Source of the DNA: Methanoregulaceae archaeon
GTDB taxonomy: Bacteria; Armatimonadota; Fimbriimonadia; Fimbriimonadales; Fimbriimonadaceae
Length of the DNA: 64,000 nucleotides
Reading direction: 5' to 3'
NCBI GenBank assembly: GCA_020850325.1
Contig: JADZEW010000024.1
Coordinates: 1 to 64,000 of the forward strand
In this document: positions 1-64,000 of the stretch, piece after piece
Layout of the letters: every line of letters begins with the position of its first letter
Position numbering within the stretch: the first letter of the stretch is position 1
Made by a program: the position numbers and the translations under genes
Notes under the pieces: model-generated
Databases searched by the model: none
What the model saw: only the letters and a program-made list of their open reading frames with translations
What the model was told of the DNA's origin: nothing

Positions 1-128
1 CTCCGGCGGTCGCCGTCGCTCAAAGTCTGCGCTCCGGTCGGGCTTCGCCCTCCCTCCGCACCGACTTTGGCACGTCATCTACAAGAGTCTAATGTTGTGA
101 GTGGACCGGAAAATGGGGGCAGACCACG
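1..128. other. left-edge non-coding stretch
   Basis: No reading frame of gene quality or structured RNA was recognised here. The stretch lies downstream of the leftward PEP-CTERM gene that ends at 129. Confidence 0.4.
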
Positions 129-770
129 TTAGCGTCGCCTTCTTCGCATCGTCAGGAGCCCACCCAGAGCGAGCGCCGTTAGCGAGGCGGGTTCTGGCAC
201 CGCATCGACCGTGATGTTGTCGAACAGAATGAACGAGTCGCCCATTGCCGAGGGTCCCGTGCTCGTCACCGTGAACCGATCGTAGTCATCGTCCGGCAAC
301 TCAAGTCGGTTGTGCAGGATCGAGAACGAGTTGGGATGCGTCACCGACACGAAGTCAACCAGAGTGTTGCCGAGATAACCGCTCAGGGTTACCGTGTTTC
401 CGCCTAAGTTCAGAGGGAACACCCAGAGGTCCAAACCGGCCGATCGGGCATCGCCAGCGGAAAAGGTCATCCCCCCGAAGGCGCTGAACGCATAGTTGGG
501 GCCGGGCGAGTAACCGCCCGAGGCGAGCGCATTCGGAGATGAGAGTCCCGTGAGTCCGCCTGACGAGGCGTCTTCGATTACGAAGTAGTCTGGGCCGCCC
601 TGGTTGCGATAGATGTCGGTGAAGGTGATTCCTCCATCGACGAGAGTTGTGTAAGCCTCGGCCCCCTCGATCAGGGAATCGAAGTTCGCAACAAGAACCG
701 CCGGACTAAGAGTGGCGATCATGCCAAATGCCATGGTCGACACTGCACGCACGTACTTCAAGTGAGTCAT
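129..770 (-). CDS. PEP-CTERM sorting domain protein
   Basis: Secreted protein of 213 residues, probably exported by Sec and processed by an exosortase at the cell surface. A signal peptide is followed by a Gly/Ser/Asn-rich region without a recognised enzymatic motif. The C-terminus has the tripartite sorting signal: VPEP, a short hydrophobic helix (ASLTALALGGLL) and an Arg run (RRRRR). The start is set by GAGGTG five bases before the ATG. The central part resembles the beta-sandwich ectodomains common in PEP-CTERM proteins, but no family can be named. It is one of four such proteins in the window; the function of this one is unknown. Confidence 0.85.
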   Translation of the reverse strand: MTHLKYVRAVSTMAFGMIATLSPAVLVANFDSLIEGAEAYTTLVDGGITFTDIYRNQGGPDYFVIEDASSGGLTGLSSPNALASGGYSPGPNYAFSAFGGMTFSAGDARSAGLDLWVFPLNLGGNTVTLSGYLGNTLVDFVSVTHPNSFSILHNRLELPDDDYDRFTVTSTGPSAMGDSFILFDNITVDAVPEPASLTALALGGLLTMRRRRR

Positions 771-842
771 CGTGTCACCTCAACGGCAGTTTGTCTTGCG
801 GGCCCGCGCGATAGATGTCGCAATTTTCGGGGACACCGGGCG

Positions 843-1283
843 CTAAGGTTTCTCTAGCGGGAAGATACGCAACATCCGCTGGAGCTTGCCCCGATCCGCT
901 TGCTCATACGAGTTGAGACCCGGGCCCTCGATCCTTGGCATGAGTTCAAGCCAGCGAGGATCACGAAGGTATCGCAGGGCTTGCACCGACCAAAGTCGAA
1001 CCCGAATGTGGGGATCTGCAACCGCCAGCTCGTAGACCTTTTCGGCGAGCGAGAAGATCTTGCTGCAACCCACCGTCGCCGCGGCGTCGAGCCGTACCCG
1101 GAAGCTCCGATCGCGAAGCAGCCGCCGCGTGATCACCTCCGCATCTAAGGCCGAGTAGTCCCGTAGGGCCATCAGCGCCAAGCACCGGTCATCGACTCGC
1201 GTGCTGTGGGACAGGGTCTCGACCTCCTCGAACGCGAGTTCACCTCGAACGCCGCGCTGCCAGCGGAGGGTATCTCTGCGCAC
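843..1283 (-). CDS. HEAT-repeat-like small protein
   Basis: Protein of 146 residues with alternating amphipathic helices of HEAT/PBS-lyase type, for example RDRSFRVRLDAAATVG and ADPHIRVRLWSVQALRYL. Such repeats usually form a protein-binding scaffold; no catalytic residues are seen. It starts with GTG immediately after the TAG stop of the enoyl-CoA hydratase gene (TAGGTG), so the two are probably translated together. The partner and cellular role cannot be deduced. Confidence 0.7.
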   Translation of the reverse strand: MRRDTLRWQRGVRGELAFEEVETLSHSTRVDDRCLALMALRDYSALDAEVITRRLLRDRSFRVRLDAAATVGCSKIFSLAEKVYELAVADPHIRVRLWSVQALRYLRDPRWLELMPRIEGPGLNSYEQADRGKLQRMLRIFPLEKP

Positions 1284-2027
1284 CTAGCCCTCGGCGAAGC
1301 TCGCCTTCCGCTTCTCCAAGAACGCAGACACACCCTCCCGGCCCTCGTCTCCGGCGCGGGCATCGGCGAGACGGCGCGCACACTCTTCCACCGGCAACGG
1401 AAACTGGCGTACCAGCAGCTTGGATTCCCGCAACGCATTTGGCCCGACCGACAGCACCTGCTTGATCGTCGCCGCTTCCAACTCGTCGAGATCGCCCACC
1501 TGGTGGACGAGCCCGATCGACAGTGCTCGGGCCGCGTCGAACGCTTCGCCCGTCGCGAAGAGCGCCCGCGCATGCCCCTTGCCGATCTTCGGAATCACGT
1601 GGCTGGAGATCGTGCCGGCGATGAGCCCGAGCCGCACTTCGCTGAACGCGAAGAGGGTTGACGGGTCGGCGATCGCGACATCGGCGGCCGCCACCAGGCC
1701 GCAACCGCCGCCAAAACACGCCCCATGCACCCGTGCCAGAGTCAACGCCGAACACGACGCCACCGCCTCGAACAATCCGGCCAGCTTCAGCGCATCCGCC
1801 ACATTCTCGTCATGCGTGTAGGCGGCGGCGCGGCGCATCCACTCCAAATCTCCGCCCGCACAAAACGCCTTGCCCTCTCCGCTCAACACCACCACCCGAG
1901 TTCCGACGGGCAGATGGGTGAACGCCTCAGTGAGCCGGGCGATCAGCTCGTCATTGAATGCGTTGCGGACTTCGGGGCGAGCGAGCGTTATACGGACAAT
2001 AGAGCCTTCGGAGCGGACATCGAGCAT
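1284..2027 (-). CDS. enoyl-CoA hydratase/isomerase family protein
   Basis: Crotonase-fold protein of 247 residues, expected to act on acyl-CoA thioesters in the cytoplasm. Visible family features are the N-terminal ITLARPEVRNAFND segment, the first oxyanion-hole region GEGKAFCAGGDLEWM, and the second, ARVHGACFGGGCGLVAAADVAIA. The catalytic acid around SEVRLGLIAGTISSHV fits the hydratase subgroup. An upstream extension of the frame would overlap the preceding gene, and the ATG at 2027 directly follows a -10 box, so that start is chosen. Substrate could be a methylglutaconyl-CoA or short-chain enoyl-CoA; the sequence does not decide it. It is followed immediately by the HEAT-like gene. Confidence 0.9.
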   Translation of the reverse strand: MLDVRSEGSIVRITLARPEVRNAFNDELIARLTEAFTHLPVGTRVVVLSGEGKAFCAGGDLEWMRRAAAYTHDENVADALKLAGLFEAVASCSALTLARVHGACFGGGCGLVAAADVAIADPSTLFAFSEVRLGLIAGTISSHVIPKIGKGHARALFATGEAFDAARALSIGLVHQVGDLDELEAATIKQVLSVGPNALRESKLLVRQFPLPVEECARRLADARAGDEGREGVSAFLEKRKASFAEG

Positions 2028-2034
2028 GTAGGCA

Positions 2035-2040
2035 AGTATA
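2035..2040 (-). promoter_or_regulatory. -10 box of a probably leaderless mRNA (enoyl-CoA hydratase)
   Basis: On the minus strand TATACT lies seven bases before the ATG at 2027, and there is no Shine-Dalgarno. Transcription would begin at or next to the start codon. The box overlaps the T-rich tail of the upstream terminator. Confidence 0.6.
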
Positions 2041-2078
2041 AAACAAAGCGGGCTCCTTCGGAGTTCGAAGGAGCCCGC
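2036..2078 (-). terminator. rho-independent terminator of the amylase operon
   Basis: A perfect 13-bp stem (2048-2060 with 2066-2078) and a 5-nt loop are followed on the minus strand by TTTGTTTTATACTT. It closes the operon whose last gene ends at 2095. Confidence 0.9.
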
Positions 2079-2094
2079 GGTTCGAGAAGGTGAC

Positions 2095-2367
2095 CTAGCG
2101 GCCGGAGCCGCCCGGGTACTGGGCACGCGCGTCTGCCTCGGGGCTTGTGCCCGCGGTCGGCGGCGTACCGGACGTGGACGGAGAAGTCTGCACGCCCATC
2201 CCCTTGTACCGATCCTCAGTCGCCTTTCTTTCCCGGTCGATCTGCTCCTGCGAAACCGGAGCGTCGCCCGTGGCCTTTTGGAACCACATGAAGCCGAGTC
2301 CGCCAACGACGGCGAGGGCAACTGCGGCGATTCCGATCATTGCGCCCGGTGAGATTTCCTTCTTCAT
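2095..2367 (-). CDS. small single-pass membrane protein
   Basis: Protein of 90 residues with a short basic N-terminus (MKKEIS), one hydrophobic helix at about residues 8-29 (GAMIGIAAVALAVVGGLGF) and a polar Pro/Ser/Thr-rich tail, probably outside the membrane. GAGGACACC precedes the ATG, giving a good ribosome site. It is the last gene of the lacI-amylase-prepilin operon, 12 bp after the prepilin. No family was recognised; a helper of the pilin-like protein is a guess from position only. Confidence 0.75.
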   Translation of the reverse strand: MKKEISPGAMIGIAAVALAVVGGLGFMWFQKATGDAPVSQEQIDRERKATEDRYKGMGVQTSPSTSGTPPTAGTSPEADARAQYPGGSGR

Positions 2368-2379
2368 GGTGTCCTCAGC

Positions 2380-3243
2380 TTACTCTTGCGGGAGTGGGCA
2401 GTCGCCATCGCTGGCCGCCCAACCCGAGTCGAAGCAGCTCAGACCGGTATCCCAATACGGGTCCGGGGCTCCGACCCACTGGGCCGCCTTTTCTGCGTAG
2501 CCTCGGAACATCGTGCCGATCTTCTTACCGTCGGTAAAGCGTCGGCCGTTCATGGCAGACCACTTGACGTGGCCGTCGACAAACGCCCAGTTCGCGCCTT
2601 CGCTGAACGAGTACGCGACTTCGCCGCAGCAGCTCGAAGGATCGTCGCTCGGCAAATCATCGCGTCGCGAGTTGTTGAGCTCGATGCCGTAGAACCACTC
2701 TTCGTTGGTCCAGGCATTTGCGCCAAGAGCAGGATTCGTTCGCTGGCGCTTCTCGCCAAAGGAGACCGTTCCTGCTGGAGCGGGGACGCCGCTACCGCTG
2801 ATCGCGCCCTTGCCAATGAACGTGCCCCAGTGGCCGGGTCGAACCTGAACGCCGGTGAAGACATTGCTGGCAAGCGCGTAGCTTCGGCGGCCCATTCCGA
2901 ATGGCGTGCTGAACTTCGCGCGGGTGTCGGTCGGCGAGGTCCAGAGCTGATAGCTCTTGGTGTACGGCTGAACGAGCTTGTCGAAGCTCATCGCGACTTC
3001 GGGATCTGCGCCACCCTGCGCCGGGCCAAAGCCCACACGCACCTTGGTGCCGAAGTTATCGTCGAAGTCGGCCTGGTACATGATCGAGGAGAGGTTCAGC
3101 TGCTTCATGTTGCTGAGCGACACGATCTTTTTGGCCGCGACCTTTGCCTGGGCAAAGACAGGGAAGAGGATCGCCGCCAAAATGGCGATGATCGCGATGA
3201 CGACAAGCAGTTCAATGAGCGTAAAGCCCCTGCGATTTTTCAT
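2380..3243 (-). CDS. type II/IV prepilin-like protein (DUF1559 type)
   Basis: Protein of 287 residues with a class III prepilin leader: basic MKNRRG, cleavage expected after Gly6, then FTLIELLVV with Glu at mature position 5 and a long hydrophobic helix. The C-terminal part has [11 protein letters not shown], the H-x-DG-like segment common in DUF1559 pseudopilins of Planctomycetes and Armatimonadota. Such proteins assemble into short pseudopili or serve at the cell surface after processing by prepilin peptidase. The start is firm: GAGGAG lies seven bases upstream and the ATG overlaps the amylase stop as ATGA. Being in a carbohydrate-degradation operon is unusual; a link to export or anchoring of the amylase is inference. 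Confidence 0.9.
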
Positions 3244-5381
3244 GGATGTCTCCTCAAGGATGCGTTTCGAGTGAAATCGTTCGTAGCCGAGGCGCGATGA
3301 GCGTCGCGGACAGTACGGTTCGTGCCCCGCGACGCCGGCAATAACACGGCGGCGCTCCTCGGGGTAAGCGTGACGACGAGTTGGGCTCCAGCTCGGCGCA
3401 CCGTTGCGCCGCCCAGAGCATCTTCGAACGCGCTCGGTATCTTGAGCTGGCTCAAGGGTCCGAGCGGAATCGAAACCGTATGTGCCTGGTCCGATCGATT
3501 GACCGCAATCAGAGCGAGATCGGAGCCCTCGACGCGGCCGTAAGCTACGGTCCGCCGGGCATCGTCGGCCAGGAGCTGGATCGGCTCACCGGTGCGCAGC
3601 GCCGGGCTTTGGGCGCGGAGTTTCATGAGCAACCGGTAGTGCTTCAGGAAGGGGTTTTCGCCGGACAGTCGAATCCACTCCATTCCCCGGCGGTTGTCGG
3701 GATCAGCGGCGCCCTCCATGCCAAGCTCTTCGCCGTAGTAGATGCTCGGCGAGCCTGGCCAAGTCATTTGAACCGTTGCTCCAAGCAGAGCCAGTTCGCG
3801 ATCGCCCTTGCACAGCGTGAGGAATCGCGGGGTGTCGTGGCTGCTCAACAGGTTCATCAGGTTGCGAGAGACCTGCGGGGGATAGCTTTCGTAGACCCGC
3901 AGCAGTGCGTCGATGAACTGCGTTGCCGTGGTGTTGCCCTCGGCGATGAACTTGAGGGCAGCATCGCGGAACTGGTAGCCCATGGCGGAATCCCACTGGT
4001 CGCCGCGGAGCCACTGGCGAGCATCGCCCCAGACTTCGCCGACGATCCACTGCTCCGAAGAAAGACCTTTGACCGTCTTGCGGAAGTCTCGCCAGAAGTC
4101 CATCTCGACTTCGTTGGCGACGTCGAGCCGCCAGCCGTCGATCCCCGCTTCGTGATGCCAGAAGTGGGTGACGTCCAGCATGTACTTGCGGGCCTCGGCG
4201 TTGCGCAGGTTCACCTTGGGCATCGAAGGGAAGCCGAACCACGCCTCGTAGTTGGGCGGGTCGCCGACCTTGATCGGGAATGACCGAGGGAAGAACCAAT
4301 CACGGTACTTTGACTCTGCTCCGCGGTCGCGAAGGTCAGTGAAGGCAAAGAAGTCGGTGGCGGTGTGGTTGAACACGCCATCGAGGACCACGCGGACTCC
4401 CTTGGGCTTGAGTTCTTGAACCAGGGCGCGGAGATCGTCATTGGTGCCCATCCGTTTGGCGACCTTGAGGTAGTCCGTGGTTTCGTAGCCATGGTTCGAT
4501 GGACCCTCGAAGATCGGGTTTAGGTAAATGCCCTGCACGCCGAGGTCGACGATGTGCCCGGCGCGCTTGCGAATGCCCGCGATGTCGCCGCCCATGAAGT
4601 TGAACCACTCCGGCTTACCGCCCCACGCTACCGAGTTGGCGGGATCGTTGGAGGGGTCTCCATTCTCGAAGCGCTCGGGGAAAATCTGATAGAAGACCGC
4701 GCCCTCCGCCCAGGTTGGAATCTCGAACGGCTTGAAGTCTTTGGCTGAGATGCGGAACGTGCCGCCATCCAGCCCCTTCGAGCCGTACGTGAATGCCCGC
4801 CGGTCCTGCAGGTTGAATACGTATTCAAGATCAGACTTACCGTCCCACTTCACCCGCGCTCGGTAGTAGTCATAAAGGTCGTCCGAACTGGTTCGCGACA
4901 TCGCGGTGTTCGAACTTCTCACCCGAACGGATACTCGCTCGACGTCATCTTTGCGGGTTCGGAACTGAAGCGTCAGGTGCCCGCGATCCCAATACATCGC
5001 CGTATCCGCGGCCTCGTGCTGAAGCCCCGACAGCGTGATCGAACCATCGCCGCGTACCGCCGGAGCTGAGTAATCGGAGGGAAGCAGGGTCAGAAACGAG
5101 TTGATATTGCCGTTGCCGTCATCGCGGTTGTCCTTCGACTTCGGATCGACGATCCATTGCTCGCCGTCAAGAACGAACTTGTACTGGTGTTGCCCAACGC
5201 CCAAGCCGACCTTGGTTCGCCAAGTGCGCCCGTCGGCATCGGCTCGCATCGGGTTGGCGTTTCGATCCCAGTTGTTGAAGCTCCCCGCCACCGCAACCGA
5301 CTTTCTCGGCTGGTCCGCCACGTAGACGAACTCGTGGGTGATGGTCTGCGTCACCGACACCATGGCAAGGGCCAGCAGCAT
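3240..5381 (-). CDS. secreted GH13 alpha-amylase/cyclomaltodextrinase-like enzyme with N-terminal glucan-binding module
   Basis: Glycoside hydrolase of 713 residues. A short hydrophobic leader ([10 protein letters not shown]) is followed by a CBM48/E-set module (about residues 14-85, with [12 protein letters not shown] and [12 protein letters not shown]), a linker domain, and a GH13 barrel. The four conserved regions are present: [16 protein letters not shown] with the Asp nucleophile; VGEVWGD with the acid/base Glu; LLSSHDTPR with the stabilising Asp. The subfamily looks closest to neopullulanase/cyclomaltodextrinase, attacking alpha-1,4-glucans. The start at 5381 overlaps the lacI stop as TAATG, with GGAGG just upstream, so longer versions are rejected. 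The gene ends in an ATGA overlap with the prepilin. It contains an internal operator-like palindrome at 4813-4828. Confidence 0.93.
4813..4828. promoter_or_regulatory. intragenic LacI-type operator candidate
   Basis: TTGAATACGTATTCAA is a perfect 16-bp palindrome inside the amylase gene (codons for EYVFN). Its core equals the operator at the lacI promoter (TGAATACGTATTCA) and has the central CG typical of LacI-family sites. It could be an auxiliary operator for looping or a roadblock. Confidence 0.55.
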
Positions 5382-6403
5382 TAGAGGTCCCTCCGGGTGG
5401 TCGAGCCGCGGACGCAAAGCTCGGTCGGGATGATCATCCGGCGCGGTCCGTAGATCGGCTTTTCCTCGATGATCTTCAGCAACCGGCCGCAGGCGGTGCG
5501 CACGATCTGCGGAATATTCAGGCTGACCGAGGTCAATCCTCGCTCAAAGAGGTCACAGAGGCTGGAGTCGTTAAAGCTCGCCACTCCCAAGTCTTCGGGG
5601 ATGAAGAGACCCTGCCCGCGGGCGGCGAGCACGACGCCCATCGCCATGAAGTCGTCGAGTACCAGCAGGGCGTCGGGGCGAGAGGGACTCCGCAGAATGT
5701 CCGAAGCCGTATCGCGGGCGGCGATGAAACCGAAGTCGCAGTGCCAAACCAGGTCATCGCAGTCGCTGCCAGACATGCCCTGGCGATAGCCTTCGATTCG
5801 ATCGTCGGAAACGGTGATGCCTTTCGGGCCCGCGAGAAGTCCGACGCGTTGGTAACCCGCCTCACGCAGGTGCTCGGTTGCGGTCTTGGCGGCAAGAACG
5901 TTGTCGTTGTCGACGCTCCAAATCGTGCTTTCTCGTTCTTCGACCGGGTTGCCAATCAGGACGAACGGAAATCCCTCGGCTTGGAGGCGCAGAATGCGCT
6001 CATCGCGAGCTTCGCTCTCGACGAGAATCAGCCCATCCACTCGGCGGGTGCGGAGCAGTTCGTCGTAAACCGCTTCTTGGCTCGATGCCGACGACACCAT
6101 CTCGACGCACAGGTGGTACGGCCTGCCCGCCAGGAAGTCCATGATGTGGGAGATCAGATTCGCGAAGAAGGGATCGTCGTTCAATCCGCCTGGCGGGCGC
6201 TTGACGACGAGCCCGATGAGACCAGTGCGCTTGCTGCGAAGCGAACGCGCCCGAACGTCGATCTGGTAGTTGGTCTCGGAGATGACCGCCAGGACGCGGT
6301 CCTTGATGTCGGTTTCGACGCGGGCATCACCCGACAAGACCCGGCTCACCGTCGCTTGCGAGACGTTGGCCAATCTTGCGATATCCTGCTGCGTCACCCT
6401 CAT
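5381..6403 (-). CDS. LacI-family transcriptional regulator
   Basis: Protein of 340 residues. The N-terminal helix-turn-helix and hinge read VTQQDIARLANVSQATVSRVLSG, followed by a periplasmic-binding-protein-type effector domain (about residues 60-335, with GLIGLVVKRP and DALLVLDDFMAMGV). It binds an operator as a dimer and is expected to respond to a sugar. The start at 6403 matches the usual LacI-family N-terminus and has GGAA five bases upstream; the GTG at 6427 would lie within an operator half-site and is less likely. The gene is coupled to the amylase by TAATG, which suggests a maltodextrin or similar ligand, by inference. The operator at 6434-6449 suggests autoregulation. Confidence 0.93.
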   Translation of the reverse strand: MRVTQQDIARLANVSQATVSRVLSGDARVETDIKDRVLAVISETNYQIDVRARSLRSKRTGLIGLVVKRPPGGLNDDPFFANLISHIMDFLAGRPYHLCVEMVSSASSQEAVYDELLRTRRVDGLILVESEARDERILRLQAEGFPFVLIGNPVEERESTIWSVDNDNVLAAKTATEHLREAGYQRVGLLAGPKGITVSDDRIEGYRQGMSGSDCDDLVWHCDFGFIAARDTASDILRSPSRPDALLVLDDFMAMGVVLAARGQGLFIPEDLGVASFNDSSLCDLFERGLTSVSLNIPQIVRTACGRLLKIIEEKPIYGPRRMIIPTELCVRGSTTRRDL

Positions 6404-6420
6404 TGGCGTTCCGAGAATCG

Positions 6421-6449
6421 TATTCACAACCGCGTGAATACGTATTCAC
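6421..6449. promoter_or_regulatory. LacI-type operator at the lacI-amylase promoter
   Basis: GTGAATACGTATTCAC at 6434-6449 is a perfect 16-bp palindrome. A further inverted half-site (TATTCAC at 6421-6427, pairing with GTGAATA at 6434-6440) lies beside it. The array sits directly downstream of the -10 box, over the likely transcription start, the classic position for repression. Confidence 0.8.
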
Positions 6450-6477
6450 ATAATAACACACAATTTGGAAAACGCAA
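6450..6477 (-). promoter_or_regulatory. promoter of the lacI-amylase-prepilin operon
   Basis: On the minus strand TTGCGT (6472-6477) and TATTAT (6450-6455) are 16 bp apart in an AT-rich patch, immediately upstream of the operator. Confidence 0.7.
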
Positions 6478-6494
6478 ACAAAATCGCAAGAAAA

Positions 6495-6528
6495 TGAAAA
6501 AAACCCGCGGGGCGGGCGCCCTGCGGGT
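6495..6528 (-). terminator. terminator of the response-regulator gene
   Basis: On the minus strand ACCCGC pairs with GCGGGT, with an inner GGGC/GCCC stem after one mismatch, followed by seven T and an AT-rich tail. It separates the regulator gene from the lacI promoter. Confidence 0.85.
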
Positions 6529-6549
6529 CCTTCGAATCAATTCGTAGGT

Positions 6550-6957
6550 TTAGAGTTCGTAGCGCTTCGGACCACCGTCGGGACCATCTTGGCCCTGGGT
6601 GATGCGCTTCACGAACGTGACCAACTCCATAGGGTTGAACGGCTTCGTCAGATACATATCGGCGCCGTAGTGGTAACCCTCAAAAACGTCCTTGTCCTGC
6701 GCCTTGGCCGTGAGCATGATAACCGGCAGACTCTCGGTCTCGGGTTCGCGGCGCAGGGCCTTGAGGACCTCAAAGCCGTCCATGTAGGGCATCATCACGT
6801 CGAGGACAACCAAGTTCGGCTTTTCGGCCCGAATCTTTTCCAAGCCTTCCTTGCCGTCAAAGGCGGTTACCACTTGGTAACCCTGTCGCTCGAGGTTCAC
6901 CTGAATCAGGCGCACGATGTGGCGTTCGTCGTCGCAAACCAGAATCTTAAGAGCCAT
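6550..6957 (-). CDS. stand-alone response-regulator receiver protein
   Basis: Single receiver (REC) domain of 135 residues. The acidic pair is in LVCDDERH, the phospho-accepting Asp in VVLDVMMPYMDGFEV, the switch Thr in VIMLTAKAQ and the Lys in YLTKPFNP. No output domain follows, so it works like CheY or Spo0F, passing a phosphate or binding a partner. The sequence resembles PhoP/PleD-type receivers. GGAGATAGGA precedes the ATG at 6957, which gives the usual receiver N-terminus (ALKILVCDDE). It is transcribed alone, with its own terminator, and diverges from the LmeA-like gene. No sensor kinase is nearby. Confidence 0.93.
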   Translation of the reverse strand: MALKILVCDDERHIVRLIQVNLERQGYQVVTAFDGKEGLEKIRAEKPNLVVLDVMMPYMDGFEVLKALRREPETESLPVIMLTAKAQDKDVFEGYHYGADMYLTKPFNPMELVTFVKRITQGQDGPDGGPKRYEL

Positions 6958-7091
6958 TCCTATCTCCGTTCCGGCAAGCGGTGCCCATGGGGAACGCGCC
7001 CGGTTCGTGAGAAAGATGCTACCAGATTCTGGCCATGCTGTCAATGAGTCCCCAGCCCCAGATGGGCGGATCGGCACGGTAGCATCGGAAT

Positions 7092-7622
7092 ATGGCCGAC
7101 TCGGCAAACGTTAGCGTGGGCACTCTGTCCGCGACCTTGAAGCGTGTGCGCCTGCCCATGGGGTTGCTCGTACAGGAAGTTGTGATCGACGCGGCGGATG
7201 CCACCGTCAGTTCGGAGCCGCTCAACGTCACCCTCGCCGATTGGGGAACGATCACCGCCACGGTGGCCGCTGACGACCTCGCCGCCTTCCTCAACAACGA
7301 GGCGCCCGGCGGCCTTCGCGACTTCGCCGTAGTGATCGAATCGGGCTCCGTTAAGGTATCAGCGACGGCGAAAGTCATTGTCGAACTGCGGGCGACGGCG
7401 GTTTGCACTTTGGTCATCCGAGAAGGCAAGCAGCTCTTTGTGCAGCTCGATGAAGTGGAGGGCTTGGCGATGGCGAAGGGCATGATCCAGGGTCAACTCG
7501 AGCAGATCAACCCCGTGCTCGACGTGGGTGATTTACCGTTCGACATCGTCCTCGAAAAGGTCGTTGCCCAGAGCCAGGCGATCACCCTTCACGGAAGAGC
7601 CCGACCTCGCCCTGCCGGGTAA
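7092..7622 (+). CDS. LmeA-like phospholipid-binding domain protein (DUF2993)
   Basis: Protein of 176 residues whose layout fits DUF2993/LmeA: a TULIP-like fold with alternating beta segments (VRLPMGLLVQEVVIDAADAT, TATVAADDLAAFLN) and a C-terminal part ending in PFDIVLEKVVAQSQAITLHGRA. No signal peptide is evident, unlike the mycobacterial LmeA. The family is thought to bind lipids or act on the cell envelope. TAGCAT lies six bases before the ATG and no Shine-Dalgarno is present, so the mRNA may be leaderless. trxB follows 13 bp downstream and is probably co-transcribed. Confidence 0.7.
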   Translation: MADSANVSVGTLSATLKRVRLPMGLLVQEVVIDAADATVSSEPLNVTLADWGTITATVAADDLAAFLNNEAPGGLRDFAVVIESGSVKVSATAKVIVELRATAVCTLVIREGKQLFVQLDEVEGLAMAKGMIQGQLEQINPVLDVGDLPFDIVLEKVVAQSQAITLHGRARPRPAG

Positions 7623-7635
7623 CCTGACGGGGTCT

Positions 7636-8577
7636 ATGGCGACCCTTCACAACGTCATCATCATTGGCTCCGGACCCGCGGGATACACCGCCGCGCTCTA
7701 CGCGGCTCGCGCCAGTTTGAATCCGATTATCTTCGCCGGGGCCCAGCCGGGCGGGCAACTGATGATCACTACCGACGTCGAGAACTACCCCGGCTTCCCG
7801 GATGGGGTGATGGGTCCCGACCTCATGGAACTGTTCCGCAAGCAGTGCGAGCGGTTCGGTTCCGAGGTGGTGTTCGACATGGTCACCAAGGTCGACTTCT
7901 CTCAGCGACCCTTCCGCGTTTGGACCGGCGACACCGAGCATCACGCCCGCACCGTAATCATCGCCACCGGTGCCGAAGCCAAGTGGCTCGGGCTGGAGTC
8001 TGAAGTGACCTACGGCGGCCACGGTGTGAGCGCTTGCGCCACCTGCGACGGCTTCTTCTTCCGCGGCAAGACCGTGGCGGTCGTGGGTGGTGGAGACACC
8101 GCGATGGAAGAGGCTAACTACCTCACCCGCCATGCGTCCAAGGTGTACGTGATTCACCGCCGCGACCAGTTCCGGGCCAGTAAAGTCATGCAGGACCGCG
8201 TGCTTGCCAACGAGAAGATCGAAGTGATCTGGAACTCGGCGATCGACGAGATCCTCGGCGAAGACCAGCCGGCTAAGCACGTCACCGGTGTTCGTCTCAA
8301 GGACACCGTGACGGGCGAGACGCGAGTACTTCCCCTTGACGGCGTGTTTATCGCCATCGGTCATAAGCCCAACAGTGAGCTCTTCCGAGGCATCCTCGAA
8401 GTCGACGATCTCGGCTATCTCAAGCCCGTTCCGGGTACAGCGAAGACCGCGATCCCCGGAGTCTTCGTCGCCGGCGACGTCGCGGACAGCGTCTACCGTC
8501 AAGCCGTGACGGCGGCCGGCACGGGATGCATGGCCGCGATCGAGGCTGAACGATTCCTCGAGGCGGAGGGCCACTAA
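7636..8577 (+). CDS. trxB: thioredoxin reductase
   Basis: FAD- and NADPH-dependent flavoenzyme of 313 residues that reduces thioredoxin in the cytoplasm. Motifs: FAD-binding IIGSGPAGYTAALYAARA near the N-terminus, the redox pair CATC in SACATCDGFFF at about residue 135, NADPH-binding VVGGGDTAMEEANYL, HRRDQFRASK, and the C-terminal FAD segment GVFVAGDVADSVYRQAVTAAGTGCMAA. Length agrees with the low-molecular-weight family. The ATG at 7636 begins the standard N-terminus. It lies between the LmeA-like gene and the secreted HExxH gene, only one base separating it from the latter. Confidence 0.97.
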   Translation: MATLHNVIIIGSGPAGYTAALYAARASLNPIIFAGAQPGGQLMITTDVENYPGFPDGVMGPDLMELFRKQCERFGSEVVFDMVTKVDFSQRPFRVWTGDTEHHARTVIIATGAEAKWLGLESEVTYGGHGVSACATCDGFFFRGKTVAVVGGGDTAMEEANYLTRHASKVYVIHRRDQFRASKVMQDRVLANEKIEVIWNSAIDEILGEDQPAKHVTGVRLKDTVTGETRVLPLDGVFIAIGHKPNSELFRGILEVDDLGYLKPVPGTAKTAIPGVFVAGDVADSVYRQAVTAAGTGCMAAIEAERFLEAEGH

Positions 8578-8578
8578 C

Positions 8579-9673
8579 GTGCTGAGCCTCCTCCTCGCTT
8601 CGGCTTGGATACAAGACCAAGCCGCCTCGCGCGTTTTCTACGTGGGCGACCCCGAGAAGCCGACGACCCGGCTCGCGATCTTCATCCGAGACGAGAAGAT
8701 GAGCACGCCGAAGTCGAGCCCCAAGAAGTTCGGCGATCCGCCCGCGCCTCTGTTGTTTGAGTGGGTCGTCGGTGGACTCGCGCGGCGATCCGGAGCGAAC
8801 AAGGAGCCCTTCGAGGCTCGATTCCGGGTGTTCTCGCAGGAGCGCAAAGCAGAAAACGATAAGGCACCCAAGGTCGTGCGAATGCTGCTTCGCCTGTGGG
8901 AGAACAACGCCATTCGCTTCTCGCTGGAGCACGCCAAGGTTTACAACAACGGCACGGTGGACGTGTATCTCTGCTGGGGTGGAGACCCGGGCGGCGAGCA
9001 GTTGTTCGACGAAGATGTCGATCCGACCGGCGTCAAGAGAGTTAACACGATCTACATCTACGACCTGAACAGCTTCAAGAACCCGGTTGAGATGGCCCGC
9101 GAGATCGCTCACGAGTATGGGCACGCCACACTTCCCGCGGTGGGTGGTTTCAAAGAACCCGAGGATTGGGGGAACGGATACCTCGGCGAGAAGATGTACA
9201 TGCGCTACCTTCGCGACGAGATGAAGGCGAAGCGCATCGAGCCGATCGATGCCATGGATGCCACCCTCGAACAACTTGACGCTTGGGTCAAGGTCCACGT
9301 CGATCCGCTCGTACAGAAGACCGCCGACGAGGGCCCCCAGTTCGGACTCCTTGAAGGCACGGGTGCGGCGGCGATGGATGCGTACATCGGATTGAACCTG
9401 CTGCTCGACCAGATCTTCCCGCCTCGGGTGTATGCAGCAATGTTGCGCGACACCGGATCGACTCAGGCGAAGGACTTTGCCGAAGGCGTGATTCGAACCG
9501 TGGAGAACTACGGCACAGGCATCGTGCTCGAGCTTTCGCCGAACCTACGAAAGCAGCTTTGGGTTCCGGTGGGCCGAGGATCGGTCCGCGGCGCGGACGT
9601 CCTCAAGAAGAGCCGTGGCTGGTGGCTCATCAAGCCGGGCATTGGTGCGGTGACGATCTTGCCTCCCAAGTAG
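8579..9673 (+). CDS. secreted putative zinc metallopeptidase (HExxH)
   Basis: Protein of 364 residues starting with GTG, GGAGGG lying eight bases upstream. A short leader (MLSLLLASAWIQ) suggests export. REIAHEYGHATLP at about residue 183 has the HExxH zinc-binding signature, and GNGYLGEKMY some 20 residues on offers a possible third Glu ligand as in gluzincins. The rest (VYNNGTVDVYLCWGGDPGGEQL, NTIYIYDLNSF) was not matched to a named family. The motif sits in a helix-like setting, which favours a real peptidase, but activity is not proven. It follows trxB by one base; the relation may be only transcriptional. Confidence 0.65.
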   Translation: MLSLLLASAWIQDQAASRVFYVGDPEKPTTRLAIFIRDEKMSTPKSSPKKFGDPPAPLLFEWVVGGLARRSGANKEPFEARFRVFSQERKAENDKAPKVVRMLLRLWENNAIRFSLEHAKVYNNGTVDVYLCWGGDPGGEQLFDEDVDPTGVKRVNTIYIYDLNSFKNPVEMAREIAHEYGHATLPAVGGFKEPEDWGNGYLGEKMYMRYLRDEMKAKRIEPIDAMDATLEQLDAWVKVHVDPLVQKTADEGPQFGLLEGTGAAAMDAYIGLNLLLDQIFPPRVYAAMLRDTGSTQAKDFAEGVIRTVENYGTGIVLELSPNLRKQLWVPVGRGSVRGADVLKKSRGWWLIKPGIGAVTILPPK

Positions 9674-9698
9674 TCCGAGGTTTTTCAAGGGCGAAACC

Positions 9699-9725
9699 TA
9701 AACTTATTCCACACATTGCCGATGA
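9699..9725 (+). promoter_or_regulatory. sigma-28 (FliA-type) promoter of the flagellin gene
   Basis: TAAACTTA (9699-9706), an 11-bp spacer, and GCCGATGA (9718-9725) match the sigma-28 consensus TAAAGTTT-N11-GCCGATAA closely. Transcription would start near 9732, giving a leader of about 45 nt with a ribosome site. Confidence 0.85.
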
Positions 9726-9776
9726 TCTCCCATGCTGGGTGCAAAAAACCCGCAAAAAGCCTGGGAGTGCCGCACT

Positions 9777-11231
9777 GTGAGCCTCAAGATAAACACAAAC
9801 GTCTCGGCGATGAATGCCCTTCGCAACTTGGGCACGGTAGATGGGCAGATGGGAACCACCATCACCCGTCTCAGCACGGGCCTGCGCATCAATACCGCGG
9901 CGGATGATCCCGCCGGATTGATCGTGAGCGAAAACATGCGCTCGCAACTGCGCGGCATCGGACAAGCCATCCGCAACTCGCAAGACGCGATCAACATGGC
10001 GAAGACCGCGGAAGGGGCCCTCGACGAAGTCCAGCGGCTTCTGCGCGATATGCGTGCGCTTTCCGTGCACTCCGCCAACACCGCGGTGGTTGACGCCGCT
10101 ACCCTTCAGGCCAACCAGACTCAGATCCGCTCGACGCTTCAGAGCATCGACCGCATCGCCAAGGACACCACGTTCGGCCAGAAGAAGCTGCTCGATGGTA
10201 CATCCGGCGCGGTCGCGAACATCACCGCGAACTCTTTGGCGAACTCGATTTACATGGGCAGTTCGTTCAACGGCGAGACCGTCGCGAACGGCCCCATCAC
10301 CATCGCCCGTGTCACCCAAGCCACCAAGGCCGCGGTGACGCTAGGTAAGGGCTTCGCCAGTTCCAGCACGATCGTCACGACGCCCGGGTCGTTCGTCGTG
10401 AACGGCTATGCGATCACGACCGACGGCACCGAGACCGTGTCAAGCCTGGTCAACAAGATCAATGCAGTTTCGGGCACCACTGGGGTGAATGCCCAGCTCA
10501 CGGGTACCGGCCCCGTCACTGTTGTGCTGACACAGACGAACTACGGCGCACAGTTCGACATCGACCTCTTCGATACGACGAACCTCATCCACAATGCGTC
10601 TTCTGCCTCGGCGACCGGCGTCGACGGCGTATTCAACGTCTCGATGATGACCTCCGAAGGCCTCGCGACCGTCACCTTCACCGGTGGACGCAGTGCGAAC
10701 GAATCGGGCTTGCTCTTGAGCGACGGTACCGGCAACTCGATCGTGCTCAGTGAGAACGGCAACGCGAACATCACTGCGACCGCTCGCCAGCTAGGATCGA
10801 TGACCGCGGGCGCCGTACGCTTCCAGATCGGACCGAATGGCGACCAGAGCACGACGTTCTCGATGCCCGTCGTCTTCGCTTCTCGCTTGGGAACGAGCGC
10901 AATCACCGGGATGTCGCTTGCCGACCTCGATGTCACTTCGCCGCAGGGAGCAGCCGATGCGATGAAGATCATCGACGACGCGATCACCCAGCTGGCCCGG
11001 ATGCGTGGCGAACTCGGCTCCTTCCAGAAGAACTTCCTCGAATCCACGTCGCGCTCCCTGGAGATCGCCAACGAGAACCTCACCAGTTCCGAGAGTCAGA
11101 TTCGCGACGCCGACATGGCGAGCGAGATCACCGCGCTAACCCGCCTCCAAATCCTTCGCGAAAGCGGCATGTCCGTTCTCGCGCAGGCTAATCAGGGGCC
11201 CCAGAGCATCCTGAACCTCCTGCGTGGCTAG
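9777..11231 (+). CDS. fliC: flagellin
   Basis: Filament subunit of 484 residues. The conserved D0/D1 N-terminus (SLKINTNVSAMNALRNL, TGLRINTAADDPAGLIVSENM, about residues 1-140) and C-terminus (LGSFQKNFLESTSRSLEIANENL, RDADMASEITALTRLQIL, last 90 residues) flank a variable, Thr/Asn-rich surface domain. GTG at 9777 has GGGAG nine bases upstream and gives the standard flagellin start; an ATG at 9732 would coincide with the predicted transcription start and is rejected. It is secreted by the flagellar export system. No other flagellar gene is in the window. A strong terminator follows. Confidence 0.95.
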   Translation: MSLKINTNVSAMNALRNLGTVDGQMGTTITRLSTGLRINTAADDPAGLIVSENMRSQLRGIGQAIRNSQDAINMAKTAEGALDEVQRLLRDMRALSVHSANTAVVDAATLQANQTQIRSTLQSIDRIAKDTTFGQKKLLDGTSGAVANITANSLANSIYMGSSFNGETVANGPITIARVTQATKAAVTLGKGFASSSTIVTTPGSFVVNGYAITTDGTETVSSLVNKINAVSGTTGVNAQLTGTGPVTVVLTQTNYGAQFDIDLFDTTNLIHNASSASATGVDGVFNVSMMTSEGLATVTFTGGRSANESGLLLSDGTGNSIVLSENGNANITATARQLGSMTAGAVRFQIGPNGDQSTTFSMPVVFASRLGTSAITGMSLADLDVTSPQGAADAMKIIDDAITQLARMRGELGSFQKNFLESTSRSLEIANENLTSSESQIRDADMASEITALTRLQILRESGMSVLAQANQGPQSILNLLRG

Positions 11232-11260
11232 CTTCATTGGTGAATGACCCTCCAAGTCAA

Positions 11261-11291
11261 ATGACCCCGCTTCGGCGGGGTCATTTTTGTT
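11261..11291 (+). terminator. terminator of the flagellin gene
   Basis: ATGACCCCGC, a TTCG tetraloop and GCGGGGTCAT form a perfect 10-bp stem, followed by TTTTTG and further T. It lies 30 bp after the flagellin stop. Confidence 0.95.
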
Positions 11292-11326
11292 TTGCGTGGA
11301 GACTGGATTCAGGTTGCTCCCTGAGG

Positions 11327-11350
11327 CCGGCGGTTGAATCGTCCCGCCGG
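11327..11350. repeat. hairpin repeat, family 2 (TTGnnTCGTC loop)
   Basis: CCGGCGG and CCGCCGG pair around the 10-nt loop TTGAATCGTC, preceded by CCTGAGG. The same loop with different paired stems occurs at 19515, 22181, 22324, 30779 and 59082. Confidence 0.7.
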
Positions 11351-11360
11351 AGAATCTGGA

Positions 11361-12092
11361 CTACGGCTCCGGAACCGCGAGACGCGTTGCCAACACGCCG
11401 ATCCTCGTACTCACCAGACGAATCTCCTCACCGGGTTCAAGCGCGAGCACCGGATCTCCCAACGCGAGCAGGATCAAGTCCCCCTCCGCGACGGCGCAGG
11501 ACTCGCTCGCATGGGCGATCGCTTGAGCAGGGTTGGCTCCGGCCTCGCTCAACTGGAAGCTCACCACCGCGTGCCCGTTCCGGATGATCGTCACCTCATC
11601 CTCGTACACCATGCCCGTGCCGGGGCGGATGCTGATCTCGGCGAACTCGTCCGGCGTGGTGATCGCGGGGCCGATCGCGGTACCGACGTCGAACGCGCGT
11701 CCGCCGTGGTCGCGCAACGTCGTGAACACATTGGCCAAACCAACGCCCAGGACGACGTCGTCGGCTTGAGCTACCGGAATCCGCGCTCCCGCGCCGCCCA
11801 CGACCACCGCCAGCGCGGGCAACATCCCGATGCGCTCTGCGTGGGGCGGCATGAGCAGCGTCTCGTTCGGGCCGAAGACCACCATCGGGTTCAGGTAGTC
11901 GTAAGCCAGCTCGCCGGGGCGAAACAGCCGAACCGTTGACGGACGCCCGATCGGGGGCAGCAGCCGGATCTCCTGAGCTTCGTGGACGCCGATCGAGTTG
12001 GTGCCATCGGTCTCGAAGATGCGCCCTTCGTAGGCGATGCCCGTCCGGGGCACGCCGGGGTCTTCGAGCAACTCAAAGCGGCAGAACTTCAC
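11361..12092 (-). CDS. fumarylacetoacetate hydrolase (FAH) family protein
   Basis: Protein of 243 residues. The N-terminal KFCRFELLEDPGVPRTGIAYEGRIFETDG and the central NPMVVFGPNETLLMPP fit the FAH/YcgM fold, but the usual metal-binding E-x-E and D in the core are hard to place, so it may be divergent. Family members cleave or hydrate acyl-pyruvates in aromatic catabolism. It starts with GTG five bases after TATCTT and without a Shine-Dalgarno. HPPD of tyrosine breakdown is encoded 35 kb away, but the two are not clustered, so a role in that pathway is only a possibility. Confidence 0.7.
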   Translation of the reverse strand: MKFCRFELLEDPGVPRTGIAYEGRIFETDGTNSIGVHEAQEIRLLPPIGRPSTVRLFRPGELAYDYLNPMVVFGPNETLLMPPHAERIGMLPALAVVVGGAGARIPVAQADDVVLGVGLANVFTTLRDHGGRAFDVGTAIGPAITTPDEFAEISIRPGTGMVYEDEVTIIRNGHAVVSFQLSEAGANPAQAIAHASESCAVAEGDLILLALGDPVLALEPGEEIRLVSTRIGVLATRLAVPEP

Positions 12093-12118
12093 GGTTCAAG
12101 ATACCCGCCGGCCCCACG

Positions 12119-12856
12119 TTAAGGCCGTCGCCGCAGGATCAGCGTTAGCTGAGCATCGACCTTGGGCGGAGTCAACCCGGCCATCAGCATCACCGTGAAC
12201 GGGAAGCTCCGCGAGAGCGTGATCTGAGTCGCGTCCTTGTCGATCGGCCCCGTGAAGCTGAACCACTCCTTGGGCTGATTCAGCTTATGGATGATCTGGA
12301 ATCCTAGGTCGAGCTTGTCTTGAACGATTGGCTTGAGGCTGGTCCACGCCTTCGGCCCTTCGATGAACTCACGCTGGAAGAACGACCGGGTTGGAGCCTC
12401 GACGCGAGGGGCTTCCCACGTGTATCGACCCAACTCCCGGTCGATTTGAAGTGTTGGCCATCCCAGATGCCCTTGTCCAATCGTCTCGCCCCCTGCCGGG
12501 TCGGGGCAGGTCAGCCGGGTGGTATCGCGCCGAATCTCCTTCGGGCTAAAGAGCGGCCCGCGTTCGACGATCTCGTCGCGGACGCGAATCGTGAAGGGCA
12601 CGGTACCCGACCCGATCCACGATTCGTAGCGCTGCGTGTTGTTGCGGTCAGGCGAGAGGACGACGACCGCGCCCTCGATCCTTCGATCGAGGATGATCTT
12701 GCCGCGTGCTTCCCGATCGATCTTCCACCGCGCCGTCGAAGGACCCTTCTTGATCGAACCTTCGCCTCGGATCGTCATCACAAACTCGCCCTCCCAACCG
12801 GTGTGCTGGGGAGCTGTTGGTCCAAGAAGGAGGATCGCCGCAATAAAGGGACTCAT
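12119..12856 (-). CDS. secreted protein of unknown function
   Basis: Protein of 245 residues with a hydrophobic leader (SPFIAAILLLGPTAPQ) and then mostly beta-type sequence (WEGEFVMTIRGEGSI, GSGTVPFTIRVRDEIVERGPLF, ATQITLSRSFPFTVMLMAGLTPPKVDAQLTL). No catalytic motif was recognised. Its -10 box TAGAAT overlaps the stop codon of the symporter gene and lies six bases before the ATG, so it could be transcribed independently as a leaderless mRNA. It may equally be part of the symporter operon, whose stop is nine bases away. Confidence 0.7.
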   Translation of the reverse strand: MSPFIAAILLLGPTAPQHTGWEGEFVMTIRGEGSIKKGPSTARWKIDREARGKIILDRRIEGAVVVLSPDRNNTQRYESWIGSGTVPFTIRVRDEIVERGPLFSPKEIRRDTTRLTCPDPAGGETIGQGHLGWPTLQIDRELGRYTWEAPRVEAPTRSFFQREFIEGPKAWTSLKPIVQDKLDLGFQIIHKLNQPKEWFSFTGPIDKDATQITLSRSFPFTVMLMAGLTPPKVDAQLTLILRRRP

Positions 12857-12865
12857 GCTGCGATT

Positions 12866-14296
12866 CTACTGATGGACCGGCCGGCCACGCCCAGCAATCT
12901 CCCCGATTCCCACCACGAGGAGGCTCGCGGCCAGGCTCGGTAACAGCGTGCCGATGCTGAACGACTGGCCAGCCCATTCCACTAGCAGAAACGGGTTGCC
13001 GATCCTGACCCCATAAGCCAGCAACCCACCCCCGACGAACGCGCCGGCGAGCAGGGAAGCGAGCATCCAACCCGAAGTAAGCCTCGACTTCCACAGCCGG
13101 TCGTAGGCCAAGAGCGTGGGAATGAGCAGCGAGCCCACCGTCAAGCCCCCCCAGCTGTACCAAAGGTCCTTCACGCTGGGGATCGCCAGCCCCAGCAGGT
13201 ACGCGACTAGGCCGCCGATTGCGATGCCGATGCGCACCCTCAACATCGTCTTCGCGTCGTCCCGCCCGTCCGACCACAGATCGCGCCCGAGCGTCGATCC
13301 GCTGACGAGCGCATAGCCAACGAGCGCGGAGACGATCGTGCCCGTCATCCCGCACAGGAACAGCGCCTTGAGCCCATCAGGAAGGACTTGATTTCCAAAC
13401 AAGGGGTAGATCGCGACCAAGTTCCCAGGCACCTCGGTGAGCATCGCCATCGCGTACACGCCGGTGCCGATCGAGAGCAGGTCGAACACCATCCAGCAGA
13501 AGATCGAGACGATAAGCCCGCGACGCGCGACATCGACCGATCCCGCGCTCGCCACGCGCTGGTGGAATCCGGGGTCGATCAGCGTCCATGCGCCCAATAG
13601 GAAGAAGCTGAGGATCGAAATCGGGCCCTGGCCCCCCGTGAAGGTCTGCATCTCGGGAGAAGGCAGCTTGGCAACCGCCTCGCCCCAAGACATCTGGGTG
13701 AGGCAGTAGATGAGGATCGCTCCGAACCCCGCATACATGGCCACGAACGACAGCACCGATACCCGCACGTCGGCGAGCAGTCCGCCTTTCATCAAGAACG
13801 ACAGCCCGAACAGCAGGCCGACCGCGAGGCTGATCGGCCACGTCCACCCGGTCAGCACCTGCACCAGCGTGCCCAGCATGACGACGTGGGCCGAGGGTGC
13901 GCCGAGCGCGAACAGCAGCCCCGCGCCGGCGCGGGCGACTCCGTTGCCGTAACGCAACCGCAAGCGCTCGGGGATCGAAATCTGGTCCGACTCCCGCACC
14001 CGGCCGGCGAGCCGCCACACATAGATCGCGGCGAACACGTAGTAGGGAAGTCCGAGGAGCAGCCACGTGCCAAGGCCGAAGTAGCTCACCGACTCGCCCA
14101 TGCCGAGGATGCCGCCGTACCAGGTGCAAACGAGCGTGGCGACGAACATCGGGAGGGTCAGTGCCCGCCCGGCGGCGATGAATCCCACCGCGTCTTGGCT
14201 CCGCAACCTCGCCGACAGCCCCAGGCCAAACAACGCGGCGAGAAACACGCCGACGATGGCCAGGTCGAGCGGTGCGAGTTGAACCACGCCTACCAT
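12866..14296 (-). CDS. sodium/solute symporter family transporter
   Basis: Polytopic membrane protein of 476 residues with about 12-13 hydrophobic helices. The N-terminal pattern (AIVGVFLAALFGLGLSARLRSQDAVGFIAAGRALTLPMF) and the later SYFGLGTWLLLGLPYYVFAAIYV, IPERLRLRYGN and ALFLCGMTGTIVSALVGYALVSGS are typical of SSS (solute:sodium symporter) proteins, which import sugars, amino acids or other solutes with Na+. Substrate cannot be read from sequence. The GTG/ATG region at the start has no clear ribosome site. The gene is followed by the secreted unknown protein. Confidence 0.85.
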   Translation of the reverse strand: MVGVVQLAPLDLAIVGVFLAALFGLGLSARLRSQDAVGFIAAGRALTLPMFVATLVCTWYGGILGMGESVSYFGLGTWLLLGLPYYVFAAIYVWRLAGRVRESDQISIPERLRLRYGNGVARAGAGLLFALGAPSAHVVMLGTLVQVLTGWTWPISLAVGLLFGLSFLMKGGLLADVRVSVLSFVAMYAGFGAILIYCLTQMSWGEAVAKLPSPEMQTFTGGQGPISILSFFLLGAWTLIDPGFHQRVASAGSVDVARRGLIVSIFCWMVFDLLSIGTGVYAMAMLTEVPGNLVAIYPLFGNQVLPDGLKALFLCGMTGTIVSALVGYALVSGSTLGRDLWSDGRDDAKTMLRVRIGIAIGGLVAYLLGLAIPSVKDLWYSWGGLTVGSLLIPTLLAYDRLWKSRLTSGWMLASLLAGAFVGGGLLAYGVRIGNPFLLVEWAGQSFSIGTLLPSLAASLLVVGIGEIAGRGRPVHQ

Positions 14297-14368
14297 TGTG
14301 AGCGATGGGACATGCAGAGATCTCCGCGCGCCTCGTGATCCTTCAAACTCAGATTGTCCTGGAACCCT

Positions 14369-15265
14369 TCAGAACTCCATCCCGTCCGCGATGCTCTGCA
14401 GGAATCCCTCGGCCGCTTCTTCCTCGTCCGGCATCTCCGCCGAACCCACCACCGTCCACGTCTCGCGCAACGAAGCGTAGTCGCCTGACGCAACCGTCTC
14501 TAGCAGCCCTAGCGACTCCACTTCCAGCATGTCGTGGCGCGTGAAGGTCTCGAAGTTGCAGCCGTAGTCGGGGTATCGACCCCCATCCACGGCGCCGAAC
14601 CGCTTCATGAACAGATCATCGCCCAGCGCATACGCCGCCCAGCCCTGGCGCACAAACGCCCCCACCTTTTGCGGACCGCGATCAGGATCGTGGCGTAGAC
14701 GCACCAGGCGTCGCCCCCACGTCCACCGTGGGTCGCTCATTTCCGTATAAGACCACAGCACCAGCGGCCGCACGGGCAAGAAGTTCTCACTGTGGGCCTC
14801 GAAGGGCTCCTGCGGGAAAATGCACTCGCCGCCCGGGGCCATGACGGTCAGCGCCCACGGGGCCAACTCAAAACCGATCTCGCCGAGGTTGTGGATGCGT
14901 TGCTCCAGTTCAAATCCCTCGCCATCGGCAGGGCGGATTCGCAACTCGCGCTGCAGTCCGTGCGGGTCGGCTGCTGATCGGAGCGACAGCCATCCCCCTT
15001 CTTCTAGCACCTCGACGGGTTCGTTCTCCGGGAAGTAGGTCACCTCTTTGGACTCCGGTGCGATCCAAAGTCGATGTCCGCCGTAGCTGCGATATCCGTC
15101 GCCGCCCTTAAGCCCGCGCTGCTCGGCAGACTCGTGCAGAAGGTTCGGGCCGCCGGCGCGGCTGAGCTTAACGATCCGGGGGCCGACGTCCAGGGTGATG
15201 AGCGCTTCCAAGTCGCCCGAAGTCAAGCGTGCGCAATCCCATCCGTTCCAGTGGGTCACTTCCAT
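14369..15265 (-). CDS. DUF4380-like protein (galactose-mutarotase-like fold)
   Basis: Protein of 298 residues. GDLEALITLDVGPRIVKLSRAGGPNLL and YGGHRLWIAPESKEVTYFPENEPVEV resemble DUF4380 and aldose-1-epimerase-like beta-sandwich proteins, where GGHRLW contributes to the sugar site. WALTVMAPGGECIFPQEPF and RRLVRLRHDP further support this. No signal peptide is present with the start at 15265, so it is probably cytoplasmic and may bind or process a sugar. A longer version beginning at 15349 would overlap the hairpin after the M28 gene and is less likely. TATCTT precedes the start by nine bases. Confidence 0.7.
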   Translation of the reverse strand: MEVTHWNGWDCARLTSGDLEALITLDVGPRIVKLSRAGGPNLLHESAEQRGLKGGDGYRSYGGHRLWIAPESKEVTYFPENEPVEVLEEGGWLSLRSAADPHGLQRELRIRPADGEGFELEQRIHNLGEIGFELAPWALTVMAPGGECIFPQEPFEAHSENFLPVRPLVLWSYTEMSDPRWTWGRRLVRLRHDPDRGPQKVGAFVRQGWAAYALGDDLFMKRFGAVDGGRYPDYGCNFETFTRHDMLEVESLGLLETVASGDYASLRETWTVVGSAEMPDEEEAAEGFLQSIADGMEF

Positions 15266-15309
15266 GTGTCCATGAAGATACCCGCCGTACAAGGGGGCAA
15301 ACAGCGGAA

Positions 15310-15343
15310 CGGGCCGACTCCGACATGGCGGGGCCGGCCCGTC
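15310..15343 (-). terminator. hairpin downstream of the M28 peptidase gene
   Basis: ACGGGCCG and CGGCCCGT form an 8-bp stem with an 18-nt loop. No T-run follows, so termination is uncertain. Confidence 0.4.
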
Positions 15344-15351
15344 AGGCAACC

Positions 15352-16893
15352 CTACTTCAGGATGCCGAGGTAGCGGACCAGCCAGTCCAGCACGAACTCG
15401 ATGTAGTCATCGGTGTGATCGTGCTCGCCATCGTCGTGCGAGTGGTCGTGGTAGTAGTTCCGCACGCCGCCCGCCGGTCGGTTCACGGTCAGCCCCGTTC
15501 CCGGCCCCGGCTTCGGACCACGCGGCAGCAGCGTGTCGGCGTTCGCGATGTTCAGCGCGACCACCGCCGCATTGGTCGAAGACTGCACCAGATACTCGGG
15601 AATCGAGTTTCGAGGCGTGTCGTTCTGCGTGTGCCACACAAAGCCGTAGTCCGCCCGGCCGGCTTCGATCGTGAAGAAGCCGGGGACGCCCTGCCAGTTG
15701 AACGGTGCGTGGTCGCTGGATCCGCCTCGCGGCATTTCCTTCAGCACATCCAGCTTCATCGTCAGGTCGGGGAAAGCCGCCTCGACCGGAGCCATCGCTG
15801 CTTTCAGCATCGGAACCATGTTCTCGAGGCACTGGTAGCCGCCCTGATAGTTGGTGCCGCCGTCGTCGTTGAACACGGCCGAGACCTTGTCCATCGAATC
15901 CTTGTGCATTTCGACGTAGGCGCGCGAGCCCAGCAGACCCTGCTCTTCACCGCTCCAAAGAATGAACCGGATCGTGCGCTTGGGCTTGATGCCGAGCTTC
16001 CTGAACAGCCGAGCCGACTCTAGAGTAACCGTCGAACCGGTGCCATTGTCGTTCGCGCCCACCGAGCCGGGGCCGTCCCAGCTATCAAAGTGGCCGCAAA
16101 CGATGACCATCTCGTCAGCCTTGTCGCTCCCGGGCAAGTCGGCGATCACGTTGTACTGAGGAATCGGACCTTCGATGAACCGATTCTCGATGTCGATCTC
16201 GAGCTTGGTCTCGCGACCCGCCTTGACGGCGACCGCAATAGTGTCGTAGTCGCTCTTGCGGACTCGCACCTGGACTTCCTTGGGCAGGTTGCTCATCGTG
16301 AGTCCGGTGAATCGTCCCCCGGTGTGAACGCGCTCGTCCGCCGTTCCATAAATGCGTCCGGCAAGTCCGGCGGTATCCAAAGCGCGATCCACTTCGGTCG
16401 GGCCGCCCTGCGGTCCCCGCATGCCCGTCGGCCGGCGCATCAGCACCCAGCCGCCCTTCAGGGAGTCCTTGACGCGGTTGAACTCTTCCATCGTTTCGGG
16501 CTGCATGATCGGCGTGATCGTCACCTTGCCGTTCGTGCCCGGAGTCCACGCGGGGGTGGAGAACACCATCTCCGACTTCCACGGTGAAATCATCTTCACG
16601 CTCTGGCGCTTGCCGCGCTCGAACCCAACCGGAACTTCGCCCCACTTCTCGAGCCGGGCATTCTCGTAGCCCCATGCTTTGAGTTGGCTTACCGCCCACT
16701 GCTGAGCCCGCTCCAGATTCGGCGAGCCCGTAAGCCGAGGACCGAACTTACCCGTGAAGTGCTCCAACGTCTGGAACGCACGGTTGTTGTTCTTGCCTTC
16801 GGCGATGAGCTTGGCAACGTCCTCCGAAGGCGATTGCGCGCTGGCCGTGGCCGCAAGCGCTAGCCCAACCCAAAAGATGGTGAATCGTCTCAT
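15352..16893 (-). CDS. secreted M28-family metallopeptidase with His-rich C-terminus
   Basis: Protein of 513 residues. A signal peptide (RRFTIFWVGLALAATASAQS) is followed by a PA-type insert and an M28 zinc aminopeptidase domain: VIVCGHFDSWDGPGSVGANDNGTG carries the first His/Asp ligands, LWSGEEQGLLGS the catalytic Glu pair, AVFNDDGG a further Asp, and GGSSDHAPF / HTQNDTPRNS the remaining ligands. It should remove amino acids or dipeptides outside the cytoplasm. The tail has YYHDHSHDDGEHDHTDDY, an unusual cluster of His and Asp likely to bind metal. GGAGG two bases before the ATG fixes the start. It is transcribed away from the 590-residue secreted protein. Confidence 0.92.
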   Translation of the reverse strand: MRRFTIFWVGLALAATASAQSPSEDVAKLIAEGKNNNRAFQTLEHFTGKFGPRLTGSPNLERAQQWAVSQLKAWGYENARLEKWGEVPVGFERGKRQSVKMISPWKSEMVFSTPAWTPGTNGKVTITPIMQPETMEEFNRVKDSLKGGWVLMRRPTGMRGPQGGPTEVDRALDTAGLAGRIYGTADERVHTGGRFTGLTMSNLPKEVQVRVRKSDYDTIAVAVKAGRETKLEIDIENRFIEGPIPQYNVIADLPGSDKADEMVIVCGHFDSWDGPGSVGANDNGTGSTVTLESARLFRKLGIKPKRTIRFILWSGEEQGLLGSRAYVEMHKDSMDKVSAVFNDDGGTNYQGGYQCLENMVPMLKAAMAPVEAAFPDLTMKLDVLKEMPRGGSSDHAPFNWQGVPGFFTIEAGRADYGFVWHTQNDTPRNSIPEYLVQSSTNAAVVALNIANADTLLPRGPKPGPGTGLTVNRPAGGVRNYYHDHSHDDGEHDHTDDYIEFVLDWLVRYLGILK

Positions 16894-16985
16894 AACCTCC
16901 GCATCTTAGCCGACTTTCTTTAGAAATGCCAAGTGGCGCGCAGAAACTGATGAGCATTCGATTCGTCCCAAGCCCGGAGGTCGTG

Positions 16986-18758
16986 ATGGGACGACAGATT
17001 GGGGTGTTCGTAGTGTGGCTCGCAGTGGCTTTGGCCGCCGCGCAGCAAGGGGGATTTGGCGGAGGTGGCTTCGGCGGCGGGGGTGCGGCGCAAGGTGGAG
17101 GCCAGGGACAAGGACAGGACCAAGATGGGGGGACCGAACCACGGCAAGTCGGGCCGTATCTGAGCCATCGAGAAACCGCCAGCATTCTCACACCCGGCGA
17201 GTACGTCGAGTGGGAACTCGACCTTAAGAAGGGGCAAGTTGTCATCGCCGAAGCGCGAAGCGAGGCGTTCGACCCGGCAATGGAGATCGTCGAGGGCGAG
17301 AAGGTGCTCATCGACAACGATGACCGTTTCGCGGGCGACCAGCGCCCGCTTCTGATCTGGCACTGCGACAAAGATGGGAAGTATCTTCTCCGCGCTCGGT
17401 CGTTCAAGGGGCGTGCTGGCGGGCAGATGCTCAGCCGCCATGCGGTCTACGACTGCGTGACTCTAGGTCTTGGCGTGACCGAACACCCGCGGGAAGGAGC
17501 AAGCCACCTCATGTATCGGGTGCGGCTTCAAGCGGGTGATTTCGTCCAGGCTCGATTCAAAGTGGGTGAGTCGCAATCGGTTCCGATCAACTTCGTACGC
17601 ATCAGTCCTATCGGCCTTGCCTATGTCGACATTGCTGAAGGCTTGGGCAGTGCGACCCTCGGGACTCTCTTAGCTCCCGTCGATGGGGATTACTACTTCT
17701 GGTTGGACCAGCATCGTCTGCCTGGAACCGCGAACGGTGCGCCAGTGCAGGTTCTCCTGGAACGCGTGGTCGTCGAACCTGTCCGCTCCGTCCCAAGCGA
17801 CGTGTCCCACGCGAACAACCAGCTAGGCGTCTGGTCGCTTTCGCTTAAGCAAGGCGACTTTGTCGAGGTGTCGACCGACTTTGAGAGCGTCAATCGCGAA
17901 CTGATGTTCGAGGTTGCGCCCGACTTCAAGAAGTACAGCTTGACGGAACCCGGCAAAAACCCCTTTGTGCGTCGCCGCGATGACGGTGAGGAACGTCCGC
18001 CCTATCTGGAGAAGGACACGCGAGGGCAAGGTCGTAGTTCGCGGGGGATCTTCGTGCTGCATGACTCGACGATCTGGATCGCTACGGCCACCAACGGCTA
18101 CGTGCGGGGGCCAATGAAGATACGAATCACGCCAGCGGCCAGGGACTTGACCCTCGCGGGATCTTCGAGCCACCTTAGGCTGAACCATATTCAGTTCTGG
18201 GGATTCGACGCGAACCCAGGAGACGTCATCAAGCTCAAGGCGAACGTGGAGGGCTTCGCCGCGAACTTCGAGATCCTCGATCCGCAGAATCAGATCCGGA
18301 GGACTGGATTTACCGACCGTGAACCTGGCCAGTCCGAAATGTTCTTTGTCGCGAGAAGCAAGGGACGGCACTATATTTCGGTGGCATGCCGAGGTCACGG
18401 GGGCACGGGTACCTACACAATCGAGCGAACCATTGTCTCCCCGACCGAGCTTGTCCCGGGTAAGCCAGTCGAGGGTCAGCTCGCCGAGGGCGAAGTGAGA
18501 GTGATCGTGCTGACGCTCGATCCGCAGAAGCCGAAACTGCTCAAGACCGCCATGTGGAGCCTTCAGAGACAAGTGACCGATCCTCTGGGGCAACAAGCGA
18601 ACATGCAGTTCTTTGCGGTCAACGTTTTTGAGTACGGCTACGCCTACGTACGCGAACCGACCACACTCATGCTCGTGGTTTCTGGAGGAGCTGGAAGCTA
18701 CCACTTCTCACTCGTCGATCCGCCGCAACCTGAGTCCGACTCGCTTGGAATCCGATAA
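16986..18758 (+). CDS. large secreted Gly-rich protein, unknown function
   Basis: Protein of 590 residues with a signal peptide (GRQIGVFVVWLAVALAAAQ) and a Gly/Gln-rich linker (GGFGGGGFGGGG..GQGQGQDQDGG), then repeated beta-type domains similar to bacterial pre-peptidase C-terminal domains (ILTPGEYVEWELDLKKGQVVIAEA; LKQGDFVEVSTDF; SKGRHYISVACRGHGGTGTYTIER). No catalytic module is seen. GGAGG five bases before the ATG at 16986 sets the start over an upstream ATG. It is followed directly by the TPR gene; their junction lies within a strong inverted repeat. A surface or adhesive role is a guess. Confidence 0.75.
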   Translation: MGRQIGVFVVWLAVALAAAQQGGFGGGGFGGGGAAQGGGQGQGQDQDGGTEPRQVGPYLSHRETASILTPGEYVEWELDLKKGQVVIAEARSEAFDPAMEIVEGEKVLIDNDDRFAGDQRPLLIWHCDKDGKYLLRARSFKGRAGGQMLSRHAVYDCVTLGLGVTEHPREGASHLMYRVRLQAGDFVQARFKVGESQSVPINFVRISPIGLAYVDIAEGLGSATLGTLLAPVDGDYYFWLDQHRLPGTANGAPVQVLLERVVVEPVRSVPSDVSHANNQLGVWSLSLKQGDFVEVSTDFESVNRELMFEVAPDFKKYSLTEPGKNPFVRRRDDGEERPPYLEKDTRGQGRSSRGIFVLHDSTIWIATATNGYVRGPMKIRITPAARDLTLAGSSSHLRLNHIQFWGFDANPGDVIKLKANVEGFAANFEILDPQNQIRRTGFTDREPGQSEMFFVARSKGRHYISVACRGHGGTGTYTIERTIVSPTELVPGKPVEGQLAEGEVRVIVLTLDPQKPKLLKTAMWSLQRQVTDPLGQQANMQFFAVNVFEYGYAYVREPTTLMLVVSGGAGSYHFSLVDPPQPESDSLGIR

Positions 18759-18784
18759 TCCCATCGATGGTCGATGGGATTATC
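18754..18784. repeat. 14-bp perfect inverted repeat across a stop-start junction
   Basis: GATAATCCCATCGA and TCGATGGGATTATC flank the 3-nt spacer TGG. It covers the TAA of the secreted protein (18756-18758) and the ATG of the TPR gene (18767-18769). In RNA it would hide the downstream start unless ribosomes open it. Confidence 0.75.
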
Positions 18785-19405
18785 TATCTCTTGGTGGCGA
18801 TTGCCGTTGCCTGTCTGGTTGGAGTTTGGCGCGTCACGCATCCTGGCAATGAGCCGCGTCGGGCGGTCGACCATTACGCTGCGCTGGTTCGTCGCAATCC
18901 CCGCGACACGGGTGCCCGATACGATCTGGGATTGGCTCTAATGCGGCGCGGAGCGATCAGCGAGGCGATCCACGAGTTTCGCATGGTGACCGAAATCGAG
19001 CCTAAGCACGCGCCCGCCCACCATCGGCTGGGAGTCTGTCTCATGTCGGTCGGCAATGCCGCCGCCGCGCTTCCGCATCTGGAGCGAGCGACCGCCTTGT
19101 CCCCGATCTACGCGGAAGCGCACGCGAGTCTCGGCGCGGCCCACGAGCTCCGCGGCGACCGCATGGCCGCCCGCGCGTCGTATCAGAGGGCGACGGGGTT
19201 AGACCCCAAGCTCGCGATCGCCCACTTCAACCTTGCGCGGCTGTACGCGCAGGAAGGCAACGCCGCCAAGTCGCTCAGCGCGCTGCAAGACGCCGCACGT
19301 GCGGATACCTCGATGCTCGAGGAAGCGAAATGTAGTCCGGATTTCGACGCCGTTCTGGGCGATCGCACGTTCAGCAGCTATCTCTATGGCGCAGAAGCCG
19401 CGTGA
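18767..19405 (+). CDS. membrane-anchored TPR protein
   Basis: Protein of 212 residues with an N-terminal hydrophobic helix (GIIYLLVAIAVACLVGVW) and about four tetratricopeptide repeats after residue 45 (NPRDTGARYDLGLALMRRGAISEAIHEFRMV; PKHAPAHHRLGVCLMSVGNAAAALPHLERA; PIYAEAHASLGAAHELRGDRMAARASYQRA; PKLAIAHFNLARLYAQEGNAAKSLSAL, quoted here as separate segments). TPRs mediate protein binding. No ribosome site is seen and the start codon lies within a hairpin, so translation probably depends on reading of the upstream gene. The partner is unknown. Confidence 0.85.
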   Translation: MVDGIIYLLVAIAVACLVGVWRVTHPGNEPRRAVDHYAALVRRNPRDTGARYDLGLALMRRGAISEAIHEFRMVTEIEPKHAPAHHRLGVCLMSVGNAAAALPHLERATALSPIYAEAHASLGAAHELRGDRMAARASYQRATGLDPKLAIAHFNLARLYAQEGNAAKSLSALQDAARADTSMLEEAKCSPDFDAVLGDRTFSSYLYGAEAA

Positions 19406-19412
19406 GCAACAA

Positions 19413-19475
19413 CGGCGGCCCGTATCATCCGCCGGCTACAAGAACCTCGTGGCCATGGGATGATACGTGCCCGTG
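19413..19475. repeat. pair of REP-like hairpins (family 1) in opposite orientation
   Basis: On the minus strand GTAGCCGGCGGATGATACGG begins one unit (head CTAC at 19436-19439; GGCGG/CCGCC stem). On the plus strand a second unit (19449-19475) has a GTGG head, CATGGG/CCCGTG stem and the loop ATGATACGTG. Confidence 0.65.
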
Positions 19476-19514
19476 GGATCTCCTACAGTTACCAGCCGAG
19501 GCAACCCTCATGCG

Positions 19515-19534
19515 GCGGGTTGAATCGTCCCCGC
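19515..19534. repeat. hairpin repeat, family 2
   Basis: GCGGG and CCCGC flank the 10-nt loop TTGAATCGTC, identical to the loop at 11334-11343 but with another stem. Confidence 0.6.
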
Positions 19535-19598
19535 GGAGCCCCCGCGGCTTGACAACAATGTCGCGGGACGAACCCACCGCGACGCTCCGTGTAACCGC

Positions 19599-21374
19599 TT
19601 AAGGCATCTTCCCAAACCGGATCGCCGAACTCAAGTCCACCGTCACATTCGCCTTCCGATACTGGCTGACCGGAATCTTGTACGGGTTGCCGAACACCTG
19701 CGGATTGCGGGCAACCAGCGGGAACCACGACGACTGAATCTGCACCACGACCCGGTGGCCCGTGCGCCATGTGTGGAATACGTCGGGCAGTCGCACCGTC
19801 ACCTTTTGAGGCTTGCCGGGCTCGAGAGGTGTCGGCGTCTCAAAGCTCGCCCGGAACCGTGCTGGCATCACTTCCGCCCGGACCAGCCGAAGTTGCCCGC
19901 CGAGTGTCGGATGATCGGCCGGATACTGGTCGATCACCTTCACGATGAAGTCGAGGTCGGTCGCGTCGGTGGTGAAGGTGAGATCGGCCTCGACCGCTCC
20001 CGCCATCGTCAGCTCCTCGGTTAGCGGAGGGAAAGCGAACGTCAGCACGTCGGGCCGGTCCTTAACAAACGATTGATCGGCAACGGTATAGGCGGAGTTC
20101 CGACCCCGGATCGTCCCGGACTGGTAGGGAACCGGCGACGCCGGGTCGCTCACATACCGATCCGTTTGCGGGCCAAGCGGTTTTGCATCGCGCAAGACCA
20201 GACTCGAGGGCTTCGCGTCCGTCGGCGGCCACTCCGCAAAGGATTTCCACACGTTGCGCCCGGTGTTGAACATTTGCACCTTCGGAATCTCGGCGCCCGC
20301 GACTCCACGAAGGTGCCTCTCGAAGAACGGGAACTCGACTTCCTCGCGGAACCACGTCGAGGTCGCGCTGCTGAAGTCCAAGCCAGCGTAGCGCTGTCCG
20401 GTGCCGCGAGCCCAACCGCCATGGGGCCAGGGACCGACCACGAAGTGCTGAGTCAAGCCGGGGTTGAGCTTGCGCAGATGCTGGTAGGTGTCGAAGGCGC
20501 CGTACAGGTTCTCGGCGTCGAACCAACCACCGACGGTCAAGACCGCCGCCCGCACGTTCTTCAAGTGGCGGGGCGTCGAGCGTGCCTTCCAGAAGTCGTC
20601 GTAGTTCGGATGCTCGATGATGTCGCGCCAGAACGGGATGCGGCCCTTGAAGTAGGTCCGTTCGAGGTCATCGGGCGAGCCTTTCTCCAGGAAGAACTTG
20701 TAGGCGTCGGCGCGGGGGCCGTAACCTTCGAGCTGAGGGTGTCGCGGCGCGGGCTTGTCCATGTCGAGGCCAAAGAAGAAGTAGAAGTCGAAGTTGTCTT
20801 GTAGGAAGAACGCGCCGTTGTGGTGGACATCATCGCCGAAGAACCACTCGCTGACCGGTGCCTGCGGCGAGATCGCCTTGATCGCGGGGTGGCTGTTCGC
20901 GGCGGCGCAGGCGGCATAGAATCCGGGATACGAGATGCCCCACACCCCGATGTTGCCGTTGTTGTTGGGCACGTTCTTCAGCAAGAACTCGGCGGTGTCG
21001 TACGCGTCCGTGCTCTCGTCGGTCGCCTTGGCGACACCCTGCAGCGAGCGGAGCGGCCTGATCTCCTCGAACTTGCCCTCCGACATGAACCGTCCCCGAA
21101 CGTCTTGCTGGACGAAGATGTAGCCCGCGTCTATGAACTTACGCGAGCCGCCAAAGTTCTGCGGTGACATGGCCTGCTCGCCGTAGGGCCCGGCAGAGTA
21201 AGGAGTGCGCTCAAGCAGAATCGGACTCTTGCCGCTGGTGTGGGTGGGAACGTAGACGACGGTATGCAGCTTCACCCCATCCCGCATCGGGACCTGGAAC
21301 TCGAGTTTGCGATACGTCGGCTCCTGAACCGCGGGGGCGCAGCTGAGCAGCAAGAGAGGGACAAGGAGCGACAT
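19599..21374 (-). CDS. CocE/NonD-type X-Pro dipeptidyl-peptidase family hydrolase (S15), lipoprotein-like
   Basis: Serine hydrolase of 591 residues. N-terminal SLLVPLLLLSCAPA looks like a lipoprotein signal with Cys in a lipobox. The alpha/beta-hydrolase domain has PMRDGVKLHTVVYVP, the nucleophile in GVWGISYPGFYAACAA, the Asp in LTVGGWFDAENLYGAF and the His in VVGPWPHGGWARG. The C-terminal jelly roll (VRLPDVFHTWRTGHRVVVQIQSSWFPL) is typical of S15 and cocaine-esterase relatives. It cleaves X-Pro peptides, glutaryl-7-ACA-like amides or esters; the substrate is unknown. ATG 21374 gives the signal peptide directly; longer frames are unlikely. It is divergent from the SGNH gene. Confidence 0.9.
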   Translation of the reverse strand: MSLLVPLLLLSCAPAVQEPTYRKLEFQVPMRDGVKLHTVVYVPTHTSGKSPILLERTPYSAGPYGEQAMSPQNFGGSRKFIDAGYIFVQQDVRGRFMSEGKFEEIRPLRSLQGVAKATDESTDAYDTAEFLLKNVPNNNGNIGVWGISYPGFYAACAAANSHPAIKAISPQAPVSEWFFGDDVHHNGAFFLQDNFDFYFFFGLDMDKPAPRHPQLEGYGPRADAYKFFLEKGSPDDLERTYFKGRIPFWRDIIEHPNYDDFWKARSTPRHLKNVRAAVLTVGGWFDAENLYGAFDTYQHLRKLNPGLTQHFVVGPWPHGGWARGTGQRYAGLDFSSATSTWFREEVEFPFFERHLRGVAGAEIPKVQMFNTGRNVWKSFAEWPPTDAKPSSLVLRDAKPLGPQTDRYVSDPASPVPYQSGTIRGRNSAYTVADQSFVKDRPDVLTFAFPPLTEELTMAGAVEADLTFTTDATDLDFIVKVIDQYPADHPTLGGQLRLVRAEVMPARFRASFETPTPLEPGKPQKVTVRLPDVFHTWRTGHRVVVQIQSSWFPLVARNPQVFGNPYKIPVSQYRKANVTVDLSSAIRFGKMP

Positions 21375-21429
21375 GCAAAAGATTATGCGGCAATCGTAAC
21401 ACCTGGGTTCCGAAACACGTCTTAGCCGC

Positions 21430-22071
21430 ATGAGTCTCCTCGCTGCCCTCGTCATTGGAGCCCCTCTTCGGGTGCTGTTCCTAGGCAACTCGCACACCCA
21501 GTTTAACGATGTTCCCAAGTTGGTGGCTTCGCTGGGGCGCGAGCGCGGCCGCCCGATCTCGGCGGAGTCGCGGTCCGGACCTACGCTGTACGACATGTAC
21601 GGCGACTCGCAGATCCGTAACGCGGTCAGCAGCGGTCGCTACGAGATGATCGTTCTGCAAGCTCAGGCAATCTCGACCTCCCACCGGTTCACCTACAGCA
21701 ACAAGGAGGCGATTGCTCTTGCCAAGGAGGGAAAGCAAGCCGGCGCCAAAGTGTTTCTGTTCTCCGAGTGGCCAAGGCGTGGCGTCGATGAGACGACCTA
21801 CATCGAGGGCATTTACAAGAAGATCGCCGATGCGAGCGGCGCGAAGATCATCCCGGTCGGACGGGTGTGGGATGCGGTGCTCCGCGAGCAAAAGGGCTTG
21901 CCGCTTTGGGCGCAAGACGGCAACCACGCGTCTGCGCTAGGATCGCGCGTCGCGGCGTACGCCATCTATCGGTCGCTGACTCAGGACAAAGACGCGGGCT
22001 TTCCGATGCTTGACCTTGGCCGGTCGCAGGCGGAGATGTTCTGGAAGGCGTCGGGGATCGCGTTGGAGTAG
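21430..22071 (+). CDS. SGNH-type hydrolase
   Basis: Protein of 213 residues. Block I is VLFLGNSHTQFNDVP (nucleophile Ser in GNSHT), a block III-like region is YEMIVLQAQAIS, and the catalytic pair appears as AQDGNHASALGS near the end (D-x-x-H). The first residues (MSLLAALVIGAP) may be a short leader. Related enzymes are esterases, lipases or carbohydrate deacetylases. No substrate evidence is present. It begins 56 bp from the divergent S15-type gene, so both share a promoter region. Confidence 0.85.
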   Translation: MSLLAALVIGAPLRVLFLGNSHTQFNDVPKLVASLGRERGRPISAESRSGPTLYDMYGDSQIRNAVSSGRYEMIVLQAQAISTSHRFTYSNKEAIALAKEGKQAGAKVFLFSEWPRRGVDETTYIEGIYKKIADASGAKIIPVGRVWDAVLREQKGLPLWAQDGNHASALGSRVAAYAIYRSLTQDKDAGFPMLDLGRSQAEMFWKASGIALE

Positions 22072-22082
22072 CTTCGGGGAGG

Positions 22083-22118
22083 CTCGGATTAGTTCGGGTT
22101 AGCTCGGGTTAGCTCGGA
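22083..22118. repeat. 10-bp tandem repeat
   Basis: About 3.5 units of CTCGGGTTAG in a row, with single-base differences, open the intergenic region. Confidence 0.6.
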
Positions 22119-22130
22119 GATTTGGCGCCA

Positions 22131-22352
22131 CGTGGGCCAGGATGTCTTGTGCCCGGCATGAGCGGGCATCAACACGGAGCGTCGGCGTTGGCTCGTCCGC
22201 CGACGTTGTGAAACTTCGCGCAGGGCCTTCGTGACTCGAAACCTGCGCCTACACCTGAATGCCCTCAACCAACGTGGGACAGGGATGTCTTGTGCCCTGC
22301 TTACCGGGGACTTAGCACGGAGCGTCGGCGTGGGTTCGTCCGCCGACCTTGT
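22131..22352. repeat. two direct copies of an 80-bp repeat with family 2 hairpins
   Basis: Copies at 22131-22209 and 22273-22352 share blocks such as GATGTCTTGTGCCC and CACGGAGCGTCGGCG. Each contains GTCGGCG and CGCCGAC around a 10-nt loop (TTGGCTCGTC at 22188; TGGGTTCGTC at 22331). Together with the tandem repeat and the hairpin at 22218-22252 they fill the 397-bp gap 22072-22468, which holds no gene. Confidence 0.7.
22218..22252 (-). repeat. GTAG-headed hairpin repeat, family 3
   Basis: On the minus strand GTAG is followed by GCGCAGG, a loop containing TTTCGAGTCACG, and CCTGCGC. A second copy is at 59020-59060. Confidence 0.55.
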
Positions 22353-22422
22353 TTGTCTCAATCTGCGCGCAGAGCCTCGTCACGCCAACAGACGAAAAAC
22401 CAACCCACTTTAGACCGCACCC

Positions 22423-22451
22423 TTGGCGTTTGGCGAATTGCTCGCTACACT
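22423..22451 (+). promoter_or_regulatory. promoter of the M14 carboxypeptidase gene
   Basis: TTGGCG (22423-22428), a 17-bp spacer and TACACT (22446-22451) precede the gene; the leader carries a purine-rich ribosome site. Confidence 0.65.
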
Positions 22452-22474
22452 AGAGAGGGAGAGAGGGGATGTAT

Positions 22475-23689
22475 ATGCGTCGATTTGCGATTGGTCTCGT
22501 GTTGTTTGCTTTGGTTGGGTCGGCGATGGCCGAGTCGGGGTGGTCGCGGTACCGGCTTTTCATCCGAGACGCCAATGAGGCTCAGCGGGTCGGTGACAGC
22601 TCACTCGGATTGTTCTCGGAAGACGTGATCATCGGCGAGACGGACGTCATCGTCGGGCCGAACGACGAATACGAACTGCTGCGCTTGCAGATTCCGTTCA
22701 AGTTCGTCTCAGTGCTGCCCGACCCGCGAGGCTGGGACCAGGGCACAACCGACGCGATTGACTACCGCAACCAATACTTCCGCTACAACGACATCATTTC
22801 GCAGTACGAAGAGTGGCGAGCCCAAGCTCCGAATCGTATCAGTCGAGAGCAGATCGGCACGTCGTGGGGCAATCGCCCAATCTACGCCTATCGGATTGTC
22901 CCAGCCGGCCGCGATCCAATTACCAAGTCAGTCGTGATCATCTGTGGCATTCACGCCCGCGAGTGGATTAGCCCGGCGGTAGGGATGCATCTCTTCGAGC
23001 GCATGAAGTACCTGATTGCCCGACCCGTTTCGCCGGGACCCGCCGGACCTGGAGATCCGCGCCTCCCAAGGGGAATGGCCTACTACTTCGTTCCGGTCCT
23101 CAACCCCGACGGCTACGAGTACTCGTGGACAAACAATCGCTTCTGGCGCAAGAACCGGCGCAACAACGGCAACGGCACGTTCGGTGTCGACCTCAATCGA
23201 AACTTCTCGAAGGGCTGGGGAGGTACGGGTTCGAGCGGGACCCCAAGTTCAGAAACCTACCGTGGCCCGAGCGCATTCAGCGAGCCCGAAACCAATGGCT
23301 TCCGAAACTGGCTGGCAACGATCCCTCAGTTGGTCGGGTTCATCGATTTCCACTCGTATGGCCAATACGTGCTCTGGCCGTGGGCCTACGTATCTTCGCT
23401 GCCGCCGGGCGATGCGTGGCTTCGTGCGACCGGATACGCGATGCGAGACGCAATTTACGCGGTCAACGGCAAGACGTACACTGCAGGACCGAGCGCGACG
23501 ACGCTCTACATCTCTGCAGGATCGAGCAAGGACTATACGTACGATGAGTTCGAAGCCGCCTCGTACAGCATTGAACTTCGAGATGAGGGCGATCACGGCT
23601 TTGTCCTTCCTGAGAACCAGATCACCCCGACCCAGAATGAAGCGTGGGCGGGCTATCTGAAGTTCGTCGAACGGGTCTTGGTGCGTTGA
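22475..23689 (+). CDS. secreted M14 zinc carboxypeptidase
   Basis: Protein of 404 residues with a signal peptide (RRFAIGLVLFALVGSAMA), a propeptide-like region, and an M14 domain from about residue 110. Zinc ligands are in IHAREWISPA (HxxE) and the later His in DFHSYGQY; substrate residues are in NPDGYEYSW and VDLNRNFSKGW; the catalytic Glu is in YSIELRDEG. This is the carboxypeptidase A/B subgroup, removing C-terminal residues of peptides outside the cytoplasm. Of two nearby ATGs, the one at 22475 has AGGGG at a proper distance. The stop overlaps the presumed start of the AraC-type gene. Confidence 0.95.
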   Translation: MRRFAIGLVLFALVGSAMAESGWSRYRLFIRDANEAQRVGDSSLGLFSEDVIIGETDVIVGPNDEYELLRLQIPFKFVSVLPDPRGWDQGTTDAIDYRNQYFRYNDIISQYEEWRAQAPNRISREQIGTSWGNRPIYAYRIVPAGRDPITKSVVIICGIHAREWISPAVGMHLFERMKYLIARPVSPGPAGPGDPRLPRGMAYYFVPVLNPDGYEYSWTNNRFWRKNRRNNGNGTFGVDLNRNFSKGWGGTGSSGTPSSETYRGPSAFSEPETNGFRNWLATIPQLVGFIDFHSYGQYVLWPWAYVSSLPPGDAWLRATGYAMRDAIYAVNGKTYTAGPSATTLYISAGSSKDYTYDEFEAASYSIELRDEGDHGFVLPENQITPTQNEAWAGYLKFVERVLVR

Positions 23690-24102
23690 GCCTTCCGTGC
23701 CCGGCCGCGCTTGGGGCCAGCCGGGTTTCGGCTCGCCGCTGGGCCACCCGAGCAGAGTTGTACGCGATGCTCGAGGTGGCTCGGACAGAGCTTGAGTCTG
23801 CCGATGTCCGGGTTCGGATTGAGGATATGGCTCGCGCGGCGAGCCTCTCGCCGTACCACTTCGCCCATCATTTCCGGGCTGCCTATGGCGAGAGCCCAAT
23901 CGCGTATCATCGCCGACGGCTGATCGAGCGCGCGGAAGCACGATTGGCGAAGGGAGAGCGTATTGGCGACGTCTCGACCGAACTGGGATTCGCGAGCCCG
24001 CGAAGCTTCGCGCGGATGTACCGACGCGAGACCGGCCGGTCTCCGCGCGAGTTCGTTAAGGCTTCTGTTGGACTTCGGGCTTGTTCCCAAAGAAGCGGCT
24101 GA
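23686..24102 (+). CDS. AraC-type DNA-binding domain protein
   Basis: Small protein of about 138 residues consisting almost only of two AraC helix-turn-helix motifs: VRIEDMARAASLSPYHFAHHF and the conserved second half RIGDVSTELGFASPRSFARMYRRETGRSPREF. No effector domain is present, as in SoxS or MarA. The start is uncertain; TTG at 23686 overlaps the peptidase stop (TTGA), and a GTG at 23644 or ATG at 23767 are alternatives. The 3' end overlaps the convergent rseP-like gene by 47 bp. Targets are unknown. Confidence 0.75.
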   Translation: MSLPCPAALGASRVSARRWATRAELYAMLEVARTELESADVRVRIEDMARAASLSPYHFAHHFRAAYGESPIAYHRRRLIERAEARLAKGERIGDVSTELGFASPRSFARMYRRETGRSPREFVKASVGLRACSQRSG

Positions 24103-25183
24103 TGTCGGATGCGATCGCCCCGAAGATCAGCAGTCCGATCAGTACGAAGCCCACGCTTTGGAACGCGATCAAGAACTTCATGCTCGGGCGCTTGCCGCCC
24201 CGAAACACCTCGATGAGGTTCATCACGATCTGCCCGCCATCAAGGAATCCGAAGGGGAGCAAGTTGAAGATGCCCAAGCTGATCGAAAGCAACGCGGCGA
24301 GTTGGACAAACGTGTCCATGCCGTCCTTCGCCGCCGCGTAGGTCTCCTTGACGATCGTGCCCGGCCCGCCCACGTTGTCCTTGAACGTGCTGGGAGAGAG
24401 GAGGGACCTGACGATGCCCTTGGCCATGTCCCATGGCCACATGAGGCCCGCTAGCACCGCTTCGCTGAACGGAATCTTCACGAGGAGCCGCTCCGTCGGG
24501 TCGGGCGCGACGCCGATCTTGGCCTGGCGGCGGAACTCCTTCGGACCGCGCACATAGCTGTCGAGTACCGGTGAGGGGTTCGCCTCGAGCTCCGGCACGA
24601 TGCTCGTTACACCCGCGGCCCCATTGCGGTCAAAGCGGATCTCGACGTTTTGCCCGGCCTTGTCGCGAACCTGCCCCACGATGTCGAGGAAGGACTTGAC
24701 CGGAACACCATCGACGGCGACGATCAGATCACCCTTCTTGAGCTCGCTCTCCGCTGCCGGAGACTCCGCGCGGATGTCACCCACTCGTGCGCCCAGGGTC
24801 TTGACGCCATTCAGCGAGTACAGCGGAATAAGGATGGCAAGCCCCGCGAGGATGCTAAACACCGGTCCAGCAAGAAAGACGATGACTCGTTGCCACGCCG
24901 GTTTGCTGTAGAAGCCGCCCTCAATCTCGCGCTCGCTGCCGTCGTCCTCGGGGACCATGCCCTTAACGCGCACGAACCCGCCTAGCGGCCAAGGACGCAC
25001 GGTAAACGCGGTCCCCTTCTTGCGCATGAACGTCCACGGCGGCCGTCCGAAACCGATGGCGAACTCCTCGACCTCCATCTTGAAGATGCGGGCGAAGAGA
25101 AAGTGGCCGTATTCGTGGGCCGACACAAGCACGGTCAGCATCGTGACCAGCAACAGAATGTAGAGGAACGTAAAAGGATCCAC
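24056..25183 (-). CDS. rseP: RIP metalloprotease RseP (site-2 protease)
   Basis: Intramembrane zinc protease of 375 residues. The first helix carries SAHEYGHFLFAR with HExxH; a PDZ domain (GDIRAESPAAESELKKGDLIVAVDG) follows in the extracytoplasmic part; the third ligand is in NLLPFGFLDGGQIVMNLIE (NxxPxxxxDG). Such proteases cut anti-sigma factors and cleaved signal peptides in the membrane. It is 12 bp downstream of dxr, the gene order found in many bacteria. It starts with GTG. Its 3' end overlaps the AraC-type gene on the other strand. Confidence 0.95.
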   Translation of the reverse strand: MDPFTFLYILLLVTMLTVLVSAHEYGHFLFARIFKMEVEEFAIGFGRPPWTFMRKKGTAFTVRPWPLGGFVRVKGMVPEDDGSEREIEGGFYSKPAWQRVIVFLAGPVFSILAGLAILIPLYSLNGVKTLGARVGDIRAESPAAESELKKGDLIVAVDGVPVKSFLDIVGQVRDKAGQNVEIRFDRNGAAGVTSIVPELEANPSPVLDSYVRGPKEFRRQAKIGVAPDPTERLLVKIPFSEAVLAGLMWPWDMAKGIVRSLLSPSTFKDNVGGPGTIVKETYAAAKDGMDTFVQLAALLSISLGIFNLLPFGFLDGGQIVMNLIEVFRGGKRPSMKFLIAFQSVGFVLIGLLIFGAIASDISRFFGNKPEVQQKP

Positions 25184-25195
25184 AGGCTTTCGTCT

Positions 25196-26314
25196 TTACT
25201 CCATTTTGGCGCGGAGGGTTTCCCGGGCCCACGCGTCGGTGGCAAGCAGCGATTCGAGCGTTGCCGGTTCGGGTTGATGTTCCGACATGACGGCTTCGAC
25301 CGTCGAGCTTATCGCCAAGAACCCGAGTTCTCCCCGGAGGAAGGCGTTCGCCGCTTCCTCGTTCGCCGCATTGAAGACGCACGGCATCGTCCCCCCGATT
25401 CGCGCCGCTTCGCGAGCGAGTTGAATCGCCGGAAACGTCTCGTGATCGACGGGCTCAAACGTCAGCGTCGGCGTGTCGACGGGATTCCACGGCGGCAGTT
25501 CGTTCGGCTTGCGCTCGGGATAGAGCAGCGCATATTGGATGGGTAGGCGCATATCCGGCCAGCCCAGCTGGCCCAGAACGCTGCCGTCGCGGAACTTGGC
25601 GAACGAGTGGACGATGCTCTGAGGATGGATGACCACCTCCGTCTGCTCGATCTCGACGCCGAACAGCCACTTGGCCTCGATCGTCTCCAGCCCCTTGTTC
25701 ATGAGCGTCGCGGAGTCGATCGTGATCTTGCCGCCCATCCGCCACGTCGGATGATTAAGAGCCTGCTCGACGGTGATCTCGGCGAGTTCGGCGCGCTTCC
25801 GTCCGCGGAACGGCCCGCCGCTGGCGGTGAGGATCAGCGAGTCGATCTGGTCCGCGGTGTAGCCTTGAAGGCACTGGAAAAGCGCACTGTGCTCGCTGTC
25901 GATGGGGGTCATGCGCACGCCGTGCTCGCGCACCAAGGGCATCACGATCTCCCCCGCCGCAACCAGCACTTCCTTGCTCGCGAGCGCGATGTGCTTGCCC
26001 GCGCGAATGGCCTCGATCGTCGGCCGCAACCCGATCACCCCGGCCACCGACACCACCACGATGTCCACATCATCGGCGGTCGCCAACTCGATCATCGCAT
26101 CCATTCCGCCGGGGAGGTCGAACTCGGCCGCCGCACGCTCATCGAACAGCACCGCCCGCTTAACGTCGAACTGCTGCGCCTGGTCGAGGAGCGCCCAGCC
26201 GTTTTTCGCGGCTGCCAGCCCAACCACCTTCAGATCGTCCGGGTGCTGGCGCACGATATCGAGGGTTTGCGTACCGATGCTGCCGGTCGAACCGAGGATC
26301 ACCACGCGCTTCAT
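25196..26314 (-). CDS. dxr: 1-deoxy-D-xylulose-5-phosphate reductoisomerase
   Basis: NADPH-dependent enzyme of 372 residues that converts DXP to MEP, the committed step of isoprenoid synthesis. NADPH-binding VVILGSTGSIGTQTLDIV is at the N-terminus, followed by ALASKEVLVAAGE and the active-site segments PIDSEHSALFQCLQG, LTASGGPFRG, HPTWRMGGKITIDSATLMNKGLE and VVIHPQSIVHSF (quoted separately). ATG 26314 gives the normal family N-terminus. TATCCT lies eight bases upstream without a Shine-Dalgarno. It forms an operon with rseP. Confidence 0.97.
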   Translation of the reverse strand: MKRVVILGSTGSIGTQTLDIVRQHPDDLKVVGLAAAKNGWALLDQAQQFDVKRAVLFDERAAAEFDLPGGMDAMIELATADDVDIVVVSVAGVIGLRPTIEAIRAGKHIALASKEVLVAAGEIVMPLVREHGVRMTPIDSEHSALFQCLQGYTADQIDSLILTASGGPFRGRKRAELAEITVEQALNHPTWRMGGKITIDSATLMNKGLETIEAKWLFGVEIEQTEVVIHPQSIVHSFAKFRDGSVLGQLGWPDMRLPIQYALLYPERKPNELPPWNPVDTPTLTFEPVDHETFPAIQLAREAARIGGTMPCVFNAANEEAANAFLRGELGFLAISSTVEAVMSEHQPEPATLESLLATDAWARETLRAKME

Positions 26315-26374
26315 GAGCCTAGAGGATAGCCCCCGGGGGTACACTCTCGCTCTGCCCGAAGGGGGTGGAGACGC

Positions 26375-28192
26375 ATGAGGAGGGCCATCGCCACCATCGC
26401 CGCGTTGCTCGGGGTCGTCGGCGCCTGGGCTGCCACCGTGAAGGTGGACGGCGCAAGTGTGTATGTGAACGACCAGTTGGTCGTCACGCTTAAGTCCGGA
26501 CGCAACGAGGAGCGAGCCAAGACTGTCGGCGCTTCCTTCGCCAAACTTCCCGACGATGCCCCGCTCAAGCTTCGCAAAGCCGGCACGTCCTACCATGTCG
26601 TTCACGGCAGCCGGATTGTCATTACTGCCGCCGCCAAAGAAGCCAAGTCGCACGGCGTTACCGCCAAAGTGCTCGCTCAGCGCTGGATGGCTTCACTTCA
26701 GCGAGCGATCACGCTCCCACCGCTGCAGCTCCCGACCGACAGCCTCAAGGTTCCCATCGGCCGCACCCAGACCCTCACCCTGACCGGTCGCCATGCGAGA
26801 CGCGCAAGCGTCAAGACCGACAACGCCGCCGTGGTCGTCGGGACGCGAAAGGACAATGTCTTGACCGTGCAGGGCCGAACCGCCGGTGACGCAACGCTCA
26901 CCCTGGCCTACGGGGAGATCACGAAGACCCTGCGTGTGCGGGTCGCGCCGATGGCCGCGCAGTTGCCGCAGGCGTTTCAAGTGGTGGTGACCGGCAACCC
27001 GGCGAGCCCAGAAATGGTCCGTGGCGCAATCGAGGGAGTGCTTTGGACTCGCTTCCGCTCGGAGCCCGGTACCGACTCTGCCTTCAAGCTTCCGGACCCG
27101 GGCTTGATGAACTCGGAGGCCGCCAAGGTACTGAACATCCCGGTCAGCGTCAATGGCGAGAACGCGTTTCCCGTGGACGGCAATATCCAGGTGACGGTCC
27201 GCAACGAGGCGATCGGATTCAAGAACGAGGTTGCCCTGTGGTACTGCAACCATCCGGAGAACGTCGCTCGATACCAGAACCTCTTTGCGGCGAAGCTCGA
27301 GCGCGAGCAACCGGTGCGGCTGCTCTACCATCACCTCAACGCGACGCCCGCCGGAATGTACATCGAGGGCCAGCTCGTCAACGAATCGAGTCAGCCGGCG
27401 CGAGTCGTGATCATGCCCGGCGACAGTCGGCCCGACCGCAATCCTGTTCTCGCGGGCATCGTTGCTGGTGATCAGATGTTGCGCAACTGGGTGCACTCTT
27501 CGGGTGAGGTCGTCACGGTCCCGCCGAGAGCGTCGATTTCCTTGGCATTCCGCCGCTTGGCCCCGCAAGATACGATGAGCGGCCTCTGCTACTTGCGCTT
27601 GCTGCCGGGTGGCCCAAGCGACCTGCTCTTCCGCATGGACTCGATGCCGCCTTACGACGGCGGACCCAAGACGGCGGCCGCGTTGACGGTTCCGACGCCG
27701 TGGCGTCGGCAGCCGCCGCGAAGCCTCGACTACGAAGGCAGCGCAAGTCTTGAGCTTTCGAATCACATCTACCCCTCGCCGTTCCGCAACGAGTCGGTGG
27801 ATTACGCGGTCGGCGGACGACATGGCTTCATTCGCATCGGCCAGCGTCCGATTCCTCGCCCCGATGGCAAGGGCCTCGACGGCAACTTCGGCGTGTTCTA
27901 CAACATCGAGGCGCGGGTTGAGAATCCGCAGACCGACTCGGCGGACATCGAAGTCGTGTTCGAGGCCAGCGCTGGCTACTCCGGGGCGCTCTTCGTGCTC
28001 AATGGCGAAGTGCGCCGCACGCCGCTCCTCCAGCCCAAAGAGGAAGCGCAGATCATGCGCGTGAGGCTCCAGCCGGGCGAGAAGCGTCACCTGACGATGA
28101 TGACCGTGCCCCTCTCGGGCAGCAGCTATCCGGCGACCATCGTCGTGCGCCCGGTGGGTTCGGGCTCGAATCCGATCCGCAAGGTCTACTAG
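26375..28192 (+). CDS. large secreted protein with Ig-like domains, unknown function
   Basis: Protein of 605 residues with a signal peptide (RRAIATIAALLGVVGAWAA), a region resembling a copper-amine-oxidase-like or pilus-N domain (VKVDGASVYVNDQLVVTLKSG), a BIG2-like domain near residues 120-195 (VPIGRTQTLTLTG, NAAVVVGTRKDNVLTVQG, DATLTLAYGEITKTLRVRV), and a long C-terminal part without known motifs. GGTGGAG supports the ATG. It is alone between dxr and the cupin gene; its stop codon shares CTAG with the stop of the convergent cupin gene. A cell-surface role is likely but not specified. Confidence 0.75.
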   Translation: MRRAIATIAALLGVVGAWAATVKVDGASVYVNDQLVVTLKSGRNEERAKTVGASFAKLPDDAPLKLRKAGTSYHVVHGSRIVITAAAKEAKSHGVTAKVLAQRWMASLQRAITLPPLQLPTDSLKVPIGRTQTLTLTGRHARRASVKTDNAAVVVGTRKDNVLTVQGRTAGDATLTLAYGEITKTLRVRVAPMAAQLPQAFQVVVTGNPASPEMVRGAIEGVLWTRFRSEPGTDSAFKLPDPGLMNSEAAKVLNIPVSVNGENAFPVDGNIQVTVRNEAIGFKNEVALWYCNHPENVARYQNLFAAKLEREQPVRLLYHHLNATPAGMYIEGQLVNESSQPARVVIMPGDSRPDRNPVLAGIVAGDQMLRNWVHSSGEVVTVPPRASISLAFRRLAPQDTMSGLCYLRLLPGGPSDLLFRMDSMPPYDGGPKTAAALTVPTPWRRQPPRSLDYEGSASLELSNHIYPSPFRNESVDYAVGGRHGFIRIGQRPIPRPDGKGLDGNFGVFYNIEARVENPQTDSADIEVVFEASAGYSGALFVLNGEVRRTPLLQPKEEAQIMRVRLQPGEKRHLTMMTVPLSGSSYPATIVVRPVGSGSNPIRKVY

Positions 28193-28659
28193 CCGGGCAA
28201 TCGGAAGCGCGAGTCCTCGGCGTCTTCATGCCGAATCTCGTCCACGGGTTCCTTCTTGCCCCATCCCGCGTACAGCTGATCCGGGAAGTTCAGCACGAAC
28301 GCATCGCGGTCGCCCACGTTGCGGTAGGCATGAACCACACCGGGCGGGACGATCACCAGCGTCGGAGCGTCGCTCCCGAGCCGGAACACCTCGGCGCACT
28401 CCTCGTGGCCAGGTCGGTTCTCCCACAGATAGAGATCGTACGCGCCATCGATGAACGCGAAGCCGTCGGTTTGGCCGACGTGCTCGTGGGGGCCACGGGC
28501 GATGCCCGGATGGGTCACGCTGAGGTAGCTCATCGCCGGGCGGAAGTCCCCCGGAAGTTCGTCGTGGCGAAACAACTCAGTCAGCCATCCACGGGCGTCG
28601 GCGAAGCGCTTCAGCGGAACGAGGTGGACCCCCGGCATACGTGATTCCATGGCGTTCAT
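28189..28659 (-). CDS. RmlC-like cupin, dTDP-4-dehydrorhamnose 3,5-epimerase family
   Basis: Protein of 156 residues. RFADARGWLTELFRHDELP is the usual N-terminal segment, and MSYLSVTHPGIARGPHEHVGQTDGFAFIDG carries the conserved His of the sugar epimerase fold. VIVPPGVVHAYRNVG holds the second cupin motif. The family makes or modifies nucleotide sugars for surface polysaccharides. It follows queA by seven bases; the ATG at 28659 or at 28638 could start it. No other rhamnose genes are adjacent, so the exact substrate is not certain. Confidence 0.8.
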   Translation of the reverse strand: MNAMESRMPGVHLVPLKRFADARGWLTELFRHDELPGDFRPAMSYLSVTHPGIARGPHEHVGQTDGFAFIDGAYDLYLWENRPGHEECAEVFRLGSDAPTLVIVPPGVVHAYRNVGDRDAFVLNFPDQLYAGWGKKEPVDEIRHEDAEDSRFRLPG

Positions 28660-28665
28660 TGTGGC

Positions 28666-29676
28666 TCAGAGAATCAGCATCGAGTCGCCGAAGCTGAGAA
28701 ACCGGTAACGCTGCTCGACGGCCTGGCGATACGCCTCGAAGACCGCGGCATGTCCCGCGAACGCGGCGATCATCATGAGCATCGTCGTGCGGGGTATGTG
28801 GAAGTTTGTGAACATCCCGTCGATGATCTGAAACTGATAGCCGGGTCGGATGAAGAGGGAAGTCGAACGCGTTCCCGTCTCCACACGCCGTGGACCCAAA
28901 GCAAAGGTCTCGAGCGTGCGCACTGAGGTCGTCCCTACGGCAATGACGCGCCCACGGCAACCGTGGATCTTCTCGGCGGTTTCGGTCGGCAGCGTGCAAG
29001 TCTCGCCGTGCATTTCGTGAAGATCGAGCTGCTCCACCTGCACGGGGCGGAACGTGTCGATCCCCACGTTCAGCGTCACCTCGGCGAAGTCCACACCTTG
29101 CGTACGAAGCCGTGTGACGAGTTCATCGGTGAAGTGCAGCCCTGCCGTTGGCGCGGCGGCGCTGCCTCCAGCTTGGGCAAACACGGTTTGGTAGCGCTCG
29201 GGGTCCTCGATGGGATTTGCGATGTAGGGCGGCAAAGGGACGGTTCCCGCTGCAGCGAGCAAGGCCCTGGGATCGTCCGAGAACTCAACGGTTCGCGTTG
29301 GGCCGTCGGACACGGCGACGACGGTCGCAACGGGCCACCCTTCGCCGAACTCGATGATCGACCCGACCGGAAGTCTGCGGCCGGGGCGCGCCAGGCAATC
29401 GAAGCGCCACGGACCGAGTTCATGAAGCAGCAGCAGCTCGACCTCGCCACCGGTAGGCTTGCGCCCGAAGATGCGGCGGGCCGTTACGCGCGTGTTGTTG
29501 ACGACAAGCAGGTCACCGGGCTGAAGAATCTTCTCGACGTCACGGAAGTGTCCGTGCTCGACCGTCCCCGTCGCACGATGGAGCCACAGGAGCCTCGCGG
29601 CCGCGCGGTCATCCAGCGGCGTCTGGGCGATGAGCGACTCGGGCAGTTCGTAATCGTAGTCGCTCAGCCGATCCAA
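28666..29676 (-). CDS. queA: S-adenosylmethionine:tRNA ribosyltransferase-isomerase
   Basis: Enzyme of 336 residues that adds the ribosyl part of SAM to preQ1 in tRNA, the penultimate stage of queuosine synthesis. Typical segments: DYDYELPESLIAQTPLDDRAA, GDLLVVNNTRVTARRIFG, EVELLLLHELGPW, AAPTAGLHFTDELV, HEMHGETCTLP, and the end MLMMIAAFAGHAAVFEAYRQAV (quoted separately). The start is TTG at 29676, with GGAGG seven bases upstream; it overlaps the end of the HAD gene, and length then agrees with the family. Other queuosine genes are not in the window. Confidence 0.95.
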   Translation of the reverse strand: MDRLSDYDYELPESLIAQTPLDDRAAARLLWLHRATGTVEHGHFRDVEKILQPGDLLVVNNTRVTARRIFGRKPTGGEVELLLLHELGPWRFDCLARPGRRLPVGSIIEFGEGWPVATVVAVSDGPTRTVEFSDDPRALLAAAGTVPLPPYIANPIEDPERYQTVFAQAGGSAAAPTAGLHFTDELVTRLRTQGVDFAEVTLNVGIDTFRPVQVEQLDLHEMHGETCTLPTETAEKIHGCRGRVIAVGTTSVRTLETFALGPRRVETGTRSTSLFIRPGYQFQIIDGMFTNFHIPRTTMLMMIAAFAGHAAVFEAYRQAVEQRYRFLSFGDSMLIL

Positions 29677-30371
29677 GCGATCGCCTCCGGCACGTGATGC
29701 AGCGAGGGAATCCGGGGGCGGGAGACCTCGTCCGAGGCGCGATCCAGCAATGCCGCGTGCCAGCCAGCTCCGATCGCACCCTGCAAGTCGTCCAGCGGAT
29801 GGTCGCCCACGTGCAAAATCTCCTCCGGCGCATAGCCCGTCGCCTCCTCGACCACTCGGAACAACTCGGTCTCCGGCTTCTCGACGCCGTGCTCCAGTGA
29901 GGCGAACACTTGCAGGAACCGATCCTCGATGCCTAGCGATCGAACGGTGCGGTGGAGTGAGATGTCCCAGTTGCTCAAGATCACCATGGGCAGGCCGAGC
30001 GCAGCGACCGCTTCTAGCCCTGCGAGAGTGTCGCCGTAGAGCCGGAAGCAGGGTGAGTCCGGACCATACATTCGCTGACGTCCGCGCTCGCTGAGCGCAA
30101 TGGGATCGACCCCGGAAATTCCGAGTTGTTCCAACCAATCGGTGGTCAGCTCGTTCCAGAACGCATCGGTTTGGGCTTCATCGCGGGTCAAGTTCAACTC
30201 TCGAAAGTGCATCCAGCGGGTGCGCAGCAAACGGTCGTACAGTTCACCAGCGGGGATCGGATCGAGCTCTAAGTTGGCCTCTTGGGCGTTCTGCACCGCG
30301 AACACGCCCGGCTGCCAGTTCACATCGATCAGCGTGTGGGCGGCATCGAAGGAAACGAGCTTGATTCTCAA
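29664..30371 (-). CDS. HAD-superfamily hydrolase (REG-2-like)
   Basis: Protein of 235 residues with the HAD motifs: FDAAHTLIDV (nucleophile Asp), VILSNWD (motif II), EKPETELF (Lys) and HVGDHPLDDLQGA (acidic motif IV). In motif I the usual second Asp is Ala, as in the REG-2/HDHD3 subgroup (FDAAGTL), so phosphatase activity may be weak or altered. The start is TTG overlapping the TGA of the DUF2905 gene (TTGA). Substrate unknown. It lies in a cluster DUF2905-HAD-queA-cupin. Confidence 0.88.
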   Translation of the reverse strand: MRIKLVSFDAAHTLIDVNWQPGVFAVQNAQEANLELDPIPAGELYDRLLRTRWMHFRELNLTRDEAQTDAFWNELTTDWLEQLGISGVDPIALSERGRQRMYGPDSPCFRLYGDTLAGLEAVAALGLPMVILSNWDISLHRTVRSLGIEDRFLQVFASLEHGVEKPETELFRVVEEATGYAPEEILHVGDHPLDDLQGAIGAGWHAALLDRASDEVSRPRIPSLHHVPEAIAWIG

Positions 30372-30589
30372 CGCTTGAACACCCGCAACAAAGCAAATCC
30401 GAGGCTGATCAGCAAGCTAAAGAGCAGCATGCTCGTGATGGGGATGAAGATCTTGGTTTCCCCGCGCTCGATCATGATGTCGCCGGGCAATCGCCCAAAG
30501 CGAAACGCCGGATACCGCTCGGCGAGCATCACCAGCAACCCGATCGCGGCCAGAATCACCGCCATCGTCAAGATCAACCGTCCAAACAT
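30368..30589 (-). CDS. DUF2905 family membrane protein
   Basis: Protein of 73 residues with two hydrophobic helices (LILTMAVILAAIGLLVMLAE and PITSMLLFSLLISLGFALLRVF) separated by the family signature RFGRLPGDIMIERGETKIFIP. DUF2905 proteins are widespread, small and of unknown function, often near ruvB or queA. It heads the cluster that includes HAD and queA. Confidence 0.9.
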   Translation of the reverse strand: MFGRLILTMAVILAAIGLLVMLAERYPAFRFGRLPGDIMIERGETKIFIPITSMLLFSLLISLGFALLRVFKR

Positions 30590-30673
30590 GTCTCTCTATT
30601 GTGAACGCCGGATCAGGGCTTTTGGAGCCGGACCGCGCTGCTGGGGTCGATGCGTGAGCAACGATGCTTCTTT

Positions 30674-30893
30674 GTAGCCGCCGGATGCCATTGTGCCAGC
30701 GTGAATGCGGCTCGAGCCAGGTTCAGCGCGGGCACGGATGAGGCTGGTGCATGATTCCCTTGGGCGGGCCCCCGTAGTCGCCGGTTGGCTCGTACCGGCG
30801 TGGGATTGCCGCTCCGGCAAGCTTAGCGAGGGCACGACGCATCCCTCGCCCACAAAGAGGTGCGACGACGGAACCGTATCATCGAGCGGCTAC
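30674..30893. repeat. cluster of REP/BIME-like hairpins
   Basis: Within the 250-bp gap lie at least four units. 30674-30701 has GTAG, then CCGCCGGATGCCATTGTGCC. 30774-30800 has GTAG, then CGCCGG/CCGGCG around TTGGCTCGTA. 30826-30849 has GCGAGGG/CCCTCGC, with minus-strand loop ATGCGTCGTG. 30866-30893 is on the minus strand, headed by GTAG at 30893-30890. The last head provides the TAG stop of the pabB-pabC gene. No gene is seen in the gap. Confidence 0.7.
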
Positions 30894-32641
30894 GAGAAAG
30901 GAGGCACGTTGGAACGCAATACAACCGCGCCGCTGATGCCCCTCACGGAGTTGAGCAGGTAGATCGCCTCGACCGCTCCAAGCTCATCGACCCGCAGAAT
31001 CCCCTCCGCGAGCTTGCCTTGCCCAATGAGCTGGGCTCGCAGAACGCCCGGCAACAAACCGCAATCTAGCGGCGGGGTGAAGAGTTGCCCGTAGATGCGG
31101 AACATCACGTTGCTGAACGTGCCCTCGGTGATCTCGCCTCGGGTGTTCCACAGCAGCACCTCATCGCAGTCCGGATGATCGGACCGCGCCTGATCGTAGA
31201 GGCTCCGGTGGGTGGTCTTGTGGAAGAGCATCCGATCCGCGGAATCGACGGGCTGGTGGGCCAGCCCAACTTGAGGCTCCGCCGGCCACTCCTCCAGAGA
31301 CGACCACGTTGCATTAGCGTGCCCGGTCGAATCGACGACTAACCGAACCCGCTTGGGGCCGGGAGCTTCGATCGCCGCGTCGTGCAGAGCCCTCACGACC
31401 GACATAACATCAAGGGGGCGGTCGAAGTACTCGGCCGAGTCGAGGAGTCGCTCCAGATGGCGGTCGAACAGCCAATAACCCTGCTCCGGCGTGAACCGGA
31501 AGGTCTCGAGGAGCGAGAACTCGGGGGGTGAGGGCCGCAACACGGCCGTCTTGGTCACCCACTCCGCATGTTCTCCGGCGGGAGAAGAGTCCCAGACGAT
31601 CCCTCCGCCCACACCATACTCCCAGGTTCCTTGGCGTCGGTCGAGTACTGCCGTGCGGATCGCGACTCCGAACCGGGCATGCCGACCCGGGCCGACCACC
31701 CCGATGCACCCCGCATAGATCCCGCGAGGGCTTGCCTCGAGATCGCGAATGATCTCCATCGTGCGTCGTTTGGGTGCCCCGGTCATGGAGGCGGCAGGGA
31801 ACAGCGCGCGGAAGATGTCGATAAGTGGGGCCGTCGTGCGCGCGGAGACCGTCGAGATCATCTGATGAACGGTTTCGTACCGATCGACCTTGAAAAGGTC
31901 TTCAACCTGAACGGATCCTACATCGGCGATGCGACCCAGGTCGTTCCTCACCATGTCGAGGATCATCAAGTTCTCCGCGCGGTTTTTCTCACTCTGGGCG
32001 AGTTCGTCGGCGAGCTTGGCGTCTTCGGAGGTGGTGCGTCCGCGGGGAGCCGTGCCCTTCATCGGCGACGAGCGTATTACATCGTCATCAAGCTCGAAGA
32101 ACAGCTCCGGGCTCGCGCAACAAATCGCGATGTCGTCGTCGCTCAGGTACGCGCTGAAGGCCGTTCGCTGGCAGTGAGCCATCTGGCGGAAGAGCGCCTC
32201 TGGCTTGGCCAGGGCGCGGGAGCGTAGACGCAGGGTCAAGTTCACTTGGTAGGTATCGCCCGCCGCGATGAGCTGCCGAACCCGCTCAACCGCCGAAGCG
32301 TAAACGTGATCGTCCAGTTCCGGATCCCAGCCCATGTCCTCGACCGCCGAGGTCGCTGGCAACGGAAGCTCGTCGAAGTCCTCCCAAGACTCAAACGCAG
32401 TGAAGCGAAGCAACACGCCTTTGGGCGGATGCGTGGTCAAGGAAGGATCGAACGCCGCAGCTGCTTCGTAGGCAACGAACCCCACGCACGCCAACCCACG
32501 CTGTGCGGCAGCATCGACCTCGGCCAACTTGGATAAGACCTCGTCTAACCGTTCGGCCGAGAAGGTCTGAACCGGACGGCCGTACCGCCGCCAAACCAGC
32601 TGGCCATGGTAAGTCCGAACACGCAGGATTGCTTCGCTCAA
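30890..32641 (-). CDS. pabBC: aminodeoxychorismate synthase component I fused to aminodeoxychorismate lyase
   Basis: Fusion protein of about 583 residues for 4-aminobenzoate (folate) synthesis. The PabB half (to about residue 370) has TYQVNLTLRLRS, PMKGTAPRGRT, ENLMILDMVRNDLGRI, YETVHQMISTV and FPAASMTGAPKRRTMEII. The PabC half is a class IV PLP enzyme with GYWLFDRHLERLLDSAEYF, FHKTTHRSLYD and LLWNTRGEITEGTFSNVMF. The glutamine amidotransferase PabA is not fused. The start is uncertain; TTG at 32641 avoids a long overlap with the upstream gene. The TAG stop lies within a REP-like unit. Confidence 0.92.
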   Translation of the reverse strand: MSEAILRVRTYHGQLVWRRYGRPVQTFSAERLDEVLSKLAEVDAAAQRGLACVGFVAYEAAAAFDPSLTTHPPKGVLLRFTAFESWEDFDELPLPATSAVEDMGWDPELDDHVYASAVERVRQLIAAGDTYQVNLTLRLRSRALAKPEALFRQMAHCQRTAFSAYLSDDDIAICCASPELFFELDDDVIRSSPMKGTAPRGRTTSEDAKLADELAQSEKNRAENLMILDMVRNDLGRIADVGSVQVEDLFKVDRYETVHQMISTVSARTTAPLIDIFRALFPAASMTGAPKRRTMEIIRDLEASPRGIYAGCIGVVGPGRHARFGVAIRTAVLDRRQGTWEYGVGGGIVWDSSPAGEHAEWVTKTAVLRPSPPEFSLLETFRFTPEQGYWLFDRHLERLLDSAEYFDRPLDVMSVVRALHDAAIEAPGPKRVRLVVDSTGHANATWSSLEEWPAEPQVGLAHQPVDSADRMLFHKTTHRSLYDQARSDHPDCDEVLLWNTRGEITEGTFSNVMFRIYGQLFTPPLDCGLLPGVLRAQLIGQGKLAEGILRVDELGAVEAIYLLNSVRGISGAVVLRSNVPPFS

Positions 32642-32663
32642 TGCGTGCCGAGGGTACCGCGCC

Positions 32664-35030
32664 TCACCGAGTGAAGGTCGCCGAGACCTTCTTGCGAGTG
32701 ACGAGGTCGGTGACCTCGATCTTCCACGTGCCGGACGGGTCATTCACGGCTGGGATGAAGGGAAGTGAGAAGGCTCCGTCTTTGGCCGCGACCGCCTGCG
32801 TGAACTCGCGGTTTACGCCGCTCGGGTCGGTGACTTCGATCCAGAGCGGGTACGCACCGCGAGGAGCTTTGCCCGAAGGAAACTTGACGGCCCCCGAAAT
32901 CGGGCTCGCCTTGCCTGGATCAAGGGAACTTGGGGCGCTTACGGAGACCACCGGGTCGGCCTCAGGAAGCACCGCGTAGAGCTTGCCCTCGGCCTCCGGG
33001 AGCGTGGTCGTTATCGGCGGGGCCACTCGCTGGCCGGTCTCCGTGTCGTAGACCACGCCCTTGCCGGCAATCGTCAAACGCGTGGGGAGAGGCACTCCCC
33101 TCTCCATGTGCAGCTTCGCCGCGCCAAATCGCGGCCCGAAGTCGCGGTTGTCGTTCACCGCAAACACGAGCTTCAGGTCACCGGCATCGACCGTATTGAC
33201 CAGGGCGCGCGGTGAGTCGGCAAATGCGTATCGCTCGACCCTAAGCAGTTTGCCAAGGTCGGCTGCATAGGCTTCCATCCGGCGGCGGTTCTCGTCGGCG
33301 GTGATGGCCTCGCCTTTGGCCGCGGCGACGCCGTCTACCCGGCTTTGGAACGTGAAGTCGAAGTTGGTCTTGGTTACCGCGCCGAGGTCGGCCTTGAGCG
33401 ACGCATCGGCAATCACCTTGCCACCACCGGCGGTGAATCGCTGAATCTGCGACACCATCGACCGCGTCAACGCTCCCGCCTGGGGCATGACCAGCACTTC
33501 ATATCCGCTCAGCCGACCCGCCGTCACGTCCTCATCGAGGACGACGTCGAACGGAATCTGATTCATCGCAAGCAGAGAGGCGTAAGGCAGGATCTGCTCC
33601 GTCGGGTACCCGACGTTCTTGGGCGAATCCCCCAGCCAAATCGCGGCGGCGCTCATGAGCAAGGCGACTTTGGGCTTAAGCGGCGTACCCGCCAGAACGG
33701 TGGGCCCGTAAGGCTCGATCAGGCGCCGGCTCACCTCGCCGATGGCATCGAACGATTCGGGCGAGGCTCGGCGGACATCGACGTTAGGGGCGTCAGGCTG
33801 AAGCGCGCCGCCAAAGTAGATGCCAACGACGTCCGGGCGTTGCGAGAACACTAGCCAGAGCGCCTGACGAGCGAAATCGGGTCCGGCAGTGTAGTAGTTG
33901 TTCCCGCCCGGACGGTCGTTCTCCAGCGAGCCGGTATCGTTGCCGATTGGCTCCACGAATCGCGGGTAGAGGAACAGCGTGATCGTCTGCATGGCCCGTT
34001 GGCGGTCCAGTCGAGCCGCGGCTTGCAGAATCCTTGTCGAGTACAGCCGGGTCATGTCGGGCTGCGCGTACGTCCACGTCGAGACCGCACCGAGACCGCG
34101 TGCGCTACCCGAAACGGGGGCGAGCCGGTAAGGATCATGCCAAGCCAGAAGTTCGGGCTTGCGCGAGCGAAGCAGGATCGACATCGCTTCGTTCAGCGCC
34201 GCGTCGCCCATCCCGCGGTGGTACCACCATGTCAGAAACCGGTATCGCGCGTTGGAGTCTTCGATGACTCCGTTGACGGGTAGGTTCTCCTTGGGCTGAC
34301 GGTAGATTCCCGCCGATCGTACGTCGATGTTGGCCTCGGTGCGCCCGAGGGCCGCCGCGTCGTTGCCGAAGTTGTAATCCAATTGGAACTCGGACCCCAG
34401 CAGCGACTGCCGCCACGCGGGGTAATCGCCGAAGAGCTCAGCCGCCCGTTTCGCTACGGACTTGGCATGATCCACCACCTGACCCTGACGCGGGTATGCC
34501 TGAGTCATCTTGGAGCCATCGAATCGCTCGGCGAGAGATTCGGGAGCCGACTTCCACTTTGGGTCGTACAGCGGGTTGAGGTAGATGCTGTAGTCGAGAC
34601 CTTGGCGGGCGGCTTCGTCGAGGCTAAGCTGGATGTCACGCACCGTCTTCTCGCTGCCATCCAACACGCCGGTGATCATGGGCGAACCAACGCTCGTGAA
34701 TCCGCGCTCGCGGTAGTACGCGAAGCTCTTGGGGGCGGTGCCGCCCCAGCGCCAGAGCGGATACCGTCCGGCGGGAGGGGCCGGGGCGACCTCGAAAGTC
34801 AGTTTGCGAACTTGGCCACCGCTGAACTCAAGCGTGTAGCTCCCGGGCCTCAGGGCGGCGGTCGATAGGGTCAGTTTCGACCCGCTGAGGGTGGCGGTGA
34901 GCGGAGTGCCCACGACCGTCGCCGTGGTTGCTCCTGGAGCCTCGAGGGCCAAGGTCTCGCCCCGGACGTAAACTCGATTCGGACTCGCGGGAGCCTGCAG
35001 GGTCCAACCGATGATTAAGGGGAGCCACAT
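32664..35030 (-). CDS. large secreted glycosidase-like protein
   Basis: Protein of 788 residues with a leader (MWLPLIIGWTLQAP), an N-terminal beta domain (YVRGETLALEAPGATTATV..), a likely TIM-barrel region (RERGFTSVGSPMITG, SIYLNPLYDPKWKS, LLAWHDPYRLAP, about residues 100-430), a class I glutamine-amidotransferase-like domain (KVALLMSAAAIWLGD, LPYASLLAMNQIPFDVVLDEDV, YEVLVMPQAGALTRSMVSQI, GGGKVIADASL) and a C-terminal Ig-like module (GTWKIEVTDLVTRKKVSATFTR). This order resembles GH42-like or other beta-galactosidase-type proteins with a trimerisation domain, but the catalytic Glu pair was not identified. The ATG at 35030 gives the best leader. It is downstream of the pyruvate dehydrogenase genes. 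Confidence 0.6.
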   Translation of the reverse strand: MWLPLIIGWTLQAPASPNRVYVRGETLALEAPGATTATVVGTPLTATLSGSKLTLSTAALRPGSYTLEFSGGQVRKLTFEVAPAPPAGRYPLWRWGGTAPKSFAYYRERGFTSVGSPMITGVLDGSEKTVRDIQLSLDEAARQGLDYSIYLNPLYDPKWKSAPESLAERFDGSKMTQAYPRQGQVVDHAKSVAKRAAELFGDYPAWRQSLLGSEFQLDYNFGNDAAALGRTEANIDVRSAGIYRQPKENLPVNGVIEDSNARYRFLTWWYHRGMGDAALNEAMSILLRSRKPELLAWHDPYRLAPVSGSARGLGAVSTWTYAQPDMTRLYSTRILQAAARLDRQRAMQTITLFLYPRFVEPIGNDTGSLENDRPGGNNYYTAGPDFARQALWLVFSQRPDVVGIYFGGALQPDAPNVDVRRASPESFDAIGEVSRRLIEPYGPTVLAGTPLKPKVALLMSAAAIWLGDSPKNVGYPTEQILPYASLLAMNQIPFDVVLDEDVTAGRLSGYEVLVMPQAGALTRSMVSQIQRFTAGGGKVIADASLKADLGAVTKTNFDFTFQSRVDGVAAAKGEAITADENRRRMEAYAADLGKLLRVERYAFADSPRALVNTVDAGDLKLVFAVNDNRDFGPRFGAAKLHMERGVPLPTRLTIAGKGVVYDTETGQRVAPPITTTLPEAEGKLYAVLPEADPVVSVSAPSSLDPGKASPISGAVKFPSGKAPRGAYPLWIEVTDPSGVNREFTQAVAAKDGAFSLPFIPAVNDPSGTWKIEVTDLVTRKKVSATFTR

Positions 35031-35074
35031 GAGCAATTAGGACGCCTTCGCGTTGCGCTTGTTACCAATGGAAT

Positions 35075-35102
35075 CCCCCTCCTTTCTCTTGAGAGGAGGG
35101 GG
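35075..35102. repeat. C/G-rich hairpin between pdhB and the glycosidase-like gene
   Basis: CCCCCTCC pairs with GGAGGGGG, with an inner TCTC/GAGA stem. No T-run follows on the minus strand, so its role as terminator is unsure. Confidence 0.45.
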
Positions 35103-35136
35103 TAGGGGGTGGAGAGGTCGCTAACCCCTCCTTGGT

Positions 35137-36168
35137 CTAGCCGATCTTGCGGACTTCCGCGAGGACGTCCTGCTCGTTCGGGATGCACTGCAGTTCCAGA
35201 ACCCTCGCGTACGGCATCGGCACGTTCAGACCGCCGACCCGACCGACCGGGGCGTCCAGGTCGTCGAAGCAGTCCTGAGCGATCCGGGCCGCGATCTCCG
35301 CGCCGAATCCACCCGACTTCCAATCTTCGTACACCACGACCGCCCGGTGCGTCTTGCGAACGCTGTTGTAGATCGTCTCGGTGTCCAGCGGAAGCAGCGA
35401 ACGCACGTCGACGACTTCGGCATCGATGCCATCGGCGGCAAGCAACTCCGCGGCGGCGAGCGACACGTTCACCATGCGCGAGTATGCGATGAGCGAGATG
35501 TCCTTGCCTTCCTTCGCGATGCGCGCCTTGCCGAACGGGATGATCTCATCCACGTCGTCGCTGACGTCACCCTTCATGCTATAGAGTCCGGGGTTCTCGG
35601 TGAAGATAACCGGGTTGTCGTCGCGGATGGCCGCCTTGAGCATGCCCTTCGCGCAGTTCGGCGTCGCCGGAGCAACGACCTTGAGGCCGGGTACGTGGGC
35701 GTACCAACCCTCCATCGAGTGCGAGTGCTGCGCCGACAACTGGTTCGCTGCGCCACCCGGACCACGAATGACCAGCGGAACCGAAATCTGTCCCCCCGTC
35801 ATGTAGTGGATCTTCGCGGCGTGGTTGATGATCTGGTCGAGCGCGAGAATCGAGAACGACATGGTCATCATCTCGACGATCGGGCGCAGGCCCGTCATGG
35901 CGGCCCCAGTCGCCATGCCGACAATGCCCGGCTCGGTGATCGGCGTATCGATGACGCGGCGGCCGACACCATCCAGAATCTCCGGGTGGGGCGGCTCGAC
36001 GAGCCAGTCTCGCGGCTCTTGGCAATAGCGCTCGAACAAGCCGTCGGTCACGCGGAACGTGCCCTTGTACTTGCCGATGTCTTCGCCCATGATGAAGACG
36101 TTCTGGTCGCGATCCATCTCCTCGATCATCGCGAGCCGTACGGCATCTCGGTAGGTCATGTTCGTCAT
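35137..36168 (-). CDS. pdhB: pyruvate dehydrogenase E1 component, beta subunit
   Basis: Protein of 343 residues, the beta subunit of the thiamine-diphosphate-dependent 2-oxo acid dehydrogenase E1. Features: MTYRDAVRLAMIEEMDRDQNVFIMGEDIGKYKG, RVIDTPITEPGIVGMATGAAMTGLRPIVEMM (with the ThDP-contacting Glu), HSQ-like AQHSHSMEGWYAHVPGLKVVAPATP, and the C-terminal transketolase-like domain (SLLPLDTETIYNSVRKTHRAVVVYEDWKSGGFGAEIAARI; quoted as separate segments). Its ATG overlaps the alpha-subunit stop (TAATG). The E2 and E3 genes are not in the window. Pyruvate is the likely substrate; a branched-chain or acetoin role is possible. Confidence 0.93.
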   Translation of the reverse strand: MTNMTYRDAVRLAMIEEMDRDQNVFIMGEDIGKYKGTFRVTDGLFERYCQEPRDWLVEPPHPEILDGVGRRVIDTPITEPGIVGMATGAAMTGLRPIVEMMTMSFSILALDQIINHAAKIHYMTGGQISVPLVIRGPGGAANQLSAQHSHSMEGWYAHVPGLKVVAPATPNCAKGMLKAAIRDDNPVIFTENPGLYSMKGDVSDDVDEIIPFGKARIAKEGKDISLIAYSRMVNVSLAAAELLAADGIDAEVVDVRSLLPLDTETIYNSVRKTHRAVVVYEDWKSGGFGAEIAARIAQDCFDDLDAPVGRVGGLNVPMPYARVLELQCIPNEQDVLAEVRKIG

Positions 36169-37184
36169 TAGTGGCCCATCTCCGGAGTCATGTCCGTGTA
36201 CACGTCCGTGTAAACCTGTTCGGGATCAGGGAACGGTGACTTGTCCGCTTCTTCGTAGATCGTCTCGGCACGGTCGAGTTCTTCGGCGTCGATCTTCTCC
36301 ATCTCGCTGCGCGAGAGGATGCTGTTGGAGTCTAGGAACGCTTCGTAAAGCCGGATGCAATCCCGCTTCATATACTCGTCCTCTTCTTCCTTCGTGCGAT
36401 ACAGCTGGCGGTCGTTGTCGGCGGCGCCGTGACCCATGTTGCGGTAGGTCATCGCCTCGATGAGGTAGGGCTGCGAGTTCTCGCGGCAGTCGTCGATGAT
36501 CCGCTTCGAGTGGTTCAGCACCTCGACGAGATCGTGGCCGTCGACGCGCTCATGCTTCATGTTGAACGGGAAGCCACGCTTGTACAACTGAGGATCGGCG
36601 GCGTGCCGCTCGAGAGCCGTGCCCATCGCGTACAAGTTGTTCTCGATGATGAAGATGATCGGAAGCTGCCACAGGCCGCACATGTTCAGCGTCTCGAAGA
36701 ACACGCCGGCATTTGCGGCACCGTCTCCAAGGTAGCAAAGGGTGACGCGGTCTTCCTTTCGGTACTTCGCGGCCATGGCCAGGCCGCCGCCCAGTGCCGT
36801 GTGTCCGCCGACGATTCCCCAGCCGCCGTAAAACTGCTTATCGATGTCGTAAATGTGCATCGAGCCGCCTTTGCCGCGGCTCTGGCCACCGCTGCGGCCC
36901 ATGATTTCGGCCATGGTCGCTACCGGATCGGAACCGAGCACAAGCGCATGCCCGTGGTCGCGGTAGGCCGTGATGACGTAGTCGTGGCCCTTGCGGATGT
37001 TGTTGAGCCAGCCCACGACGAGCGGCTCCATTCCGATGTAGACGTGGAGATAGCCACCAGCCTTACCGGTGCGGTAGGCGAGGTTGCACTTCTCCTCGAA
37101 GTGACGAATAAAAAGCATCTCCCGATAGTAGGAAATGAGTTCGGCGGGAGACGCCGGCAAGTTCTTTTGGGCGGGTTTGGCCAC
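36168..37184 (-). CDS. pdhA: pyruvate dehydrogenase E1 component, alpha subunit
   Basis: Protein of 338 residues. YREMLFIRHFEEKCNLAYRTGKAGGYLHVYIGME is the usual N-terminal part; the ThDP motif runs from CYLGDGAANAGVFFETLNM to IIENNLYAMGT (GDG...NN); HIYDIDKQFYGGWGIVGGH and YRNMGHGAADNDRQLYRTKEEEDEY complete the match. It decarboxylates the 2-oxo acid and passes the acyl group to E2. The GTG at 37184 has GAGGAG ten bases upstream and gives family length; a frame running further upstream lacks similarity. It is coupled to pdhB. Confidence 0.94.
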   Translation of the reverse strand: MAKPAQKNLPASPAELISYYREMLFIRHFEEKCNLAYRTGKAGGYLHVYIGMEPLVVGWLNNIRKGHDYVITAYRDHGHALVLGSDPVATMAEIMGRSGGQSRGKGGSMHIYDIDKQFYGGWGIVGGHTALGGGLAMAAKYRKEDRVTLCYLGDGAANAGVFFETLNMCGLWQLPIIFIIENNLYAMGTALERHAADPQLYKRGFPFNMKHERVDGHDLVEVLNHSKRIIDDCRENSQPYLIEAMTYRNMGHGAADNDRQLYRTKEEEDEYMKRDCIRLYEAFLDSNSILSRSEMEKIDAEELDRAETIYEEADKSPFPDPEQVYTDVYTDMTPEMGH

Positions 37185-37419
37185 GCGGATATCGCTCCTC
37201 GAAATTTGAGATAAGGCGGCATCCGCTGCGCCCTTGGAGCGGCAACGCCAATGGAGGCGAGTATACCGCCGCCTCCCTCGGGCCGGGAACACCTCAGGCG
37301 AAGAGGTCATTTTAGAACTGGCACCGTTTGGGTTCACGGGGCATGCGGGATACTCGGCTTGTGGATCCCGGCCGGCCGCGGCAAGAGGGAGCGGCGGTCG
37401 GAGATTCCCGAGGTACAAG

Positions 37420-38907
37420 ATGAAACTCGGAAGCTTCCTGACCCAGTGCGTTGGCGGTCTCTTGTTGGTCGTGGCGGTTGCCGGATGTGGCGGTGGTGGG
37501 GCCGGGGCGATGACGCCCGAACCCGATCAGTCGGCGGGCCCGATGCGGGTGCAGGGCAACCTGAATCTCCCCGTGGTCGATGTCCTTACTGGCGGTCTCA
37601 CGGTCTACGGCTTCAGTGGAGCGATCACCAAAGCCTACTGGACGGATGCAACACCGACTCTGGAAGAGACGGAGTTGGTCTTTGCCAGGTCGTCGCTTAG
37701 GACAGGCGAGGTCATCCTTGCATGTGAGCCCGACGGATCAAACGAGCGAACCATCGTCTCGCTGTCCGCAATTCCCAAGCAAGTTCGGGTGAGTCCGGAC
37801 GGCGCTTGGCTCTACTACGTCGAGGGAACCACACTGAAACGCATCCCGATGGGCGGGGGCGCACCGACGCAAGTTCTGACAGACGTGAACTCCTTCGCCC
37901 TAACCCCCTCGGGTACCCGGGCAGTGGTCCATCGTCCCACGTCCAATGTGATCTCCGTCGTGAACGTCAATGGAACCGGAGTCGAAGTTCGACTCGACTC
38001 CACGGTCACGAATGATGCCGGAATAGTGGGTTGTCTGAGCGAAGAGGCCGCGGTGTTTATCAACTATCGGTGGGCGACCAATCCTTCGGTAGGAACGCTC
38101 CAACTGACCGGCCCAAGCCAGACCTACAACTACTTCTTTACGGGAAGCAACTCCTCGGTTCGCGACGTTGCTTTGGATGCTCGCCGGGATATGGTCTATG
38201 TGTACTGTGAATCGTCGGACCTCAAGACCCGCGTGTGGGAGTATGCGTTCATTCTGCACGCTATGCTCATCCGCGAGGTCCGCGACGACCTGCCTCAGAC
38301 GCCCTTTCCGGTCTCGTCGTCGTTTGCTCCAGACAACTTGCGCATGGTCGCGATCAGAACGACGAATCCACCATCGCTCGTCACTCTAGATCGTGACTTT
38401 AATGTCACTGGAACGATCGTCCAGGACGTGTTTATGAGATACGTCACGGATTGGGCGCCAGCCCCTACCTTCAGAACCTTCGTCGGGGCGGGCAACTATG
38501 CGTCTGGAGCCGCTGCGGTCCTGTTCACGGATAAGGGCGGGCGAACCCCGGCCGTCGTTCTCGCCGACTGTTCCACGCGCGCCTCGATGACCCTCACGCG
38601 CGTCTCCGAGACCAGCGACGCAACGCTGATCTACCGGCTTGAGTGCGATAACCTGACCAAGCTCCACTACACGAAGTCAAACAGCTTCACCCAGGTGTCG
38701 GTGGTGGGCAGCATCACCGGCCTCAAAGGGGCTTTTATCTCGTTCAATGGGGAGACGGGTCGGGTAAGCAACGTGGTGACCTACACGAAGCGGCCCACGA
38801 TTTCGCGATCGGGCAGGCAGTGGGCGGTTGAAGGTGAGGGCATCGCCGAGGTGTACGACGGCGAAGGCGCAAAGAAGCCCGACACTCAGAAGTTGCTGAT
38901 TCGCTAG
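37420..38907 (+). CDS. lipoprotein with beta-propeller-like repeats (paralog 1)
   Basis: Protein of 495 residues with a lipoprotein signal (LLLVVAVAGCGGGG; Cys in the lipobox). The N-terminal half has propeller-like segments such as ILACEPDGSNERTIV and VRVSPDGAWLYYVEGTTLKRIPMGGG, recalling TolB/WD40-type PD40 repeats. The C-terminal domain (FRTFVGAGNYASGAAAVLF to LTKLHYTKSNSFTQVSVVGSITGLKGAF) is shared almost residue for residue with the genes at 40147 and 41641. The family was not recognised. The three probably arose by duplication. This copy is separated from the others by a ppc remnant on the opposite strand. Confidence 0.8.
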   Translation: MKLGSFLTQCVGGLLLVVAVAGCGGGGAGAMTPEPDQSAGPMRVQGNLNLPVVDVLTGGLTVYGFSGAITKAYWTDATPTLEETELVFARSSLRTGEVILACEPDGSNERTIVSLSAIPKQVRVSPDGAWLYYVEGTTLKRIPMGGGAPTQVLTDVNSFALTPSGTRAVVHRPTSNVISVVNVNGTGVEVRLDSTVTNDAGIVGCLSEEAAVFINYRWATNPSVGTLQLTGPSQTYNYFFTGSNSSVRDVALDARRDMVYVYCESSDLKTRVWEYAFILHAMLIREVRDDLPQTPFPVSSSFAPDNLRMVAIRTTNPPSLVTLDRDFNVTGTIVQDVFMRYVTDWAPAPTFRTFVGAGNYASGAAAVLFTDKGGRTPAVVLADCSTRASMTLTRVSETSDATLIYRLECDNLTKLHYTKSNSFTQVSVVGSITGLKGAFISFNGETGRVSNVVTYTKRPTISRSGRQWAVEGEGIAEVYDGEGAKKPDTQKLLIR

Positions 38908-38918
38908 TTTGTCGGTGC

Positions 38919-40018
38919 TCAGCCCGTGCTTTGCATGCCGGCTGCGATGCCGGCGATGGTTTGGAGCATGGCCTCCCTCCATTCACCGCTCCTTTCGTCA
39001 TCGCTCAAGTCGGCCCAACGGTCCATCAGGGCAACTTGCAGGACGTTCAACGGCATCAACACCGGATTCCTTAGCCCGACCGTACTTTTCACGACCTTCG
39101 CCGAGTCCATCAAATCACTCGCCCCGGTGACCTGGAGGAGGGCGTTCCGCGTGCGATCAAACTCCTCTTCGATCAAGCGCTGGATGCGCGGCCCCGAGGG
39201 TTCGGGCACCCGCTTCGCGTACAGCCTTGAAGTAGCGATGTGCGCACGAGTCAACTCAAGCTGAGCGTTGTCGACCATCGACTTAAAGAAGGGCCAGTTC
39301 TCGTACATGCCGCGCAAGCTGTGCAACCCATCAGCTTCGGCGGCGGAACGACCTCGGAGATGGTCCCTTCAAAGAAGTAGAGGGCATTTCTTACTTCCTC
39401 GTCCACGGTCACCTGAACCGCCCGCATCTCGTCCGTCTGCCAAAGGGTCGTGAGGATGCGCTCCACCTCGTCGAAGTCCTCCCTCTTGGCGTCCAAAGGA
39501 TCGGCGAGGGTTGGACCGCTCTCGGCTTTTGCCAAGTGGAGGGCAACACTTTTCAGCTTATCGAGGACTGCGCGGCGCTTGGCCTCGGTAGGATGCGCCG
39601 TGAGCGTTGGCGTAATCTGAATACGGTCGAGAAGCTGCTGCATCTCAGCCGCCGTCGTACCTCTTGACTTGAGTTCGATGACGGCGTCTCGGATTGATTC
39701 CTTGCGCTCCTCGCCCCGGGCTCGGTTGACGCGCACGATCTCCTTCTGTTCCGCCGTATTCGCAAGTTGGAAAAACGCCGTAAAGGCGCGGGCGACGTCG
39801 CGGAAGACAGCAGGGTCTTGGAGTTGCGGGTACTGCTCGAAGAGTCTGCGGGGATCGGGATTCTCCTCGGTGACGAGTTTTCGGGCGAGCTCGACCACTT
39901 CCCGGGATCCCTGTTCGGCGAGGATCTTTCCCAACATCCGGTCGAGCGTTCTCAGATCGTCGGAGAGTTCCCGGGTCAATCCAAAGGCTTCGGGCTCGAC
40001 GTTCAGGAGGGATCGCAT
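38919..40018 (-). pseudogene. ppc: phosphoenolpyruvate carboxylase remnant with the central part deleted
   Basis: Two frames show ppc homology. 40018 to about 39335 encodes the N-terminus, including ITPTLTAHPTEAKRRAVLDKL with the catalytic His. 39326 to 38919 encodes the C-terminus (LRGMYENWPFFKSMVDNAQLELTRAHIA, PVLMPLNVLQVALMDRWADL; separate segments). About 240 N-terminal and 135 C-terminal residues remain out of roughly 900, so some 500 residues, with the Arg/Gly-rich PEP-binding loop and most of the barrel, are missing. The parts are in different frames, so the deletion is not a multiple of three. The product should be inactive. A sequence or assembly fault cannot be excluded. Confidence 0.85.
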
Positions 40019-40109
40019 TCTCTATCTGACGCCGACGGAGGCGAACCCGTTTGACCCAGAGACCGACGATGGAGAGGCGCTCTCCGAGTCAAGGCGATGG
40101 CCTGAGAGG

Positions 40110-40138
40110 TTGTATTCCGCTGACGTCTCCCTTATAAT
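40110..40138 (+). promoter_or_regulatory. promoter of lipoprotein paralog 2, probably leaderless
   Basis: TTGTAT (40110-40115), 17 bp, and a perfect TATAAT (40133-40138) end eight bases before the ATG at 40147. No ribosome site fits between them. Confidence 0.8.
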
Positions 40139-40146
40139 GTGGGGAT

Positions 40147-41628
40147 ATGCGTTGGCTCCTCAGCTTGAGTTTGCTCGTCGGCGTCCTTTCGGGTTGCGGT
40201 GGCGGTGGAGGAGCCATGGCCGTTGCGCCCGAACCGGAAGTTGTCTCTGGGTCGATGCGGCTTCAGGGGCAAGTGCGGTCGCCGGTGATCGCCACGAACG
40301 GGAGCGGGCTCTCAGTCTTCGGCTTTGCCGGCACGATTTCGAAGGCCTATTGGACGGACACGAACCCCACCCGCGCGGAGACGGAGATTGTGTTCGCCAT
40401 GTCGACCATTGTAAATGGACGTCAGATTGTCGCGTGCGAGCCTGATGGCAGCAACCTGCGGGTCGTGGCGAGCCTCACTGCCGAACCCTCGGAGATTCGG
40501 GTGAGCCCCGATGGAGCGTGGGTCTACTTTGCCGAGAACAGCACGCTGAAGCGGGTGCCGATTTCTGGTGGCAACGTGACCACGATGATGGCGGACGTCT
40601 ACTTTTTCGCTTTGTCACCTTCCGGCGCAAAAATTCTCGCATATCGGCCAACGGCCGACGATGTGGTTTATGCCAATGTCAATGGCACTGGTGTTGATGT
40701 GCGGGTTCCTTCTTCTGAGACCAACCTCACGCGGGTCATCGGCTGCGTCAACGAGAGCTACGGGTTCATCAGTCAGAGCCCGCAAGCCTTGAACCAGTTG
40801 TATGAGCGTGTGTCCCTAGTTGGGAATGTCGAGTCTGTTCCCTGGGTGACACTAAGTCCGATTGAACTATATAGCTCTGACTTAGCACCGGCACGAGATC
40901 GAATCTTCAGCAGATTCAAGAACCTCAACGATGCCAAGGTTTACGCTTATGAGACTTATCTCGGACCCAGCGGCCCACACTCAACCTCGATCCGAGATGA
41001 TCTTGCGGATGTCGATCGCATCCGCTCAATGGCCTCAAGCCCGGATGGCCAAGCGTTTGTGGCGATCCAAGACCACACGGATCCGACCGAAACGCGGATT
41101 GTAACCCTCGATCGGGACCATAACATCCTCGATACCGTCTTTCGTGGGACGTTTAGTTTGTCGACTCCGGCGTGGGCACCGAGCCCGACCTTCCGGACCT
41201 TCGTCGGTGCAGGGAACTACGCCGCCGGAGCTGCGGCGTTGCTGTTCTCGGATTTGAACAGCCGAACCCCTTCGGTCGTCCTCGCCGACGCCAATCCCCG
41301 CAGTTCGATGAACCTCACCCGCGTCTCAGGCGACAACGACGGCACGATCATCTACGAGATGACGTGCGATGCCCTGACCAAGCTCCACTACACGAAGTCG
41401 AACAGCTTTGCTCAGGTCGGGGTCATCGGCAGTCTTACCGGTCTCAAGGGGGCGATCGTCGCCTTCAACTCGACCACGGGGCGGGTGAGCAACGTGATCA
41501 CCTTTACAAAGAAACCCTCCATCTCGCGGTCGGGTAAAAAGTGGGTCTTCGAGGGAGATGGCATCGCCGAACATCTTTCGGGTGACGGAGAGCGTCGCCC
41601 GACATCGAATCGTGTCGTGATCGAATAG
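40147..41628 (+). CDS. lipoprotein with beta-propeller-like repeats (paralog 2)
   Basis: Protein of 493 residues with lipobox LVGVLSGC and a Gly run after Cys. Matches paralog 1 throughout: LSVFGFAGTISKAYWTDTNPTRAETEIVFA, CEPDGSNLRVV, IRVSPDGAWVYFAENSTLKRVPISGG, and the end FRTFVGAGNYAAGAAALLF to SISRSGKKWVFEGDGIAEHL (separate segments). The middle differs more. The function is unknown; repeated PDG-W-Y units point to a beta-propeller on the outer surface or periplasm. It is the first gene of a pair with paralog 3, 12 bp apart. Confidence 0.8.
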   Translation: MRWLLSLSLLVGVLSGCGGGGGAMAVAPEPEVVSGSMRLQGQVRSPVIATNGSGLSVFGFAGTISKAYWTDTNPTRAETEIVFAMSTIVNGRQIVACEPDGSNLRVVASLTAEPSEIRVSPDGAWVYFAENSTLKRVPISGGNVTTMMADVYFFALSPSGAKILAYRPTADDVVYANVNGTGVDVRVPSSETNLTRVIGCVNESYGFISQSPQALNQLYERVSLVGNVESVPWVTLSPIELYSSDLAPARDRIFSRFKNLNDAKVYAYETYLGPSGPHSTSIRDDLADVDRIRSMASSPDGQAFVAIQDHTDPTETRIVTLDRDHNILDTVFRGTFSLSTPAWAPSPTFRTFVGAGNYAAGAAALLFSDLNSRTPSVVLADANPRSSMNLTRVSGDNDGTIIYEMTCDALTKLHYTKSNSFAQVGVIGSLTGLKGAIVAFNSTTGRVSNVITFTKKPSISRSGKKWVFEGDGIAEHLSGDGERRPTSNRVVIE

Positions 41629-41640
41629 GAGATCTGAGTA

Positions 41641-43116
41641 ATGAAGAACGTAGGTTTCGTGATTGCTGGTCTTGTGCTCGCTGGCGCGATGGGTTGTGGT
41701 GGTAGCGGGTCGCCCGCGGCGATTGCTCCAGACCCCGAAGTCGGGGGTTCGCAGGTTCGCGTTGCCGGCAAAATGTCGAACCAGATTGCATCGACCGCTC
41801 CCGGTGGCTTGGCGGTGTTCGGCTTCACTGGAGCCATCACGAAAGCGTACTGGAGCGATGCTAACCCCACTCCCGAGGAGGGTGAGATCGTGGTCAAGAC
41901 GCGCACGCCAAGGGGGCCAGAGCTTCGTGCGATGGAACTCGACGGCACGAATCAGCGCGTTATTGCCACTCTGTCAGCAAGCGCGGAGAACATCGCCGTT
42001 AGCCCGGACGGGGCCTGGCTCTACTTCGTGGAAAACTACACGCTCAAGCGTACGCCGATGGCCGGCGGGACTCCGGCTACGATCCTCACCGACGTCTTCG
42101 ATTTCTGCTTGACGCCAAGCGGCTCAAAGGTGGTTGTGCACCGCCCGGTCGCTCAGGCGTTGTCGGTGATCAACTCGAACGGGTCCGGACTTGTGGATCG
42201 GATTTCGGGTGTTCCCGTCGATACCGACGTGATTGGGTGTAGCACTGAGAACCACGCCTACTTTGCGCGTGATGTATCCGGAAGCGCACCTCAAATCCGG
42301 GGGTTTACGCTCGGAGGAACGTTGGTAAACGACGCTCTGATTGCCTATGCGAACGCAGCCTACAGCGGCTCCGTGATCGATGCCAAACGAGAGAGCCTTT
42401 ATTACTCCATCTTCGACATCTCCTCAGGAGAGCGCCGATGGTATGCAATACGGCTTACCTCCGGCACGGGTGGCTACCTTCATCTCTTGCGGTCTGATCT
42501 CGATCCGAATGTTGAGTTCCGCTCTATGCAGTTTCTCCCGGATGACTCCAAGATGTTAGTCATGGAGTCGGCACAAGCGGGCGCATTTGTTGCGTTCGCA
42601 AGTGACCAGCGGTACGTCATCAATCGCGTCGTCCAGCTCACCGACAACTTCTCGAAAGCCGCATTCGCTCCTGCACCGACCTTCCGCACCTTGGTTGGAG
42701 CTGGGAACTACGCGTCCGGCGCGGCCATGGCGATGTTCTCCGAGAAAGGGAATCGAACCCCGGCGGTCGTTCTCGCGGACTGTACGACTCGTGCGTCCAT
42801 GACCCTCACGAGAATCTCGGATGACAACGACGGCACCCTGATCTACCAAATCGGATGCGATAACCTCACGAAGCTGCACTACACGAAGTCGAACAGCTTC
42901 GCGCAAGTGGGCGTGATTGGGAGCCTGATCGGCCTCAAAGGTGCCTTTATCGCGTTCAACGCCGAGACCGGTCGGGTCAGCAACATCGTGACCTTCACGA
43001 AGAAGCCGAGTGTGAAGCGCACCCCGCAGGGCATCGTGCTCGAGGGCGGAGAGCTGGTGGACCACTTTGACGGCGATGGAAAGCGAAAGCCCGTCGCACC
43101 GCGGATCACTTTCTAG
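41641..43116 (+). CDS. lipoprotein with beta-propeller-like repeats (paralog 3)
   Basis: Protein of 491 residues with lipobox LVLAGAMGC. It keeps the family landmarks LAVFGFTGAITKAYWSDANPTPEEGEIVV, VSPDGAWLYFVENYTLKRTPMAGG, FRTLVGAGNYASGAAMAMF and LTKLHYTKSNSFAQVGVIGSLIGLKGAF (separate segments). GGAG lies upstream of the ATG and paralog 2 ends 12 bp before, so they form one operon, closed by the terminator at 43126. Two of the three copies share nearly identical C-terminal 120 residues, suggesting recent duplication or gene conversion. Confidence 0.8.
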   Translation: MKNVGFVIAGLVLAGAMGCGGSGSPAAIAPDPEVGGSQVRVAGKMSNQIASTAPGGLAVFGFTGAITKAYWSDANPTPEEGEIVVKTRTPRGPELRAMELDGTNQRVIATLSASAENIAVSPDGAWLYFVENYTLKRTPMAGGTPATILTDVFDFCLTPSGSKVVVHRPVAQALSVINSNGSGLVDRISGVPVDTDVIGCSTENHAYFARDVSGSAPQIRGFTLGGTLVNDALIAYANAAYSGSVIDAKRESLYYSIFDISSGERRWYAIRLTSGTGGYLHLLRSDLDPNVEFRSMQFLPDDSKMLVMESAQAGAFVAFASDQRYVINRVVQLTDNFSKAAFAPAPTFRTLVGAGNYASGAAMAMFSEKGNRTPAVVLADCTTRASMTLTRISDDNDGTLIYQIGCDNLTKLHYTKSNSFAQVGVIGSLIGLKGAFIAFNAETGRVSNIVTFTKKPSVKRTPQGIVLEGGELVDHFDGDGKRKPVAPRITF

Positions 43117-43125
43117 AATGCTCGA

Positions 43126-43164
43126 GGGCCGTTGTCCGAGTGGACAACGGCCCACGTCTGTTTT
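43126..43164. terminator. terminator between convergent genes
   Basis: GGGCCGTTGTCC and GGACAACGGCCC form a 12-bp perfect stem with loop GAGT, followed by ACGTCTGTTTT on the plus strand. It ends the lipoprotein operon and may also serve the PEP-CTERM gene from the other side. Confidence 0.85.
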
Positions 43165-43173
43165 GGAGGGTGC

Positions 43174-43779
43174 CTAGCCGCGTCGTCGCCTCAACAGGGC
43201 GGCAACGCCGATGCCGAGTGCGGCAAAAGTCGCAGGCTCGGGAACCAGCTGAATGTTCTGGTTAACGATGCCAACCGCCGCAAGATCGAACGCGCTTGTG
43301 TCTACCGCCGAAAGCGTGAAGAACTTCTTCGCGCGGAAGCGCTCGACGGGTCGGCTGAACGTAATCATGTCCGACCAGGTCATCGGATGGCCCGGAAGGA
43401 ACACGTGCTCGATCACTCCAATTGGCCCGCCGGCAACTTCGTTGCCCACAGCGTCGAGTTCGAACACCTGCTCCTGGAAGAAGATCGTTCCCGAGCCGGA
43501 GATCGCGGCGCCGAGGTTAACACCAACCTCGTTGCCGATTGCCGGTGCCGGAGCGAATCCATCGAACTGGATGTTCAGGGTTCCGGCTCTCAGTGGCGCT
43601 ACCGGATCACCGACAATCGCGTTTGGTAAGTTAAAGCTGATCGAGTTGCCGAGCGTGTTCCATGTCGCACCCACCGAGAGCGGCGGAGCCGCAACGATTA
43701 CATTCGAAAAGATGACCGGGGTAGCCAACGCCGTACACCCAATCCCCAAAACGATTAATGGCACTTTGTAGTTCATCAT
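43174..43779 (-). CDS. PEP-CTERM sorting domain protein
   Basis: Protein of 201 residues. Start MMNYKVPLIVLGIGCTALATP is a signal peptide preceded by GAGGTG; a longer frame up to 43851 is not supported. The middle is beta-rich (NSISFNLPNAIVGDPVAPLRAGTLNIQFDGF, GTIFFQEQVFELDAVGNEV; separate segments) and was not assigned. C-terminus: VPEPATFAALGIGVAALLRRRRG, a full PEP-CTERM signal for exosortase sorting. Its function is unknown. Confidence 0.85.
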   Translation of the reverse strand: MMNYKVPLIVLGIGCTALATPVIFSNVIVAAPPLSVGATWNTLGNSISFNLPNAIVGDPVAPLRAGTLNIQFDGFAPAPAIGNEVGVNLGAAISGSGTIFFQEQVFELDAVGNEVAGGPIGVIEHVFLPGHPMTWSDMITFSRPVERFRAKKFFTLSAVDTSAFDLAAVGIVNQNIQLVPEPATFAALGIGVAALLRRRRG

Positions 43780-44096
43780 CTGACCACACCTCAACTTCAA
43801 GAATACTCGGTGTGCAGGGGTGAATTGGCCCCAAGTGGAGGTAACTGGCAAATATGCGGGTCCATGAATCCATGGACATCTATTTTAGGGCTTGCAATTG
43901 CGGGTGACGTTATGCTCGCTGGTCGGTGGCTCAAGGACATGATTTCGAACCTGGAGTACCCCTGTCTGTCCAAACCGTGGACCATCTTGATGGTTTCTTG
44001 TCTGGCTTGGCTGAGATCATGAATGTTCGTCATCCCAGACAAGGAATCGCCCGAATTGGCGTCATGAATAGCGCGTTACATGATGAAATGTGAGGC
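43780..44096. other. intergenic region without recognised gene
   Basis: This 317-bp gap between divergent genes is more AT-rich than its surroundings. It must hold the promoters of both the PEP-CTERM gene and the prepilin, but no confident -35/-10 pair, repeat or RNA was identified. Confidence 0.5.
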
Positions 44097-44888
44097 ATGC
44101 GTCTACGTGCATTCACCCTAATCGAACTGCTCGTCGTGATCGCGATTATCGCGATCCTCGCCGCGATCCTCTTCCCGGTCTTCGCTCAGGCCAAGACCGC
44201 CGCGAAGAAGACGTCGAGCCTCAGCAACAGCCGTCAGATCGGAACCGCCCTCAACCTCTATCTGAACGACTACGACGACACCACTCCGGCGTTGTACTAC
44301 TACGACCCCAACAACCAAAGCCTGCCGACCACGCAAGGGTTTTATTACTGGCCCACGCTTCTCTTGCCCTACACCAAGAGCGAGGAAATCTTCATCTGTC
44401 CGGCGGACAGAGCCGAGGACCCCGTCCTGACCGACAGCCAGGGACGCGGTCGCTTCGACAAGGCTAACGAGCTCTACTACTACATCTTGGGAGCGAACCC
44501 AAGCTACGGCTACAACTTCCGCTACCTGAACATCACGGTCAACTCGCCGGACCCGAACGGCGGCAATCCCACCCCGTTCCACTACATCGGCATGTCCACG
44601 TCGGCGATCGGCTCGACCGCGACCACCGTCGCCTATGCGGAAGCCACGATGAAAGACCGCGCTCGACCCGGCGGAGGCACCATCACCACGACGATCGGCT
44701 ATGCCCGTGTCGAGCCTCCGTCACGCTGGTATGGCGCCCCAGGAACGGCGACCGCTCAGGGTCAGCTGTGGCCCCGCTTCAGCAAGAAGCTGGTCAACGT
44801 CGGCTGGCTCGACTCGCACGTGAAGGCGACGTCGATCGACCAGTTGGCCACCCCTGCGGATCGCTTCTGGAACGGCCTCGACCAGTAA
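44097..44888 (+). CDS. type II/IV prepilin-like protein (DUF1559 type)
   Basis: Protein of 263 residues. The leader MRLRA is followed by [20 protein letters not shown], with Glu at mature position 5. Position -1 is Ala instead of the usual Gly; prepilin peptidases tolerate this in some proteins. [15 protein letters not shown] near the end replaces the common DGH segment. A middle domain rich in Tyr and Asn ([20 protein letters not shown]) is typical of this large family. The gene stands alone, with a strong hairpin downstream. Role: minor pilin or pseudopilin at the envelope. Confidence 0.88.
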
Positions 44889-44896
44889 GCATTTCG

Positions 44897-44928
44897 GCGT
44901 CCGCGGAGTCGCTCGGCTCCGCGGACGC
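44897..44928 (+). terminator. terminator hairpin after the prepilin gene
   Basis: GCGTCCGCGGAG and CTCCGCGGACGC form a perfect 12-bp stem with an 8-nt loop, eight bases after the stop. No long T-run follows; purF begins 14 bp further on. Confidence 0.75.
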
Positions 44929-44942
44929 GTCATACTTCACAA

Positions 44943-46427
44943 GTGGAGTCGCCTCAAGCCTGGACGGAAGACGAATCGCCGAAAGAAGAATGTGGCGTGA
45001 TCGGGATGTTCACGCCAGGGCGAGAGGCCGCCCGTCTCACCTTCTTCGGTCTCTTTGCGCTTCAGCATCGTGGTCAGGAAAGCGCGGGCATCGCAGTCAG
45101 CGACGGCGGTCTGGTCCGAATGCACAAAGACATGGGCCTCGTCAGCCAGGTCTTTGACGAAACGATCCTCAGCGGGCTTCCGGGCACGATGGCGGTTGGT
45201 CACACACGATACTCCACCACCGGACCTAGTGCCCTACGCAACGCCCAGCCGATCTTCTGCCAGAGCGTGGTCGGCGATATCGCCGTCGCTCACAACGGAA
45301 ACCTCGTGAACACCGTCTCGCTCCGCCACGAGCTTGAGGCCGAAGGAGAAGTGTTCGACTCCAGCAGCGACTCTGAACTCATCGCCCGGCTACTCGTGCG
45401 CAATATGCATCTTGGCCCTGAGCACGCCGTTGCTGCCGCGATGAGGCGACTCAAGGGCGCCTATAGTTGCACGGTGTTGGTCCCAGGCATGCTGATCGGC
45501 TTCCGCGATCCGAACGGGGTGCGCCCGCTGGTGGCTGGTACCCTGCCCGAAGGCGGCTACATGATGGCTAGCGAAAGCTGTGCCTTTGCTCCGGTGGATG
45601 GGGTTGTTCAACACGAGCTCGAGCCTGGCGAAATGGTCATCGTAGACGCGGACGGAATGCGGTTCGCCCAAGGCGCGCCCGCGGATCGCAAGGCGATGTG
45701 CCTCTTTGAGTTCATCTACTTCGCTCGTCCTGACTCAGAGATGTACGGGACCCTTCTCTATTCCGCTCGCGAGCGCATGGGGGCTCAACTGTCAGTCGAG
45801 CACCCGATTGAGGCGGACCTCGTGGTTCCCGTGCCCGATAGCGGCGTTCCCGCCGCCATCGGATACGCGCAGGCCAGCGGCATCCCCTTCCGCGAGGGAA
45901 TGATGAAGAGCCGCTACATCCACCGTACGTTCATCGCGCCCGACCAAAAGCTGCGCGAGCGCGGTGTTCGGATGAAGCTGACGCCGCTCGTGCCGGTCAT
46001 CCGTGGCCAGCGGATCATTCTTGTGGATGACTCGATCGTCCGCGCAACCACGACAAAGCAGATCGTGCGCCTGCTGTTCGAGGCCGGTGCGAAGGAGATT
46101 CACGTCCGCATTACGGCACCGCCGATCAAGTGGCCCTGCTTCTACGGTATCGACATGTGCTCGAAAGATGAGCTCGCCGCCGCGCGGATGACCCTCGACG
46201 AAATCCGCGATCATATCGGCGCGACATCGCTCGGCTATCTCTCCATTACGGGCGCGGTGCGCGCGGTTGGACGCCCAGAGGGTGAGTTCTGCCTCGCTTG
46301 CTTCAACGGCGACTATCCGATCGCGGTGCCCGACGAGGTTGGTCGAGATCCGTTCGAGGGCGGCGTCGAAGTGGGGCGCATGGCCGCGGTCAACAAGAGC
46401 CAGCCAGAACTGCTTCATATGGACTAG
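44943..46427 (+). CDS. purF: amidophosphoribosyltransferase
   Basis: First enzyme of de novo purine synthesis, 494 residues, making phosphoribosylamine from PRPP and glutamine. The N-terminal Cys nucleophile is Cys17 in EECGVIGMF, so a 16-residue propeptide must be removed, as in Bacillus PurF. Also seen: FALQHRGQESAGIAVSDG, VGHTRYSTTG, LVAHNGN-like IAVAHNGNLVN, the PRPP site RIILVDDSIVRATTTKQI, and Cys residues in KWPCFYGIDMCS and EFCLACFNGDYP matching the [4Fe-4S] type. The start is GTG; CATACT lies six bases upstream, suggesting a leaderless mRNA. Confidence 0.97.
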   Translation: MESPQAWTEDESPKEECGVIGMFTPGREAARLTFFGLFALQHRGQESAGIAVSDGGLVRMHKDMGLVSQVFDETILSGLPGTMAVGHTRYSTTGPSALRNAQPIFCQSVVGDIAVAHNGNLVNTVSLRHELEAEGEVFDSSSDSELIARLLVRNMHLGPEHAVAAAMRRLKGAYSCTVLVPGMLIGFRDPNGVRPLVAGTLPEGGYMMASESCAFAPVDGVVQHELEPGEMVIVDADGMRFAQGAPADRKAMCLFEFIYFARPDSEMYGTLLYSARERMGAQLSVEHPIEADLVVPVPDSGVPAAIGYAQASGIPFREGMMKSRYIHRTFIAPDQKLRERGVRMKLTPLVPVIRGQRIILVDDSIVRATTTKQIVRLLFEAGAKEIHVRITAPPIKWPCFYGIDMCSKDELAAARMTLDEIRDHIGATSLGYLSITGAVRAVGRPEGEFCLACFNGDYPIAVPDEVGRDPFEGGVEVGRMAAVNKSQPELLHMD

Positions 46428-46451
46428 GCGTTTCCGCTGACTTGCCAGACG

Positions 46452-46457
46452 TATAAT
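46452..46457 (+). promoter_or_regulatory. -10 box upstream of the HPPD gene
   Basis: A perfect TATAAT with a weak -35 (TTTCCG at 46431). It leaves a leader of about 70 nt with AAGGAA before the ATG. Confidence 0.55.
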
Positions 46458-46536
46458 AGTCGTAAGCTCTTCGTTGCCCGAACGACCGTATCCCGCGGAG
46501 GGAATTGGGGCGAGCAACTAAGGCAAGGAACCAACG

Positions 46537-47625
46537 ATGAGCACCGATACCTTTCCCATCCGTCGCGTCGACCACGTGCGCCACTATGTCAACAACGCGC
46601 GTCAGGCCGCATTCTTCTATCAGCACACCTTTGGCTTTGGCATTACCGGGTACGCCGGACTCGAAACCGGCTCGCAGAAGGAAGTCTCTTACGTTCTCGA
46701 CCAGAACGAGCTGCGACTGGTCTTTACGGCGCCGGTGCGCCCGGGCCACCCGATGGCGCCGCTGATTGCCGAGCATGGCGACTTTGTGCAAGATATCGCC
46801 TTCGAGGTCGATGATGTGGACTGGGCATGGAAGGCCGCCACCGACCGCGGAGCCGTCAGCTACGCCGAGCCCTACACGTTGGAAGATGACCACGGCAAGG
46901 TGCGCCTCGCCTCGATCCGCACGTACGGCAACGTCGTCCACTCGCTCATCAATCGCGACCACTACAAAGGTCCGTTCCTGCCCGGTTTCCGAAGCGAGAA
47001 CCAACCCGGCGACCCTATCGGTCTCATCGAAGTCGACCACTGCGTCGGCAACGTCGAACTCGGCAAGATGAACGTCTGGGTCAAGTGGTACGAGGATGTC
47101 CTCGGCTTCAAGAACCTGATCTCGTTCGACGATAACGACATCTCCACCGATTTCACCTCGCTCATGTCGAAGGTGATGGCCAATGGCAACGGCCGAGTCA
47201 AGTTCCCGATCAACGAGCCCGCACCGGGCAAGAAGAAGAGCCAGATCGACGAGTATCTCGAGTTCTTTGGGGGCCCGGGCGTGCAGCACGTCGCTATGCG
47301 CACCGACGACATCGTGTACACGGTCAGCCGACTGCGTGCGCGAGGGATTCAGTTCCTGAGCGTTCCGCGAAGCTATTACGACATGCTCACGGATCGCGTG
47401 GGACAGATCGACGAGGACATCGATGTGCTCGCCGAGCTTGGAATCCTCGTGGACCGCGATGACGAGGGGTACCTGCTACAGATCTTCACCAAGCCGGTGA
47501 CCGATCGGCCGACCCTGTTCTACGAGATCATTCACCGCAAGGGAGCCAAGAGCTTCGGCAAGGGTAACTTCAAGGCGCTCTTCGAGTCGATCGAGCGGGA
47601 ACAAGCCCTCCGCGGAACGCTGTAG
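46537..47625 (+). CDS. hppD: 4-hydroxyphenylpyruvate dioxygenase
   Basis: Non-haem iron enzyme of 362 residues converting 4-hydroxyphenylpyruvate to homogentisate in tyrosine breakdown. It has two vicinal-oxygen-chelate domains; the iron ligands are His in EVDHCVGNVELGKM, His in PGVQHVAMRTDDI, and Glu in LFYEIIHRKGAKSFGKGNFKALF (separate segments). FGFGITGYAGLETGS at the N-terminal domain and IDEDIDVLAELGILVDRDDEGYLLQIFTKP also fit. AAGGAA precedes the ATG. It is alone here; a FAH-family protein lies at 11361 but homogentisate dioxygenase is not seen. Confidence 0.96.
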   Translation: MSTDTFPIRRVDHVRHYVNNARQAAFFYQHTFGFGITGYAGLETGSQKEVSYVLDQNELRLVFTAPVRPGHPMAPLIAEHGDFVQDIAFEVDDVDWAWKAATDRGAVSYAEPYTLEDDHGKVRLASIRTYGNVVHSLINRDHYKGPFLPGFRSENQPGDPIGLIEVDHCVGNVELGKMNVWVKWYEDVLGFKNLISFDDNDISTDFTSLMSKVMANGNGRVKFPINEPAPGKKKSQIDEYLEFFGGPGVQHVAMRTDDIVYTVSRLRARGIQFLSVPRSYYDMLTDRVGQIDEDIDVLAELGILVDRDDEGYLLQIFTKPVTDRPTLFYEIIHRKGAKSFGKGNFKALFESIEREQALRGTL

Positions 47626-47692
47626 AGAGAGCATCATCGGCCGGTCTGGGCTCGACTCAGGCTGTTGGCGCTTGGGACGTGCAGTAAACTTC

Positions 47693-47774
47693 GTAGCCGC
47701 GGGATGATACGTGCCCGCGCTGAACCGAACTAACGAGCCGGATCAACGCCGGCACAATGGCATCCGGCGGCTAC
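47693..47774. repeat. facing pair of REP-like hairpins (BIME-like)
   Basis: 47693-47720: GTAG, then CGCGGG/CCCGCG around ATGATACGTG. 47747-47774, on the minus strand: GTAG, then CGCCGG/CCGGCG around ATGCCATTGTG. The two face each other across 26 bp, the layout of a bipartite REP element. Confidence 0.75.
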
Positions 47775-47830
47775 AATAAGTTTTGGTTGCCTAATGTAGC
47801 AGCCTCGACCCGGGCCGGCTTTGATTTTCT

Positions 47831-48436
47831 ATGGATGGACTCTGGCGGTTCGATCAAGAGGCGATCAGGCTCATCCATGTGGAAGGGCATCGGCCCTGGC
47901 TCGATCCTTTCTTCTTCGTGATCTCCTCCACGGGCCTCGGCTGGGTCCAGATCCTGCTGATTCTGCTCTTTACGGTGCGGTGGGGCAACCTCCAGCGCGA
48001 GCCAACCCGTGCCGACTCGAACCAACCCGGCCGGCCGACGAAGGACTGGAGCCGCTTCGGGCTGACGATTCCGCTGCTAGCGGGGTACGTCGCGACCGGC
48101 GTCGTTAATGCGGCCATCAAGCAGGGCATCGAACGCGAGCGCCCTTCGAACCTCTCGTGGGCCAATCCGCAGGAAACCTTTTTCTACAACAGCTTCAGCA
48201 GTGGCCACACATCCACGTCGTTCGGAGTTGCCACCGTGCTCTGGTGGCTCAGCCGGGGAACACCCTACACCTGGGTTGGGCGAGTCGGTTGGGTGTGGGC
48301 CGCGCTGGTGGGCCTCAGCCGCATCTACCGGGGCGTGCACTGGCCGACCGATGTGGTCGCCGGCGCAGCGGTGGGAATCGTCATGGGCACCGCGGTGGCC
48401 CTCTGGTGGCAGAGACGGGTGACGAGCGACGGGTGA
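47831..48436 (+). CDS. PAP2-superfamily membrane phosphatase
   Basis: Protein of 201 residues with about five hydrophobic helices. The phosphatase signature is complete: KQGIERERP (KxxxxxxRP), FSSGHTSTSFG (PSGH-like) and SRIYRGVHWPTDVVAG (SRxxxxxHxxxD). Such proteins dephosphorylate phosphatidic acid, undecaprenyl pyrophosphate or other lipid phosphates on the outer face of the membrane. The N-terminal helix begins about residue 25. No clear ribosome site is present. Its neighbours are repeats. Confidence 0.92.
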   Translation: MDGLWRFDQEAIRLIHVEGHRPWLDPFFFVISSTGLGWVQILLILLFTVRWGNLQREPTRADSNQPGRPTKDWSRFGLTIPLLAGYVATGVVNAAIKQGIERERPSNLSWANPQETFFYNSFSSGHTSTSFGVATVLWWLSRGTPYTWVGRVGWVWAALVGLSRIYRGVHWPTDVVAGAAVGIVMGTAVALWWQRRVTSDG

Positions 48437-48510
48437 CGAGTGTCGAATGACGCTTGTACGAATGTTGGTCGGGGCGGCCGCCCGCATCATCGCTGATGGC
48501 AAAGGCAATC

Positions 48511-48539
48511 GTAGCCGCGGGATGCACTCGTGCCCGCGC
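48511..48539 (+). repeat. REP-like hairpin, family 1
   Basis: GTAG, then CGCGGG/CCCGCG around the 11-nt loop ATGCACTCGTG. Same head and stem as at 47693 but a different loop centre. Confidence 0.7.
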
Positions 48540-48607
48540 TAACTGCCGCAACATCTCAGAAGTCCAGTTCGAACAGCCACCCACCCCGCAAAACTACTAG
48601 ATATCGA

Positions 48608-48645
48608 GAATACGTATTCCAGATTCAATGAAGTTGCTGTAAGAT
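48608..48645 (+). promoter_or_regulatory. LacI-type operator over the promoter of the glucan-binding-like PEP-CTERM gene
   Basis: GAATACGTATTC (48608-48619) equals the 12-bp core of the lacI operator at 6434. It overlaps TTCCAG (48617-48622), a possible -35 spaced 17 bp from TAAGAT (48640-48645). Binding here would block or modify transcription of the gene at 48699. Confidence 0.7.
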
Positions 48646-48698
48646 ACAACCTAGAGCCGCTGGACATGTGGGTTCGCGGACCTCGAGGAAGGCTTACG

Positions 48699-49382
48699 AT
48701 GAAGAAGTTACTGATCATCTCGATGGCGCTCGGCATTGCCGCCGGAGCAAACGCACAGTTCGTCATTCGAGGCACATTCAACGACTGGGGCAACCTGGGC
48801 GACATCGCCATGTCCGACATGGGTGGCGGCCATTGGCAGGGCACCGTCACCGGCCTCACCGCGGGCGATCGCCATGAGTTCAAGGTGACGACAAACGACT
48901 GGGGCAACAACGGACCGGGCAACAACGCCAGGGTTATGGTTGGCAGCAGCGGCCAGATGCTGGTGAACTTCTGGGAGAACGCCGCCGCCGATGGCTGGCT
49001 GCCGAACTCGGGCAAGCGGGTTGGCTACACCAACGACGATGCCCACGGCTGGGACGTCATGGGCAGCTTCAACGGCTGGGCCTCGCCCGTTCTCGACTTA
49101 GTGCACATGGGCAACGGCCTCTACGAGGGCACTGTCGCCTTGACGGCGGGGAACCACGAGTACAAGTATCGGAAGGCGGGAGATTGGGATATCTCGATCA
49201 ACAACGACTTCTCGGGTAGCGGCGACAACATTTTCTATACGGTTGCCACCGACGGACTCTACAAGTTCTCGCTCGACCTTCCCAACGGCCGTCACAACCT
49301 GGCCGCCGTGCCTGAGCCTGCGACGATGGCCATCCTCGGCCTCGGTGTCGCTGCTCTAGCGCGACGTCGGCGAAGGGCCTGA
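48699..49382 (+). CDS. PEP-CTERM protein with two starch/glycogen-binding-like modules
   Basis: Protein of 227 residues: signal peptide (KKLLIISMALGIAAGANAQ), then two E-set modules resembling CBM20/CBM48-type domains: FVIRGTFNDWGNLGDIAMSDMGGG..WQGTVTGLTAGDRHEFKVT (about 20-100) and GWDVMGSFNGWASPVLDLVHMGNGLYEGTVALTAGNHEYKYRKAGDW (about 110-195), quoted as separate segments; each has the F-N-x-W pattern that contacts glucan in AMPK-type modules. The end, VPEPATMAILGLGVAALARRRR, is a sorting signal. GAGGAAGG precedes the ATG. With the operator upstream it may bind alpha-glucans at the cell surface alongside the amylase at 3240. This role is inference. Confidence 0.85.
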   Translation: MKKLLIISMALGIAAGANAQFVIRGTFNDWGNLGDIAMSDMGGGHWQGTVTGLTAGDRHEFKVTTNDWGNNGPGNNARVMVGSSGQMLVNFWENAAADGWLPNSGKRVGYTNDDAHGWDVMGSFNGWASPVLDLVHMGNGLYEGTVALTAGNHEYKYRKAGDWDISINNDFSGSGDNIFYTVATDGLYKFSLDLPNGRHNLAAVPEPATMAILGLGVAALARRRRRA

Positions 49383-49410
49383 AGTTTCGGAAGCGCCCTT
49401 CAGAGATCGC

Positions 49411-49441
49411 CCGCCCGCGACATGTGAGCGGGCGGTCTTTC
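49411..49441 (+). terminator. terminator of the glucan-binding-like PEP-CTERM gene
   Basis: CCGCCCGC and GCGGGCGG pair (8 bp, 9-nt loop) and are followed by TCTTTCTGTTT. Confidence 0.85.
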
Positions 49442-49621
49442 TGTTTGGGACCCGCCTTCGGCAGAATCGCCGCAATCTTTACCTGGTGAAGATACTAGAC
49501 TTTCCCTTCGGAGTCGTGGATGGGGTGGCAATTGCACTACACTAACGGTGGTCGAAGAATGCTTCGATCGAACTCAATGACTTGGGCAAGTTGTTTGCTC
49601 TAGGGTTGGGAGGAGAACAGT

Positions 49622-50341
49622 ATGAAGAAACTCGCGATCATCTCTGCATTTTCGGTTCTGGGAGCCATGGCCAGTGCCCAACTCTCCGGCAATCTTTACT
49701 TGGCTCAGGCGAACGACGCTGGTGGCAACTTTGTCAGCCAGGAGTTCGGCGACTTCCCGACCTATTCGACCGGCATCGGCAATGTCGTGACGTTCGGCAG
49801 CGCCGTCAATCTGACCGACGTTCAGGTTCGCATGACCGAAGCGCTTACGGCCACCTGGATTTCGGGTGGAGTCAACCAAGCTCGCCTGACGATCTCGCAG
49901 TTCTCGGGCACGCCTTCCATTAACCACACGTTTGGTGCCGCCAGCGTCGGTGGCGACATCGCCTACTCGGCCATCGTCAATGCGTCGATCACCAACGTGA
50001 CGGCCAAGGTCTTCAACTTCGTTGGTGACGCGACCGGGGTTACTAATCTCGCGGCCGGCACGTATCTCGTGTCGCTGACCGGCATTGCCGACTTCGGCGT
50101 CCGCGGTCAGTCGTTCCAGCAGGCTTCGCTCGCGCAAGCCTCGGATAGCTGGGCCCGCAACCCGGGTGGTGGCTTCGTGCTCCCGATTGGTACGAACTGG
50201 GGCATGCTGAGTGCTGCTACGACTGGCACGTTCCGCGAAGCCAGCATGGGCATCAACGGCACGGCCGTTCCTGAGCCCGCGACGATGGCCATTCTTGGCC
50301 TCGGCGTGGCTGCTCTCGCTCGCCGACGCGCTCGCAAGTAA
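49622..50341 (+). CDS. PEP-CTERM sorting domain protein
   Basis: Protein of 239 residues with a signal peptide (KKLAIISAFSVLGAMASAQ), a beta-rich ectodomain of unknown type (VTFGSAVNLTDVQVRMTEALTATW, AKVFNFVGDATGVTNLAAGTYLVSL; separate segments) and the C-terminal VPEPATMAILGLGVAALARRRA segment. Signal and sorting regions are nearly identical to those of the preceding gene, suggesting duplication of the ends or shared constraints. GGGAGGAG precedes the ATG. No operator is seen upstream. It ends 21 bp before a large hairpin. Confidence 0.88.
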   Translation: MKKLAIISAFSVLGAMASAQLSGNLYLAQANDAGGNFVSQEFGDFPTYSTGIGNVVTFGSAVNLTDVQVRMTEALTATWISGGVNQARLTISQFSGTPSINHTFGAASVGGDIAYSAIVNASITNVTAKVFNFVGDATGVTNLAAGTYLVSLTGIADFGVRGQSFQQASLAQASDSWARNPGGGFVLPIGTNWGMLSAATTGTFREASMGINGTAVPEPATMAILGLGVAALARRRARK

Positions 50342-50361
50342 GTCGCTCTCCTTGGAGGCCT

Positions 50362-50397
50362 GAATCGTCCCTTCGCCAACTGGCGAAGGGACGATTC
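50362..50397. terminator. 16-bp perfect hairpin between convergent genes
   Basis: GAATCGTCCCTTCGCC and GGCGAAGGGACGATTC flank the loop AACT. It contains GAATCGTCCC, also found at the loop-stem junction of family 2 repeats. No T-run follows, so it may be a bidirectional, non-canonical terminator. Confidence 0.65.
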
Positions 50398-50402
50398 CTA
50401 GT

Positions 50403-51164
50403 TTAGGGCTCCCACAACGCCGATTGGCGGAAATGCTCGTCGGGCCAACCCGCGATATGTGCGACCTCGGCATCGGTCAGCCAGCGGAGTTCCGCCCCAC
50501 TTGCCAGTGCATCCCGAAGCATCCGCGCAGATTTCACGGCCATCAATGTTGCGGAAAGCGCTTCGGAAGGGGTCTTGCCGCCGGTGATGAGACCGTGGTT
50601 TTGTAGCCAGTACGTCTTGGGTGGTTCTCCAATCGCTGCACCAAAGCGCAGCGCCGCTTCGCGGATTGCCTTCGCCAGCGGCAGCCCCGGCGCAACGTAC
50701 GGCACCCAGGCCGTCGCCGGCCCGGTTAGCACGATCTCATCGGGGAAGAAACGGCGGGTCGCCCAGAGCGCGGCATCTTCCCGAATCAACAGCGACAGCA
50801 CCGGAGTCGGATGCGTGTGCACGACGCACTTCCAGCCGGAGTGCTTCATCAGCCACGCGTGCATGAAAGTCTCGGTCGAGGGTCGGATGGCATCGGGGTC
50901 GAGGCGGGTGGCATCGAGATGCTCCCGGATCGCGACGTCATCCAATCCATCCCAACTGGTGCCCTCGACGGCATCGACCAGGACCCGAGCGCGCACCTCG
51001 CAAAAGTCGCTCGCCGCGGCGTGGGCCATCGCCCGACCCGATCCCTTAATCCACAAGGTCAGGTCGGAAAACGAAAGCGAGACGTTGCCCTCGGCAAGGA
51101 TCACCAGATCGAGGGCCGGGTCGGCGACTTCGCGAGCGAGGCGGGCAACAGATTCAGGCGTCAT
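50403..51164 (-). CDS. class II aldolase/adducin family protein
   Basis: Protein of 253 residues with the class II aldolase fold of RhaD/FucA/AraD. LVILAEGNVSLS resembles the phosphate-binding loop; PSTETFMHAWLMKHSGWKCVVHTHPTPV holds the catalytic acid and zinc His pair; YWLQNHGLITGGKTPSEAL contains the third His (separate segments). Related enzymes split sugar phosphates such as rhamnulose or ribulose phosphate. It overlaps the transporter permease gene by 11 bp, so it probably acts on the imported sugar. GGGAG precedes the ATG. Confidence 0.88.
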   Translation of the reverse strand: MTPESVARLAREVADPALDLVILAEGNVSLSFSDLTLWIKGSGRAMAHAAASDFCEVRARVLVDAVEGTSWDGLDDVAIREHLDATRLDPDAIRPSTETFMHAWLMKHSGWKCVVHTHPTPVLSLLIREDAALWATRRFFPDEIVLTGPATAWVPYVAPGLPLAKAIREAALRFGAAIGEPPKTYWLQNHGLITGGKTPSEALSATLMAVKSARMLRDALASGAELRWLTDAEVAHIAGWPDEHFRQSALWEP

Positions 51165-52107
51165 CGTGAGTCTCCCGTAGGCGGTCGAGGGCCAGCGCGG
51201 CGAGGATGATTCCGCCGGTGACGATCTTCTGCACCCAGTTTGGCAGACCGACCTGGGTGCAGCCCGAGCGAATGGTCGCGATGACTAGCGCCCCGAGCAA
51301 CGAGCCGTAGACGGTGCCGCGTCCGCCCGATAGCGAGGCCCCGCCGATCACCGTCGCGGCAATGATGTCGAGTTCCAGTCCTTCTGCGACGGTCGGGTCG
51401 CCTACGGTCAGCCGTGAGAACTGCATGAGTCCGGCGGTGCCGGCAAAGAAACCGCCGAGGGCAAACACCGCCAACCGAATCCGCGAGGGGCTGATGCCCG
51501 CCAGCCGCGCCGCTTCCGGGTTCGCGCCGACCGCAATGACGTTCCGGCCGAATACGGTTCGCTGAAGAACAAGGCTCGCAAGGACCGCCGCTGCAATGAG
51601 CAGCCAGACTCCCACCGGTACCAGCATGAACTTCTTCTCAATCGGCAGACGCGCCAGCAGCGAAGCGAGCCAGGTCAGCGGGGCATCGATCTTCTGCTCG
51701 CCCGCCATTCCCGTGGCGATGCCACGGAAGATCAGGAGCGAGCCGAGCGTAGCGATGAACGGGGAGAGCCTGAGCTGGGTGATGAGCAGGCCATTGAACG
51801 TCCCGGCGAGCAACCCCACGCCCACGCCGATACCGGCCGCCGCCACGGGGTCGAGCTTCAGCGCACTGAGGCACCACGCAATCACGACCGTAACCAGCGC
51901 AACCAGCGAACCTACCGAGAGATCGATCATCCGGGCGACGACGATAAACGTCATGCCGATCGCGCCGAAGCCGACGATCGCCACTTGGCGGGCGATCGTT
52001 TCAAAGTTGTCCCGCGATGCAAAGTCGGGTCCTCGCCACACCGCAAACAGCCCGACCAACGCGAGCCAGGTGATGATCAGACCCGCCAGCGCGCGGAATC
52101 CGCTCAC
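51154..52107 (-). CDS. ribose/sugar ABC transporter permease (RbsC type)
   Basis: Membrane protein of 317 residues with about 9-10 helices. NFETIARQVAIVGFGAIGMTFIVVARMIDLSVGSLVALV near the N-terminus, TLGSLLIFRGIATG in the middle, RTVFGRNVIAVGANPEAARLAGI and LDIIAATVIGGASLSGGRGTVYGSLLGALVIATI are hallmark segments of RbsC-like permeases (quoted separately). The start is GTG in a GTGA overlap with the binding-protein gene. The ATPase (RbsA) is absent from this cluster and the window, so it must be encoded elsewhere. Confidence 0.93.
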   Translation of the reverse strand: MSGFRALAGLIITWLALVGLFAVWRGPDFASRDNFETIARQVAIVGFGAIGMTFIVVARMIDLSVGSLVALVTVVIAWCLSALKLDPVAAAGIGVGVGLLAGTFNGLLITQLRLSPFIATLGSLLIFRGIATGMAGEQKIDAPLTWLASLLARLPIEKKFMLVPVGVWLLIAAAVLASLVLQRTVFGRNVIAVGANPEAARLAGISPSRIRLAVFALGGFFAGTAGLMQFSRLTVGDPTVAEGLELDIIAATVIGGASLSGGRGTVYGSLLGALVIATIRSGCTQVGLPNWVQKIVTGGIILAALALDRLRETHDDA

Positions 52108-53102
52108 GACTTAGGCGGAGCGATCACCTTCGCAATCTCGGGATCGGCCAGATTCTCTTTTGTGACCAGTACCGAACCGGTGTCGATGCGCTTCTCGACC
52201 GGCTGCTTCTTGATGTGGTCGACCAGGTGCTTGACCCCGAGGTAGCCCATGCGATTGGGGTTTTGAACGACGAGACCGTTGATCTGCCCCGCATTCAGGG
52301 CGTCCAGCAACTTCGCCGTCATATCGAAGCCGACGAACTTTACTTTGCCCGCTTTACCCGCTCCCTGAAGGGCGAGCAACATGCCGAACGTCGAGCTCTC
52401 GTTCGGGCACACGACGCCATCGAACTCGGGGAAGCGCTGCAGCAAGTTCTCGGCGGCTTGCTGAGCGGTCTCCACGGTCGCGCCCGCGTATTGTTCCTGG
52501 CTGATGATCGTGATGTTCGAAGCCGCTTTCAGCGCCTCCAGGAAGCCCTCCTCGCGCTCACGAGTGCTGGCTGATCCTTCCTGGTAGCGGAGCAGGATGA
52601 CTTTCTTCGGCCCTTCGCCCAACGATGCAACCAGATGTTCGCCTCCTTTCTTGCCGGCGGCGAAGTTGTCGGTGGCGACGAAGCTGACCGTTTCGACTTC
52701 CTTCAAGCCCGAGTCGATGATCAGCACGGGAATCCCGGCGCTCTGGGCGTCGGAAACGGGAAGGCGCAGGGCGGTGTCATCCAGCGGCGCGAGCACAATC
52801 CCGTCCACCTTTTGCGTCACGAAGTCCTCAACGACCTTGATCTGATCCTCGCGGTCATTCTCCTTCTGTGGTCCCTTCCAGATCACCTCGACATTGCCCA
52901 GTTCGGAAGCTGCCTCGTCGGCTCCGGCCTTGACTGACTTCCAAAATTCGTGGGTCGATCCCTTGGGGATTACGGCGAGTCGCAGCTTAGCGGCAGAGGT
53001 GGACGTGGTGCTTCCGTCGGGAGCAGGGGCTTCGGACTTTGCGCCGCAACCCGCAATGACGAGGGCCGCAAGTGCGAGCGGCATCAGCAGTCGAGCAGTC
53101 AT
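52104..53102 (-). CDS. sugar-binding lipoprotein of an ABC transporter (RbsB type)
   Basis: Protein of 332 residues with lipobox LALAALVIAGC, followed by a periplasmic-binding fold of the ribose/LacI type: LRLAVIPKGSTHEFWKSVKAGADEAASEL, DFVTQKVDGIVLAPLDDTAL, GIPVLIIDSGL, VVCPNESSTFGMLLALQ, VQNPNRMGYLGVKHLVDHI (separate segments). It captures a sugar for the RbsC-like permease. TATAGT lies six bases before the ATG with no Shine-Dalgarno, so this operon also seems to begin with a leaderless mRNA. Confidence 0.95.
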   Translation of the reverse strand: MTARLLMPLALAALVIAGCGAKSEAPAPDGSTTSTSAAKLRLAVIPKGSTHEFWKSVKAGADEAASELGNVEVIWKGPQKENDREDQIKVVEDFVTQKVDGIVLAPLDDTALRLPVSDAQSAGIPVLIIDSGLKEVETVSFVATDNFAAGKKGGEHLVASLGEGPKKVILLRYQEGSASTREREEGFLEALKAASNITIISQEQYAGATVETAQQAAENLLQRFPEFDGVVCPNESSTFGMLLALQGAGKAGKVKFVGFDMTAKLLDALNAGQINGLVVQNPNRMGYLGVKHLVDHIKKQPVEKRIDTGSVLVTKENLADPEIAKVIAPPKS

Positions 53103-53147
53103 GCCGCAACTATACCGAGATGAAGCAGAGGTAGCGCTAAAGAGTGT

Positions 53148-54194
53148 CTATGAACCCGACTCGAGCGCCCAATGGTAAGCGGACTCCATCCGTTCGCCGA
53201 AACGCTCCAAGGTGTACTCCGTCCTGTGTCGATTTCGCGCCGCGGTGCCCATGGATGCGACGAACTCGGAGTCTTCGCCCCAGGCGCGCACGAGCTGGGC
53301 GAGTTCGGATGCGTCCCGCTTCTCGAAGAGGGACCCGGTCACACCGTCTTCTACGAGTTCGGGCAATCCCCCGCTGCGGGTCGCCAAGATCGGCTTGCCG
53401 AGCGACATGGCCTCGAGTGCCGAATAAGGAAAGGCCTCCTCCCACAGGCTTGGGATGACGACTGCGTCCATCGCCGCCATCGCGTTCGCGACATCGGGGA
53501 TGCGACCGTGGAAGACGACCTGGCCGGGACTCTCGGTGAGCTTGGGAAGGAGCGGGCCGTCGCCAAAAACATGAAACGTGTTGGCTGGAAGATCGCGGGC
53601 CGCCTCGACCACGGTATCTACCCCTTTGTCGGCATTGATCCGCCCGAAGAACCCCACGCTGAATCCTGACAAACCGAGTTGCTCCCGCATGGCTTCTCGC
53701 TCGACGTTGGGTTCGAGGGGAGGGATCCCGGCCTTCGCGACGGTGATTCGGTTGCGGGGCACCCCGGATGCGGCGAGCTTTTCCTCCACCGCATTCGAGA
53801 CGCCGACGAAGTGGGTGAACAGCCGGGTGTAGCGTCGGACCTTGGTGGGACTCCAGTGCAGCACGACGTGCCGCGTGAGAATCCGGACCGGTTGCCGGGC
53901 GAGCCGCGCCGCGATCGCGGGAACGATGTAGTCCGGACTGAAATGGGCGTTGACGACATCGAATCCGTTCGCTCGGAACAGCCTGAGGTAGGCCGCGAGC
54001 CGAGAGAACTGGAACTGCCGCCGAACTCCGATCGGAACAGTACGTCCAGCGAGCTTGGGTTCGAGCGGGGACCCGGGGGGCGCGGTCGTCCACACGTCGT
54101 GGCCCCGTTCAGTCAGCGCTGTCGTTAGATAAGCCAGATATCGTTCGATTCCCCCCCAGTCGTACAGCGCGCTGCCGATCTGGAGGATTTTCAC
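53148..54194 (-). CDS. GT4-family glycosyltransferase
   Basis: Protein of 348 residues with GT-B fold. The N-terminal domain begins KILQIGSALYDWGGIERYLAYLTTAL (Gly-rich loop and acceptor side); the C-terminal domain has VGFFGRINADKGVDTVVEAA, HVFGDGPLLPKL and the donor-binding motif SLWEEAFPYSALEAMSLGKPILATRSGGLPELV (E-x7-E; separate segments). It probably transfers a hexose to a surface glycan or lipid in the cytoplasm. The GTG at 54194 overlaps the esterase stop as GTGA; longer frames are not supported. It is the last gene of the NIL-esterase-GT4 operon. Confidence 0.92.
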   Translation of the reverse strand: MKILQIGSALYDWGGIERYLAYLTTALTERGHDVWTTAPPGSPLEPKLAGRTVPIGVRRQFQFSRLAAYLRLFRANGFDVVNAHFSPDYIVPAIAARLARQPVRILTRHVVLHWSPTKVRRYTRLFTHFVGVSNAVEEKLAASGVPRNRITVAKAGIPPLEPNVEREAMREQLGLSGFSVGFFGRINADKGVDTVVEAARDLPANTFHVFGDGPLLPKLTESPGQVVFHGRIPDVANAMAAMDAVVIPSLWEEAFPYSALEAMSLGKPILATRSGGLPELVEDGVTGSLFEKRDASELAQLVRAWGEDSEFVASMGTAARNRHRTEYTLERFGERMESAYHWALESGS

Positions 54195-55093
54195 GCGCCG
54201 GCTCCGAGGTGTTCGATCAGCCACGCGCGGTTGCGTTCGACCATCTCGACATGCCAGTCGTGGCCCCAGTCATAACGATGCAGGTGCTTGATGCCTGACA
54301 AAGCCTGATAGATCGCTTCCACGTTCTCAGGACGGGCGGCAGGGTCCTTTTCGCCCAAAGTCACCAGAGTTGGCACGCGGCAATGGGTTGCCTGGTGCAT
54401 CGTGTCGTAGTAGGCGATCGTGGCGAGGACCCGCTCATGCCCCAACGGAATGGCTTCGCCGAAGTCGATGAGTTCCTTGAGGGGATACCGATAGGCGTTG
54501 CGACCCAGGGCGGCACGCATGGCCCCGAGGAACGGCATATCCGCCACCACCGTGCGAATGAGCGGGCACCATGCGCCCAGCCAGATGCTGATGCCGCCGC
54601 CCTGACTCATTCCCATCGCCGCAAGCCGATCTTCGTCGGCTTCCGGTTGGGCTTGAAGCACCCGAGCGGCGATGACCGCGTCTTGAAACATTCGGCGAAA
54701 GATCCACGTGTGCGGGTCTGCCGCCCCTTCGGCAAAGTAGCCGCGAGCCGTGACGTACGACTCCTGATGAAACGCCTCTTCGCCGTGGAAGTTCAGGCTC
54801 AGGCTGGTGAATCCCTCGCGGGTGCCGTAGATGTTGGGTAGCACGGATTCGCGGCCATACGGCGGAATCCAGAGGAATGCGGGCGCGCGGCGCGCTCCGG
54901 GCGGGTAGGCAATCCAGCCGTGGCGGGTCGCCCCATCGATCCCCCGAAACGAGAACGTCTCGATCAGGTGGGCGTCCCCCTGCGCGGGAGTCAGCGAGCG
55001 GTGGAAGTCCAGGGGCGCGGCCTTGGCTTCGGCGTACGTCTCCTGCCAGAACTCCGCGAAATCTTCGGGGAGATCAGGTTCGAACGGGCTCAT
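54191..55093 (-). CDS. acetyl xylan esterase-type alpha/beta hydrolase (AXE1 family)
   Basis: Protein of 300 residues. The nucleophile is in LAAMGMSQGGGISIWLG, the Asp in VPTLVTLGEKDPAARPENVE, and the His in RYDWGHDWHVEM. The N-terminal DLPEDFAEFWQETYAEAKAAPLDF is typical of AXE1/cephalosporin-C deacetylase relatives, which remove acetyl groups from sugars. No signal peptide is present, so it works in the cytoplasm. ATGA overlaps link it to the NIL gene upstream and GTGA to the GT4 gene downstream, consistent with making or trimming an acetylated glycan. Confidence 0.9.
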   Translation of the reverse strand: MSPFEPDLPEDFAEFWQETYAEAKAAPLDFHRSLTPAQGDAHLIETFSFRGIDGATRHGWIAYPPGARRAPAFLWIPPYGRESVLPNIYGTREGFTSLSLNFHGEEAFHQESYVTARGYFAEGAADPHTWIFRRMFQDAVIAARVLQAQPEADEDRLAAMGMSQGGGISIWLGAWCPLIRTVVADMPFLGAMRAALGRNAYRYPLKELIDFGEAIPLGHERVLATIAYYDTMHQATHCRVPTLVTLGEKDPAARPENVEAIYQALSGIKHLHRYDWGHDWHVEMVERNRAWLIEHLGAGA

Positions 55094-55329
55094 GCGCCGA
55101 CGGCGCGCTGCTCAGCCTCGACATGCAAGCCTGTGGTCATCAACCAAGCGGTCGCGCGCTGGATTTCCTCGACAGGCCCGGTAAGTTCCACTTGCATCCA
55201 ACCGTAGTCGGTATCGATGCTGGCCTTCTTGATGTTGACCTGCAAACTGAAGTCGCGACAGAGTTGCCAAAGCCACGGCTCCTTAACCGACGCGCCGCTC
55301 GCGATCAAGGTGACATCGACATTCGCCAT
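55090..55329 (-). CDS. NIL-domain small protein
   Basis: Protein of 79 residues: ANVDVTLIASGASVKEPWLWQLCRDFSLQVNIKKASIDTDYGWMQVELTG in order matches the NIL domain, best known as the regulatory C-terminal domain of methionine ABC ATPases (quoted only as key segments: VKEPWLWQL and VNIKKASID). Standing alone it could sense a small ligand or be part of a ferredoxin-like complex. It heads the operon with the esterase and GT4 genes. The start at 55329 is chosen because it begins the domain; TACACT lies ten bases upstream. Confidence 0.8.
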   Translation of the reverse strand: MANVDVTLIASGASVKEPWLWQLCRDFSLQVNIKKASIDTDYGWMQVELTGPVEEIQRATAWLMTTGLHVEAEQRAVGA

Positions 55330-55461
55330 ATTGAAGCCGAGTGTACCAGAGGGTCTTTTGCCCCGCACTCCGCATTTGCCGTGTCATCATCACAACCGAT
55401 TCGTCCTATTTCACGTAACTAACGATGAGCACCGGTGAGGGCTCGGGAGATGCAACTACAC

Positions 55462-56163
55462 ATGAAGCGATTTTCTTTCATTCTTGCGGCCGGCGTTGCC
55501 GCAGCCATTGCGGTGTCGGCGGTTCAGGGCGTGTCTATCGCCTGGAAGCCGAAGGCCGGCGACACGACCAAGTACAAGCTCACGACCAAGGCTAACATTC
55601 AGGGCCAGGAGATGTCGTTCAGTGCGATCCTGACCTCGAAGGTGCTCGAAGTCACTGCCGACAAGATTGTCGTCGAAGAGAAGCAGAGCGACCTTAATGT
55701 CAAGTTTGGTGAGCAGGATTTCAGCTCCATGATGCCCCCGAGCATCACATCGACCACGACCATGAAGCCGAATGGCGAGGTGATCGAGCGTAAGAGCGAG
55801 ATGGAAGAGGCCGGCAGCCAGCGCATGGAAGCCGCGCTTGCCCACCAGTACCCGGACAAGCAGATCGAGAAGGGTGGCACGTGGGTCATCAAGCGCGCAG
55901 CAAACGCCGATAAGAAGCTCCCCGCCAGCGAGTCGACCTACACCTACGTGGATGACGAGAAGGTCGGCGCGTTCGATACGTGGAAGATCACCTACGTGTT
56001 CAAGGAGACCGAGGGCTCGACCCCGATGGTCGTCAACGGAACGATTTGGCTAAGCCGTGCCAACGGTGAGCCGGTGAAGGCGGTCTACAAGATGCAGAAC
56101 GTCGAGTTCCAGGAAGGCATGGGCACCAGCGATGCCGAAGCCGAGATCACGCGGATCGACTGA
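55462..56163 (+). CDS. secreted protein of unknown function
   Basis: Protein of 233 residues. A signal peptide (KRFSFILAAGVAAAIAVSAVQG) is followed by an antiparallel beta-type body (WKPKAGDTTKYKLTTKANIQGQEMSFSAILTSKVLEVTADKIVVEEKQSD and MVVNGTIWLSRANGEPVKAVYKMQNVEF, quoted separately) rather like lipoprotein-carrier or DUF6263-like proteins. No catalytic residues stand out. GGGAG is 12 bases upstream of the chosen ATG. It is a single-gene unit with a strong terminator, so it may be well expressed. Confidence 0.75.
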   Translation: MKRFSFILAAGVAAAIAVSAVQGVSIAWKPKAGDTTKYKLTTKANIQGQEMSFSAILTSKVLEVTADKIVVEEKQSDLNVKFGEQDFSSMMPPSITSTTTMKPNGEVIERKSEMEEAGSQRMEAALAHQYPDKQIEKGGTWVIKRAANADKKLPASESTYTYVDDEKVGAFDTWKITYVFKETEGSTPMVVNGTIWLSRANGEPVKAVYKMQNVEFQEGMGTSDAEAEITRID

Positions 56164-56186
56164 TCCTTCGTCGCAAGTAATCGCTA

Positions 56187-56224
56187 GAACGGGAGAGGTG
56201 GATTTCCACCTCTCCCGTTCTTTT
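56187..56224 (+). terminator. terminator of the secreted-protein gene
   Basis: GAACGGGAGAGGTGG and CCACCTCTCCCGTTC form a perfect 15-bp stem with loop ATTT, then TTTT. Confidence 0.95.
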
Positions 56225-56227
56225 GTC

Positions 56228-56282
56228 TGTCGGATGTCGAGTGTCGGATGTCGCTGCATACACCCACATTCGACATCCGACA
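56228..56282. repeat. imperfect inverted repeat
   Basis: TGTCGGATGTCGAGTG (56228-56243) pairs with CATTCGACATCCGACA (56267-56282) with one mismatch. The left arm is followed by a direct partial copy (TCGGATGTCG). It lies between convergent genes. Confidence 0.6.
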
Positions 56283-56296
56283 TTCAACACTCGGAA

Positions 56297-57280
56297 CTAG
56301 TGGTCGTGGTCGTGGTCGTGGTCGTGGTGTTCGTGTCCATGGTCGTGATCATGCCCGTGATGCTCATGCTCCTCAGACGCAGAGATCGACTGCTCGATCC
56401 ACTCGCGCTGGCCCTTCTCGGTAAAGATGTAAGGCGTGTCCGCGGCGCAACGCAGTAGGAGCGGATCGTCGGGGAAGAGTTGCAGTCCTCGCTGGGCGGC
56501 GCGGTACATATCTCCGGAACGCCCAAGCTCACGGTAGCTCAGGCAAAGCCACCGGTAGGCCGAAGTCAGGCCATCCGCTTCAACTTCGTCAAGCTGATCG
56601 GCCCGGACGGGTAGATCGGCAGCGCGTCTCAAGTAGGGAAGCGCCTTGGCGAAGTCTCGCTTCTTGCTGGCATAGAAGCGACCGAGTTCGCTGAGGATCG
56701 AGGGGCTGTTCGGGTTATGCTCCAGGCCCTCCTTGAGCAGTTCGATACCCATGTCGATGGCCGAGTCCGAGCGCTCGCGGCCAAGGACCGTGGCCCCGGT
56801 CGTCCATCCCGGAATGAACTGCGGATCGATCCACGTCATCAGTCGGAACAGCGGCAATGCACTCTTCGGATCATTGTGGCTGTGCCCCTCCATCGGCTTG
56901 TACGCCTTGGTGGCCCGCTCGATGTCGCCGAAGAAGCCGCGGAAGTCTCGTTCCTTGCTCGGCACGACGGTCACGATCGTGCTGTCATCGTGCAGTGCAT
57001 CTTGGCCTGCCTCTCCGTTACCGACACCGGCGCGACCGCGCCTGCGCTCAGCTTCGGTGAGCTGGCGCATCTCTACGCCGTTGTGCAGATAGAGATCCGT
57101 TCTCAGCCAAAGCCAACTGGACACGCTGGTTCGAAACTGGCCCAGCAACGTCGCCGAAGCATGCGTTTCATGCGCGTTGGGGCCCGCATGGTGCTTCGGC
57201 ACCTCGACCTCGCCGCGCAGCGTCGATGCAAAGAGCCCCGATCCAGCAAGGAGGCCGATCGCGATCGGCGCGGTTTTCAT
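56297..57280 (-). CDS. TPR protein with histidine-rich tail
   Basis: Protein of 327 residues with a leader (KTAPIAIGLLAGSGLFAS), possibly a membrane anchor, a middle region with TPR units (EGLEHNPNSPSILSELGRFYASKKRDFAKALPYLRRA and LCLSYRELGRSGDMYRAAQRGLQLFPDDP, separate segments) and a tail of about 25 residues that is nearly all His, Asp, Glu and Gly (HDHDHGHEHHDHDHDHDH). The DNA of the tail is a GTGGTC tandem array. The tail likely binds Ni, Zn or Cu. It overlaps the ABC permease gene by ATGA, so it belongs to that operon and may be a metal-linked partner of the transporter. Confidence 0.8.
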   Translation of the reverse strand: MKTAPIAIGLLAGSGLFASTLRGEVEVPKHHAGPNAHETHASATLLGQFRTSVSSWLWLRTDLYLHNGVEMRQLTEAERRRGRAGVGNGEAGQDALHDDSTIVTVVPSKERDFRGFFGDIERATKAYKPMEGHSHNDPKSALPLFRLMTWIDPQFIPGWTTGATVLGRERSDSAIDMGIELLKEGLEHNPNSPSILSELGRFYASKKRDFAKALPYLRRAADLPVRADQLDEVEADGLTSAYRWLCLSYRELGRSGDMYRAAQRGLQLFPDDPLLLRCAADTPYIFTEKGQREWIEQSISASEEHEHHGHDHDHGHEHHDHDHDHDH

Positions 57281-58053
57281 ACGGCCTGGCTCCGGAACTT
57301 CGACCACGCCAGCAGCAACATGCCGCCCGCGTAAGCCACGCCGTAGGCCAGCAGCCCGCCGACCACCCAAAGCGGAACGGGAGCCCAGTTTTCATTCGCC
57401 ACTCGGGGACCGATGTCGAATAACCCGAACTGCGGCAGGATCGAGTTGATGAACTTGAAGAACCACTGCATCGCGGGGGAGGATGTCTCGTACGCCATCG
57501 TCAAGCCGCGCACGATCATGCTCGATCCGAACGCAACGACAAAGCTGAGCGTTGCCGCGGCTGAGGGGGTCATGAACGCGCTGAGGGTCAGCGTGACCGC
57601 GCAGAGCACGCCAAGCCCGACCATCTTCAGCAACGCGTACTGCACCATGATCGCCTCGAACCGGACGCCGAACATCAACAGGGCAACCGAGGTAAGGGCG
57701 AGCAGGATCACGAACGCCAGCCAAGTGGCGAGGATTGCGCCCATCAGCTTGCCAGCTAACAAGTCGAAGCGTGAAATCGGCCGCGCGAGCAGCGGATACA
57801 GCGTGCGATTGCGGATTTCATCCGGCAGCAGCCGCGCCGTAGTGAGAATTGCAATGACCGTCGAAAACAGCCCAAGCACGGTCACGCCGAGGTCCTTGGC
57901 AAAGGTCTGAAGACCATCGACCCCGAAGAATCCGAGCGCGCCCGAAGCGGCCATGATGATCATGCCGAGGATGGCCACGACCCACAGGTCCTTGCGCCGA
58001 AGCGACTCCAACAACACTCCACGGGCCAACGCCCACCACACGCGTAGCTTCAT
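57277..58053 (-). CDS. ABC-2 type transporter permease
   Basis: Protein of 258 residues with six predicted helices. WWALARGVLLESLRRKDLWVVAILGMIIM and LLPDEIRNRTLYPLLARPISRFDLLAGKLMGAIL are typical of NosY/ABC-2 permeases (separate segments). It is linked by ATGA to the ATPase gene upstream and to the His-tailed TPR gene downstream. The transported substrate is unknown; the NosY-like pattern and the His-rich partner hint at copper or other metal-related maturation, but this is speculative. Confidence 0.9.
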   Translation of the reverse strand: MKLRVWWALARGVLLESLRRKDLWVVAILGMIIMAASGALGFFGVDGLQTFAKDLGVTVLGLFSTVIAILTTARLLPDEIRNRTLYPLLARPISRFDLLAGKLMGAILATWLAFVILLALTSVALLMFGVRFEAIMVQYALLKMVGLGVLCAVTLTLSAFMTPSAAATLSFVVAFGSSMIVRGLTMAYETSSPAMQWFFKFINSILPQFGLFDIGPRVANENWAPVPLWVVGGLLAYGVAYAGGMLLLAWSKFRSQAV

Positions 58054-58958
58054 GCTGCCCTCCCAATGGTCTCGACAAAGAACTCTTCGAGTGAACCCTC
58101 TTGCGCGACGACATCGACGACCGCGCGCCCTTCGCGCTGTACACGATCTAGAGCCTTCAGCAGGTTGTGCTTGTCGCTGAACCGGGCACGGTAGGTGTTG
58201 TGACCTAGCTCATTCCACTCCAGAGCGAGGTCCACGAGACTCACCGCACCTTGATAGGTGATCTCAAACTGCCGCAACTCGTCCTTTAGGGCTTGGATGG
58301 GCCGCTCTTCGATAAGCTTGCCCTGATGGATAAGCAGAATCCGGTCGCAGAGCATCTCGACTTCGCTGAGCTCGTGGCTGGAGAAGAACAGCGTGGTGCC
58401 CTGGGCCTGACGCGCCTTCAGCAACTCTCGCAGCTCCTTGCGCCCGATCGGGTCGAGGCCACTGGTCATCTCGTCGAGCACGAGTACCTCAGGGTCGCCG
58501 AGCAGCGACTGGGCGATGCCGACCCGCTGAAGCATGCCCTTGCTGAGGCTGCGGTTGAGCTTGTTCATCGCTTGGCCCAAGCCGACTTGTTCGAGCAGAT
58601 CGGTCGCCGCGCGTTTCAATGCACTTCCGCGGAGGCCCTGGAGTTCACCGTAGAGAGTGAGTGTTTCGAGTGGCGTCAAGTAGGGGTAGTACAGCGCGAC
58701 TTCGGGCAGATACCCGATGCGCCGCTTGGCTTCGAGCGATCCGGCGGGTAACCCAAACACCGAGCAACTGCCCGCGCTTGGTTGCACAAATCCCATCAGA
58801 CACTTGAGCGTAGAGCTCTTTCCAGCCCCGTTCGGGCCCAAGAACCCGACGATCTCACCCGGGTGGACTTCGAAGCTCAGCCCCTGGACGGCGTGAACGT
58901 TCTGCCCGTTCTTCGCGCGATAGCGAACGTGCAAATCCTCTGTAACAATTGCCTGCAT
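58050..58958 (-). CDS. ABC transporter ATP-binding protein
   Basis: ATPase of 302 residues. Walker A is GPNGAGKSST, signature LSKGMLQRVGIAQSL, Walker B VLVLDEMTSGLDP, followed by the switch His in FFSSHELSEVEMLC. The C-terminal extension (about residues 220-302) is of the CcmA/NatA-type. First gene of the ABC-permease-TPR operon. GATACT lies nine bases before the ATG and no strong Shine-Dalgarno is visible. Confidence 0.95.
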   Translation of the reverse strand: MQAIVTEDLHVRYRAKNGQNVHAVQGLSFEVHPGEIVGFLGPNGAGKSSTLKCLMGFVQPSAGSCSVFGLPAGSLEAKRRIGYLPEVALYYPYLTPLETLTLYGELQGLRGSALKRAATDLLEQVGLGQAMNKLNRSLSKGMLQRVGIAQSLLGDPEVLVLDEMTSGLDPIGRKELRELLKARQAQGTTLFFSSHELSEVEMLCDRILLIHQGKLIEERPIQALKDELRQFEITYQGAVSLVDLALEWNELGHNTYRARFSDKHNLLKALDRVQREGRAVVDVVAQEGSLEEFFVETIGRAA

Positions 58959-59019
58959 GCTAAGGGGAGTATCGGCAGATTCCCCGTAGGTATGGAGGAT
59001 GGCGAGGGTTGTGGCAAAG

Positions 59020-59060
59020 CGCAGGGCCTCGTCGCTCCGTGACTCGAAACCTGCGCCTAC
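59020..59060 (-). repeat. GTAG-headed hairpin repeat, family 3
   Basis: Minus-strand GTAG, GCGCAGG, a loop containing TTTCGAGTCACGGAG, and CCCTGCGC. It is the partner of the copy at 22218-22252, with a longer loop. Confidence 0.55.
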
Positions 59061-59081
59061 CTGATCAGGGGAACCCTGAGG

Positions 59082-59105
59082 CCGAGGGTTGCATCGTCCC
59101 CTCGG
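59082..59105. repeat. hairpin repeat, family 2
   Basis: CCGAGGG and CCCTCGG flank the loop TTGCATCGTC, preceded by CCCTGAGG as at 11327. It lies 14 bp after the enolase stop and may help terminate it. Confidence 0.7.
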
Positions 59106-59119
59106 ATCTAGAGGGCACC

Positions 59120-60853
<1,734 letters not shown>

Positions 60854-60888
60854 TCAACGAATAATGCTTCCAGAGCGAACATGTGTGC

Positions 60889-60894
60889 TACTAT
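60889..60894 (+). promoter_or_regulatory. -10 box upstream of glnA, probably leaderless
   Basis: TACTAT lies six bases before the ATG at 60901, after a 60-bp AT-rich tract (60820-60870) unlike the rest of the window. No Shine-Dalgarno fits. Confidence 0.6.
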
Positions 60895-60900
60895 GCATGC

Positions 60901-62337
60901 ATGGCAGAGTTGCGCACGTTCCTGGAGATTCCGTACGACGAGCTTGAAGAGCGAAACCTTGAGGCGAAGCAGCGCCAGCTGAATCGCGAGTCGCCCGCCG
61001 ACCTCGAGGCCTTCTACATCGACTACCTGAACAACGAGAAGCGCATTAAGGCGGTGACGGTCTGTTTCACCGACCTCGAGGGGCGCTTCCACATGCTCGA
61101 TTACGACAAGAAGTTCCTTCTGAAGAGCCATGACAACCTGACCTTCGATGGCTCCTCGATCCGGGGCTTCTCGGTGGTAAGTGAGTCCGATCTGCGCCTG
61201 GCCATCGACTGGGGCACGTTCCGGTGGCTTCCGAGCGACATCTTTGGCCCGGGCAAAGTCATCGTGTTCGGTCTCATTCTGGAGCGCAGCGGCGAGAGCT
61301 ACCGATCCGATTTCCGGGGCCTGCTCAAGGGCTACGCGGATGAGCTTTTCGTGAAGCACGGTTACGAGTGCAACATCGCGGTCGAGTGCGAGGGCTTCCT
61401 ACTCAAGGGGCTGAACGCCGAGCAGAAGTTCCAGTCGAACAGCGGTTTCGAGCTGGTCTCGAGCGGCGGCTACTACCATTCGTTGCCCAACGATCCCCTG
61501 CGCGTGTTCATCGATCGGTTGGCCGAATCGCAGCGGGCGCTCGGCTTCGAGAACGAGAAGGACCACCCCGAGGTGGCGCCGTCTCAGTTCGAGTTGAACT
61601 ACATGTACACGGACGCGGTGATTGCCGCCGACCAAGTTCAGCTTTACAAGCTCACCGCCCGCCAGATCGCGGCGAACATGGGTTGCACTGCCAGCTTCCT
61701 GCCGAAGCCGATCAGCGGCATCAACGGCAGCGGAATGCACACCAACATGTCGATCACCCAGAAGGGCAAGAACATCTTCTACGACGCGAAGGGCGAGGAG
61801 AATCTGAGCAAGTCGGCGTGGGAGTTCGTCGATCGGCTCCTGAACAGCGCCAACGACATCTGCCTCATCTTGAACCCGAGCGTGAACGCTTACCGACGGC
61901 TCGATCCGAACTACGAAGCGCCGAACCAGATCAAGTCCAGCGCGGTCGATCGGACGAGCATGATCCGAATTCCGCTCGGCAACTCAAAGTCGGCTCGGGT
62001 CGAAGTGCGTACCGTCGCGCCCGACGCGAATCCGTACATGGCGTTCTTTGCCCTCCTCAAGACCGGACTCGAGGGTCCGATGACTGAGAAGATCACGAGT
62101 GAAACGCGCCGCACCCGCACCCGATTCCTGCCCGATAACGTCTACGACGCGATCCGGCTGATGAAGCAGAGCGAGTTCGCCACGCTGCTCCTTGGCGAGG
62201 AGAACAAGGAGAAGTTCGTGGATCGCAAGGTGGCGTCCGCCGAGCGCTGTCCGAAGGCGCTGGGTTCCCGGGTGAAGACGAGCGAGATTCTCTACCACCA
62301 CGAGGTCACCAACCAGTACCTCTGGGGCAACTTCTAG
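60901..62337 (+). CDS. glnA: glutamine synthetase
   Basis: Enzyme of 478 residues that makes glutamine from glutamate and ammonia. The beta-grasp domain has VTVCFTDLEGRFHMLDYD and DNLTFDGSSIRGFSVVSESDL; the catalytic domain has IAVECEGFLL, HPEVAPSQFELNYMYTDAV, ISGINGSGMHTNMSI, LNPSVNAYRRLDPNYEAPN and VEVRTVAPDANPYMAF (separate segments), giving metal and substrate ligands. The Tyr of the adenylylation motif NLYDLP is not found, so this is not of the GSI-beta type. ATG 60901 is preferred over 60883, which precedes the proposed -10 box. Confidence 0.97.
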   Translation: MAELRTFLEIPYDELEERNLEAKQRQLNRESPADLEAFYIDYLNNEKRIKAVTVCFTDLEGRFHMLDYDKKFLLKSHDNLTFDGSSIRGFSVVSESDLRLAIDWGTFRWLPSDIFGPGKVIVFGLILERSGESYRSDFRGLLKGYADELFVKHGYECNIAVECEGFLLKGLNAEQKFQSNSGFELVSSGGYYHSLPNDPLRVFIDRLAESQRALGFENEKDHPEVAPSQFELNYMYTDAVIAADQVQLYKLTARQIAANMGCTASFLPKPISGINGSGMHTNMSITQKGKNIFYDAKGEENLSKSAWEFVDRLLNSANDICLILNPSVNAYRRLDPNYEAPNQIKSSAVDRTSMIRIPLGNSKSARVEVRTVAPDANPYMAFFALLKTGLEGPMTEKITSETRRTRTRFLPDNVYDAIRLMKQSEFATLLLGEENKEKFVDRKVASAERCPKALGSRVKTSEILYHHEVTNQYLWGNF

Positions 62338-62351
62338 ATCCGCGTTGCGAG

Positions 62352-63185
62352 CTACTTCCCAAACAGGTACTTGAACACCATCGGAAGCCGCCTTGCCCAG
62401 GCGGCTTCGTTATGTTCACCTCGCGGCTCTTCGAAGTACAAGACATCGCGGCCCGTGCGCCAACCCTTGGTAAGGAGCGCGTCGCGCAAATCTCGCGTAT
62501 CTCGGGCCGCATCCGGACCCTCGGTCGAACCGATATCCAGCCACACCTTAAGCTTGGGACGGGTCGTGAGTTCGGCCACGCGCTTGATCATCACCCGCTC
62601 GTCCACCCAAACCGAAGGCGACATCACGCCGATCTTGCCGAAGGTCTTAGGGCGGCTCAGGCCCAGATGCAGACTGAGGATGCCGCCAAAGGACGAACCG
62701 ATCACCGCCGTACTCGTGGCATCTTTGCGGGTGCGAAACCGCCGGTCGATTTCCGGTTTGATTTCATCAGCGAGCATCCGGCCGTAGTCGTCGGCCTTGC
62801 CGCCGATCGTCGATCCCCTAAAGGTGAACCGGGTCGGCAAGAACTCATCGCCCCGTGCCGCTCCGGCATTCGCCACGGCAACGATGATGATCGGCTCGAT
62901 CAGTCCTGCGTTGATCATCGCTTCGGCGGTCTCGTCGGCGCGCCACTCCTGGTTGGGGATGAAGCTGGTCGCCCCGTCGAACACGTTCTGCCCGTCGTGG
63001 AAGTACGCCACCGGGTAGCGCCGCTTCGGCTCGTTCGCGTAGTTCGGCGGAAGATAGACGAGGACATCCCGGGAGTTGCCGAGCGCCTTGGACTCGAAGG
63101 CCGGCAACTTCTCGATGGTGCCCGTAAGCGACGGTCGGCGCGCGGGTTCTTGCCCAATCAGCAACATCAGCAACGGAGACAGCAT
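62352..63185 (-). CDS. secreted esterase of the esterase D/Fes-like family
   Basis: Protein of 277 residues. After a leader (MLSPLLMLLIGQ) it has the family segments DVLVYLPPNYANEPKRRYPVAYFHDGQNVFDG, IIIVAVANAG and the nucleophile in TAVIGSSFGGILSLHLG; the His is in PRGEHNEAAWARRLP (separate segments). Similar enzymes include enterochelin, feruloyl and S-formylglutathione-type esterases. TACACT lies seven bases before the ATG and there is no Shine-Dalgarno, as in other probable leaderless genes. The 3' part contains a hairpin that may terminate glnA. Confidence 0.88.
   Translation of the reverse strand: MLSPLLMLLIGQEPARRPSLTGTIEKLPAFESKALGNSRDVLVYLPPNYANEPKRRYPVAYFHDGQNVFDGATSFIPNQEWRADETAEAMINAGLIEPIIIVAVANAGAARGDEFLPTRFTFRGSTIGGKADDYGRMLADEIKPEIDRRFRTRKDATSTAVIGSSFGGILSLHLGLSRPKTFGKIGVMSPSVWVDERVMIKRVAELTTRPKLKVWLDIGSTEGPDAARDTRDLRDALLTKGWRTGRDVLYFEEPRGEHNEAAWARRLPMVFKYLFGK
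62384..62413 (+). terminator. possible glnA terminator inside the esterase gene
   Basis: GAAGCCGCC and GGCGGCTTC flank a 7-nt loop, followed by GTTATGTT. It lies 47 bp after the glnA stop, within the convergent esterase gene. Confidence 0.5.
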
Positions 63186-63231
63186 GTGCGCGAGTGTATC
63201 CGCAGGGCCTCTATTCAAGCAAAATGAGCCT

Positions 63232-63606
63232 ATGGACGCTTGGCAGCGGTTCGGACTCGTGTTCCTGGGTTCAGGGTTGGGCGGAGTCGCCCGTTACGCA
63301 GTTCAAACGTGGGCGCTGGAGCGCCGCCCCGATTACCCCTTCGGCACACTCGCGGTCAACATCATCGGCGGCTTGCTAATCGGGCTGTATGCCTCGTACG
63401 CCGCCCGCCACGGCTGGGGCGAGGAATGGCGGCTCTTGCTGCCGGTGGGGCTGCTGGGTGGATTCACGACCTTTAGCGCATTCACCGCGGAGAGTGCTCG
63501 CATGTGGTCGGATGGACGCATTGATCGCGCCCTAGGCTACGTCCTCGTGAGTGTGGTCGCCGCGTTCCTTGCATGCGCGGCGGGGAGTTGGCTGGGTTCG
63601 CGGTGA
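63232..63606 (+). CDS. crcB: fluoride efflux transporter CrcB (Fluc)
   Basis: Small membrane protein of 124 residues with four helices. GLGGVARYAVQTWALERRPDYPFGTLAVNIIGGLLIGLYA and LLPVGLLGGFTTFSAFTAESARMW (separate segments) carry the conserved Arg, Asn and the Na+/Phe-box residues of the Fluc dimeric channel. It expels fluoride. The ATG at 63232 gives the normal start. No fluoride riboswitch was seen in the 46 bp upstream. The stop overlaps the GTG of the next gene as GTGA. Confidence 0.95.
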   Translation: MDAWQRFGLVFLGSGLGGVARYAVQTWALERRPDYPFGTLAVNIIGGLLIGLYASYAARHGWGEEWRLLLPVGLLGGFTTFSAFTAESARMWSDGRIDRALGYVLVSVVAAFLACAAGSWLGSR

Positions 63607-64000
63607 AATCGCTCATTGCCGTCCGAGACCGGATCGCCCGCGCCGCCGAATCGGCGGGCCGCGATCCTGACTGGATCACCCTTATCGCGGTATCCAAGAC
63701 CCACCCGGTGTCGGCGATCCAGCAAGCGTACGACGCGGGCCACCGCGACTTCGGCGAAAGTCGCCTTCAAGAGCTGCTGCCCAAATGGGAGGCGCTACCG
63801 AAGGACATCCGCTGGCATTTCATCGGCACGCTGCAATCGAACAAGGCCAAGCGTGCCGCCCAACTGGGGGTTGTGATCCACACGATCGAGGGCGCCCATC
63901 AACTGCGCGAGATCGGCAAAGGCGCTCCGCCAGAGGGCTTGGACGGCCTGATCGAGGTGAATACTACGGGAGAACACCAGAAATCGGGGATTTCTCCCAT
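63603..64000 (+). CDS. YggS/PLPBP-family PLP-binding protein (partial)
   Basis: The first 132 codons of a gene that continues past the window. It starts with GTG overlapping the crcB stop (GTGA). VRDRIARAAESAGRDPDWITLIAVSKTHPV contains the PLP Lys in AVSKTHP; FGESRLQELLPKWEAL and WHFIGTLQSNKAKRAAQLG are the family hallmarks (separate segments). These proteins keep PLP balance and bind the cofactor without known catalysis. The C-terminal part is missing only because of the window edge. Confidence 0.93.
   Translation, partial: MKSLIAVRDRIARAAESAGRDPDWITLIAVSKTHPVSAIQQAYDAGHRDFGESRLQELLPKWEALPKDIRWHFIGTLQSNKAKRAAQLGVVIHTIEGAHQLREIGKGAPPEGLDGLIEVNTTGEHQKSGISP

Follow-up and report, generated by a model that had tools for sequence, protein, structure and literature searches.

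A short REP-carrying element with probable specificity for REP loops in a genus of Fimbriimonadaceae

REP units of the window and their distribution

The window, by which we mean the whole stretch of DNA analysed (64,000 nucleotides of contig JADZEW010000024.1), belongs to a genome of 3.52 Mb in 41 contigs (G000). The host family, Fimbriimonadaceae, is part of Armatimonadota, and a MAG of the same genus (G057) was taken as the sister genome. An earlier reading of the sequence alone (the sequence-only reading) had described GTAG- or GTGG-headed hairpins of the REP type in the window. The units identified here are the following.

19411..19441, minus strand: REP unit with GTAG head (covariance model, 31.0 bits)
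19447..19477, plus strand: REP unit with GTGG head, back to back with the 19411 unit (model, 37.6 bits)
22130..22159, plus strand: weak REP unit with GTGG head, absent from the earlier list (model, 20.4 bits, E 0.0026)
22272..22302, plus strand: REP unit with GTGG head, of the class of the RAYT at C1:173082, absent from the earlier list (model, 34.7 bits)
30672..30703, plus strand: REP unit with GTAG head and a single stem mispair (covariance model, 35.2 bits)
30772..30802, plus strand: REP-like unit of another class (GTAGTCGCCGG-TTGGCTCGTA-CCGGCG), within a type-2 element (model, 16.9 bits, E 0.024; alignment)
30825..30855, minus strand: REP unit with GTGG head, within the type-2 element (covariance model, 44.1 bits)
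47691..47721, plus strand: REP unit with GTAG head and loop ATGATACGTG (covariance model, 44.6 bits)
47745..47776, minus strand: REP unit with GTAG head and loop ATGCCATTGTG, facing the 47691 unit (covariance model, 39.9 bits)
48509..48540, plus strand: lone REP unit with GTAG head (covariance model, 44.3 bits)

The window units share a GTAG or GTGG head; their stems, of 6-7 bp, end in GG/CC, their loops read ATG-N4/5-GTG, and all copies in the window, where position was examined, are intergenic. Nine of the 14 covariance-model matches listed up to E=1 had E<=0.003, in the order 47691 (+), 48509 (+), 30825 (-), 47745 (-), 19447 (+), 30672 (+), 22272 (+), 19411 (-) and 22130 (+). The eight hairpin places named by the sequence-only reading are all present in the window sequence, and the covariance model added the units at 22130 and 22272, which that reading had overlooked. 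Its description of GTAG/GTGG-headed REPs in facing pairs was borne out by the sequence and the model matches.

The covariance model was built from 39 aligned units, hand-picked among pattern-listed units; the pattern listing had left out units with fewer than 4 of 5 top pairs before alignment. At the foot of the hairpin, 35 of the 39 carry the tetranucleotide GT[AG]G, and the other 4 carry GAGG or GAAG. The results showed that 66 stem cells were changed on both sides, compared with 18.9 in shuffles, confirming the stem covariation claimed by the sequence-only reading; such double-sided changes occur in 5 of 7 stem pairs, with a covariation score of 0.673 against 0.07-0.11 when the partners were slid. 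Paired stem cells made up 91.9% (42-51% with slid partners), a percentage that is biased because the units were pre-filtered for pairing, while the double changes are less affected.

With the same model, the genome search that had been proposed as a check on the hairpins returned at least 126 copies in G000 and at least 133 in G057 at E<=0.01; both counts are lower bounds because 150 candidates were scored per genome (150 of 2667). A tighter pattern, GTAGCCGCSGGATGNNNNNGTGCC with at most 3 mismatches, matched 45 places in the genome, whereas its reversed control matched 5. A loose pattern applied to just the window matched 9 times against a shuffle mean of 4.7, and 4 of 100 shuffles reached 9, which is weak. 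A chance origin of the units was rejected on the reversed control, the covariation, the model copy number and the duplication statistics given below. Blocks of about 80 bp, each a facing pair, recur at loci with unrelated flanks, as seen when copies of the window pair were aligned.

Among 85 genomes of Fimbriimonadaceae, the tight unit pattern was found in 2, both of the window's genus. A scan of a collection of named genomes with the family-1 pattern (the family described from the window pair) found nine stretches of Fimbriimonadaceae bacterium RX3_metabat.bin.16, which is the sister MAG; a match in Oxalobacteraceae is not a real REP, as the model finds nothing there and the facing unit is absent. 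Judged by sequence, the units are a REP superfamily: the head is GTAG, GTGG or GAGG, the stem has about 6-7 bp, and the loop, of 10-11 nt, follows the pattern NNG-N4/5-GTN. This superfamily is present in many classes within one Fimbriimonadaceae genus that encodes several RAYTs.

Several further observations concern REP-like units at other loci. Several loci of G000 and G057 (L007, L023, L040, L045, L141) have units of a further class, headed by CCCTGAGG and with TGGGNTCGTC or a similar sequence as the loop; this class adjoins a sister RAYT and is absent from the covariance-model alignment. The units of a REP pair at G000:C21:131521-131598 lie about 18 nt apart and in the sister (L079:105-829, JANJUB010000042.1) about 660 bp apart, the gap there being overlapped by an ORF of 207 aa. 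At L059:750-830, an 81-bp stretch with one GTGG REP immediately follows a stop codon, has CTAG at either boundary and is missing in the sister (L107).

RAYT transposase genes and their REP classes

The sequence-only reading had attributed the hairpins to RAYT transposases. The Pfam Y1_Tnp profile identified 8 places in G000, 7 of them above the cut-off, and four of the genes are RAYT-like (C1:173082, C26:152642, C28:37581 and C22:136386). With NCBIfam NF047646 (REP_Tyr_transpos, cut-off 80 bits), three scored 88, 82 and 82 bits and the C26 gene 66 bits, below the cut-off; this gene, the lowest-scoring of the four, has a match (E 3e-6) to a TnpA-REP of solved structure, chain 4er8_A. The HxH (PDHxH) and Y---NP motifs are found in all 6 aligned RAYT proteins. 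The IS200-like genes at C1:114760 and C16:1839 were set aside, as they are not flanked by these REPs, and so were two Y1 genes on C15 and C8, whose long inverted repeats are unrelated to the GTAG units. The latter two (L033, L034) are flanked by CTTCCCACCACAGTTGT and TGGCCCGCCACAGTGCGACTGTGGCGGGAAGGG, respectively, like published TIRtrons.

Units of the superfamily flank three of the four RAYTs: GTGGGGYAGGG units on both sides of C1:173082, GAGG-headed units on both sides of C26:152642, and two units, upstream only, at C28:37581. The RAYT at C22:136386 has units of another class, GAGG-CTGGCGG-TTGCATTGTC-CCGCCAG with loop TTGCATTGTC, on both sides. No exact family-1 unit (GTAGCCGC) flanks any of the four G000 RAYTs. 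The units closest to family 1, GTAGCCGGGGG and GTAGCCGTCGG, flank a sister-genome RAYT that is 56% identical to the C28 protein, and the units beside a second sister RAYT are of a GAGG class whose loop is TGGGCTCGTC. The genus thus has several RAYTs, and a separate REP class goes with each of them. The attribution to RAYTs was right in kind, with RAYT genes present and units of the same superfamily beside them, and found no support for family 1 itself, which flanks no RAYT in G000. The accompanying expectation of a Y1/RAYT gene flanked by the units was likewise borne out for three of the four RAYTs at the level of the superfamily and for none at the level of exact family-1 units.

The hairpins might alternatively be immobile and maintained by selection because they terminate transcription or stabilise mRNA. 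The intergenic position of the window copies, as in known REP genomes, would suit such a role; the recurrence of the same sequences at unrelated loci with unrelated flanks, the covarying classes, the association with RAYTs and the presence or absence of copies between the sister genomes speak against it, and we regard it as extremely improbable. The hairpins may still have a secondary role in mRNA.

The 150-bp element and its insertion into REP loops

The homology around the window pair is of two sizes: the facing pair of about 80 bp, and a longer block, of about 150 bp, with GAGGCTGTTGCATTGTGCC inverted repeats at its ends. The features of the larger block in the window are as follows.

47654..47657, no strand: left copy of a presumed 4-bp duplication, GACT, with 3 of 4 bases matching the right copy
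47658..47806, minus strand: 149-bp type-1 element with terminal inverted repeats GAGGCTGCTACATTAGGC.../...CAACAGCCTG, enclosing the REP pair (alignment)
47807..47810, no strand: right copy of the presumed 4-bp duplication, GACC, adjoining the element

This element has 85% identity to a copy on contig C30, and its ends are decayed. The pair that the sequence-only reading had placed at 47693-47774 is a real REP pair, and the 149-bp element around it had been missed. On this point the claim that RAYTs move the pair is unsupported or incomplete: the element has terminal inverted repeats and is flanked by a near-duplication of 4 bp, and insertion of this kind is not known for enzymes of the IS200/IS605 type.

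The inverted-repeat pattern had 12 matches in G000 with up to 3 mismatches, and none in the reversed control. At up to 2 mismatches, a search of 85 genomes gave 8 matches in G000, 8 in G057 and one in each of four others; these four single matches, in other genera, look like chance. The element is short and gene-free; terminal inverted repeats bound it, and a REP pair occupies its centre. The copies have common ends, and 8 of the 12 whose length was determined span 149-156 bp. In alignment, the position of the REP pair is constant and its class varies between copies: GTAGCC+GTAGCC, GTAGCC+GTGGGCGAGGG, GTAGTC+GTGGGCGAGGG, GTGGGTTCC+GTGGGAGC, and one with different hairpins.

The insertion point was clearest at C26:193260. 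In G000 this site reads REP half, CCTC, 151-bp element, CCTC, REP half. The same site in the sister genome (L200) is empty and holds an intact REP, CACGTGGGGCAGGGATGCCTCGTGCCCTG, with one CCTC (CACGTGGGGCAGGGATG-CCTC-GTGCCCTG); on either side of the site, the two genomes align for more than 1.2 kb, at 92% and 82% identity. This was the one clean case of the search for empty sites in the sister, which located 8 of 10 anchors, at 7 of 8 element sites. For the 156-bp element at C8:147402-147557, the sister locus L196 has an intact GAGG-class REP and is orthologous on the right side only. The C30 and C26:275684 sites were uninformative; for the C11 site and the two element sites of the window, the whole stretch is missing from the sister genome, with no clean empty site; and L088, the ortholog of C26:201096, diverges too far past a terminator for comparison. 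Most sites differ in the sister by more than a simple insertion.

The flanks of element copies with both ends often rejoin to another REP. Rejoined units read GGGATG-TATC-GTGCCC (C30), GGGATG-CCTC-GTGCCC (C26:193260), GACGATG-TTTT-GTGCGTC (C26:201096), GAGGGTG-GCTC-GCACCTC (C8 and one sister locus) and CGGGTTG-ATAC-GTGCCCG (a sister locus), and the insertion lies in the middle of the loop, whose four central bases recur at either end of the element. By eye, 6 of 11 sites rejoin to a REP with a stem and a 3+4+3 loop. In a test that is independent of sequence, the insertion point fell in a hairpin at 8 of 11 sites (p<0.04 against 33200 random positions); the test failed at the other three, C26:275684 and two odd-length elements of the sister genome. 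The 4-bp duplications are perfect in 2 of 12 cases, have 3 of 4 bases equal in 6 of 12, and agree in 2 or fewer bases in 4 of 12. Taken together, the flanking 4-mers share 31 of 48 positions, where shifted controls share 12.1, and none of 20000 trials was as high. The tests drew on 12 end pairings: the outer L083 pairing (239-458), which shares its left end with another pairing, was omitted from the hairpin test, and the window copy was added for the duplications. Decayed copies (L044, L045, L047, L054, L092, L094, L096, L097, L099 and the window copy at 30740) lie outside both tests; in L045 and L097, one flank still has half of a REP by eye. L042 and L095 may not be independent, because the target type and a mismatched duplication are common to both. 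These results indicate that the element inserts in the centre of a REP loop and that the four bases there become duplicated, as seen at the one clean empty site and supported by several other copies.

The REPs could instead be ordinary RAYT-moved REPINs alone, and the longer element and its position in loops a product of chance juxtaposition or of rearrangement between repeats. The age and decay of the copies would fit this, as would the more-than-simple differences at most sister sites. The clean empty site with its single CCTC, the hairpin and duplication statistics, and the near-constant length and common ends of the element all oppose it, and we consider it very unlikely.

A second element of the window was found as part of a nested arrangement, at 30672-30893, with these features.

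30727..30736, minus strand: 3' arm of a split REP (CGCGGGCACG on the plus strand), partner of 30876-30893 (sequence, alignment)
30740..30875, plus strand: type-2 element within the loop of the split REP, with left inverted repeat GAGGCTGGTGCATG and right end lost (aligns with C26:275684-275835; right boundary approximate)
30876..30893, minus strand: 5' half of the split REP, with GTAG head and 5' arm, read earlier as a unit at 30866 (sequence, alignment)

The type-2 element carries the REP at 30825 and the weaker REP-like unit at 30772. The model did not recover the 30866 unit whole, because it is a half unit with a second element between its arms. The sequence-only reading had noted that the copies at 30674 and 30866 pair poorly; the 30674 stem has indeed one mispaired position (CGCCGG/CCAGCG), and the poor pairing at 30866 arises because the REP is broken by an insertion, not from a badly conserved stem. 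In alignment, the outer flanks of the locus faintly resemble the type-1 element, so that, on sequence grounds, the locus would consist of one element lying in a REP that itself lies in another element. Equal nesting is seen in the sister genome, with better-kept ends.

Mode of movement and comparison with known systems

The genus holds REPs together with an element of about 150 bp; we consider it probable that this element is non-autonomous, has REP-loop specificity and is moved in trans by a DDE transposase. The RAYTs would presumably spread the REPIN-like facing pairs of about 80 bp, and the longer element would most likely be moved by the DDE transposase acting in trans, a RAYT being less likely. 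The transposase would recognise the REP hairpin, whether extruded or double-stranded, and each insertion would destroy one landing site and supply two. Because the element carries two REPs, landing sites would be renewed and elements could nest, as at 30672-30893 and in the sister genome.

Searches of the two draft genomes with the PF01609 and PF00665 profiles found no DDE transposase gene with the inverted repeats of the element; drafts break at multi-copy elements. PF01609 identified one IS5-like gene in G000 and none in the sister, and PF00665 identified IS3-like and other genes whose ends are unrelated to the element. An autonomous parent among these DDE_Tnp_1 and rve genes was rejected, as the ends do not match. 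Separately, an IS3-type element lies at the ends of contigs C1 and C34 (L205, L207); this makes it probably multi-copy and a cause of breaks in the assembly. Beyond its C34 copy, at no more than about 100 bp, there is a REP of the GTGGGGCAGGG class.

Another explanation is that the elements of about 150 bp are themselves REPIN-like pairs moved by a RAYT, with worn GAGG REPs of the C22:136386 class (loop TTG-CATT-GTG) as their ends, a second REPIN inside, and a duplication made through an unusual HUH mechanism. The GAGG-CTGGCGG-TTGCATTGTC-CCGCCAG units of the C22 RAYT resemble the element end GAGGCTG-TTGCATTGTGCC, the motif GAGG-N0-8-TTGCAT[TC]GT was found only in elements and at the C22 RAYT (in 654 kb of loci), and by eye a GGCTG/CAGCC stem can form at the left end of the C30 element. 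This short end stem is not kept in other copies, the one clean empty site leaves the 4-bp duplication in no doubt, and target duplication is not known for IS200/IS605-type enzymes. Weighing these points, we judge a RAYT origin of the elements unlikely. A wider proposal, which we put forward tentatively, is a self-feeding nested system that would join HUH and DDE transposition, in which the element targets REP loops, carries REPs, and has ends derived from the REPs of a RAYT.

Much of what surrounds the element has precedents. The available text of PMC3733652 describes GTAG REPs from many phyla, dimers of REPs within palindromes and RAYTs that have other inverted repeats, and that of PMC3116915 describes REPINs. 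As far as the accessible text of PMC2817692, PMC3116915, PMC3733652 and PMC6006769 goes, GTAG REP/REPIN/RAYT systems likewise have a GTAG/GTGG head 5' of a covarying stem and facing pairs of about 80 bp, with several classes per genome and Y---NP RAYTs flanked by their own class; unlike the GTAG REPs presented there, the units here have a 10-11-nt loop with fixed NNG...GTN ends, and GAGG heads in some classes. The name Armatimonadota does not appear in the available text of PMC3733652 or PMC6006769.

Insertion sequences that target REPs (ISPsy8, IS1397, ISKpn1, ISRm22, ISPpu9/10) are treated in the available portions of PMC1525189 and resemble the element in inserting at the same point of the REP. 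ISPsy8 and ISRm22, described there as inserting at the symmetry axis of the palindrome with direct repeats of 3 bp and 6 bp, respectively, are by analogy its apparent nearest counterparts in loop insertion. According to the same portions, REP-targeting insertion sequences carry a transposase gene, whereas the 150-bp element is gene-free, carries a REP pair and duplicates 4 bp. The available text of PMC10969869 reports QMITE2 of Coxiella burnetii, a MITE that holds a REP and through it is a target of IS1111, and that of PMC3733652 reports GTAG-15 dimers inside long palindromes of Anabaena variabilis. Both are, likewise, a short element or palindrome holding GTAG REPs; the landing of such an element in REP loops, as seen here, is not reported in those texts (PMC10969869, PMC3733652). 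REP-hitting insertion sequences and REP-bearing MITEs are thus known separately, and their combination is what appears to be new. The open literature searched holds no report of a REP-pair-carrying element that targets REP loops, which is weak evidence, as most subscription papers lie outside it.

REPs are among the commonest bacterial repeats, and their spread, the formation of mosaics and the elements that target them are still argued. The REP/RAYT systems presented here are in Armatimonadota, a phylum for which none is described in the literature searched. The two sister genomes provide a natural experiment on a REP-carrying element that lands in REP loops. Such an element offers a simple way in which REP arrays can become mosaic and nested, and it allows testing whether hairpins are true targets of transposition in cells.

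Follow-up and report, generated by a model that had tools for sequence, protein, structure and literature searches.

Starch is bound at the cell surface of Bacteroides thetaiotaomicron by SusE and SusF, lipoproteins of Bacteroidetes with tandem X25 modules that are encoded together with SusC and SusD and co-regulated with an amylase. A tandem X25 pair also serves as starch-binding unit in the amylosome of Ruminococcus bromii, where the single starch site of Sca5 and of Sas20 is formed jointly by a pair of X25 modules with tryptophan platforms, four tryptophans in all (PMC9112005). MalR/MdxR-type regulons (Ravcheev et al. 2014) are governed by an autoregulated LacI-family protein with an amylase and an ABC importer among its targets, and their operators are even palindromes with a central CG (PMC4052901). 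A second operator can even be located inside a regulated coding sequence, as is the case for lac O2. Armatimonadota are little studied and, to our knowledge, almost no regulatory data exist for them; a literature search found neither the operator sequence described below nor such a regulon in Armatimonadota.

Based on a 64,000-nucleotide stretch of DNA (the window), the remainder of its genome and related genomes, we consider it probable that Fimbriimonadaceae-type Armatimonadota possess a MalR-like LacI regulon that includes a SusE/SusF-like, exosortase-sorted starch-binding surface protein; here binding, repression, the inducer, glucan binding and the location of the protein are inferred. 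The three exact copies of the palindrome GAATACGTATTC reported in an earlier note on this DNA, i.e. at 4815-4826, 6436-6447 and 48608-48619, were recovered by a pattern scan of the window, which gave no fourth match even when two mismatches were allowed. Moreover, the link drawn there between the palindrome and glucan genes was borne out genome-wide: the same kind of scan found only four copies in 3.52 Mb (41 contigs), all sitting at the LacI gene, in the LacI operon, at the PEP-CTERM gene or at a sugar ABC transporter gene, and the reversed control gave no match in the genome. The elements concerned are as follows.

6435..6448, no strand: operator TGAATACGTATTCA 5' of the LacI gene and the LacI-amylase operon
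6415..6425, no strand: operator-like element GAATCGTATTC at the start of LacI, a degenerate second site that lacks one base
5381..6427, minus strand: LacI-family regulator (P0002), listed start GTG, probable start ATG 6403
3240..5417, minus strand: secreted CBM48 + GH13 amylase/neopullulanase-like enzyme, probable start ATG 5381, downstream in the LacI operon
4814..4827, no strand: perfect operator sequence within the amylase gene (exact match), genus-specific
48607..48620, no strand: operator AGAATACGTATTCC 5' of the tandem-X25 PEP-CTERM gene, core 48608-48619
G000:C11, L020:13936-16389 and 12197-14491: fused transporter gene and second permease-like gene

The LacI protein comprises an N-terminal HTH (PF00356, 9.8e-15) and a periplasmic-binding-protein-like sensor (PF13377, 1.9e-27; both Pfam). 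Its gene heads the LacI-amylase operon and the 6436 copy lies just 5' of it, constituting an even palindrome with a central CG at the regulator's own promoter; the GAATCGTATTC element at the LacI start is also present in the sister species. The copy at 4815 is part of the amylase coding sequence (codons E-Y-V-F in ...DLEYVFNL...) and not of a promoter. The operator consensus is about YGW-GAATACGTATTC-WCR, and the flanks of the 48608 site (AG...CC) are weaker than those of the LacI site. The near-sites CGAATACGTACTCA (C7:6086) and CGAATACGTCTTCA (C35:123893) were set aside, both being intragenic and in genes without evident glucan link. Prepilin-like proteins are encoded at 2380-3243 and 44097-44888 of the window, one of them directly after the amylase gene.

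The fourth genomic copy is located outside the window on another contig (C11:31922), 33 bp 5' of the sugar ABC transporter gene, and is an independent match at the expected kind of gene. This gene codes for 817 aa, a family-1 sugar-binding protein fused to an ABC permease, and is followed by the second permease-like gene; the same binding-protein/permease fusion is found behind an operator at 14 family loci.

Within the family the exact site occurs in 115 copies in 53 of 85 genomes, with no match of the reversed control in any of the 85, whereas outside the family only two of 28 genomes of the same class contain it. LacI orthologues (49-98% identity) are present in 65 family genomes, 49 of which carry the exact site, as compared to four of the 20 genomes without an orthologue (Fisher p 1.4e-5). 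A GAATWCGWATTC-like site is found 5' of all 30 LacI orthologues inspected, and the order LacI-amylase is kept at 25 of the 30 LacI loci. For 88 of 96 distinct sites (92%) a gene starts within 200 bp downstream and 65 of the 96 (68%) are intergenic, the respective values for random positions drawn from the same stretches being 33% and 9%. Additionally, several relatives have a TATAAT-like sequence that the operator overlaps or borders. Two genomes show peculiarities at the level of the regulator: G005 has three promoter-type operators at glucan genes (L100, L101, L102) while no LacI orthologue was found, possibly owing to an assembly gap, and G007 contains two close LacI copies about 5 kb apart (C1:2413448-2414461 and 2419810-2420814).

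Clustering of the genes that follow the family's other sites, those not at LacI, yields, as enzyme targets, GH13 with CBM48, DUF3417 glucan phosphorylase, GH31, GH15/65-like and distant GH13-like proteins and, as further targets, the fused transporter gene, MFS transporters, tandem X25 proteins and two PEP-CTERM families without known domain, A4 (L107, L111, L113 and others) and A5 (L165, L127, L130 and others). In several genera the operator is immediately followed by genes of A4 and A5, and in PDB and Pfam searches only their dockerin or PEP-CTERM tails were matched; both families are likely candidates for glucan-binding surface proteins. Judged from gene content, the targets together are best read as a MalR-type regulon for the use of alpha-glucans.

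The gene behind the 48608 copy probably starts at ATG 48699 with the ribosome site AGGAAGG, which puts the end of the operator 79 bp upstream of the start. Its product contains the following parts.

48699..49382, plus strand: predicted PEP-CTERM surface protein of 227 aa with tandem X25/CBM48-like modules; the signal peptide, judged by eye, takes up about residues 1-20
48759..49034, plus strand: first X25/CBM48-like module, about residues 21-112, with FNDW, FKV and NDW
49035..49307, plus strand: second X25/CBM48-like module, about residues 113-203, with FNGW, YKY, GDW and N177
49308..49379, plus strand: PEP-CTERM sorting signal VPEPATMAILGLGVAALARRRRRA (PF07589, 6e-8, Pfam)

The earlier note had recognised two starch/glycogen-binding-like modules in this protein, and domain searches and the model agree with this reading. 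The second module matches X25 (PF22058, 1.3e-9) and AMPK1_CBM (PF16561, 1.8e-6), both above the Pfam cut-off; the first, which was also modelled, gives weak Pfam matches to CBM53/CBM_56 and matches to the CBM48 of branching enzymes. A profile of the homologues picks up CBM48 modules in LSF1, in branching enzymes and in AMPK beta, and W127, K156 and W163 are kept in alignment A1, where they are aligned with W, K and W of the LSF1 CBM48; we take them to be the equivalent of the W100/K126/W133 set of AMPK beta. In an AlphaFold model built from 8 sequences (mean pLDDT 80, pTM 0.75) the best Foldseek matches are 7rpy, i.e. X25-2 of Sca5 from R. bromii (1.4e-5), and SusF (4fe9, 3.5e-4), with the SusE structures 4fch and 4fem also among the best. 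Fits of single modules, with a comparison that covers mainly residues 115-205, give VIA Z values of 10.7 for the pullulanase X25 (2wan), 9.9 for Amy703 (8jn0) and 8.9 for SusE, whereas alignments of the whole model to Sca5 and SusF result in an rmsd of about 9-11 Å, so that only single modules fit well and the arrangement of the two modules relative to each other is unsure. The spacing of W30, W68, W127 and W163 appears comparable to that in Sca5/Sas20. Taken together, sequence and model identify a tandem X25/CBM48 protein that would be expected to bind glucan.

PEP-CTERM proteins are numerous and their function is mostly not established. The 48699 protein combines the features of an exosortase substrate, i.e. 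signal peptide, PEP motif, hydrophobic stretch (the hydrophobic tail is modelled as helix 206-226) and basic tail, and the genome encodes two exosortases. The adjacent PEP-CTERM protein (window 49622-50341) has a 21-residue tail, VPEPATMAILGLGVAALARRR, that is identical to that of the 48699 protein; it is without operator and kept in the sister species. No dockerin or cohesin was found in the 48699 protein, but in homologues from G036, G037, G069 and G070 (L187, L188, L184, L190) a dockerin-like tail replaces the PEP-CTERM signal, and a dockerin-like repeat also ends the A4 members L134, L140, L154 and L164. The tails of homologues under the same operator appear to be interchangeable between dockerin-like repeat and PEP-CTERM.

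The X25 part of the 48699 protein is matched by 13 proteins of the family, and 12 of these have an operator-like site (at most 3 mismatches in 14) within 260 bp upstream, as compared to about 1% for shuffled sequence; the homologue of G069 has no such site nearby. In G017 and G024 the LacI sites carry the variant GAATTCGTATTC/GAATACGAATTC, which is also found at the 48699-type gene. In G033, G034 and G035 this gene and one for a GH31 alpha-glucosidase are transcribed divergently from either side of a single operator, and in G033 and G035 LacI is encoded near the pair. Homologues from Phycisphaerae and other Planctomycetota, reached by a scan of genome contigs with a 5-row protein profile, lack the operator site and serve as negative control for the operator linkage. 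According to the earlier note the 48608 copy lies over the -35 of the gene. This could not be confirmed, as a scan for σ70 promoters and terminators around 48608 scored nothing and only TTCCAG-17-TAAGAT is readable by eye, so that repression by overlap is a presumption at this promoter. That the amylase operon and the PEP-CTERM gene belong to one regulon, as that note proposed, is strongly supported by comparative genomics, namely by the rarity of the site, its promoter position, its co-occurrence with LacI, the conserved targets and the 12 of 13 homologues with a site.

In the sister species G057, whose LacI is 98% identical, a block of about 950 bp is absent (window about 48530-49477 versus L208:898-1183). 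This block holds just the operator and the 48699 gene, which thus seem to be a self-contained unit that was gained or lost recently, and the partnership with the rest of the regulon cannot be essential. The Planctomycetota homologues (L217, L220, L221, L222, L224; including Phycisphaerae) show 42-51% identity over the alignment, about as much as those from other Armatimonadota genera, and have PEP-CTERM-type tails. In a tree of the X25 proteins the rows of Armatimonadota and Planctomycetota interleave weakly, with 3-4 label changes in bootstrap trees. As the well-supported branches are compatible with a single origin, a transfer of the gene between the phyla is only suggested by these sequences.

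We propose the following scheme. GAATACGTATTC would be the operator of the MalR-like LacI-family protein encoded at 5381-6427 in Fimbriimonadaceae-type Armatimonadota. If no inducer is present, a LacI dimer would occupy the operators at its own promoter and at those of the ABC transporter and the 48699 gene and block transcription. Binding of maltodextrin or another alpha-glucoside may then release LacI, allowing production of the secreted CBM48-GH13 starch-cutting enzyme, the ABC importer and the SusE/SusF-like tandem X25 protein. The latter would be exported via its signal peptide, sorted to the cell surface by an exosortase via PEP-CTERM, and may finally keep starch or long maltodextrins near the secreted enzyme.

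Other explanations have to be weighed against this scheme. The 48608 match might be a chance palindrome, since a lone 12-mer match is weak evidence and the gene is missing from the sister species. We reject this, its probability being negligible, on the basis of the rarity in the genome, the family footprint and the promoter position, and because the site is conserved at 12 of 13 homologues from several genera, with variants that match the lineage. Hardly more credible is the idea that the palindrome is bound by another LacI paralogue and that its closeness to the gene at 5381-6427 reflects cross-regulation: the genome does encode seven loose LacI-like candidates, but there is only one close LacI, the site precedes all of its inspected orthologues, and it is rare where LacI is missing. 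LacI may also activate some of the targets, as LacI-family activators of maltodextrin genes are reported from Enterococcus faecium (PMC3737153), or the 4815 copy may be an auxiliary operator that loops to the 6436 copy like lac O2. In favour of the latter, the 4815 copy is a perfect 14-mer, and 1.6 kb separate it from the 6436 copy at the promoter of this operon. However, the intragenic site is absent outside the genus and in a comparison of two species its codons are not more conserved than the rest of the gene, with no special synonymous conservation, and many sites of relatives overlap TATAAT-like sequences or start regions, as repression would predict. All in all, we regard activation or looping as a minor but real possibility.

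A different question is what the surface protein holds. The regulon may be real, but the X25 PEP-CTERM protein may tie the cell's own glycogen-like or another exopolysaccharide into a matrix instead of capturing food starch. This would be in line with the general link of PEP-CTERM proteins to exopolysaccharide and biofilm genes (PMC1569441) and with the glucan phosphorylase in the regulon of relatives, an enzyme that acts on storage glucan. Yet a gene that is co-regulated with both a secreted amylase and a sugar importer, and that has divergent GH31 genes as neighbours, is better explained by nutrient capture than by a matrix role, and the fold relatives SusE/SusF and Sca5/Sas20 bind nutrients (PMC9112005), making a matrix protein rather improbable. 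On the side of starch capture one may go further and speculate, tentatively and with more doubt than conviction, that Fimbriimonadaceae-type Armatimonadota have a SusCD-independent starch-adherence system of their own, in which one LacI operator would control the mutually unrelated tandem X25, A4 and A5 surface proteins and the lineage-dependent tail, PEP-CTERM or dockerin-like, would direct one and the same starch-binding head to exosortase sorting or to a cohesin scaffold.

By analogy, the system may work like SusE/SusF or the amylosome X25 units under MalR-type LacI control. In common with SusE/SusF it has the tandem X25 modules and, as predictions, surface starch binding and co-regulation with an amylase; in contrast to them the 48699 protein carries a PEP-CTERM tail, consists of two modules, is under LacI-type control and belongs to scattered loci. 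It is not a Sus system: the genome is without SusD, as SusD_RagB (PF07980) gave no match while the same search was positive in a Bacteroides control. The earlier note's description of a system lacking SusCD parts therefore stands for SusD, although the protein itself resembles the Sus parts SusE and SusF. The amylosome is similar in its tandem X25 pair with Trp platforms and in the dockerin-like tail of some Armatimonadota homologues, but differs from the 48699 protein, where PEP-CTERM takes the place of dockerin or cohesin. The MalR/MdxR-type regulons share the LacI protein, its autoregulation and the amylase and ABC importer targets, whereas here exosortase-sorted surface proteins are among the predicted targets. 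The 4815 copy, at most a putative auxiliary operator, resembles lac O2 in its location within a regulated coding sequence, yet it is 1.6 kb away and genus-specific. Taken together, regulation and domains as well as fold and phylogenetic footprint all point to the same predicted role for a PEP-CTERM protein, surface starch capture. These results not only provide Armatimonadota with a predicted operator, regulator and regulon and point to A4 and A5 as likely glucan binders, but would add an exosortase-anchored version to the ways of holding starch represented by SusE/SusF and the amylosome.
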